This document shows positions 1 to 31,391 of a stretch of DNA of 31,391 nucleotides, one piece after another. This DNA comes from a virus. The stretch's first letter is position 1, and each line of letters opens with the position of its first letter. The position numbers and the translations under genes are program-made. The stretch covers positions 1-31,391 of IMG/VR virus record IMGVR_UViG_3300006810_000223. The stretch is one strand, 5' to 3'. The notes below the pieces were generated by a model that saw only the letters and a program-made list of their open reading frames with translations, was not told the DNA's origin and did no database searches.

Positions 1-143
1 GGGCATTGTCTGCCAACTGGGTAAGTGCCGAATATCAAAACCAAAGCGATTCTGCAAGCTTCTACACTATAGGAGCTGAAGAGAGTCAGGCAGGAGCGCC
101 ACCAGCACCAACCTTCACCCCTAAAGTTATATTTATAGACTAA
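1..143 (+). CDS. C-terminal fragment of a DUF2341/lectin-like surface or tail protein
   Basis: The window opens inside a gene; 46 codons are visible (reading from base 3) before the TAA. The visible sequence contains ALSANWVSAEYQNQ followed by a serine-rich stretch and FYTIGAEE. This resembles the end of DUF2341 domains, which sit next to LamG/concanavalin A-like jelly rolls in surface-binding proteins (established family knowledge, recalled pattern only). A short Ala/Pro-rich linker and a hydrophobic end (KVIFID) follow. It lies immediately upstream of membrane-protein and fibre genes on the same strand, so a receptor-binding or virion-surface role is inferred. The N-terminus is outside the window, so total size and architecture are unknown. 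Confidence 0.6.
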   Translation, partial: ALSANWVSAEYQNQSDSASFYTIGAEESQAGAPPAPTFTPKVIFID

Positions 144-197
144 TTATATTCCCTTAACAATAAAGTGTAATACAATAGATATTGAGAGCAAATATTA

Positions 198-443
198 ATG
201 GAAAAAGCACTTGGACAATTTGTGTCTATGTTATTAGGCTCTCTTGAGGGTCAGTCCCTTGTTGTCTATCTGTTAATATGCTTTATAATATTCTTAAAGG
301 TCACAGGGTACTTTGCAATAAGGTACTTATTGAAACGCATTACCGATTTACAAGAAGAACAAAAAGAGTATCAAAAGATGAGCAAGTTACTAATGAAGCA
401 GACCTTGATGAAACAAAGTGGAGTGATTGACCTAGATGTTTGA
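198..443 (+). CDS. Small single-span membrane protein, holin-like candidate
   Basis: 81 aa, not recognised by family. A hydrophobic segment at about residues 19-40 (VVYLLICFIIFLKVTGYFAI) is one clear membrane span. It is followed by a charged, helical tail rich in Glu, Lys and Gln (about residues 45-72) that could form a coiled coil. Its stop overlaps the next start by 8 nt, so the two are probably translationally coupled. The ribosome site is weak (GAGAGC). Small membrane proteins next to fibre genes in phages are often holins, spanins or envelope-docking proteins. A lysis role is inference only, especially as the endolysin lies 22 kb away in the window (though possibly close on a circular map). 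Confidence 0.7.
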   Translation: MEKALGQFVSMLLGSLEGQSLVVYLLICFIIFLKVTGYFAIRYLLKRITDLQEEQKEYQKMSKLLMKQTLMKQSGVIDLDV

Positions 444-633
444 TTATTTATGGCGAGATATCACTACTCACTTTGTCATATATGGCTTGCTGTTGTTTTT
501 AGTGATTGTATCAGTAATTAGTTTGTATCACGTGTTCTGGGCATGTGTAAACACAAGGAATCGAATAAGGAAATCAAAGAGTGAGCGCGAGAAGATGATG
601 CAGGTCATCAAGGGCTGTCCTTTAACTGAGTAG
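436..633 (+). CDS. Small single-span membrane protein with basic tail
   Basis: 65 aa, no recognised family. One strong transmembrane helix covers about residues 13-36, followed by a very basic segment (RNRIRKSKSEREK) that would stay cytoplasmic by the positive-inside rule. The start ATG overlaps the stop of the upstream membrane-protein gene by 8 nt. The pair may act together, for example as a two-component holin-like or membrane-anchored complex; this is inferred from adjacency only. The last 12 nt overlap an antisense response-regulator-like fragment. Confidence 0.65.
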   Translation: MFDYLWRDITTHFVIYGLLLFLVIVSVISLYHVFWACVNTRNRIRKSKSEREKMMQVIKGCPLTE

Positions 634-735
634 GTATTTTTCTAGAATAGATTGGATATTCTCAAGCGCAGTTAATAACAGGTCTGTGTCGCCAGGGTTG
701 TCATCAACGATTAAGATCTTAACCCCTTTGTACAT
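622..735 (-). pseudogene. Stranded N-terminal fragment of a response-regulator receiver (REC) domain
   Basis: On the minus strand an ATG at 735 opens 37 codons ending in TAA at 622. The peptide begins [18 protein letters not shown] and continues with LLLTALEN. This is the hallmark start of a receiver domain: the hydrophobic first beta strand, the paired Asp of the phosphorylation pocket, and an amphipathic first helix. The phospho-acceptor Asp, conserved Thr and Lys, and the other four-fifths of the fold are absent, so it cannot be a working regulator. No Shine-Dalgarno precedes the ATG on this strand. It fills the gap between a membrane-protein gene and the collagen-like gene and is antisense to both. 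It is probably captured host DNA or a recombination scar. Confidence 0.6.
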
Positions 736-759
736 ATATATATTATAATAGAGAAAGCA

Positions 760-1614
760 ATGTTTGGCGGAAAGGCAATAAAGAACACTGGAAAGCAAGG
801 AGATCGGGGTCCCAAAGGGGAACCGGGTCAAGCTGGTGCTCAGGGCGCTCAGGGTGTAGCGGGCCCAAAGGGAGATCGCGGAGAGCCAGGCAGGCAAGGT
901 GTCGTAGGCCCTAAAGGCGATCAAGGCCCTAGAGGGCTTAAAGGTGACCCAGGTCCTAAAGGTGAGAGAGGTTCACAGGGCGCTCAGGGGCCGAAAGGCG
1001 AGCGCGGGGAGCAAGGTGCACCTGGTAAAGACGGTTTACAAGGAAAACAAGGCTTAGAGGGCAAGCAAGGCCCAAAGGGAGATACTGGTCTTCAGGGTTT
1101 ACAAGGGGAGCGCGGGTTACGTGGGGAGCCAGGATTACCAGGAATCCCGGGCGAGCGCGGTGAAAAGGGTAATCCCGGTAAAGATGCCATATTGTCTAGT
1201 TATGCAAAACTCTTTAAAATTCGCACGGTGACAAAGAATCGCAAGCCTTGTCCAGTGAAGACATTTAAGGTCCCTAAAAATACAAGCGTTGGTGTAAGGG
1301 TGAGGGTGCTTTCATCAGGCGGAGTAAATTACTATGCAGAAAGAACAGCATTAATTAGAAGAGATGATAAGGCGGTTCAATTAGTTGGCAAAAGCGATTA
1401 TACATTTATGCCAAAGAAACTTAAGGGAACGGCAGATATTGGGATAGATGGCAGAACAGAGGATCTTGTCATTACATTAATCCCTGACACAGAACAGGCA
1501 ACTCAGTGGGTTGGCGAAATAGAACTTTTTTCGGACAAAATAAGCGAAATCGGAGGCGAAAATGACAAAGAAAACGGAAAAGAAAAAGACAGCGGTAAAG
1601 AAGGAAGCTCCTAG
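760..1614 (+). CDS. Collagen-like fibre protein with C-terminal beta-rich domain
   Basis: 284 aa. Residues 11-142 are 44 uninterrupted Gly-X-Y triplets, with many PKGD/PKGE/PKGER units. Such Lys-Gly-Glu/Asp pairs stabilise bacterial and phage collagen triple helices through inter-chain salt bridges (established). A short cap (residues 1-10) precedes the repeat. Residues of about 143-262 look like a compact beta-rich domain with [19 protein letters not shown] and WVGEIELF, probably a trimerising or binding head. The final 20 residues are Lys/Glu/Gly-rich and are coded by the stretch that overlaps the next gene by 53 nt. Phage proteins of this build are usually fibres or capsid/tail decorations. 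Which virion site it occupies cannot be told here. Confidence 0.9.
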
Positions 1615-1786
1615 TAAGTTTGAACAGGGAGCAAAAGCCCTTTCAATACCAGAATTGAAGGTGATGGCATTTGACTTACAGGTCAAGGTAGCTCAGTCCC
1701 AGCAACAGTTACAGGCAGTTTTAAACGCTATCAACAATGCAGAGGGAAAGTCTAATGTCGTACAACAGAAAGATAACTCCAACTAA
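1562..1786 (+). CDS. Small coiled-coil protein upstream of terminase
   Basis: 74 aa, unrecognised. The N-terminus is Lys-rich ([15 protein letters not shown]). The middle and C-terminus form a probable helix with Gln-rich heptads ([24 protein letters not shown]). A good ribosome site (CGGAGG) lies about 6 nt before the ATG inside the end of the collagen-like gene, supporting this start despite the 53-nt overlap. It overlaps the terminase small subunit gene by 32 nt. Small helical proteins are common just before phage terminases, but no specific function can be assigned. Confidence 0.65.
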
Positions 1787-2411
1787 TGCATTAGAAAAGT
1801 TTAAGGAATCACTCAAAGGTAAATTAAGGACTCCACTTGCAAAGGAAGTGGATGTCGAGATAGCTTCAGAGATTGAGAAGGTAGTGGTTGAAGAGACCGA
1901 GGCGCTTCGCAGATCAGAAGCTGGTTCTGATAAAGGGCATCAAGCGGCGGTAAGAACGTCAAAGTATTCTGCCGCTCTCACAATGTACTTAATGGGTGAG
2001 AGTACCCACGGGATCACCTCTCAACTGGGCCTAAAGCCTAGTACAGTCAAGAGTTGGCGAGATGTTGATGACTGGGAGAAGTTAAAGGCTGAGGTTCATT
2101 CCAGGCGAATTGACGTTGTTCAGGACAAAGTGGCTAAACAGGATGCCAAGATTATAACCAAGGCTTTGGATATGATCGAGCCTGTTACTGACAAGCTTTA
2201 TCAAAGGGCTATGGAGGCATTGCAGAAAGATGATATTGCTGGTAAGGATGTGATTAAACTGTTCTTAGAGTCTGTGAAGATGAAAGGAACCCTTACGGGT
2301 GAGTTTGCTGAGCAGGTGGTTCACACCTTCGGATCTAATGAGTTTCTCAAGAAGATGGCCAATAACAGAGAGAGAAAAGAGATTGATTATAAGGTGGACA
2401 CTATAGAATGA
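1755..2411 (+). CDS. terS: Terminase small subunit
   Basis: 218 aa from the ATG at 1755. This start is preferred over an in-frame ATG at 1737 because GAGGG sits 8 nt upstream. The protein would recognise the packaging site on concatemeric DNA and load the large subunit. About residues 75-110 contain a helix-turn-helix-like segment (LMGESTHGITSQLGLKPSTV followed by KSWRDVDDWEKLK), the pattern typical of small terminase DNA-binding domains. The central and C-terminal regions are helical and charged, as expected for the oligomerisation and large-subunit-binding parts. Its TGA overlaps the terL ATG by 4 nt, a strong contextual support. Confidence 0.8.
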   Translation: MSYNRKITPTNALEKFKESLKGKLRTPLAKEVDVEIASEIEKVVVEETEALRRSEAGSDKGHQAAVRTSKYSAALTMYLMGESTHGITSQLGLKPSTVKSWRDVDDWEKLKAEVHSRRIDVVQDKVAKQDAKIITKALDMIEPVTDKLYQRAMEALQKDDIAGKDVIKLFLESVKMKGTLTGEFAEQVVHTFGSNEFLKKMANNRERKEIDYKVDTIE

Positions 2412-4093
2412 GAGATCTTCCATATCTATTTACAGATGAGCAATGGAACGATCCTCAATTCGTAGAAGGGAAGTTTGATCTATATAGAGCCAATCCATTC
2501 GTTTGGATGGTGGAGCAGGTCTTTACAGTGGATGAGTCTGACAAGGACAACCCTGTTAAGTTGATGCCACGATTTGAGTATATTCGTTTAATCCTCAAAG
2601 AGATATTAGAGAATAAGTCCACAGTGATTTGTAAGTCTAGGCGATTAATGGCGACCCATGTCGTTTCGACATACATGTTGCATCAGTTGATTTTTGAGCC
2701 ATATTCTAAGAATGGAATCATTTCAATGACAGAGGATCATGCAAAGGCTGTCATAGCAGATAGATGTGCGATGGTCTATAACCATTTAGACCGCAGAGTC
2801 CCATTCTACCCAGATTTGAAGCCTAGTAAACATATTTTGTCAGATAGGATGCTTAATCCTGCTATTGAATCAGAGATTAGAGCATTTACGGCTAACCCGA
2901 ATAACATCCGTGGTTTCACGATGACAAACGTCTTTACAGATGAGCTTGCGTTCTTTGAGGGAAATGTAGAGAAGTTAATGGCAGCATTGTATCCATCTAT
3001 TGAGGGTGGTAAATGTCGTGCGATCTTAGTATCAACTCCAGAGTACGGGACTGTATTTGAGGAGAAGGTTAAGAAGCTAGCACCAGGGGCAGAGATCAAA
3101 CCATTGATGAATATTGAATCAAAGATAGATCCTGAGTTGCAGGAGAAATGTAAGATCACAGGTTTAATGAAGACGACTAATAAGGACAATGAGAACTTAT
3201 TATTGCTTCACTATACAGCTCACCCAGAGAAGCGTACATACGAATGGTTTTGCAAAGAGCATTATGGAACAAATGTTGAGGGTGAATCATTACCAGGTGC
3301 TAGGGGTATTACTGAGCATACATGGCAGAGAGAGTATGAGCTTAGTTTTGCTGTTCCAGTTGGTAAGCAGGTTATACCAGAGTTCTCAATCAGAGATCAT
3401 TGTCAGCCATATTCAGGCTTAGTACCAGGAAAGCCAATGGAGATCGGCCTAGACTTTGGGTCACATTTCCCATCGGCTGTATTCTGTCAGGTTGATTCAT
3501 TAAACAGGTTAGTAGTACATGGTGGTTTATTACCAGAGGATGAGGAGCTAGCTGCCTTCATGGAAAGGGTCTCAGCTTACTTGGCTCAACATTTCCCAGA
3601 GATTGGTGATAACTTTAGATTCTTTGTAGATCCGGCAGGTAAGACTCGTAATGCTCAGGGAACAGCACCACCAGCAGCAGAGTTATTGAAGAAGAGATTT
3701 GGTAATAAAGTGTTCTGGAAGACATCAAAACCAGTAGATAGAGCTAGAGCAATTAGAGCTATCGCAACCCGCAAACGCGGTGATGCAATGGGTTTAATCG
3801 TTAAGCCAGATGCTGGAACGTATATTGCACCCGACGGTTCTGAAAGCTGCGGTATAATTGTGGAGGGATTGGAAACAGGATGGGTTTACAAGAAGCCCCC
3901 TGAAGGTCAACACTACAAGGATGAAGCTCCATATAAAGACGGATTCTTTGATCATTTGTTTGACGCTCTAGGGTACGCGGTTGTTAATCTATTCCCGAAT
4001 CTGATCACGGAACAGGTTGCTCGAAGAAAAGGCAGTTCAGTTCCCGCGAAAAACAAAGCAGGTAAACTGCGTATGTATAAGGTAAATAGATAA
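2408..4093 (+). CDS. terL: Terminase large subunit (packaging ATPase/nuclease)
   Basis: 561 aa, usual size for the family. The N-terminal ATPase shows a divergent Walker A at residues 73-82 (VICKSRRLMA), Walker B at 174-179 with the D178-E179 pair (VFTDE) and a coupling motif at 206-211 (ILVSTPEYG). The C-terminal RNase H-like nuclease has its acidic residues in the expected order: D349 in EIGLDFG, D408 in FRFFVDPAG and D515/D519 in GFFDHLFDALG. It translocates genome into the prohead through the portal and cuts it at headful or unit length. It is coupled to terS by an ATGA overlap and followed by capsid genes. The Walker A departs from the textbook GxxxxGKT, as in many phage terminases. Confidence 0.95.
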   Translation: MRDLPYLFTDEQWNDPQFVEGKFDLYRANPFVWMVEQVFTVDESDKDNPVKLMPRFEYIRLILKEILENKSTVICKSRRLMATHVVSTYMLHQLIFEPYSKNGIISMTEDHAKAVIADRCAMVYNHLDRRVPFYPDLKPSKHILSDRMLNPAIESEIRAFTANPNNIRGFTMTNVFTDELAFFEGNVEKLMAALYPSIEGGKCRAILVSTPEYGTVFEEKVKKLAPGAEIKPLMNIESKIDPELQEKCKITGLMKTTNKDNENLLLLHYTAHPEKRTYEWFCKEHYGTNVEGESLPGARGITEHTWQREYELSFAVPVGKQVIPEFSIRDHCQPYSGLVPGKPMEIGLDFGSHFPSAVFCQVDSLNRLVVHGGLLPEDEELAAFMERVSAYLAQHFPEIGDNFRFFVDPAGKTRNAQGTAPPAAELLKKRFGNKVFWKTSKPVDRARAIRAIATRKRGDAMGLIVKPDAGTYIAPDGSESCGIIVEGLETGWVYKKPPEGQHYKDEAPYKDGFFDHLFDALGYAVVNLFPNLITEQVARRKGSSVPAKNKAGKLRMYKVNR

Positions 4094-4106
4094 TTGGAGG
4101 AAATAC

Positions 4107-4679
4107 ATGTCACTAGATACACTACATAAAATCACTGGGGCAATCACTAACAACATTAGTCAGATTGATGACGATAATGAGTCAAGTGAAAGCACCATTA
4201 CATCGTTGAAAGAGGTTGCAGCATCAAATCCTAGAGAGATGATCATCAACTTTGACGACACATCAAAGAGACTAAGCGTACTTAAAAACGGTACTCTTTA
4301 CAACTTAAAGCCATACTGCGTTGCAGAATATGACTTTGATGTTGATGGCGGAGCGATTGGCGACATCAGCCTTAGAGGAAGTCAACTTCCTGCTAATGCG
4401 GTTGTTACTGACGTAAACGTATACTGGGAAACAGCAGCAGCTGGTGCTACAGCTACAGTAGCTTATGGTGTTACTGGCGCTACTACTGGTATCGAAACAG
4501 CAACAGCGATCACAACAGCAGCAACAGCGGGTCTTCATAAGACTGACGTTGATCCTACTGATGCGACAACTTTTGTTGATAAAGATAGCTCAGAGCGTTC
4601 ATTCACTATGAGTATCGGAACAGCAGCTCTTACAGCAGGTAAAGCTAAGTTGTTCTACGACATCATAATCGTATCGTAA
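4107..4679 (+). CDS. Virion structural protein, decoration/head-fibre-like
   Basis: 190 aa, preceded by a strong GGAGG site. The N-terminal 45 residues are polar and helical. The rest looks like a beta-sandwich (YDFDVDGGAIGDISLRG, then VVTDVNVYWETAA) with a very Ala/Thr-rich central stretch. It ends in a hydrophobic strand (KLFYDIIIVS). Similar small Ala/Thr-rich beta proteins are found among phage capsid decoration and fibre proteins (family resemblance by eye, not tested). It sits between terL and portal, together with another small beta protein, which supports a virion role. Exact location in the particle is not known. Confidence 0.65.
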   Translation: MSLDTLHKITGAITNNISQIDDDNESSESTITSLKEVAASNPREMIINFDDTSKRLSVLKNGTLYNLKPYCVAEYDFDVDGGAIGDISLRGSQLPANAVVTDVNVYWETAAAGATATVAYGVTGATTGIETATAITTAATAGLHKTDVDPTDATTFVDKDSSERSFTMSIGTAALTAGKAKLFYDIIIVS

Positions 4680-4694
4680 TAACAGATTTGAGAT

Positions 4695-4724
4695 GGCGGG
4701 GTTTGGGCTCTTTTCATCCCCGCC
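4695..4724 (+). terminator. GC-rich hairpin between two structural genes
   Basis: GGCGGGG at 4695-4701 pairs perfectly with CCCCGCC at 4718-4724 across a 16-nt loop. It stands out in AT-rich surroundings and lies 15 nt after the stop at 4679 and 24 nt before the next ATG. Only a short T-rich run (ATTTTCTT) follows, so it may be a weak or partial terminator, or an mRNA-stabilising stem, rather than a strong stop. Confidence 0.45.
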
Positions 4725-4748
4725 TGATCATTTTCTTAGGAGTAAAAA

Positions 4749-5132
4749 ATGGCAGACGGATTTTATAATTTCAGATCAGATCAATCATATTCAGCGTCAG
4801 GTACGGACGAGTCGGCCGTTCTTTCAACAGTTGACAAGGATAAATTTAGCTTCCTTCTCTTCTTGGATGCACCATCAGGTGACGTAGCTCATACGATGAT
4901 AGTGACGATAGAAGAAAGTGATGAGGAAGATTTCTCAGATGCTCAGCATATATTCACGCTGGCAACATTCGCTACAATTACAGGGACAAGTAGTGGCACG
5001 GATCTACAAGAGAGAATAGATCTAGGTGCTACAGTAAACCCTAATACATATTTAAGAGCCAAGGTTGTAACTAATAACACAACGACTTTTTCAGGTGTAA
5101 ACATCAAAGCTCTTTACAACACGAAACCATAA
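4749..5132 (+). CDS. Small virion structural protein, decoration-like
   Basis: 127 aa, with a TTAGGAG site 6 nt before the ATG. The composition alternates hydrophobic and polar residues as in an all-beta fold (FSFLLFLDAPSGDVAHTMIV; TFATITGTSSGTDL; YLRAKVVTNNTTTFSGVNIK). No membrane segment or catalytic motif is seen. It follows another beta-rich protein and ends one base before the portal ATG. The setting suggests a minor capsid, cement or head-fibre protein, which is inference. The hairpin upstream may let it be expressed at a different level from its neighbour. Confidence 0.6.
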   Translation: MADGFYNFRSDQSYSASGTDESAVLSTVDKDKFSFLLFLDAPSGDVAHTMIVTIEESDEEDFSDAQHIFTLATFATITGTSSGTDLQERIDLGATVNPNTYLRAKVVTNNTTTFSGVNIKALYNTKP

Positions 5133-5133
5133 G

Positions 5134-7476
5134 ATGGCAGAAAAGTTAGACATAAGCAAATTTAAGAAAGATCGCCTAGAGATTCTAAGGCGTCATATCT
5201 CAGCAGTTATTGACCGCAGTAAGGTGGATGGTAAAGAGCTGGACGATTATTATAATGCCGTTGAGGATGCTCTTCAGCTTAGATATCCAGACATGTCATC
5301 AGATAGAATCCAGCCAGTTGAGCGGATTGTTGATGGAGTTCCAGTTAGAAAGCAGGAGACAGATGGCGAATCAGGTTCAGCAGAAGAGGACCTATACTAC
5401 CCAGCGCTACACCAAATCGCTCAAACCTTATTGGTTAGATTGAAGAAGTTTATATTCCCAGTTGATAGCAGCTGGTTTGGTTTTAAGATGCAGAACAGTA
5501 AGTTCTTCAGAACTAGAGATGTTAGTGATTTCATCCCTAACTACAACCTTTGCTGGGAGAACATTATTGACAAAGAGAATGTCAGGTTTGATATTCAATC
5601 TGAGTACAACACAGGTTTATTCCAGACAATAGCTTATGGTGAGACAGCATTCATTCATTATTTCGATGAGGATCAAGGGGTTGTTAGACCTCTCTCCGTT
5701 AATGCTAGAGACGTTCAATTCTTCCCTAAAGTGGGGAATTGGAGACGTAGTGCAAGGGTCTATAAGTATTTAGAGAATTATGAGAATCTACTCTCTCGTA
5801 GTGATTATGATCAAGAGTTAGTAAGAGCTATTGATCCTAGAACTCAAGAGATTAATACAGATGTGGATAATGATCATCATACTAAGAGCTCTTCAATGGT
5901 CTCTACAGATTTAGATGATTTTGATATCCCAGCTGGCAAAGTATTATTGAGGGATATCAAGTTCCCAAGTTTATTTTTGGCTGATGACAGTGGTGAAATC
6001 GTCATAGATTCAGAAAAAGAAGGCAAAGGCCATGGGCTTGTTTTCACGGTTGCCTATCAGCCAAAATTACGTCAAGGTAAAGACAAGACCGAAGTTAATG
6101 GTGGAAGTGATGTCTTTATTCTTAGCGCTAAAGTTTTAGAGTATGAGGGTGAGGATGACCTTATTCATGGGACCTATGGTACAACCCTTCCGAATATAAC
6201 GTACCACAAGGGTCCCCTCATCCCTCTTCTTGATCATCAAGCATTTTTAAATCAGATATTCACAGGCATGTCAGTTAAGGCAGCAATGAATGCTGATCCA
6301 CCAATGAAGCAGGCAGGTGAGTCAGCAGCGTTTAATGACTTTGATCAGATAGGTGATACTGAGGAGCAGACATTACAGGCAGGTAAAATCTATCCACCTG
6401 GTATGGATTTAGAGCCAATCTTTGGACCTAATGGAATCCCTATTGAGAATGATATAGCGACGATCCAGTTTGTTGTTCAGGAGATGGAGAAGTCAGTTGG
6501 TATCACAGCTCAGAACATAGCTGGTGGTGATGTCACTAAGAAGACAGCAACAGAGATTAGTCAGTCAGCGGCAGGTGCTGATGATAGACAGGGAGATGCT
6601 GGTAGGGAGTATGATCGTCAGATATTGAAGAACAGTTTAGCTGCAAGGGTTGAACATACTCAGCAACATTTAATCAGAGAGATTGAAGAGTTGATAGGGT
6701 CCAGTCCTTTGTTATTAGATCAGTTTGAAGCACTAGAAGAAGAGGAGCAAGATCAACTATTAGAGAGAGCTCTTCCTGAGAGTGATCTGTTTAATAGGCT
6801 GAAAGAGTTCAGTAATATTGAAGAGTTATATAGAGAGTTCTTTGTTGAGAATAGGGAAGAGATAGCTAAGCAGGAGCAATTGACGTTTGATATCCTGATG
6901 GCTAATCAAGAGGTTGGTGCTCTTAAAGATCAGATTGAAGAGATAGATCAGACTGAATTTGAACCACCACCACCAATCCCTAATCCTGAGACTGGTTTAC
7001 TAGAGCCTGCAGTTCAATCAGAAGAAGAGATGCAGCAACTAGCTCAACAGTTCGAGGAGCAGAAGTTACAGGCTAAGGAGCAAATGGCTCTTGAGATGCA
7101 GCAAACGCAGACTCAAATAGATATTATGAAGAATAGCGTGAAGCGTATTAAACCAGCTCCTGAATATTCAGATGCTTTGGCATATCGCTTATTAACTCAT
7201 CCAGTTAAGGTATCTGATGTAGTTATTACTGGTTCTAGTACTTCACTTAACAGAGAGCTTGAAATGAACAACCTAGATAGGTTGCTAGGAATTATAACCA
7301 ATGTACCAACAATGCTTAATGAGTATGATGTCAAGAAACTCAGCAAGCGAGTGGCTAGAGTTGGTGGTGTTAATTACAGAGATGTAGCATTAGATCCAGA
7401 AGATAGAGTCGCACAGGAACAGAGATTGAAAGAGCAGATGATGTTGGAGCAAGGAAATCCACAGCAGATGCAGTAG
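5134..7476 (+). CDS. Portal protein
   Basis: 780 aa, in the size range of large podoviral portals such as P22 gp1 and N4-type portals. It would form the dodecameric ring at one vertex through which DNA is packaged and ejected. Supporting features: position after terL and before scaffold and capsid; a central region with NIAGGDVTKKTATEISQSAA, a pattern common in portal clip/wing regions; and long Glu/Gln-rich helices at about residues 530-680 that match the extended crown/barrel helices of podoviral portals. The ribosome site is poor and the start follows the previous stop by one base, suggesting translational coupling. The assignment rests on length, context and by-eye motifs. Confidence 0.85.
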   Translation: MAEKLDISKFKKDRLEILRRHISAVIDRSKVDGKELDDYYNAVEDALQLRYPDMSSDRIQPVERIVDGVPVRKQETDGESGSAEEDLYYPALHQIAQTLLVRLKKFIFPVDSSWFGFKMQNSKFFRTRDVSDFIPNYNLCWENIIDKENVRFDIQSEYNTGLFQTIAYGETAFIHYFDEDQGVVRPLSVNARDVQFFPKVGNWRRSARVYKYLENYENLLSRSDYDQELVRAIDPRTQEINTDVDNDHHTKSSSMVSTDLDDFDIPAGKVLLRDIKFPSLFLADDSGEIVIDSEKEGKGHGLVFTVAYQPKLRQGKDKTEVNGGSDVFILSAKVLEYEGEDDLIHGTYGTTLPNITYHKGPLIPLLDHQAFLNQIFTGMSVKAAMNADPPMKQAGESAAFNDFDQIGDTEEQTLQAGKIYPPGMDLEPIFGPNGIPIENDIATIQFVVQEMEKSVGITAQNIAGGDVTKKTATEISQSAAGADDRQGDAGREYDRQILKNSLAARVEHTQQHLIREIEELIGSSPLLLDQFEALEEEEQDQLLERALPESDLFNRLKEFSNIEELYREFFVENREEIAKQEQLTFDILMANQEVGALKDQIEEIDQTEFEPPPPIPNPETGLLEPAVQSEEEMQQLAQQFEEQKLQAKEQMALEMQQTQTQIDIMKNSVKRIKPAPEYSDALAYRLLTHPVKVSDVVITGSSTSLNRELEMNNLDRLLGIITNVPTMLNEYDVKKLSKRVARVGGVNYRDVALDPEDRVAQEQRLKEQMMLEQGNPQQMQ

Positions 7477-7501
7477 AAACTGAAACAGAAGAGGAAATAG
7501 A

Positions 7502-7735
7502 GTGAATGATTTTAATAGAGAGTTAGATTTGGCGATTCAAGATCTCCATCAGAGAGCAGGTAAGTCTTGGGGCTTTATATTACAATGGATGGAAGAGGAG
7601 TCTTTAACCAAGACTTTTAAGATCTTTGATAGCAAAGAGAATGTCAGTGATGGAGTTATAGTCCGTCATACATTTGAGAAGCAAGGTATTAGACGGATTG
7701 TGAACCGTTTGAATAAAGACAGAGAAAAGGAGTAA
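7502..7735 (+). CDS. Small hypothetical protein between portal and scaffold
   Basis: 77 aa, starting at a GTG with GAGGAA about 7 nt upstream. It is highly charged (basic C-terminus RIVNRLNKDREKE) with no membrane span or recognised motif. It ends 3 nt before the scaffold ATG, and its last codons supply that gene's AGGAG site. Position suggests a small head-assembly factor, but nothing in the sequence proves this. Confidence 0.6.
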   Translation: MNDFNRELDLAIQDLHQRAGKSWGFILQWMEEESLTKTFKIFDSKENVSDGVIVRHTFEKQGIRRIVNRLNKDREKE

Positions 7736-7738
7736 GAA

Positions 7739-8632
7739 ATGGTAGATGAAACAAACACAGAAGTAGAAAATACAGAGGTTGAAGAAACCAAAGAGGTGGA
7801 GAATCCACTAGCGGAGTTCTTGGAGGACCCAGATGAAGAAGCAGCAAAAGAGCGAGAAGAAAAATCAGAAGAAACCACAACGGAAACCACGGAAACAAAA
7901 GAAGATGGATCAGAAGAGACAGCGGAAGACGTATTAAAGTCGATTAAAGATCCAACTGCTGATTTTGATTTTGGCGATGAAGAGAAGGAAGAGGCTAAGG
8001 AAGAAGAGAATAATGTCGTTGAGAGATTATTGAAAGAGATCCAGAGTCTTAAAGAGCCAGTTAAAGAAGAGCCAAAGAAAGAAGTTGAAGAGAAGAAAGA
8101 AGAAAAAGCTCTCACTGCTAAAGATTTACAGAAACTCTTGGATGAGAGAGATGCTGCTAGTAAGAAGCAGTTAGAACAGTATCAAGTTAGAGAGCAGGCA
8201 AGAACAGCAGCTCAGTCAATGATCACAAACTATGCTGATAAATTATTTGACAACCTAGCTGAGGCTGGCATGGAAGTTGCAGAAGATAGTGTCGAGGAGA
8301 AATATATTCTTGATGAGCTTCAAACTCAAATAGCATTGAAGAATGCAGAATTGGGAAATCGCACTGTTAATAAGAAAGATGTCAAAGATATCATGACGAA
8401 GCATTTTGATAGAGTTCAGACTGTTTTGGGTATCACAATGAAGGGCAAAGGTGGTGTCAAAAATGTTAGTACAGCAGGTACTGGCGGTGGCACTGAAGCC
8501 GTGAAAGCCAAGTCTGGAGATACTTCTGTGCTTAAGAAGCAGATAGCTGCTATAGAGGAAAGGTTGTCCAATAATACAGCTTCCCAGCATGATGCAGTCC
8601 AGTATGAGAAGCTCCTAGATCAGTTAAATTAA
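7739..8632 (+). CDS. Capsid scaffolding protein
   Basis: 297 aa. The first 125 residues are extremely Glu-rich with few hydrophobics, and the middle is a long predicted coiled coil (about 105-170). The C-terminal 40 residues (starting SVLKKQIAAIEERLS) form a short charged helical hairpin of the type that docks coat protein in podoviral scaffolds. Very acidic helical proteins directly before the major capsid gene are typical scaffolds, which template procapsid assembly and then leave or are degraded. There is no visible protease domain. It ends 59 nt before the capsid start. The charge pattern and position are the evidence; there is no conserved motif to rely on. Confidence 0.8.
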   Translation: MVDETNTEVENTEVEETKEVENPLAEFLEDPDEEAAKEREEKSEETTTETTETKEDGSEETAEDVLKSIKDPTADFDFGDEEKEEAKEEENNVVERLLKEIQSLKEPVKEEPKKEVEEKKEEKALTAKDLQKLLDERDAASKKQLEQYQVREQARTAAQSMITNYADKLFDNLAEAGMEVAEDSVEEKYILDELQTQIALKNAELGNRTVNKKDVKDIMTKHFDRVQTVLGITMKGKGGVKNVSTAGTGGGTEAVKAKSGDTSVLKKQIAAIEERLSNNTASQHDAVQYEKLLDQLN

Positions 8633-8633
8633 C

Positions 8634-8655
8634 CCTTCCATTTCTAAGGTATAAT
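8634..8655 (+). promoter_or_regulatory. Possible promoter for the major capsid gene
   Basis: A perfect TATAAT at 8650-8655 lies in the 59-nt gap before the capsid gene, leaving a 30-nt leader that still contains the GGAGG site. The upstream hexamer is poor (TTAACC ending at 8634, spacer about 15 nt). It could be a weak sigma70-like or phage-specific promoter boosting capsid expression, but AT-richness makes chance matches common. Confidence 0.35.
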
Positions 8656-8691
8656 AGACATGTTAGTTGAAAACAATGAATGGAGGTTAAT

Positions 8692-9915
8692 ATGACATTT
8701 GCGATCAACAATGCATCGGTATTTAATGACTCGCTGACTGTTCAAGAGAAGAAAAATCTTGCGTACATTTCTAGCGTATCTATTGATACCCCGATCATTA
8801 AAAAATATTCGACTACTGAGATCAAGGTTCCGACCAAGAGACAGTGGGCGCAGAAAGCGATTGAGAAACCAGTATTGACTCTAGGAGCAGCATATACCGC
8901 AGGAAGCGGCACTATGACTCTAGAGGCTACTACTATTTTCAATCCATACTCAATTAGTGCTGGTAAGACAACAATTACTACTGGTGCTAGAGCGGTATAT
9001 TTGGTAACTTCAGTTGACGGTACAACCGTGAGCGTGTCTTTACTATCAGGTAGTGATACAAACTTGGCTAGCGGAGCAAGAATCCAGCTATCTAAGAACA
9101 CAGCAGTTGGTGCTGATTACTCAAACGAGAACGTATCTACGTTCGCGATTAGTGATCACAACTTCTTCAGTAACTTTAATGAAGAGTTGATCATCGACAA
9201 CCTAGGTAAAGATGGAAGATACTTGACCGATGGAACAGATGAGTTCTCATTTGCTCACCAAAGAGCAGAGAGATTGCCTGTAATTATGGGCTATCTTGAG
9301 AATGAGGTTGTTCGTTCCCCAAGGAAAGAGGGTACTAACCCTAAGACTGCTGACAGCTTGACTAGAACTTCTGGTCATCCTGATGCTATGGCAGGTGGTG
9401 CGTTGCATTACATCGCTAATAACGGTGGATATGCTCCAACTACAGCTGAGCAATTTAGTCTTAACATGCTTTCTGAGGATATGAAGCAACTAAGAAAAAG
9501 AGGCGCGTTTAGAGGTCGTAACGATCTTACTCGTAGAATGGATGTTCAAACTTGTGATGCATTCATCTCGCCAAACACTCTTAGCTTCATGAACTTGGCA
9601 ATCCAGCCTAAGGTTCACGGAACAACATTCCTTGACTCTAAGACTAATGGTGTAGCAGGTACTTACTTCTATAAGTGGTTGGCTGACGGTGTACAGGTTA
9701 ATTTCCATGTATCCGACGCTATCGCTGATGATGAGATACTTTACATCCCAGATCCATCTCAGTTCAAAGTTATCATTCATAGACTCTATGAATTTAGCCA
9801 AGACAAATCTTTGTCTGGTGGTGACAATGAGAAGAGAATGGCTTGTGTTACATGGTCTACTGAACTTAATAAACCATGGACTGCAGGTTACAGATCTGGT
9901 ATGACTACTAGCTAA
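8692..9915 (+). CDS. Major capsid protein (HK97 fold, DUF5309/SU10-like)
   Basis: 407 aa from the ATG at 8692. The in-frame ATG at 8680 is rejected because it lies within the ribosome site (TGGAGG at 8681-8686). The N-terminus (MTFAINNASVFNDSLTVQEK) leads into a beta-rich segment with a GTMTLEATTIF/AVYLVTSVDGTTVSVS pattern. This resembles the N-terminal part of the DUF5309/SU10 major capsid family as I recall it. The middle contains the helical spine-like stretch SFAHQRAERLPVIMGYLENE. It directly follows the scaffold gene. The family name is by-eye similarity; the capsid assignment itself rests on gene order, length and fold-like pattern. Confidence 0.85.
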   Translation: MTFAINNASVFNDSLTVQEKKNLAYISSVSIDTPIIKKYSTTEIKVPTKRQWAQKAIEKPVLTLGAAYTAGSGTMTLEATTIFNPYSISAGKTTITTGARAVYLVTSVDGTTVSVSLLSGSDTNLASGARIQLSKNTAVGADYSNENVSTFAISDHNFFSNFNEELIIDNLGKDGRYLTDGTDEFSFAHQRAERLPVIMGYLENEVVRSPRKEGTNPKTADSLTRTSGHPDAMAGGALHYIANNGGYAPTTAEQFSLNMLSEDMKQLRKRGAFRGRNDLTRRMDVQTCDAFISPNTLSFMNLAIQPKVHGTTFLDSKTNGVAGTYFYKWLADGVQVNFHVSDAIADDEILYIPDPSQFKVIIHRLYEFSQDKSLSGGDNEKRMACVTWSTELNKPWTAGYRSGMTTS

Positions 9916-9963
9916 TTACAACTGACCGTATATTTGAAATAGAAAAAGAAGGAGAAAAAGAAC

Positions 9964-10632
9964 ATGCCATTTGTAAGTGAATTTGGAGGGTTGATGGGCA
10001 ACTATACCGACCCTGTTACGAGTAATAAGAAAAGTTTTCCACTGTGCCATTTGGGCGCGTATGATTTTGATGAAGAGGGTGCTCTTTATGAGAGATATAT
10101 ACAACGCGGTTCGCACGTCCAAAATGGCACTGAGTGGACAAGAGATCCAGTCTATAGGGTAGTTATAGAACAGCCAACCAAAGAAAAATGGAAAGCTGTC
10201 GTAGATATCTTTAAGAGGACTCTTGTTGGTGGTGAGGATCAAGTAGCATTAGCTTCTGGTACTCCGATTATATATTTTGAACCTGATGTTCATGATATAT
10301 TGCCAAATACTGCTGAACCAGAACTAAGTAGAGAATTCCCTTTGTGGGTTATTGAATTTCTTGAGGAGCAGGGAGCTTTTGAGCAAGCTAAGAACAACCG
10401 AAGATGTAGAACAAATAAGCCTTGTCTAAGTGATGCTGGATATGATCGAATCATGAAGGCTATTGAAAAAAGAAAAGACTTAGAGAAAGTGAAATTAGAA
10501 CAGGAAACGAAAGCTGCTCGTGAGGCAGCAAGTAAGAAGATTGTTGGAAACAGTAAGGTTCTATCAGCTGCTAAGAAGAAAGAAGAAATCAAGAAATCAA
10601 TTGAATCCGCTAAGAAGAACGTAAACGCATAA
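9964..10632 (+). CDS. Unknown structural-module protein with Lys-rich helical tail
   Basis: 222 aa, with an AAGGAG site about 9 nt before the ATG. The first 130 residues look globular (starts MPFVSEFGGLMGNYTDPV; contains YRVVIEQPTKEKWKAVVDIF). A CRTNKPC pair of cysteines lies at about 142-148. The C-terminal 70 residues are a Lys/Glu/Ala-rich helix with possible coiled coil. I do not recognise a family. The position between capsid and neck adaptor suggests a virion or head-completion role. The basic tail could touch DNA or another protein. No catalytic motif is evident. Confidence 0.7.
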   Translation: MPFVSEFGGLMGNYTDPVTSNKKSFPLCHLGAYDFDEEGALYERYIQRGSHVQNGTEWTRDPVYRVVIEQPTKEKWKAVVDIFKRTLVGGEDQVALASGTPIIYFEPDVHDILPNTAEPELSREFPLWVIEFLEEQGAFEQAKNNRRCRTNKPCLSDAGYDRIMKAIEKRKDLEKVKLEQETKAAREAASKKIVGNSKVLSAAKKKEEIKKSIESAKKNVNA

Positions 10633-10641
10633 AGGATAAGC

Positions 10642-11349
10642 ATGGCTTCATATTTGGATTATATAAACAAGGCTCGTAGGCATATGGGCATGAGCCCGTT
10701 AGGTGCTACAGATTTGACAAATTCAAATGGGACGTCGCTAAAATGGTTAGCCGCATGTGAAGAAGCTATACGAGAGATTCACTCTAGTTCAACTGACTGG
10801 GATTTTGCAACTCCATTCGTTGATGCTTCAACTAGTACTGGTAACTCGACCTTAACACAGACAAGTGGTCAAACGACTTGGAACCCTCAACTTATAGATG
10901 ATATATGGGTAGTTGACACAGACAACACATTAAAAGCTCCCCTGGATATGGTGACATCGAAGACTGGAGAGATCCTTAGTCGTCAGATGAGCACTCCGGG
11001 GGAGCCTTTATTTTATTACGTCGTTGAGAACACAGTAAAGATGATACCTGCTCCTGATCAGGTTTACTCTCTAAGGGTTTATTATCAGGTTGAACTACCA
11101 GACGTTACGAATGCAACGGCAACGGGTAGTATTAGTGTTAATAAAGACCTGGAGCACGCATTAGTGACAGGCATCAGCGCTTACTTCAGAAGAGATATTG
11201 GTGATCCTCAGTGGCGTGATAATGAGCAATTATTTTTCAAGAGATTAAAGACTGCAATGAAACGCAATAAACTAACCGCTAAGAAGAAAGGGCTTAGGAG
11301 TTTTAGGTTCCAGAGCAATCCGAGAAGTGGAAGGTTTTTGGGTAGATGA
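10642..11349 (+). CDS. Head-tail neck adaptor (P22 gp4/T7 gp11-like)
   Basis: 235 aa. It starts with a helical segment (LDYINKARRHMGMSPLGA, then LKWLAACEEAIREIHS) and has the TDWDFATPF, DDIWVV and YYQVELPDV strands seen in podoviral adaptor/gatekeeper proteins. The last 45 residues are strongly basic (KTAMKRNKLTAKKKGLRSFR), as in adaptor tails that insert between portal and nozzle. It would form a ring under the portal to hold DNA and attach the tail. Its TGA overlaps the nozzle ATG by 4 nt, mirroring the adaptor-nozzle order of P22- and T7-type phages. Family placement is by pattern and context. Confidence 0.75.
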   Translation: MASYLDYINKARRHMGMSPLGATDLTNSNGTSLKWLAACEEAIREIHSSSTDWDFATPFVDASTSTGNSTLTQTSGQTTWNPQLIDDIWVVDTDNTLKAPLDMVTSKTGEILSRQMSTPGEPLFYYVVENTVKMIPAPDQVYSLRVYYQVELPDVTNATATGSISVNKDLEHALVTGISAYFRRDIGDPQWRDNEQLFFKRLKTAMKRNKLTAKKKGLRSFRFQSNPRSGRFLGR

Positions 11350-12992
11350 CGGTACAGAATCAAACATTAGTTTATGAGACTTTTAACCGCGGGTTAAACA
11401 AGCGAGACAATGAGCTAACCTTGGAACAGGGTGAGACTCCTAGAGCTCAGAATGTACAGATATCCAGAAAGAAAGGTTTAAAGAAGTCAGAGGGAATCAC
11501 GGCAAAGTTTACTGCTGATGTAGCATCCCATTATGATGGTATATTCGCTTACACTGATGGGTTCAACAAGTTCAAGTATATAGCGTATGATTATCCAAAT
11601 ATCAGGTCAATAGACCCTATATCTGGTGCTCGCGTCACATTGAATGATGGATTGATCGGGACAGGTAGCCCAGAGGCTTGTGAGACAAGTGATGGTCAGT
11701 TGTTTATAGTTGACTCAGTTAATGCTCCTAGACTCATCTCTGAGACGACTGTGACTACTGTATCTTGGCCACCTAGTTATACCCATGATAATAATGCGGA
11801 TGGGAATGTTGATAATAGTTATTTAGCTGCAACCACTAACCCGACATCCTCAGATATTGGTATCCCAAAGACATGCGCCTTTTTCAAGAACCGTATTGTC
11901 TTAGCTGATACGAAGAACAGACGATTATATTTCTCTCGGGTGATGGAGTTTGGTGATTTTAATAACAATGATCCATTGGAGATTAATATTGCTTTCTTTT
12001 TGGATATAGATACGAAGAGTGATATTGTGGCTCTGAGGGTTCTATCTAATGAGAATTTAGTTGTTTACTGTGAAGAGAACATTGTTGTTATGACAGGTGA
12101 TAACCCACCTGGCACTTTATACCCTCAGCCTCATTTCGCATTCCAAGAATTGAATAGTGAGATAGGTGCTATGAGCTCAAGTTTGATAGTTCAGAAGGGT
12201 GACAACGATCATTATTTTGTTTCTAACAAGGGTGTTTTGACACAATTGACATTGGCTGAGAATTTCCAACAGGTTAGACCTTTAGGATTGAGCGAGAAGA
12301 TTTTCCCTGTATTAGAGGGTGTTGATAAGAAGACTTTTAGAAGAGGTTTTCTATTGAATAATTACAAGAGAAGTGAAATCTGGTGGGGTTTTCCCTCAGC
12401 TTCTCATAAGAAATATGCTGATCAAGTTTATGTAATGAACTATGGATTTGGCGCAGGACCAGAAGAGTCGAGATGGGTTCCCAAGAAAGAACTTGGAGCT
12501 CTTAAATTATATGGTGGCGTGACGGATCGAAATACTGGCGACCTCATGTTGTTCAATGATAGAAAGATTTTTAATATAGATTCAGGCTTCAGTTATGATG
12601 GGAATGCGATTATCACTAAGTATCAGCTTCCAACCTTTGATTTTGGAGCTCCTGAATATAACAAAGATATAGCGTGGATTACATTCTACGTGCGTTCTAC
12701 CACTGGTGCAACTATAGGTGTCAACCACCTTTGGGAGAACGGAGAGAGTGGATATACGACATTTAATATCCCAGCTCAGATGGATAGTGAATATGGCTCT
12801 GCTAATTGGACAGATGATAGTAGTGGCAATTACTATACTAGTGATGCTGGTGAAGGGTTCTCAGCGGTAGAAGTTTATTTAGCTAATCCAATTGGTAAGC
12901 TGTTGAAAATGACCCTTAAACATACGGGTACGGCAGAGGATTTTGAGATTCAATCGATGAGAATTAACTATCGAGTGTTTGGTAAAAAGTAA
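11346..12992 (+). CDS. Tail nozzle / tail tubular protein B-like (P22 gp10/T7 gp12-like)
   Basis: 548 aa. It shows repeated beta-propeller-like strands: CAFFKNRIVLADTKNRRLYFSR, MEFGDFNNNDPLEINI, DIVALRVLSNENLVVYCEEN and GVLTQLTLAENFQQVRPLG. The blend of 'FKNRIVLAD ... YFSR ... FGDFN' followed by 'IVALRVL ... LVVYC' is the signature I associate with podoviral nozzle proteins. C-terminal residues of about 420-548 look like a jelly-roll addition. It would cap the tail tube below the adaptor and carry the fibres. Coupling to the adaptor gene by ATGA overlap supports the role. Confidence 0.8.
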   Translation: MTVQNQTLVYETFNRGLNKRDNELTLEQGETPRAQNVQISRKKGLKKSEGITAKFTADVASHYDGIFAYTDGFNKFKYIAYDYPNIRSIDPISGARVTLNDGLIGTGSPEACETSDGQLFIVDSVNAPRLISETTVTTVSWPPSYTHDNNADGNVDNSYLAATTNPTSSDIGIPKTCAFFKNRIVLADTKNRRLYFSRVMEFGDFNNNDPLEINIAFFLDIDTKSDIVALRVLSNENLVVYCEENIVVMTGDNPPGTLYPQPHFAFQELNSEIGAMSSSLIVQKGDNDHYFVSNKGVLTQLTLAENFQQVRPLGLSEKIFPVLEGVDKKTFRRGFLLNNYKRSEIWWGFPSASHKKYADQVYVMNYGFGAGPEESRWVPKKELGALKLYGGVTDRNTGDLMLFNDRKIFNIDSGFSYDGNAIITKYQLPTFDFGAPEYNKDIAWITFYVRSTTGATIGVNHLWENGESGYTTFNIPAQMDSEYGSANWTDDSSGNYYTSDAGEGFSAVEVYLANPIGKLLKMTLKHTGTAEDFEIQSMRINYRVFGKK

Positions 12993-13007
12993 GGTAAAAT
13001 ATAATTA

Positions 13008-13214
13008 GTGATTAGTCGGAGAACACAATTTGGAATCGTAACAAAAGGGTTGTCTGGCAAAGAATATCTTGCTGATGGGTCTTTACGAATTCCAAGAAAT
13101 CCAGCAACGACATTCAAGGGCATCAGTAGAAAGAACACCAATCGGACGGCTAGTAAGCAGGGTCATAATTGGATGCGTTTAGCTAGTGAAGTCAAGAAAG
13201 GGAGAACATATTAA
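13008..13214 (+). CDS. Small basic hypothetical protein
   Basis: 68 aa from a GTG start, with only a distant AAGG upstream, so the start is uncertain. The protein is very basic with no acidic patches of note (RNPATTFKGISRKNTNRTAS). No membrane span is seen. Its TAA overlaps the next ATG by one base (TAATG), showing it belongs to the ejection-protein operon. A minor virion or DNA-associated role is possible but unproven. Confidence 0.6.
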   Translation: MISRRTQFGIVTKGLSGKEYLADGSLRIPRNPATTFKGISRKNTNRTASKQGHNWMRLASEVKKGRTY

Positions 13215-14263
13215 TGGTAGATCCAGCAACAATGGCAGCGATAATTTCAGCTATCGGTTCAACTGTGGGCGGTGCAGCTCAAGGGGCAGCTCAAGGGCAG
13301 TCAGGGATAGTTAATAGAGAGCAGGCAATGGAGCTCTTGAATCAGATCTTCAGGCAGCAGAATCTTTTTGGATTACAAGGGATGGCTCTTCCGGGTCTTG
13401 GTGGTGCTTCTTTTAAAGCAGGTGGAATCGTCACGGGTAAAGCTAATCGAAGAAAGAATATGGATGCAGCGCTTGAGGCATTTGTTAAGAAGAGCGAGGG
13501 TCTAGAGGGTGCTGAGCTTAAAGATCGAATGAATGCATTGAGATCTGGCAATCTTAACAAGAATAAAGAGTTTAAAGAGTTCCTGAAGACAAATGGGGAG
13601 CAGTTTCAATTAAAAGTTAAAGGTGGAAAGATCAAGGGGATAAGAGAGCTAGTCTCTCCAACTTTGGATCTTGGTGAAGCTGGTAAATTATCAGAAGATA
13701 TTATTGGTTTAAATAGAGGCATCGCAGCTGAGAATGTGCGAGGAATCGGTCGTCGCAAGAAGTTGGGTTCTATGCTTGATGAGACATTGGGAGCTGGTCC
13801 TGTTTCTATTGAAGAGGGAGATCAAGCTGCTTTGGATAAGTTAAAGCAAGCTGAGCTAGGAGATCTTAAGAGATTTCAAACTGGATTATTCCAAGAGGCA
13901 TTAGGAAGCTTCCAGGGTAGAGGTATCAGAGGTGGCAGTTTAATGGCTGACACTATCGCTAATAGAGTTGGTGGGAAGATGAGCCAGGAGTTTGATAGGT
14001 TCACAGGTAATCAGTTCTTAAGAGGCGAGCAATTATTGACGGGTAGACAGAATAGAAGAAGCTCTAGAGTCTCCAATCTAACTAGGGGTATTGGCAGTAC
14101 TAGACAAGCATTCTTTAATCCTAGTCAGGCAGGTGCTTTCACAGCTCCTCAGATAGCTAGTTTCATGCAGCAAGCTGGTCAGAATTTAGATCAAAGACTT
14201 GATAGGTCTAATCAGATAGATATTATGACGAGTCCGGATCAAGACAGAGGAGGCTTTTTCTAA
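13214..14263 (+). CDS. Probable internal virion / DNA ejection protein A
   Basis: 349 aa. An Ala/Gly-rich hydrophobic segment near the N-terminus (residues 7-28, MAAIISAIGSTVGGAAQGAA) is followed by mostly helical, Gln/Arg/Gly-rich sequence. This build resembles P22 gp7/gp16/gp20 and T7 gp14-type ejection proteins, which are packed in the head and pass into the host envelope at infection. It has GGAGA 8-10 nt before the ATG and one-base overlaps with both neighbours. The C-terminus contains PDQDRGGFF. The assignment is inferred from composition and position after the nozzle gene; no sequence family was confirmed. Confidence 0.65.
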   Translation: MVDPATMAAIISAIGSTVGGAAQGAAQGQSGIVNREQAMELLNQIFRQQNLFGLQGMALPGLGGASFKAGGIVTGKANRRKNMDAALEAFVKKSEGLEGAELKDRMNALRSGNLNKNKEFKEFLKTNGEQFQLKVKGGKIKGIRELVSPTLDLGEAGKLSEDIIGLNRGIAAENVRGIGRRKKLGSMLDETLGAGPVSIEEGDQAALDKLKQAELGDLKRFQTGLFQEALGSFQGRGIRGGSLMADTIANRVGGKMSQEFDRFTGNQFLRGEQLLTGRQNRRSSRVSNLTRGIGSTRQAFFNPSQAGAFTAPQIASFMQQAGQNLDQRLDRSNQIDIMTSPDQDRGGFF

Positions 14264-15039
14264 TGAGTAGATTTGGAAGAATATTAACAGGTGCGATTGG
14301 TGGTCTTGGTGGAGCCATGACTGATACGATAGCTCCTTTAATCAAAGAGAGAGGCGAGGAGAAAAAGCGTAAGGAGAAGGCTAAGAAGATAGCAGGTTCT
14401 TTGCAGGGCCAATTTGAGGGAGTTGAAGATGATTCATCTTTAGGTTTGATCAAGAAGATGTTGCTAGAATCTCCTGAGATGTTATTGAATAAAGCTGGCG
14501 AGTTGAGCCCAGCATTTGGCTTCTTATTCAAAGGCTTGCAAGGTCAAGAAACAGCTGAGGCTGATCTATTGAAAGAGAAGCGTAAGAGAGCGCAGGATCT
14601 TGAGGATAGAGATTTAGACCTAGAAGAGTTTGAAAAGAAAGAAACCTTCAAAGATAAATTATCAAGAGATGCGAAGATTAGAGAGCTTGAGGCTGAGAAA
14701 GCTGAGGGTGTTCTTACTCATCAAAGAGCAATAGAGTTAGAGCAATTAAAAGAGGCTGGACGCTTAAAGAGGACGCAGATTAGAGCTGATGCTAGGAAGA
14801 AGTCGGGCGGAGGTTCTCGTGCTCTTAAAGTTTCTGATGCATTTAAAGTTTTAGATTCAGGGATTGATCCTGCTCAATTTGCTAGGTTTCAGCAGAATCC
14901 AACAGCCTTTGGCGTTGGTGATGCAGGCGAGTTATTCTTAAAGAATTCTCCACAAGAGCCAGGTTTCCTTCAAGATTTATTTAGCCAACCAGCTTTTCCT
15001 TTTGGAGGTTTAACTGCACCAGGCTTTAACGGGAGGTAG
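14263..15039 (+). CDS. Probable internal virion / DNA ejection protein B
   Basis: 258 aa. The N-terminus has a Gly-rich amphipathic segment (FGRILTGAIGGLGGAMTD). A long Lys/Glu/Arg-rich region at about residues 95-185 is predicted coiled coil (KEKRKRAQDLEDRDLDLEEF). The last 60 residues are Phe/Pro/Gly-rich (FGGLTAPGFNGR end). The mixture is typical of podoviral ejection-apparatus proteins. It begins on the previous TAA and its final codons provide the GGGAGG site for the next gene. No catalytic motif is seen. Confidence 0.6.
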   Translation: MSRFGRILTGAIGGLGGAMTDTIAPLIKERGEEKKRKEKAKKIAGSLQGQFEGVEDDSSLGLIKKMLLESPEMLLNKAGELSPAFGFLFKGLQGQETAEADLLKEKRKRAQDLEDRDLDLEEFEKKETFKDKLSRDAKIRELEAEKAEGVLTHQRAIELEQLKEAGRLKRTQIRADARKKSGGGSRALKVSDAFKVLDSGIDPAQFARFQQNPTAFGVGDAGELFLKNSPQEPGFLQDLFSQPAFPFGGLTAPGFNGR

Positions 15040-15042
15040 TGG

Positions 15043-17721
15043 TTGTCGAGCCAGTTCACAAACATTCAATCACCTGAAGCATTTGACTTGATTCAGCCAA
15101 GCACTTCGGTTGGTGCAGATTCAGGATTAACTCAGAAGCAGCTTAGAGAGAAGCTGGTAGCTGAGGCTGTGGCAAAGTTGGCAGCAGAGCAAGAAGAGCC
15201 AAGTAAAGTTGAGCAGATAAGGAGAAGTGATCCGCGTCTCATTGGGTTAAAGGATACGGTGTCGCCTTTTGAACGGTTTGCTTTTGGTTTAACAGAGAGT
15301 TTTAATGAAGGAGATCTCCTTGAGACTGCTCCAGAACAGATTAAAGAGCGTGGTGAAGCTAAGACTGCTGAGCTGGGTTTTGAAGCGGTTGACCCAGGTC
15401 TTGCCGAGAAAGCGGCATTCTCTAGGGTTGGTGGCACGGTAGATATAGTTGAGCCAGCAGGTCGTTTCTTAGAGTTTATTGGTGAGAAGATAGCACCTGA
15501 AGATGAGACAGGATTACAGCCAATCTTTGGAGATAAGACAGATGAATTGGCCAATCCAACTAAGAAGATTGATGATGAAGTTATTGGCTCTTTGGTTGAG
15601 GGAACGAACAGAACTCCAACCTTGCAAGATGTAAAGAAGAATTTCTCTCTTGAGGGTGGTAGAGAGGCATTAGGTTCAGTTTTTAAAGTTGTTGGTGGTG
15701 GTATTGCTGATATTGCCAATCAAGTTGGTACTGCAACTGAAGCAGCTACTGATATGAAGAATGCTCAGGACTTCTTTGAGAAGGGGCAGATGTGGGAGAG
15801 TATTGTTGCAGCTCCTCTTTATATTGGTGGTGTCGCTCAAGGTTTAAATCTTACAGGTCTTAATGCTCTTGAAAAAGCTATTTCAAATCAAGCTATCAAG
15901 ATGATGGGTGCAGGTAAACTCGGCATTCAAGGCAAGGGTGCCATAGAAGCATTAATGAGGATGGGTAAGCGCGCAGGTTACACGGAAGAAGCCATGATGG
16001 GTGTTCTTAGCAAAGGGATTGGTTCAACAGGTATGGGGCTTATTGCGGGTTCAGGGAACATGCTTGCTGGTTTACCTTTGAGTATTGAGGCTAGTTTAGA
16101 TGAGAATGGAAATGTTGATCCTGGTAAATTAGCATTAAACTTGGGTGTTGATTTCGGCTTCGCTTATAGCCTAACTCAATTGCCTTTCTTTGCGGGTAGT
16201 GCACTAGGTCTCAGTAAGAGTTTTCTCAAAGGTGTTAAAGACATGGGCAAAGCTGTCAAGAGATATGCAGCAGGTGCTTTAGAGACAGTTCAAACAGGTA
16301 AGAAGAACCTTAAAGCTAAGACAATGGAGGCAGCGACTGCTGGTATCCAGAAGCAAGATGCGATCATTGAGAAGGAAACAATCCAAAGGATCCAGGAGAG
16401 CAAAGCAAAGGGAGAACCTAAAGAGGTTCAAAAGAGTTTAGTTGAGCAAAGTAGAGCTAAGTTATTGGATGGTTTTAGCGAGGAGGGGGAAGTAGCCCTA
16501 AGAAGATTAGATGAAGAGCAACCGAAAATCACTGAGGAAGAGATTAGAATTCTGGAAGAAGATCCGGAGATGGCACAGCTATCTAGACAAGTTGATGAGC
16601 TAGATGCAGAGGTATCTGCTAAGGAAGGACAACTTCTTAAAGAGAGAAGTCGTTTAAAAGCTGATGTGGATGATGTTAAATCATCTGGTACTGGAGAGAG
16701 TACTTCTAAATTAGAGAAGCAGATTGATAGACTTGATAAGCAGATAGCAAAGTTAGACAATGTTAGAGCAGAGGGTAGAAACCAGTTGTTCAAAGGCTTA
16801 GCTCGCAAGAAGACAGATTCATTCTTAGAGGGTGGTCAGTTTAAGAAGGGTGAGTTTATTAATACAAAGCAGGGGATAGGTAAGATTAAATCTATTTCCA
16901 AAGGTGGTATTAAGATTGAGACTCCATCAGGTACTAGAACTGTTAGTAAGGGTGATGTTGTTCTAGATGATATCCGTGGTGTTGATGTGGATATTAAACA
17001 GGAAGTGTCTCAGGCTATTGAAGAGGCACTAGATGTAGCGCCTGGTATCACCAAGAGGTTAAGTAAAGCTGATTCGACTATCTCAGAAGCAATTACTTCA
17101 CTGGAAAGAAAAGCGGTTGATCTTGGGCTTCAAGGCAAGAAGGGAACCAAGGCATTCAAAAAAGTTAATAGTGAATTAGAAGCTTTGAGAAAGGGACAAG
17201 CAGAAGCACGCGGGGATGTTGTTCCCGAGTCTAGTCGTTCATTGAATGCAAGAGCTAAGCTCCCTGAGACGAGGAAGGCTATTGGCAAGCTTGATGATAT
17301 AGCTCGTGAGAATCAAATTAATCCAGCCCAGTTAGATACTCAGAAGAAACAGATATTAATGGCCGAGCAGAAGACATTAAAGTCAATGCGTAAGGGAGAT
17401 ATAGAGATTGCTAAAGTTAAATCAGAGATGGAGGCTCAGAGACTGAATGACGAGATATACGAACTGGAGTCACGAGGCGAACCTGTTGGAACGAAGACGC
17501 AGGATCTGGTTGAAGCGGAGGCGAAAACTCAGGCTCTTGAAAAAATTCAGAATGAGAAAGCTCATAGAAAACAAGATCTGGATACGGCAAAACAAAAGGT
17601 TAGTTATGATAATGTGGAGCAAGATTTTAAAAAGTTTAGGGAAGAAGATGGTAAAAGCGAAATTCTTCAGTTGGCTGAAACGCAAAACCCAGAAAGAATC
17701 AAAGTGAAGAGGTGTTCCTGA
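15043..17721 (+). CDS. Large internal virion protein C (ejection apparatus)
   Basis: 892 aa, initiated at a TTG: GGGAGG ends 6 nt upstream and no ATG lies nearby in frame. Residues of about 210-390 contain Gly/Ala-rich hydrophobic stretches (VGGGIADIANQVG; GMGLIAGSGNMLAGLPLSIE; LPFFAGSALGL), which could insert in membranes. Residues of about 425-600 and 650-880 are long charged coiled coils, separated by a small beta segment (about 600-645, IGKIKSISKGGIKIETPSG) that looks SH3/KOW-like. No lytic transglycosylase motif is evident. Size and location match the giant internal core proteins of podoviruses. The stop overlaps the next start (TGATG), so the two giants are likely co-translated. Confidence 0.7.
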   Translation: MSSQFTNIQSPEAFDLIQPSTSVGADSGLTQKQLREKLVAEAVAKLAAEQEEPSKVEQIRRSDPRLIGLKDTVSPFERFAFGLTESFNEGDLLETAPEQIKERGEAKTAELGFEAVDPGLAEKAAFSRVGGTVDIVEPAGRFLEFIGEKIAPEDETGLQPIFGDKTDELANPTKKIDDEVIGSLVEGTNRTPTLQDVKKNFSLEGGREALGSVFKVVGGGIADIANQVGTATEAATDMKNAQDFFEKGQMWESIVAAPLYIGGVAQGLNLTGLNALEKAISNQAIKMMGAGKLGIQGKGAIEALMRMGKRAGYTEEAMMGVLSKGIGSTGMGLIAGSGNMLAGLPLSIEASLDENGNVDPGKLALNLGVDFGFAYSLTQLPFFAGSALGLSKSFLKGVKDMGKAVKRYAAGALETVQTGKKNLKAKTMEAATAGIQKQDAIIEKETIQRIQESKAKGEPKEVQKSLVEQSRAKLLDGFSEEGEVALRRLDEEQPKITEEEIRILEEDPEMAQLSRQVDELDAEVSAKEGQLLKERSRLKADVDDVKSSGTGESTSKLEKQIDRLDKQIAKLDNVRAEGRNQLFKGLARKKTDSFLEGGQFKKGEFINTKQGIGKIKSISKGGIKIETPSGTRTVSKGDVVLDDIRGVDVDIKQEVSQAIEEALDVAPGITKRLSKADSTISEAITSLERKAVDLGLQGKKGTKAFKKVNSELEALRKGQAEARGDVVPESSRSLNARAKLPETRKAIGKLDDIARENQINPAQLDTQKKQILMAEQKTLKSMRKGDIEIAKVKSEMEAQRLNDEIYELESRGEPVGTKTQDLVEAEAKTQALEKIQNEKAHRKQDLDTAKQKVSYDNVEQDFKKFREEDGKSEILQLAETQNPERIKVKRCS

Positions 17722-20318
17722 TGGTTAATGAAGATGTAATAGCAATCAACGAGAAAGTATCTAATGTGCTCAGTAAGGGCATCTTAGGCGGCCTTGCAGT
17801 TGGCGCTGTTGGATCTGTCGCTATCCCAGGTATCCGCTGCAAGATGGTGACAAAAGCAAAGCGGATTAAAGAGAATTTGCAAACTCAGAAACCATTTGGC
17901 TTTACAGATATCAAGGGGTTGGGGGATCTTAGAAGGTCGGTAACTAGATTAAACGATGAACTATTGGAAGTTGACCGTAATTTTTTGAGTGAATTAGAGC
18001 AATTACAAAAGAGTTTAAAAAAAGCAAAGGATCCAGAGAGTCAGGAGTCAATCAAAGCAGCAATTAAAGAGCTTGAGATTAATTACAAAGCAGATGACAG
18101 GGTGAATTTTAGAGACTCCATTATTGAACATGACGGAATTAAGACTATCGCCATGGAGCCATTCCAGGAGCAGGTTACAAAGCTATTGATGATGGTAGAG
18201 GAAGGTAAGGTTCCTCTTGGTAAGGGTAGTAAGGTTGGTGACTTTGATAGACAGGTAGCCGAGTTATTGGGTGAAGAATTAGAAGCTGATAAGCTAATTG
18301 GATTAAATCCAAAAGGTGGTAAGTCTTTAACTTACAGAGAGATTATTGAAGAGACAGGCAGCTCTGGTATAGCTGGTCTTGATTCACTTGTTGAGAAGTA
18401 TGGAATGGAGTCCCTGGATTTCCTAGAGGGTCTATCAAAGACATTTAGAGAAGGTGCGTTGTTAGTAGGGCTTGAACCTGAGCGCTTCTTGAAGAATTAT
18501 TTCCCAAGGTTTCAATCCAAGGTCACAGATATATTGAAGCAAATGGCTGCTGAGGGTACTGATGTAGCCGAGGTGACGAAAATATCTAAGATTACAGAAG
18601 CATTCTTCAAGAAGCAGCGTACTAGTCAGAAGCCAGGAGAAGAGGTGTCAATCTTAGAGGCGGTTCTTAGGTATCAGCATGCGGTTAGAAAGAGTTTAGA
18701 TAGGCAGCTTTATGTCAAGGCAGCTGATGTGCTATCTGGTGATCCTGAGATGAAGACCACTGTTGGTAGAGCAGCAAGACAGTTAATGGACAATATCTCA
18801 GACATGAGAGAGAGAACGATAGCTGATAATATTGTTGACTCATTTCGTAACAATTTTTATGGCGCGGTGTTGAGTAATAACCCATCTTCTACGATGAACA
18901 ACATGACTCAGTTATTGAACATCACTGGTACTGAGTTTGGTTATTCTGCTGTTGCTGATGGTATAGCAGAGGTGATGAAGGGAGAGAGCTCTCTGTTTAA
19001 ACCATTGTTAGACTCGATGGGTATTAAACCTGAAAGAGCATTGAGTGGCGCTTTGGATCTACTGGATCTTGAGGGGCGTCATTCAATAGAAGTTATAGAT
19101 AGAGCTAAGGATATGTTTGCTCAGTCAGAGGCATTCATGCAGTCAGTGACAGCGGTTGCTGCTATCAAGAAACGCTTCAAGGGAAGAGAGAAAGAGTTTA
19201 AAGAGTTGCTAGAGAGAGGTAACCTAGATGAACTAACTGATGTGATTGGTACTGCTAGAAAGGCAATCATGAAGACGATGTTCACCAATATCGATCTTAA
19301 TAGATCTTGGATTGACAATAATTCTTTAGCGAGAGCACCATTTACATTTTTGAATCATAGTTTTAGGGAGACTCGTTTTGTTACAGAGCTCTTTAGAGAT
19401 GTTGCAACTGGTAAGGGACAATCAAGAGTCAAGGCGACAGGTAAGATGCTTAGGTATTTGACTAGTAAGACAATGATCATGGGTGGTCAGATGCCATGGT
19501 TGTTTATTCCTGCAACAGTTAGAAACTACATGGAGGAGAACCATCCTCATGTGAGTCAGAGTTTAGTGGAGACTCAAATCATGCTAGATGCTGTGCCAAG
19601 TTTAAAGACTGCTATGGCAGTTGGTCACTTAGATCTAACCACTAGACAAGGGCTTTTTGATTTCTTTACGCCGATAGCTAGTGCTTTGCAAGGCAAGATT
19701 AGTTTTGATCAGGCAGCAAGACAGATTCCTATCGTGGAAGAAGGTAAGCGTCTTCTTAGAACTGGCGCTCAAGCTGTTGATGATAAGGATGACCCAAGGG
19801 ATTTAATTAAATTGGGTGGAGCATTGCTTGCATATGGTGGTTCATTTGGATTTCCACCGATCAATTTCAAGGTAGGTGGTTTAAGGGTTAAGAGTGTTGG
19901 TGGCACTTTATCCATTAATGGATACCCTATTGGTGCAACAACGGTTAAGAATATGGGTGTTGCTATGGTGGATCTAGCTGAGGAGAGAACCACGTTCTGG
20001 GGTCACGAGAAGTCATTAGAGACAACAGACGACAAGGTAGAAGCTATCGTAAGCAATTTCTTCTCTACTCCAAGAGAGGCTGGTATTATTCGTAAGATGA
20101 CAGGTGAGGCTAATGCTGGTGCTTTTGCAGGTTTGACTTTGAAGGGAGTTTATGACCAGAAGATGTACGCCCTTATTGTTGAAGAGTCTTATCAGGGGAA
20201 TAAGAAGAAGGCAGCAGATGCCATGATCAGAAAGAACTATACAATGCGCAAGAAGTTGGATATAAAGCTCAGTAAGGGGCAAGTGAAACGTATTAATAAA
20301 CGAATCAAGCAGCTTTAG
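17721..20318 (+). CDS. Large internal virion protein D (ejection apparatus)
   Basis: 865 aa from the ATG at 17721. A GTG at 17712 is also in frame, but AGAGG lies 8 nt before the ATG. Residues of about 17-36 form a hydrophobic Gly-rich segment (GILGGLAVGAVGSVAIPG) that could span a membrane. The remainder is long and helical. The central stretch KTMFTNIDLNRSWIDNN with APFTFLNHSFRETRF resembles a region conserved in large internal proteins of marine and enteric podoviruses as I recall it. The C-terminus is basic (KGQVKRINKRIKQL). It probably forms the trans-envelope channel or core together with the preceding 892-aa protein. No enzymatic motif was found. Confidence 0.7.
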   Translation: MVNEDVIAINEKVSNVLSKGILGGLAVGAVGSVAIPGIRCKMVTKAKRIKENLQTQKPFGFTDIKGLGDLRRSVTRLNDELLEVDRNFLSELEQLQKSLKKAKDPESQESIKAAIKELEINYKADDRVNFRDSIIEHDGIKTIAMEPFQEQVTKLLMMVEEGKVPLGKGSKVGDFDRQVAELLGEELEADKLIGLNPKGGKSLTYREIIEETGSSGIAGLDSLVEKYGMESLDFLEGLSKTFREGALLVGLEPERFLKNYFPRFQSKVTDILKQMAAEGTDVAEVTKISKITEAFFKKQRTSQKPGEEVSILEAVLRYQHAVRKSLDRQLYVKAADVLSGDPEMKTTVGRAARQLMDNISDMRERTIADNIVDSFRNNFYGAVLSNNPSSTMNNMTQLLNITGTEFGYSAVADGIAEVMKGESSLFKPLLDSMGIKPERALSGALDLLDLEGRHSIEVIDRAKDMFAQSEAFMQSVTAVAAIKKRFKGREKEFKELLERGNLDELTDVIGTARKAIMKTMFTNIDLNRSWIDNNSLARAPFTFLNHSFRETRFVTELFRDVATGKGQSRVKATGKMLRYLTSKTMIMGGQMPWLFIPATVRNYMEENHPHVSQSLVETQIMLDAVPSLKTAMAVGHLDLTTRQGLFDFFTPIASALQGKISFDQAARQIPIVEEGKRLLRTGAQAVDDKDDPRDLIKLGGALLAYGGSFGFPPINFKVGGLRVKSVGGTLSINGYPIGATTVKNMGVAMVDLAEERTTFWGHEKSLETTDDKVEAIVSNFFSTPREAGIIRKMTGEANAGAFAGLTLKGVYDQKMYALIVEESYQGNKKKAADAMIRKNYTMRKKLDIKLSKGQVKRINKRIKQL

Positions 20319-20342
20319 AATCAATAGTATAATGGAGTAAGT

Positions 20343-22187
20343 ATGGCAATCAGTGATTTAACAACACCCTCAGGTAGTGAATGGCAGGATTTCTCTAATG
20401 GATCTGGTAATAACATTGATGCGTCTGAAATAAATGCCAATTATGATCAGACGATCACATTTTTAACAAATGTTATCACCACTCTCAAAGGTGATGGCTC
20501 TAGTACTGGTGTTGCTGAGAAGGATCAAGCAAATACATTTTCAGCTTTGCAGACATTTAGTGATCCTGGAATAGAGGTTAATTCTATTACTGCATTAGGA
20601 GATAACCAGGACACTATATATACAGCTCGTGGAACAGGTAAACTCAAGTATGGTGGCACAACAGCTGTTAAAGAGGTTGCTAATAAAGAGTATGTTCAAG
20701 CTCAAATTATTTCAGGTGGTGAAGATTTTGATGATCTCACTTTCACCGGTGCTACTGCAAGTACTGATGGTGTTGCAGGCATGGTTCCAAAACCTGTTAT
20801 CGCTGAGCGTAACAAGTTCTTAAAAGCTGATGGTACATGGGCTAGTTTAGATGACGAGGATACTTGGGAAGAGAAGGCTATAGACTTTACAGCTGAGGAT
20901 GGTGGTAAATATTTACTGACCGCGGATCTTGATATCACGATGATTGATACTCCTACTGTAGGTAATGAGTTCTTTGTTATGGCTGGTGATGGATTTGATA
21001 TCAGCTCTACCAATATAGATTTATTACAAGCAGCTTCAGGCGAGAAGATTGATGGGGTGGATGCAAACGGCTCTTTAACTATACAGGTAATGTATCGTAT
21101 TGTTTATACCGGGGATGCAACAACGGGTTGGCGGATTATAAAGAGCTATGCACCAGAGGTTACAGAATATAAGAGCACAAGCTTTTCGGCAACTGCTACG
21201 ACTACTAACCACACTAGGTATATGGTGGACACCAACAGTGGTGCAATTACTGCTACATTGGAGGCGACTCCTAGCAGCGGGGACAAGGTTGAGTTTGTGG
21301 ACTTTTCCTCATCCTTTGATACAAATAATCTCACCATTGATTCTAATGGAGCTAAGATACAGGGAACCCCAACTGACTTGGTTGTATCAACCGCAAACGA
21401 CAATATTGTTTTACAATACCAGACAAACACGGGTACAACTCTCACGAACGATAAATACCTGGCAGTTGGTGGGACGGATGAGTATGTTAATTGCGGGAAT
21501 GATTCTAGTATTCGTATAACGGGTGCTTTTTCTGTTTCAATTTGGGTTAATGCCGCATCTGGTCCTGGGACACCAATGAGTCGTAGCGGCAGCTCTAATG
21601 GGGAGTATTCCTTGCGCTTTGTTGACAGCAGTGGCAAGATTGAAGTTTGGCTAGCCCCGAGTAGTGACTCCACGATTTATGCAAAAAAATATCGTACGAG
21701 TATAGATGTTTTTGATAGCACATGGCATCAAGTTGGCTTCACTTATGACGGTGCTAATAACCTAAAGGTATATGTAGATGGGGTAGAAGATACAAGTGTA
21801 GTAAAGGTTGCAGATACGGCTATGACTACAATCTATGACTGTTCCCTTTCTCTATTAATAGGAGCTTCAAATTCTTTGTCTGTGAGAGATTTTTTCACAG
21901 GCTCTTTAGACGAAATCGCATTGTGGGATTCTGAATTGAGTGCTATTGATATGGCAAAAGTGTACATGGGCGGTGCGCCTATTGATTTGTCAGCACACCC
22001 AGCAAGCGGAAGTTTACAAGCTTGGTGGAGGTGTGGGGATGGCGACACTTATCCAACTTTGACTGACAGTTCCTCAAACTCAAATGATGGGACTATGACA
22101 AATATGGAGTCTGGTGATTTGAGTTCTGGTGCAGAGACAGGTGGAACCATCAATGATGATACGTGGGTATTTATAGGGAATAATTGA
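20343..22187 (+). CDS. Tail fibre / receptor-binding protein with LamG domain
   Basis: 614 aa. The N-terminus (residues 1-120) is helical and polar, as in fibre attachment regions. About residues 145-170 carry PVIAERNKFLKADGTWAS, a fibre-repeat pattern common in phages, and about 285-345 is another beta repeat (VDTNSGAITATL; DTNNLTIDSNGAKI). Residues of about 376-560 match a LamG/concanavalin A-like jelly roll (FSVSIWVNAAS; TWHQVGFTYDGANNLKVYVD; GSLDEIALWDSELS), likely binding sugars on the host surface. Four of the six Arg codons in the LamG part are CGN, whereas AGA/AGG dominates neighbouring genes, hinting at module exchange. It follows the ejection genes, a standard place for host-range proteins. 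Confidence 0.85.
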   Translation: MAISDLTTPSGSEWQDFSNGSGNNIDASEINANYDQTITFLTNVITTLKGDGSSTGVAEKDQANTFSALQTFSDPGIEVNSITALGDNQDTIYTARGTGKLKYGGTTAVKEVANKEYVQAQIISGGEDFDDLTFTGATASTDGVAGMVPKPVIAERNKFLKADGTWASLDDEDTWEEKAIDFTAEDGGKYLLTADLDITMIDTPTVGNEFFVMAGDGFDISSTNIDLLQAASGEKIDGVDANGSLTIQVMYRIVYTGDATTGWRIIKSYAPEVTEYKSTSFSATATTTNHTRYMVDTNSGAITATLEATPSSGDKVEFVDFSSSFDTNNLTIDSNGAKIQGTPTDLVVSTANDNIVLQYQTNTGTTLTNDKYLAVGGTDEYVNCGNDSSIRITGAFSVSIWVNAASGPGTPMSRSGSSNGEYSLRFVDSSGKIEVWLAPSSDSTIYAKKYRTSIDVFDSTWHQVGFTYDGANNLKVYVDGVEDTSVVKVADTAMTTIYDCSLSLLIGASNSLSVRDFFTGSLDEIALWDSELSAIDMAKVYMGGAPIDLSAHPASGSLQAWWRCGDGDTYPTLTDSSSNSNDGTMTNMESGDLSSGAETGGTINDDTWVFIGNN

Positions 22188-22188
22188 T

Positions 22189-22551
22189 ATGGCAATAGAT
22201 AGCAGTGAATTTAGTAGCAAGGGGCGAATTGAGAAGCAATTGGCTCAAATAAATCAAAGGTTGTTCCTTTCTCAACAACCAAGACCTGGGACAATATCCC
22301 TTGACGAACTAACAGCTTCCAAGTTATTCTTAAAGTACTCAAATGAAATACAAACTTGGATCAGCACATCACCTAGAGGTGACGTTTTAAGAGCCATCCT
22401 TGGTAGACAGGGAAGTATTGTTGACAAAGAATCATTAGAGTTATTGAAAGACATTGTTGAAGAAGAGAAAGACAATGTTGATGTGACAACTGATGCAACC
22501 ATGATGGCTGAAGTGATAGGGCTATTAGATACATTAATCAGTAAACTATGA
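22189..22551 (+). CDS. Small protein downstream of tail fibre, unknown
   Basis: 120 aa. It begins one base after the fibre stop, so coupling is likely. It is mainly helical with an acidic C-terminal half (LLKDIVEEEKDNVDV). There is no membrane span or Cys cluster. Genes in this position sometimes encode fibre chaperones or small tail proteins, but nothing in the sequence singles out that role. Confidence 0.65.
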   Translation: MAIDSSEFSSKGRIEKQLAQINQRLFLSQQPRPGTISLDELTASKLFLKYSNEIQTWISTSPRGDVLRAILGRQGSIVDKESLELLKDIVEEEKDNVDVTTDATMMAEVIGLLDTLISKL

Positions 22552-22554
22552 GTT

Positions 22555-22767
22555 ATGAAAGCCGAAGCACTAGTTCTACCTTCACCAGACAATCCAGAGT
22601 TGTCTATAAAGAAGAGAGCTAAAGAGGCAAGGCAACGATTAATGACTCGAGAAGCTCTTAATAGGATTCACAGAGAAAAGAGTGTATATAAGCCAAAAAA
22701 AGGGTTAATCTCTGATCTTTTTGATTTATTGTCATTTGTCCTTAAGAGAGGTGGTGAAAAATGCTAA
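22555..22767 (+). CDS. Small basic helical protein before the endolysin, unknown
   Basis: 70 aa, Lys/Arg-rich helical middle (KKRAKEARQRLMTREALNRI) with a weakly hydrophobic segment at about residues 50-64 (GLISDLFDLLSFVLK). The ribosome site is weak (TGAG). Its 3' end overlaps the endolysin start by 7 nt and supplies that gene's AGAGG site. The amphipathic C-terminus could associate with membrane, so a lysis accessory role is possible but speculative. Confidence 0.55.
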   Translation: MKAEALVLPSPDNPELSIKKRAKEARQRLMTREALNRIHREKSVYKPKKGLISDLFDLLSFVLKRGGEKC

Positions 22768-23846
22768 TAAGCAGCAAGGGATTAGAGAAGCTTAAAGAGT
22801 TTGAAGGGTTCAAAAGAGACGCTTACAGAGATGTTGTTGGTATCTGGACAATAGGCTATGGCAACACAGTTTATACAAATGGCGAACCAGTTAAAGAGGG
22901 TGATCGAATCACAAAAAAAGAAGCTGAGAGGCTTATGGTTGCCGTTCTGGATGGTTTTGAACAGGCAATCAATGACTTAGTAACAGTTCCTTTAACTCAG
23001 CCTGCATTTGATGCACTTTGCTCTTTTGTTTACAACGTGGGAGTTAATGCATTTAAGAAATCGACAATGTTGAGAAAACTTAATGCTGGTGATTACAGTG
23101 GGGCACATGCTGAGTTTGGCAGATGGATCTATGGATCTAATGGTCAGCCAATACAAGGCTTGATTAATAGGAGAGAGCAGGAGGCGGAGATGTTCAAACC
23201 AAAGAAAGCACTCTTATTGGTACAAGGTATTAATGAGGGTAAATATATTAAAGATGAGGTCTTGCAGAGCAACTTTGATACAAGTTCTTTTGACAAAATC
23301 AAGGTCATTGATACAGAAGGTATCTATGATCGAAGCAAAAAGAACCCTTTGTTATTCTGGAGGCGAAATAAAATTTGGGATAAGTACGGAGATGTAATTC
23401 AATTTTACGTGACTCCATTTAGTAATAAGAGGAAAGCTATTTGTCGCAGGATTAGAGATCGGGTAAAAGCATTACAGGGAGAAGGATACGAGGTTTCAGT
23501 CTTAGCTCATAGTCTAGGGACAACAATGGTCATGAGTAGTAAGGTTAGAATCCATGACTTCTATTGTTTCGGTTCTCCTGTTGGTTTCTTCATTGGCTTC
23601 TTAAGAGGATTCATTCTCAATCATTTGAAGAGGTTCATAAAGCATTTCTCAGTTGTGAACTTCATGTTCTGTAGCTCTCCTAATGACAAGGTTTGTTCCA
23701 AGTTGACGAAAGGATTCTTCAAGCTAGTTAATAAAGCTAATGTTGGAATATTTAGCAACTATAACTTACAGTCAAATCATGACCTAACAGATTACTTGAA
23801 CGAGTTTACTCAAGCCCGAGCTCAAGGTCAGATAGATACTCATTAA
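22761..23846 (+). CDS. Two-domain endolysin: GH24 muramidase fused to alpha/beta-hydrolase
   Basis: 361 aa. Residues 1-146 are a phage-type lysozyme that cleaves peptidoglycan glycan chains. The catalytic triad E15, D24, T30 has exactly the 9- and 6-residue spacing of T4 lysozyme (E11/D20/T26), and the domain ends with the conserved GLINRREQEAEMF. Residues 148-361 do not look like a wall-binding domain but like an alpha/beta-hydrolase. They show an oxyanion-type strand-loop LLLVQGINEG (151-160), a nucleophile elbow AHSLG with S251, FGSPVG (270-275), a candidate acid D309 in SSPNDKV, and a candidate H340 in SNHDL, in the family order Ser-Asp-His. No signal peptide is seen, so a holin or other export route is needed. 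The substrate of the second domain is unknown: lipid or wall-ester cleavage is inferred. The last 41 nt overlap an opposing gene. Confidence 0.85.
   Translation: MLISSKGLEKLKEFEGFKRDAYRDVVGIWTIGYGNTVYTNGEPVKEGDRITKKEAERLMVAVLDGFEQAINDLVTVPLTQPAFDALCSFVYNVGVNAFKKSTMLRKLNAGDYSGAHAEFGRWIYGSNGQPIQGLINRREQEAEMFKPKKALLLVQGINEGKYIKDEVLQSNFDTSSFDKIKVIDTEGIYDRSKKNPLLFWRRNKIWDKYGDVIQFYVTPFSNKRKAICRRIRDRVKALQGEGYEVSVLAHSLGTTMVMSSKVRIHDFYCFGSPVGFFIGFLRGFILNHLKRFIKHFSVVNFMFCSSPNDKVCSKLTKGFFKLVNKANVGIFSNYNLQSNHDLTDYLNEFTQARAQGQIDTH
23179..23192 (+). promoter_or_regulatory. Internal ribosome site and ATG at the endolysin domain boundary
   Basis: A consensus AGGAGG at 23179-23184 lies 5 nt before an in-frame ATG at 23190 (residue M144). 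Translation from here would give a free 218-aa alpha/beta-hydrolase. Secondary starts of this kind are known in several phage endolysins. Caution: the purine-rich codons encode the conserved RREQEAE of GH24, so the match may be a by-product. Confidence 0.45.
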
Positions 23847-24477
23847 GTTGCTTCTTAGTACCTTTTCGTAGGGCATCTGCTTGTCTATGGTTCTTTATGA
23901 TGGTCATATGGCTTGGCGTTTTTGTTAATATCAGCTCTAATTGTGTATGCCCTTTAAAGGTTTGAATAGCTATCCTGTCGCCTTGTTTGAGTCTTTCATA
24001 CGGCCGACAACTATAGTCATATGTGTTAGGTAGGATGGTCTCAAACTCAGCTGGTGGGTTACTATGCCTCTTGTGCTTTACAGAACCAGCTCTATTAATG
24101 CCCATTCTGATGGGGGTTTTCCCCAGATTATGAAGCCGCCAATCATACTCAAGTAGATGTAATTCTGGATCATCCATTTCATTTTCAATGAAGTCTCGAA
24201 TGGTCACAATATTATTCCAGAATTTAGACTTAGCGATTTTGAATTGACCATAATAGATAGGAGCCAAAAAGGTAAAAACTTCACCTCTAACCCTAAATTC
24301 TCTCATCGCTTGAGTATGATATCTGTCTCTTGCTTTACGCCTAGTGAGTTTACTAGTGTAATCCACTACATATTCTGACGTATCAATATTCACATTAATA
24401 GGAGGCGTGTATGTACGACTTGCATGCCGAAGCTGCAGTCGATGCCGACTCTTTTCGTGATCGTATTCTCTAAACAT
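23806..24477 (-). CDS. Unknown protein, last gene of the early operon
   Basis: 223 aa, basic and rich in His, Arg and Tyr; not recognised. The N-terminal 60 residues are strongly basic (KLTRRKARDRYHTQAMREFR). The middle has WNNIVTIRDFIENEMDD and the C-terminal third has a compact segment GDRIAIQTFKGHTQLELILT. The charge suggests nucleic-acid contact, but no nuclease or binding motif is clear. It starts 11 nt after the previous stop with a TAAGG site. Its 3' end runs 41 nt into the end of the endolysin gene on the other strand, marking the convergence of early and late transcription. Confidence 0.65.
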   Translation of the reverse strand: MFREYDHEKSRHRLQLRHASRTYTPPINVNIDTSEYVVDYTSKLTRRKARDRYHTQAMREFRVRGEVFTFLAPIYYGQFKIAKSKFWNNIVTIRDFIENEMDDPELHLLEYDWRLHNLGKTPIRMGINRAGSVKHKRHSNPPAEFETILPNTYDYSCRPYERLKQGDRIAIQTFKGHTQLELILTKTPSHMTIIKNHRQADALRKGTKKQLNEYLSDLELGLE

Positions 24478-24488
24478 GGCGGCAAACC

Positions 24489-25076
24489 TTATGTAGAAAG
24501 AAACCTAGGCTTAGCTGCTGAAGCCTTGATAGAACCATCTGCTGTCTTCTTGAAGTGTTTGTCATACCATCTCTGGTAGTCATCTCCAAGCCCACGTTGA
24601 TACTCTTCAAGAGTTTCAAGATCAAATGTTCCTGGTACTTCTAGTCTAAAGATTGGCAACTCTTTACCTCTTTCAGCTAGTTTCTCAGCTGTTTCAGGTT
24701 TTGAGTAGTAGTCAAGAGTCCCTTGATCAAGTCTTAGCTTGACGCATGGAGTTCCTTCTTTATCAAAGATCCAACCTTGCATTGGTGCTTCTAAACCAAA
24801 TGCTGTAAATTTATATAACTTGACGAATTTATGTCCTTTAGCTGGCAGTATTCCGATATCGATCCATCCATGATCAGGACCTTCGCCCTTCTCTTTCTTA
24901 GATCCTTCTTCATTTAATGCTGCACCAGCATGTATATTACGAGATCCATCTTTAGGGAATTCCCATCCAATGACCTGTTCAACCGGCTTGTCTTTGTATA
25001 AGATGAAGCCAGCCCAAACTGCCTTATCACCTCTAGTCTCTCTAGTTAATGCTATTTCTATATCTGCTATTTTCAT
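24489..25076 (-). CDS. Unknown protein in the replication/recombination operon
   Basis: 195 aa with a good AAGGAAG site upstream. The N-terminal half looks beta-rich (MKIADIEIALTRETRGD; WAGFILYKDKPVEQVIGWEF), and the C-terminal 50 residues are helical and charged (LETLEEYQRGLGDDYQRWYD). It sits directly after the probable annealing protein. A single-stranded-DNA-binding or recombination-accessory role would fit the neighbourhood, but no OB-fold signature can be confirmed by eye. Confidence 0.65.
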   Translation of the reverse strand: MKIADIEIALTRETRGDKAVWAGFILYKDKPVEQVIGWEFPKDGSRNIHAGAALNEEGSKKEKGEGPDHGWIDIGILPAKGHKFVKLYKFTAFGLEAPMQGWIFDKEGTPCVKLRLDQGTLDYYSKPETAEKLAERGKELPIFRLEVPGTFDLETLEEYQRGLGDDYQRWYDKHFKKTADGSIKASAAKPRFLST

Positions 25077-25095
25077 TTTCTTCTTCCTTTTCTAT

Positions 25096-25608
25096 TTAGA
25101 ACATCTTCACTTGTGGTTTAGATGGTCCTTCCTTCTTACTAGTACTATCTTTGCCCTCTTCGTATTTATCATCCTCAAAGGTCCCCATATAAACATCAGC
25201 ATTAAAGCCTAGTTTAGAGAGTGCCTTGGTGGTTAGATCAGTTAGGAGCTTCTTTCTTGAATCATCCCCGAGAGGTCTCAGGTCCGTTCCTAGCTCAAAC
25301 TCACCACTTGGATAATAGAACGTAGCGGTCAACGCCTCTCCTAGTATAGCGTCTTCTAGGACAATTGTCCCCTCCTCAGTCTTAGCAGTTTTAGGCCCTC
25401 TGATGTAGTCAAAGTTTAGATCTTTAACACCCCAGGTGGAGCCATACGGCCCCCATTCCTGAGTTGCTAGCTTCACCCTATACATTGCATCAATAGAGGT
25501 AAAACCACCTCTCATGTTGACATACTTAGTAAATGCAGGATCGGTCTTTTCGACCTTATCCCAGATTCTCATATTATTGTTTTCTTCTAGATTTAGTGGG
25601 TTATCCAT
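25096..25608 (-). CDS. Probable single-strand annealing recombinase (Rad52/Erf-like)
   Basis: 170 aa, AGGAGA site 6 nt before the ATG. After a short leader the sequence reads IWDKVEKTDPAFTKYVNMRG, then FTSIDAMYRVKLATQEWGPYG and STWGVKD. The 'TxIDxxYxxxxATxxWGPxGxxWG' pattern is what I associate with phage annealing proteins of the Rad52-like superfamily. The C-terminus is a charged disordered tail ending KPQVKMF, as in proteins recruiting SSB-type partners. It would pair complementary single strands during recombination-dependent replication. It follows a Gp157-type gene, a pairing common in phage recombination cassettes. Family assignment is by recollection. Confidence 0.55.
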   Translation of the reverse strand: MDNPLNLEENNNMRIWDKVEKTDPAFTKYVNMRGGFTSIDAMYRVKLATQEWGPYGSTWGVKDLNFDYIRGPKTAKTEEGTIVLEDAILGEALTATFYYPSGEFELGTDLRPLGDDSRKKLLTDLTTKALSKLGFNADVYMGTFEDDKYEEGKDSTSKKEGPSKPQVKMF

Positions 25609-26121
25609 TTATATCTCCTGTATATAGTGTGCGTCGCCCTCTGGTATTACTTCAACACCAGGGACCATCTCTCCATGCTCAAGGCATGCCTCTTTGATCT
25701 TATCAGTATCAGGTACTGTAGAGATTTTCTCTTTAAAGAAATCCTCTGGTAGCCTGTCTTTTTCCACTACCTTGATACCAGCCTTCCTGTGTCGAAGTTG
25801 AAACTTCCCTTTAAGGGTGTTTACAGACTTCTTGCCTTCAGGGATGAACTCTCTTATTGTCTCCAGAAACTGATATTCATAGAGAGCTTTGAGGAATTCC
25901 TCCTTATTCTCCAGTTGAACTTTCAGTCTTTCATAGTTCTTCTTAAGAGCTTCCCTCTCTCTTTTATAGCCGTTGATCTTCCCCATATACCACTCACATT
26001 TCTGTAGGTCGTCTATTCTGAACGCTTCACCACGCTCCAGTTCAACAGCTGCTTGATAGTCAGCCTTCTGTTCCTCTTTAGTTCTAGCTCGCTCAACGGA
26101 TGCTTCCATATATTCAGTCAT
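25609..26121 (-). CDS. Gp157/Gam-like host-nuclease inhibitor family protein
   Basis: 170 aa. The N-terminal half is a long coiled coil (about residues 40-90, REREALKKNYERLKVQLENK). It is followed by the beta/turn region GKKSVNTLKGKFQLRHRKAG and the closing motif RLPEDFFKEKI ... DTDKIKEACLEHGEMVPGVEV. This two-part build, especially 'KxxIKEAxxxGExVPGxxx', matches the Siphovirus Gp157 family. That family is linked to protection of phage DNA from host nucleases and resembles Mu Gam in architecture. It overlaps the preceding small gene by 8 nt (ATGACTGA). Direct inhibition of RecBCD-type nuclease is inferred, not shown. Confidence 0.75.
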   Translation of the reverse strand: MTEYMEASVERARTKEEQKADYQAAVELERGEAFRIDDLQKCEWYMGKINGYKREREALKKNYERLKVQLENKEEFLKALYEYQFLETIREFIPEGKKSVNTLKGKFQLRHRKAGIKVVEKDRLPEDFFKEKISTVPDTDKIKEACLEHGEMVPGVEVIPEGDAHYIQEI

Positions 26122-26305
26122 GGCTCACCCCCAGTATGCTTGATGTGATGTCCTTGAATAGAGGATGCAACTCATTAGATAGCTCCTCAGCTGCTGGTTT
26201 ACCGAAGAAACCAGGGTATTTAGCCTCTAGTCTGTCGATAGTAGCTTGATCTCCACGATCCTTAGCCTCTTCCATTTTGATTATTATTTCTGTTGTTTTA
26301 GACAT
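26114..26305 (-). CDS. Small hypothetical early protein
   Basis: 63 aa from the ATG at 26305, which has AAGGAG 7 nt upstream. A longer reading frame begins at 26377 but lacks a ribosome site and runs through two palindromes. The N-terminal 30 residues are a charged helix (MEEAKDRGDQATIDRLEAKY), and PGFFGKP follows. No function is recognised. It is coupled to the Gp157-like gene. Confidence 0.6.
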   Translation of the reverse strand: MSKTTEIIIKMEEAKDRGDQATIDRLEAKYPGFFGKPAAEELSNELHPLFKDITSSILGVSHD

Positions 26306-26339
26306 AATTGACTCCTTTTTCTTATATCTCAAGAATATT

Positions 26340-26359
26340 TTACCACAAAGATGTGGTAA
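26340..26359 (-). promoter_or_regulatory. 8-bp palindrome with 4-nt spacer, operator-like
   Basis: TTACCACA at 26340-26347 is perfectly repeated in inverse as TGTGGTAA at 26352-26359. On the minus strand it lies 35 nt upstream of the small gene starting at 26305. A weak promoter-like TAAAAT (26342-26337) partly overlaps it. It could be an operator or an RNA hairpin; the downstream sequence is not U-rich enough for a standard terminator. Confidence 0.45.
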
Positions 26360-26372
26360 GCTAACATATAAC

Positions 26373-26397
26373 AACAATATTTTAGTTAAATATTGTT
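26373..26397. repeat. Perfect 10-bp inverted repeat in an early intergenic gap
   Basis: AACAATATTT at 26373-26382 and AAATATTGTT at 26388-26397 are perfect inverse copies separated by 5 bp. The outer arm overlaps the stop codon of the upstream minus-strand gene. With only two G/C per arm it would be a weak RNA hairpin, so a protein-binding operator is the better guess. Confidence 0.45.
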
Positions 26398-26629
26398 AAT
26401 CTTCAAAATCATCAGAAATTTCAGCTGTCATGTCTTCTATTATCATATCTCTAGCAGACTCTTTAATGATTGTTGCTATATGAGCTGGGTTAATTAGGGT
26501 TTCATGACCTGCCACTTTGATCTTCAGGAACTCTTCTTTGCCCACCATTTGGCAGCTCATAAACTGACCTACATAAGCTCTATCTTGTAGTGAGAACTCA
26601 AATCGTGCGCCAGGTGCTAGGAATGTCAT
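26396..26629 (-). CDS. Small acidic hypothetical protein
   Basis: 77 aa. The first 50 residues look like a small beta barrel (ARFEFSLQDRAYVGQFMSC; EEFLKIKVAGHETLINPAHI), and the last 25 are very acidic (EDMTAEISDDFED). An acidic tail on a small beta domain recalls SSB-like tails, but the size is too short for a canonical SSB, so no claim is made. The only purine-rich site (AAAGGA) touches the ATG, an unusual spacing. Translation may depend on coupling to the primase gene, which ends 12 nt upstream. Confidence 0.55.
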   Translation of the reverse strand: MTFLAPGARFEFSLQDRAYVGQFMSCQMVGKEEFLKIKVAGHETLINPAHIATIIKESARDMIIEDMTAEISDDFED

Positions 26630-26641
26630 TCCTTTATTATA

Positions 26642-27481
26642 TCAAGGGTTATAGAACTTATAGTAATAGATGAGGGTGCCAATACCAAAGGACCCATTAT
26701 TCCCAGAGAACAAGGTTTGCAGGTGTCTACCATTGTGCTTATTGTCAGGGCTCCAGTTCTGTATTAATGACATACCCTCATATCCAAATTCGGCAGCTAT
26801 AGCCCAGCATAGGTTTCTCCAGACATCATAGCCAGGTTCTGCCGGTATTCCAGCTAGCATTTTCTTGGCTTCCTCGTAGCTGATCTTCTTATCATCAGTC
26901 TTCTTGAAACTCTTAGCCTCATAACTATGACTCTCAGGGAGTTTAAACTTACCAGCTTTAGCCATAAGTCTTAGTACCTCTGAGCGAGGGAAAGTTCCCC
27001 CCAGTTTAATGACTTTACAGTCAAGGGAGCCAAAGAAGATTCTCACTGGATCTTTACAAGCAGGATCAGCTTCAGGGAACATCTTTAATAGCTCACAGAT
27101 TACAAGTTTGAACTCTTCGACATTCTCGATAGGTTCTTCCAGTTCAAATACAACCCTGAATCTATTTTTATGAGGTGTTTCTTCGTGACTTGGAGTTGTG
27201 TAGATGAAGGAAGCAAAATTAGTAAGGTATTCATCATATTGATACTTCTTCAAATTACAATCATCAAAGTCAAGGGCTAGGAAGCCTGTTTCCACGAAGT
27301 TCTCATTCTTTCGTTTACTACCTCTGTAGACAGAGCAGAAAGCGAAACCACATGATTGGATTAGATTTATAAGGTCATCTGATGTGACCTGTGTTGGGTG
27401 GAAGTCATGAGAATGCTTGGCTAGCATGTCTCTTGATGGCTTACTGACCCATTCGGCATTAATACTGATAGGACTAAGCAT
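26642..27481 (-). CDS. AEP-type DNA primase with PriCT-like C-terminus
   Basis: 279 aa from the ATG at 27481, which overlaps the helicase stop by 8 nt like other pairs here. An in-frame ATG at 27505 lacks a ribosome site. The catalytic core of archaeo-eukaryotic primases is visible: the acidic metal-binding motif LALDFDD (D71, D73), then YTTPSHEETPHKNRFRVVF with its conserved His and basic residues (about 94-112), and DPVRIFFGS (144-152) bearing the third-motif pattern. Residues of about 200-279 (starting EEAKKMLAGI; WRNLCWAIAAEFG; GIGTLIYYYK) match PriCT-type domains that contact helicase or DNA. It would make primers for lagging-strand synthesis with the adjacent DnaB-like helicase. Confidence 0.8.
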   Translation of the reverse strand: MLSPISINAEWVSKPSRDMLAKHSHDFHPTQVTSDDLINLIQSCGFAFCSVYRGSKRKNENFVETGFLALDFDDCNLKKYQYDEYLTNFASFIYTTPSHEETPHKNRFRVVFELEEPIENVEEFKLVICELLKMFPEADPACKDPVRIFFGSLDCKVIKLGGTFPRSEVLRLMAKAGKFKLPESHSYEAKSFKKTDDKKISYEEAKKMLAGIPAEPGYDVWRNLCWAIAAEFGYEGMSLIQNWSPDNKHNGRHLQTLFSGNNGSFGIGTLIYYYKFYNP

Positions 27482-28931
27482 ATCCAAATTTCCCTTTAAT
27501 TCCATCGAATTTCATCATTATTGTATCTCCAGCTCTCATGTGCCTTGACTTGTCAATGTTGACAAAGGTCTCTCTTTCTTGGTCTCCCTCTGGCTGTGGG
27601 TTGTGGAGTATCCAGACTTGAGAGGATACTTCTTTAACAGCTCCAGACCCTTTAATGTCATCACCAGTAAGGACGATTCTCTTTTCTCCGGTTGCTTGTT
27701 TTCTAGCCTGTACTAAAGTGAAGCAATGAATGCCCAGTTTTTTAACCGTGTCCATTAGTTGCCTTGCCGCTGATTCTTGAGCAACAGTTTTACCTAGCTT
27801 AACCTCATCTTCAAAGCTCAATAAATGCCAGTGGTCAATGACAATCCCTTTTGTGGGTAGCCCGGTCTCCATTTGGGAGTTGATAATTTTAGGCTCAATA
27901 TCATTAATGGATGTGAAGCCAGTATCACAGAATTTAAGGTTAGATGGCAGTGGTCTAAACTTCTCGTATCTTTCGACTAGTTCCATCGCTGTCTCTTTGT
28001 CAATAAAGCCTGTTGAAGTTTCAACTTGATCTGCTGGTCCACCAGAAATAAGGTCGCTAACTTTAACTCCTGTTTGATGCTGCATTAATCGCCTGCAAAG
28101 CTCTTTAGTGGATTGCTCTCTAGAGAAGTAGATATATAGGGATTGTGGATCATCGAATGCCTGTTGCATTAACATTTGTAGAGCCAAGGCTGTTTTACCT
28201 TGCCCAGACATAGCAACAAGGGTTGTGATAGATGGGCATAAGACTCCAGTGATTTTCTTATCAAGAGGTGCTATACCAGTCGTCATGAATGTCTCAGATT
28301 CTCCCTCTCTAATCTCCCTAGCAACCTCAGATGCAATATCACCAGCATCATAGAGGGGTATTTTCTCTTTATTTAGTGAGACAACTGCTTCTCTATGTAT
28401 AGCTTCAAATGTTTTAAAGGTATCGTCATTAACCCCGTCATAGAAACACTTTGTCATATTGCCGTAAAGCTGGGAGATGTGATGCCAGAAAACAACATTG
28501 CGCCCTTCAACCACTAGTTCATCTGGCTCCCTTGTGGTTAGGGTGTCAATAGTAAGGTCGTTCATCTCCTCAAACTCATCGTCATCCATCTGCTCTAGGT
28601 ATTTACTAGCCTTCCTTAGTGCTCTTAAATCTAACCTTAAGATGGCAGGGTTTTCTTTGTATTGCTGTCTAGCAGCCTTATACAGTTGCCCAAAGGGCGG
28701 GTATAAGAAGAACTGTGGCTCCATCCATCCGACGACATTATTGAAAGCTTCTCTATCGGTTAAGAGTAGGGCATGTATAAAGTTATATTCAGACTCAGTC
28801 CCCTTAGTGCCAACGATCCCAAAGTCCTCAGCCATTACAGAGACTCTGGAGTCTTGGACAGCAGCTTTGCTAATCGCAGTTAATTGACCAGGTTCTCCAC
28901 TGGCCTTTTGATTGTTATTCACAGTACCCAT
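27474..28931 (-). CDS. dnaB: DnaB-like replicative helicase
   Basis: 485 aa. The N-terminal DnaB-like helical domain spans about residues 48-185 (EYNFIHALLLTDREAF; FFLYPPFGQLYKAA). The RecA-like motor follows: Walker A MSGQGKTAL at 241-249 with K246, a HELICc-type FSREQS (269-274), Walker B GIVIDH with D366, the sensor LVQARK (407-411), and KSRHMRAGD near 461, the arginine-finger/loop position. It would unwind DNA 5' to 3' as a hexamer. It is followed by an AEP primase, replacing the usual DnaG partner. The GAGGA site lies within the end of the upstream winged-helix gene. Length matches the family. Confidence 0.92.
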   Translation of the reverse strand: MGTVNNNQKASGEPGQLTAISKAAVQDSRVSVMAEDFGIVGTKGTESEYNFIHALLLTDREAFNNVVGWMEPQFFLYPPFGQLYKAARQQYKENPAILRLDLRALRKASKYLEQMDDDEFEEMNDLTIDTLTTREPDELVVEGRNVVFWHHISQLYGNMTKCFYDGVNDDTFKTFEAIHREAVVSLNKEKIPLYDAGDIASEVAREIREGESETFMTTGIAPLDKKITGVLCPSITTLVAMSGQGKTALALQMLMQQAFDDPQSLYIYFSREQSTKELCRRLMQHQTGVKVSDLISGGPADQVETSTGFIDKETAMELVERYEKFRPLPSNLKFCDTGFTSINDIEPKIINSQMETGLPTKGIVIDHWHLLSFEDEVKLGKTVAQESAARQLMDTVKKLGIHCFTLVQARKQATGEKRIVLTGDDIKGSGAVKEVSSQVWILHNPQPEGDQERETFVNIDKSRHMRAGDTIMMKFDGIKGKFGYA

Positions 28932-28934
28932 TAA

Positions 28935-29189
28935 TTAGTCCTCTACTTTTATATAAATTGGATTAAACCTTACTTCAAAGTCATCCTCTTCTACAAACCC
29001 TATATCCTTTAGAAATTGAAGTGCGGATATAGCTCTGGAGTAACTAACCTGTGAGACAGATTCAACCAAGAGTTTCCTGCTTTTAGGGTGAGGGTAATTA
29101 GCACCAATTGCGAATAGTACTCGCCATTCAGCTTTGCTGAAAGAGTATTTATCCCTTAAGAGTATGATTGCTTGTTTTGTGAATTGCAT
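28935..29189 (-). CDS. Small winged-helix-like protein, possible replication initiator/loader or regulator
   Basis: 84 aa. The sequence FSKAEWRVLFAIGANYPHP, then LLVESVSQVSYSRAISALQF and LKDIGFVEEDDFEV, reads as helix, helix, recognition helix and beta wing, the typical winged-helix DNA-binding pattern. It is the first gene downstream of the control region and directly precedes the helicase. An origin-binding, helicase-loading or autoregulatory role is therefore plausible. An AAGG site sits 8 nt before the ATG. Size alone excludes a full RepA-type initiator. Function is inferred from fold pattern and place. Confidence 0.65.
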   Translation of the reverse strand: MQFTKQAIILLRDKYSFSKAEWRVLFAIGANYPHPKSRKLLVESVSQVSYSRAISALQFLKDIGFVEEDDFEVRFNPIYIKVED

Positions 29190-29313
29190 AGTAAAACCTT
29201 ATCATTAGACATACCAAAAGTCAACATTAATATACCAAGAATGAGAAACTTCTTACCGAGAATGGTGACTTCCAGATAACGACAATCCAAAGATAAAGAT
29301 TTGACGTTAGCTC

Positions 29314-29342
29314 TTGACAAGAAGTTAGTTTCTACCTAATAT
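29314..29342 (+). promoter_or_regulatory. Strong sigma70-like promoter, rightward
   Basis: A perfect TTGACA at 29314-29319 is followed after exactly 17 bp by TAATAT at 29337-29342. It points toward the 3' end of an opposing gene, and no ATG follows on this strand up to 29538. Its product would be a non-coding or antisense RNA. Confidence 0.55.
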
Positions 29343-29350
29343 ATAGAAAC
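29328..29350. promoter_or_regulatory. Palindromic operator candidate over the shared -10
   Basis: GTTTCTA at 29328-29334 and TAGAAAC at 29344-29350 are perfect inverse copies separated by 9 bp, which hold the -10 elements of both opposing promoters. The same AGAAAC core occurs in both arms of the outer inverted repeat. A dimeric repressor bound here would silence both promoters. Confidence 0.5.
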
Positions 29351-29368
29351 ATCGCGAGGCCAAGACAA
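29340..29368 (-). promoter_or_regulatory. Sigma70-like promoter for the helicase/primase operon, leftward
   Basis: On the minus strand TTGTCT (29368-29363) is followed after 17 bp by TATATA (29345-29340). It reads toward the winged-helix gene starting at 29189, giving a leader of about 140 nt. Its -10 overlaps that of the rightward promoter, so the two would compete for polymerase. Confidence 0.45.
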
Positions 29369-29432
29369 CCGGGAGGCCGGACTATTAGTCCTAGTACTTA
29401 TTCCTAGTTACATACCTTTCTCGGTGTCATAG

Positions 29433-29482
29433 TTTCTCTTTTTCGCTCGAAGCTTTTAGCGAGAGAGCGTGAAAAAGAGAGA
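29433..29482. other. Long stem-loop downstream of the 181-aa gene
   Basis: TTTCTCTTTTTCGCTC (29433-29448) pairs with the GAGCG...GAAAAAGAGAG region (29465-29482), forming about 16 bp with a 2-nt bulge and a 16-nt loop. On the minus strand it lies downstream of a stop codon, but no U-tract follows, so it is not a textbook terminator. It could stabilise the mRNA end or take part in antisense control. Confidence 0.45.
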
Positions 29483-29538
29483 GAAAACGGAACAAAGCAA
29501 GAATAAAAACAAAACATACCCTTGCCTTGGAGGCCACT

Positions 29539-30084
29539 CTAATTTCTAGCGAGTTCGGATTGTTGGAAAAGCACTGTACGGTTGTCGAGGATCTCTTCTA
29601 ATGGTAATGCCTCATATTTATCCCCGAAGGCTTCTTTCGTTGTGCATATTCTAAGAATATAAGCATTGAGGTCTTCGGACCAGAACTCAAAATTGCATTT
29701 ATCCACATGTTTCTCATGTGAGTCTTCCTTTGCCCACATTCCTCTAGAGTTTGAGCTGGCGAATGTGATTCTCAGGCAATTGTTTGGCAGTTCTTCTTTT
29801 CTAAGCATTTGCCATACTCTTTTGGTTGAATCTGACCAGGGTCTGCAATATTGGTTGATATGCTTTGCCTCTTTGATTTTTTTGATGGTTCTTTTTATGA
29901 TTAGCACTGGCAACCCAGTGTTTTTTTTGATATATGAGAGTGGAAGGTTCTCATGGTACATGTTGTATATTTTCTTCGCGAGTCCAGCTTGTATCATGGA
30001 GTGTTTTTCTTCTCCTCTACCTACTGAGACCATTCCTTTATCGACGAGTTTTTCGACCTCGTGTTTTTTTCTAATTTTCGGCAT
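29539..30084 (-). CDS. Unknown protein with N-terminal HTH-like segment
   Basis: 181 aa, GGAGG 9 nt before the ATG. Very basic N-terminus (MPKIRKKHEVEKL). At about residues 48-72, LPLSYIKKNTGLPVLIIKRT reads as a helix-turn-helix candidate. The remainder (CLRITFASSNSRGMWAKEDS; FEFWSEDLNAYILRI) looks globular. It lies immediately upstream of the promoter/operator region on the same strand and overlaps a micro-ORF by 14 nt. This makes it a reasonable candidate for the regulator that acts there. The sequence does not match any phage repressor family I recognise. Confidence 0.65.
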   Translation of the reverse strand: MPKIRKKHEVEKLVDKGMVSVGRGEEKHSMIQAGLAKKIYNMYHENLPLSYIKKNTGLPVLIIKRTIKKIKEAKHINQYCRPWSDSTKRVWQMLRKEELPNNCLRITFASSNSRGMWAKEDSHEKHVDKCNFEFWSEDLNAYILRICTTKEAFGDKYEALPLEEILDNRTVLFQQSELARN

Positions 30085-30184
30085 AGTATTTATCCTCCAG
30101 GTGGAATATTAAGTAGTACATTGTTATTGCTCCTAGTATGAAGCCAGTGAAGACCATTCCTATATAGGTTATCAGTTCAATCAT
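30071..30184 (-). CDS. 37-aa membrane micro-protein
   Basis: A 37-codon frame: starts MIELITYIGMVFTGFILGAI, continues with TMYYLIF and a charged tail (HLEDKYYAEN). AAGGAG lies 9 nt before its ATG. It is almost entirely one transmembrane helix with a short acidic cytoplasmic end. The last 14 nt overlap the start of the 181-aa gene, whose ribosome site lies inside it, consistent with coupled translation. Function unknown. Tiny early membrane peptides in phages can inhibit host membrane enzymes or cause exclusion, but no specific role is claimed. Confidence 0.6.
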   Translation of the reverse strand: MIELITYIGMVFTGFILGAITMYYLIFHLEDKYYAEN

Positions 30185-30197
30185 TTGTTGTTTCTCC

Positions 30198-30302
30198 TTA
30201 TCCGTATTTTCTAATTAGTGTATTTGCGATCATGCCAAAGATACAGCCTATGAGTAGGTCATAGTCTCTGGCTATTGTTGCTATTGTTGCTAGTATTTCC
30301 AT
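30198..30302 (-). CDS. 34-aa membrane micro-protein
   Basis: A 34-codon frame reading MEILATIATIARDYDLLIGC, then IFGMIANTLIRKYG. AAAGGAG lies 7 nt before its ATG. It has hydrophobic stretches and a basic end, consistent with membrane association, and a charged RDYD in the middle. It overlaps the 3' end of the preceding gene by 44 nt and ends 13 nt before the next micro-protein start, so the two micro-ORFs form a tandem pair. Unknown function. Confidence 0.55.
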   Translation of the reverse strand: MEILATIATIARDYDLLIGCIFGMIANTLIRKYG

Positions 30303-30579
30303 TGTTTTGCTCCTTTTTGTTTACCACCTCTGACACCATGAAGACATCATTTTCGTTGACTTGCTTCATGGCCCCAACTTCTAATCCATACCCACCCGTA
30401 ACCTCAAAAGTGTATTGAAGTTGACCAGGATAAGAGGACAGTGTCATGCACCCAAAGGCAACTCCAGAGAAAACAGGCTCATCATTTAAGCCTATAAAAT
30501 ATTCAGTGTTGAGTTTCAAGTCTTTAAAGTCAACATGTCTAAGGCTATATGTAATCCCATCTTTAGTTGTTTTAAACAT
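30259..30579 (-). CDS. Small hypothetical early protein with Asn/Ser-rich tail
   Basis: 106 aa with an AAAGGAG site. The main body (residues 1-88) looks beta-rich (YSLRHVDFKDLKLNTEYFIG; LQYTFEVTGGYGLEVG). The last 18 residues are Asn/Ser-rich and are coded by the same DNA that starts the 34-aa micro-protein. The tail composition may therefore be a consequence of the overlap. It is coupled to the upstream gene by an 8-nt overlap. No family recognised. Confidence 0.6.
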   Translation of the reverse strand: MFKTTKDGITYSLRHVDFKDLKLNTEYFIGLNDEPVFSGVAFGCMTLSSYPGQLQYTFEVTGGYGLEVGAMKQVNENDVFMVSEVVNKKEQNNGNTSNNSNNSQRL

Positions 30580-30745
30580 TGTTTTGCTCCTTTATTTGTT
30601 TGATAAAATTAATTGCTTTCAATAGGTCTTGAAGTTCCTCTTCAAAGAGCATCATCTGGTCGCATATAGTCCAGCATTCCTCTTCAAGTTTATATTCAAC
30701 AGTAATATTCCCGAAGGTTATTGTCATTGTCAAATCGTTAGTCAT
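30572..30745 (-). CDS. Small acidic hypothetical early protein
   Basis: 57 aa from the ATG at 30745, preferred because it overlaps the previous stop by 8 nt (ATGACTAA), the same geometry as other gene pairs here. A longer frame begins at 30790 within the NUMOD-like gene. It is acidic and mainly helical in its C-terminal half (EEELQDLLKAINFIKQIKEQ). The ribosome site is only a run of purines (GGGAAAGAAAG). Function unknown. Confidence 0.5.
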   Translation of the reverse strand: MTNDLTMTITFGNITVEYKLEEECWTICDQMMLFEEELQDLLKAINFIKQIKEQNNV

Positions 30746-30923
30746 TCTTTCTTTCCCATTTAAAACCACCAGCATGGTTTCTAACTCCATTCAACACATG
30801 ATGTATTGAAGTTTCATTTGCACCTGTTTTTCTTGATGCTTCACTAATTGATTCGTATTCCTCAATGATAGACTCAGTTTTTCTATCTATTTGGTATACG
30901 GGTACTGGTTTACTTTGTCTCAT
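30738..30923 (-). CDS. Stand-alone NUMOD-like DNA-binding module
   Basis: 61 aa from the ATG at 30923, which has AAGGAG 5 nt upstream (the longer frame from 30965 has none). The sequence KPVPVYQIDRKTESIIEEYE, then SISEASRKTGANETSIHHVL and NGVRNHAGGFKWERK, follows the pattern of the NUMOD1-type helix-turn-helix found as a DNA-recognition tail in HNH and GIY-YIG homing endonucleases: a short beta hairpin, 'SisEAsr.tG.n.tsI..vlnG', then 'AGGfkW'. No nuclease domain is attached or adjacent. It may be a leftover from a homing endonuclease, or a small regulator. Confidence 0.7.
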   Translation of the reverse strand: MRQSKPVPVYQIDRKTESIIEEYESISEASRKTGANETSIHHVLNGVRNHAGGFKWERKND

Positions 30924-30933
30924 GTATCTCCTT

Positions 30934-31164
30934 TTAAATAGGTCCACCATTATTGACCCACCCATTCCACTCGGGGTCGTCTATAGCTTTATCTACCGCT
31001 TCCATTGCTTCCTTAAGGTGGCCTTCTAAAAAACCGTCACTCCAATACCAGGAAACTTCTTCACCCTTTGGGTCTGTAATCGTTACGTTGCATTCGTGCT
31101 CGTTGGTTCTTTCAGAAATGCAAATTTGATAACACTGATATTCAGCTTTTATTCCTCTACTCAT
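30934..31164 (-). CDS. Small acidic hypothetical early protein
   Basis: 76 aa, AAAGGAGAG 4 nt before the ATG. The N-terminal half alternates as beta strands with three Cys (YQCYQICISERTNEHECNVT). The C-terminal half is acidic and Trp-rich (LEGHLKEAMEAVDKAIDDPE, then WNGWVNNGG). No match recognised. Its stop lies 10 nt before the next start, with the AAGGAG site in the gap. Confidence 0.6.
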   Translation of the reverse strand: MSRGIKAEYQCYQICISERTNEHECNVTITDPKGEEVSWYWSDGFLEGHLKEAMEAVDKAIDDPEWNGWVNNGGPI

Positions 31165-31185
31165 ATCTCTCCTTTAAAAAATAGA

Positions 31186-31217
31186 GCCGGCGGAGAATGA
31201 TGAGAAAAACCACCGGC
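31186..31217. other. GC-rich hairpin in the gap before the first complete early gene
   Basis: GCCGGCGG at 31186-31193 pairs with CCACCGGC at 31210-31217 (7 of 8 pairs, loop 16 nt), the most GC-rich stem in the early region. On the minus strand it lies 10 nt after the stop of a short ORF and 20 nt before the gene starting at 31164. No T-tract follows in either direction. It may protect or regulate the mRNA. Confidence 0.4.
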
Positions 31218-31226
31218 CCATAACTG

Positions 31227-31337
31227 TTACTTCAACCACTTCGTACCAATAGGCACGAACTCAACCTCTGGCTCCCATTTGTTTCCTCTGATCCAATTGG
31301 TTAGCCAAGTGCTCAATTTAGTTCTAGTTGCAAACAC
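31227..31337 (-). CDS. Possible 36-aa early micro-protein
   Basis: From a GTG at 31337 a 36-codon frame reads MFATRTKLSTWLTNWIRGNK, then WEPEVEFVPIGTKWLK. The GTG lies 2 nt after the stop of the upstream partial gene, whose last codons supply a distant GAGGG (12 nt). The composition, with four Trp and ordered hydrophobics, looks protein-like. It could instead be the tail of a longer gene broken by the TAG at 31349-31347. Confidence 0.4.
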   Translation of the reverse strand: MFATRTKLSTWLTNWIRGNKWEPEVEFVPIGTKWLK

Positions 31338-31339
31338 TA

Positions 31340-31391
31340 TTAGTCTCTACCCTCTACCAATCTACCGCTACCCTCTGCCTTCACGTAATCA
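31340..31391 (-). CDS. C-terminal end of an early gene entering from the right
   Basis: On the minus strand the frame from the window edge reads DYVKAEGSGRLVEGRD and stops with TAA at 31342-31340. Only 16 codons are visible, so nothing can be said about function. It is supported mainly by continuity with the tightly packed early operon and by being open to the edge. The short segment contains four GGTAG repeats at DNA level. Confidence 0.4.
   Translation of the reverse strand, partial: DYVKAEGSGRLVEGRD

Follow-up and report, generated by a model that had tools for sequence, protein, structure and literature searches.

A phage endolysin gene predicted to join a GH24 lysozyme to an alpha/beta-hydrolase, with a strong internal ribosome-binding site at the domain joint

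Lysin gene and its genomic setting

The DNA analysed here (the window) spans the whole of one virus contig (31,391 bases), which has a GC content of 41% and represents a tailed-phage genome or a fragment of one. The late genes lie on the + strand between positions 198 and 23846, and the early and replication genes form a block on the - strand from 23806. The final gene of the late run encodes a lysin of 361 residues, in which a GH24 muramidase is followed by a predicted alpha/beta-hydrolase domain, and its start is preceded by GAGGTGG, which pairs with the anti-Shine-Dalgarno sequence at -9.6 kcal/mol. At the switch between late and early genes, the 3' end of the lysin gene overlaps a convergent gene (23806-24477) by 41 bases (23806-23846). 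The features discussed in the text are the following:

198-443 and 436-633, + strand: two small ORFs with one transmembrane segment each, candidate holin or membrane lysis proteins (hydropathy only)
22761-23846, + strand: fused lysin gene, GH24 muramidase and alpha/beta-hydrolase, 361 residues (ORF open for 361 codons)
22761-23195, + strand: GH24 lysozyme domain, residues 1-145 (Pfam PF00959, PHROG 7, solved lysozymes)
22803-22805, 22830-22832 and 22848-22850, + strand: GH24 catalytic set E15, D24 and T30 (aligned with solved lysozymes)
23179-23184, + strand: internal Shine-Dalgarno sequence AGGAGG, 5 nt before the ATG of codon 144
23190-23846, + strand: proposed second product, a free hydrolase of 218 residues from the internal ATG
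23202-23843, + strand: predicted alpha/beta-hydrolase domain, residues 148-361 (AF2 model, Foldseek and VIA-align, hhalign)
23223-23234, + strand: QGIN, residues 155-158, at the oxyanion-hole position after the first strand
23511-23513, + strand: S251, predicted nucleophile, in AHSLGT
23685-23687, + strand: D309, predicted acid, in SPNDKV
23778-23780, + strand: H340, predicted base, in SNHDLTDY

The two small ORFs with one transmembrane segment stand at the beginning of the late run, and family searches gave no informative match for them. No ORF with an o-spanin-like lipobox was seen beside the lysis genes of this contig, which is possibly incomplete. Useful relatives of the phage itself were not found, and the terminase matches are weak and mostly to cyanophages and Vibrio phages. 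Immediately upstream of the terminase genes lies a gene for a collagen-like protein of 284 residues with Gly-X-Y repeats (760-1614). Further along the late run, two large ORFs of 892 and 868 residues (15043-20318) share 10 bases. The downstream ORF begins with GTG behind a weak ribosome site (-1.8 kcal/mol), and the pair could represent a single large virion protein that a frameshift or an error has divided, or two internal virion proteins.

GH24 lysozyme domain

Judged by profile and structure-based matches, residues 1-145 are beyond doubt a GH24 lysozyme. The Pfam Phage_lysozyme model (PF00959) matches residues 12-141 over its whole profile (1-125 of 125) with an E-value of 1.4e-46 and 158.3 bits against a cut-off of 22.3, PHROG 7 endolysins match at 6.3e-62, and solved lysozymes align to residues 3-145 with values down to 4e-37. 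The first-pass annotation described this half as a T4-type muramidase with an intact E15-D24-T30 triad; the triad is indeed intact in the alignment with solved lysozymes, but the domain is closer to lysozymes of the Gifsy and Acinetobacter-phage type than to that of T4. The closest phage lysozymes share about 50% identity, the full domain and the E-D-T set with the window protein. They cover residues 1-146 only, with matches that end at about residue 145, whereas the window protein continues into a second predicted enzyme. By inspection, the N-terminus has neither a signal nor an SAR-type membrane segment, so a holin is expected.

Relatives of the C-terminal domain

The C-terminal part, which has 214-216 residues, matches no family of Pfam, PHROGs or NCBIfam at the curated cut-offs. 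The model of DDHD, a domain related to phospholipases (PF02862), reaches 13.4-14.8 bits (E 0.03), below its cut-off of 28.3, and DUF676 reaches 12.5-13.9 bits (E 0.04), below its cut-off of 20.3, and PGAP1 and Lipase_3 are absent from its Pfam matches. Compared by tblastn with 50,697 records of phages and 72,556 of plasmids, this half gave 0 matches; its own peptides found no direct homologue among viral contigs, and a genome scan in which the window sequence served as confirmer confirmed no match. The protein P0003, which is encoded on the contig L012 and is the nearest viral relative of the window hydrolase, was found by a DNA pattern for HSLGT...FGSP across viral contigs; a search with a two-row alignment returned L012 again and nothing further. 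It shares 23-25% identity with the C-terminal half, with a BLAST E-value of 7e-5 among 834 ORFs, which is flattering because the search pattern selected for the motif, and of 1e-7 pairwise. P0003 passes the Pfam DDHD model (1.1e-6, 29.4 bits) and has many bacterial relatives. The nearest relatives of the hydrolase half thus appear to be bacterial lipase-like proteins in the neighbourhood of DDHD, PGAP1 and DUF676, and a profile search of these relatives against solved structures gave weak matches to lipases and to Nir2/PITPNM.

A profile of 29 relatives, which were picked by the nucleophile motif and did not include the window protein, aligns with it by hhalign at 95.2% and 2.6e-8, in a register that places S251, D309 and H340 on the invariant Ser, Asp and His of the profile. 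An HMM of 80-81 relatives gives the window protein 12.0-12.9 bits, and the best of 1,000 shuffles reaches 2.9 or 6.0; most of this signal comes from the nucleophile-elbow and GSP blocks, and it is gone once these are masked. Membership of the C-terminal half in the alpha/beta-hydrolase superfamily is thus well supported, but its assignment to an exact family is not.

Predicted fold

An AF2 model of the hydrolase half, made with an alignment of 51 rows, has a pLDDT of 71.5 and a pTM of 0.72, with most core blocks at 80-93 and a poorly modelled mid-domain (model residues 49-71). Its elements follow the order strand, strand, helix, strand, nucleophile elbow, helix, strand, late strand, acid, histidine and last helix; S251 is located at the strand-helix turn, D309 follows the late strand and H340 precedes the last helix. 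Foldseek returns esterases, thioesterases and lipases at a probability of 1.0, with 23 chains at E<=1e-3, and VIA-align places 816 of 1,000 chains at Z>=8, the best at Z 13.2 with an rmsd of 3.3 over 171 aligned residues. The matched folds are carboxylesterases, feruloyl and formylglutathione esterases, thioesterases and lipases, and the viral ones include alpha/beta-hydrolases of uncultured tailed phages. A single-sequence AF2 model reached a pLDDT of 50 and failed, so the fold assignment rests on the alignment and is not independent of it. Matches of that low-confidence model to tyrosine phosphatases in the PDB (E>0.003) were disregarded. With the alignment, the model has the alpha/beta-hydrolase core that the first-pass annotation had proposed, and its suggestion of a muramidase and an alpha/beta-hydrolase in one chain agrees with the open frame of 361 codons, the Pfam GH24 match and this predicted fold.

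The lists of fold matches are also compatible with LysB. A LysB of mycobacteriophage type fused to a muramidase, in a phage whose host has a mycolate layer, would combine the same two kinds of activity as LysA and LysB within the same fold superfamily. Such an origin is very unlikely, since Pfam, PHROGs and NCBIfam give no LysB or cutinase family match, the GH24 half resembles lysozymes of proteobacterial phages, and the GC content of 41% is unlike that of most phages of mycolata.

Predicted active site of the hydrolase domain

The predicted active site is built by Ser251, Asp309 and His340, and the loop QGIN (residues 155-158) occupies the oxyanion-hole position. In an alignment of 10 sequences, whose relatives were collected by tblastn of P0003 with no selection for motifs, the invariant elements include H-S-L-G, S-P, D and H...Y. 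In the alignment of 51 rows, G156, S251, D309 and H340 are invariant; these rows were required to have HG, HSLG and H...Y, and D309 is an independent invariant column because the Asp was not used to pick them. The ordered Ser-Asp-His set and the oxyanion-type loop, both pointed out in the first-pass annotation, are therefore conserved among the relatives, the former in register by hhalign and the latter with its invariant Gly. The lipase-like hydrolases near DDHD, PGAP1 and DUF676, such as P0003 and WP_243803519, have the HG, HSLGT, GSP, D and H...Y blocks in the same order as the window protein, which differs from them by its identity of about 20-25%, a shorter mid-domain, QG in place of HG (a Gln where the relatives have His) and its fusion to a lysozyme.

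Such divergence could also mean that the hydrolase fold is kept as a binding or stabilising module in which catalysis is not significant. The low identity of the domain to all known enzymes (about 20-25%), the QG of the oxyanion loop instead of the usual HG and the poorly modelled residues 49-71 would fit this explanation, but the whole predicted triad and the nucleophile elbow have been retained in a sequence that diverged nearly everywhere else, which makes this explanation improbable. A catalytic second domain is the preferred reading.

Domain joint and internal translation start

The two domains are joined with no linker, since the lysozyme extends to residue 145 and the first strand of the hydrolase begins at residue 148. 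At positions 23179-23192 the sequence is AGGAGGcggagATG, in which AGGAGG is followed by cggag and by an ATG that is in frame. Among the 342 internal in-frame ATG, GTG and TTG starts of the genes in the contig, this site has the strongest pairing with the anti-Shine-Dalgarno sequence (-10.3 kcal/mol, stronger than the -9.6 kcal/mol of the gene's own start), and is the sole one with an exact AGGAGG at a spacing of 3-8. The chance that the top-ranked site falls on the unusual domain joint, calculated post hoc, is about 1 in 342, and AGGAGG can come by chance from the purine-rich codons of RREQEAEM. Judged by its sequence, the lysin gene may have two products, a bifunctional lysin and a free hydrolase.

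In L012, whose terminase (D3112-type relatives) marks it as a Mu-like phage contig, P0003 is a separate gene about 10 bp downstream of a gene for 191 residues. The product of the latter has the pattern ES...GPFQFDP...YNGR...SPYV and a weak Pfam SLT_2 match at 0.067, and looks like a putative lysozyme or transglycosylase. The locus (L012:2973-4615, - strand) is composed of a transmembrane gene, the lysozyme/transglycosylase-like gene and the DDHD-like hydrolase gene, which are followed by TerS and TerL. At the junction, ctgaacatcTAGGAGGcaaagcATG, the stop codon of the upstream gene is overlapped by the AGGAGG of the hydrolase gene. The window arrangement looks like this tandem with the stop lost, as suggested by one relative; the AGGAGG and ATG kept at the joint, together with the tandem genes of L012, make the window gene look like a fusion of adjacent lysis genes. 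Neither the internal start nor the L012 tandem was part of the first-pass annotation, and both alter the probable working of the gene, which possibly has two products.

The same stop, which in L012 stands exactly at the joint, would also fit a sequencing error that removed a stop codon between two genes, and the occurrence of the fusion on a single contig would fit this or a chimeric assembly. Both are very unlikely, because the reading frame is open throughout the joint and the base composition of the two halves resembles that of the neighbouring genes and fits the phage, so that in this one contig a chimeric assembly is not indicated. A natural fusion gene is the reading followed below.

Comparison with known lysis systems

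No homologous fusion of GH24 and alpha/beta-hydrolase domains was found in the sequence collections searched, which include 50,697 phage records, and comparative support for a maintained fusion is therefore absent. The lack of a homologous full-length relative in these phage records bears out the initial impression that a single-chain muramidase and alpha/beta-hydrolase is unfamiliar. The literature and collections searched also gave no natural chain with these two domains and no endolysin gene with two products of which the shorter is a second enzyme. The parts appear to be known and the arrangement new, as judged from one contig.

The closest architecture is that of ELP-E10, an engineered chimera of an endolysin and a C-terminal GDSL lipase, which retains both activities and requires both active sites (PMC12173070). 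Its lipase, whose active site is required for killing, comes from a phage lysis cassette, and natural separate lysis-cassette lipases have already been published for Gram-negative phages (PMC12173070). ELP-E10 and the window protein both have an N-terminal peptidoglycan hydrolase and a C-terminal lipase or predicted lipase-like domain in one chain. ELP-E10 is man-made, combines a GDSL lipase with a transglycosylase endolysin and has both a binding domain and a linker (PMC12173070), whereas the window protein is natural, consists of GH24 and alpha/beta-hydrolase domains and has no linker. The window fusion would be a natural counterpart of this engineered antibacterial (PMC12173070).

The LysA and LysB proteins of mycobacteriophages also bring a peptidoglycan hydrolase and an alpha/beta-hydrolase esterase to lysis (PMC5707550). 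They are encoded by separate genes and LysB acts on mycolyl-arabinogalactan (PMC5707550); the window hydrolase has no sequence-family match to them.

Endolysins made as two polypeptides from one gene by an internal translation start are known (PMC9430671), such as CTP1L (PMC4777826) and LysIME-EF1 (PMC7098653). Like them, the window gene has an internal ribosome site that is in frame and falls on a domain joint, and its two products would share one stop codon. These endolysins belong to Gram-positive phages and typically have a C-terminal wall-binding part, whereas the short product of the window gene would be a predicted second enzyme. The survey of internal starts in endolysins covered Gram-positive phages only; Gram-negative phages were omitted because their endolysins mostly consist of one domain (PMC9430671). 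Two-product endolysin genes would be extended to a new kind of second product.

Proposed lysis mechanism

The reading towards which we lean, with modest confidence, is a late-gene endolysin with two catalytic domains that was fused from adjacent lysis genes and retained the second start. A holin would open the inner membrane, after which the GH24 domain would cut the glycan strands, and the predicted serine hydrolase (S251-D309-H340) would cut an ester of the envelope and help to open the outer barrier. We infer that the substrate is most likely an acyl ester of a membrane phospholipid or of another outer-layer lipid. The gene would have arisen from a lysozyme gene and a downstream hydrolase gene joined by loss of the intervening stop, and the retained ribosome site and ATG of the second gene would give a free hydrolase of 218 residues beside the full-length protein. 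The hydrolase would act at lysis as the fusion, as the free second product or as both.

The breadth of the fold class, which includes esterases, thioesterases and lipases, would also allow a hydrolase that is merely carried by the lysin and is active after or beside lysis, on released extracellular polymer, on esters of the capsule, on storage polyester or on a different ester; phage lipases thought to be active on extracellular polymer are cited in PMC12173070. This alternative is rather unlikely, since the hydrolase is fused to an endolysin and its relative in L012 occupies a position like that in a lysis cassette, both of which place it at the envelope during lysis.

With a role at lysis, the lysozyme-hydrolase fusion could breach two layers of the host envelope with a single gene. 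Spanins were not seen in about 13% of surveyed phage genomes, not all of them from phages of Gram-negative hosts, and the way in which spanin-less phages get through the outer membrane is acknowledged as an open problem (PMC6139136). A natural fusion of lysozyme and hydrolase is a concrete and testable candidate for an enzymatic route through the outer membrane. A more specific version, in which one gene gives a muramidase-lipase and a free phospholipase-like hydrolase, the latter opening the outer membrane enzymatically and replacing the spanin, is doubtful; if true, lysis would have an enzymatic route that needs no spanin, and the gene would be a two-product endolysin gene with a second enzyme, and not a wall-binding part, as its short product.

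Gene contexts of other hydrolase relatives

Most of the DDHD/PGAP1/DUF676-like relatives are found in gene contexts other than that of the window. A second phage relative (L109:4776-5489, on a 147-kb contig) adjoins a gene for deoxynucleotide monophosphate kinase and not lysis genes. Three viral matches (L110-L112) were rejected as lysis genes, since by inspection they look like bacterial-type genes, and a match labelled 'Acinetobacter phage' (H31) was rejected as a phage gene, since its neighbours are tRNA and metabolic genes and the DNA looks like that of a host. For most bacterial relatives there is no connection with lysis, and several adjoin genes for caspase-like, NACHT or CHAT proteins. 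In four plasmid loci (L020, L022, L024 and L025) the hydrolase relatives lie directly 3' of caspase-family genes, and others are near CHAT or NACHT genes; this neighbourhood suggests a recurrent protease-lipase pair, which is possibly defensive.
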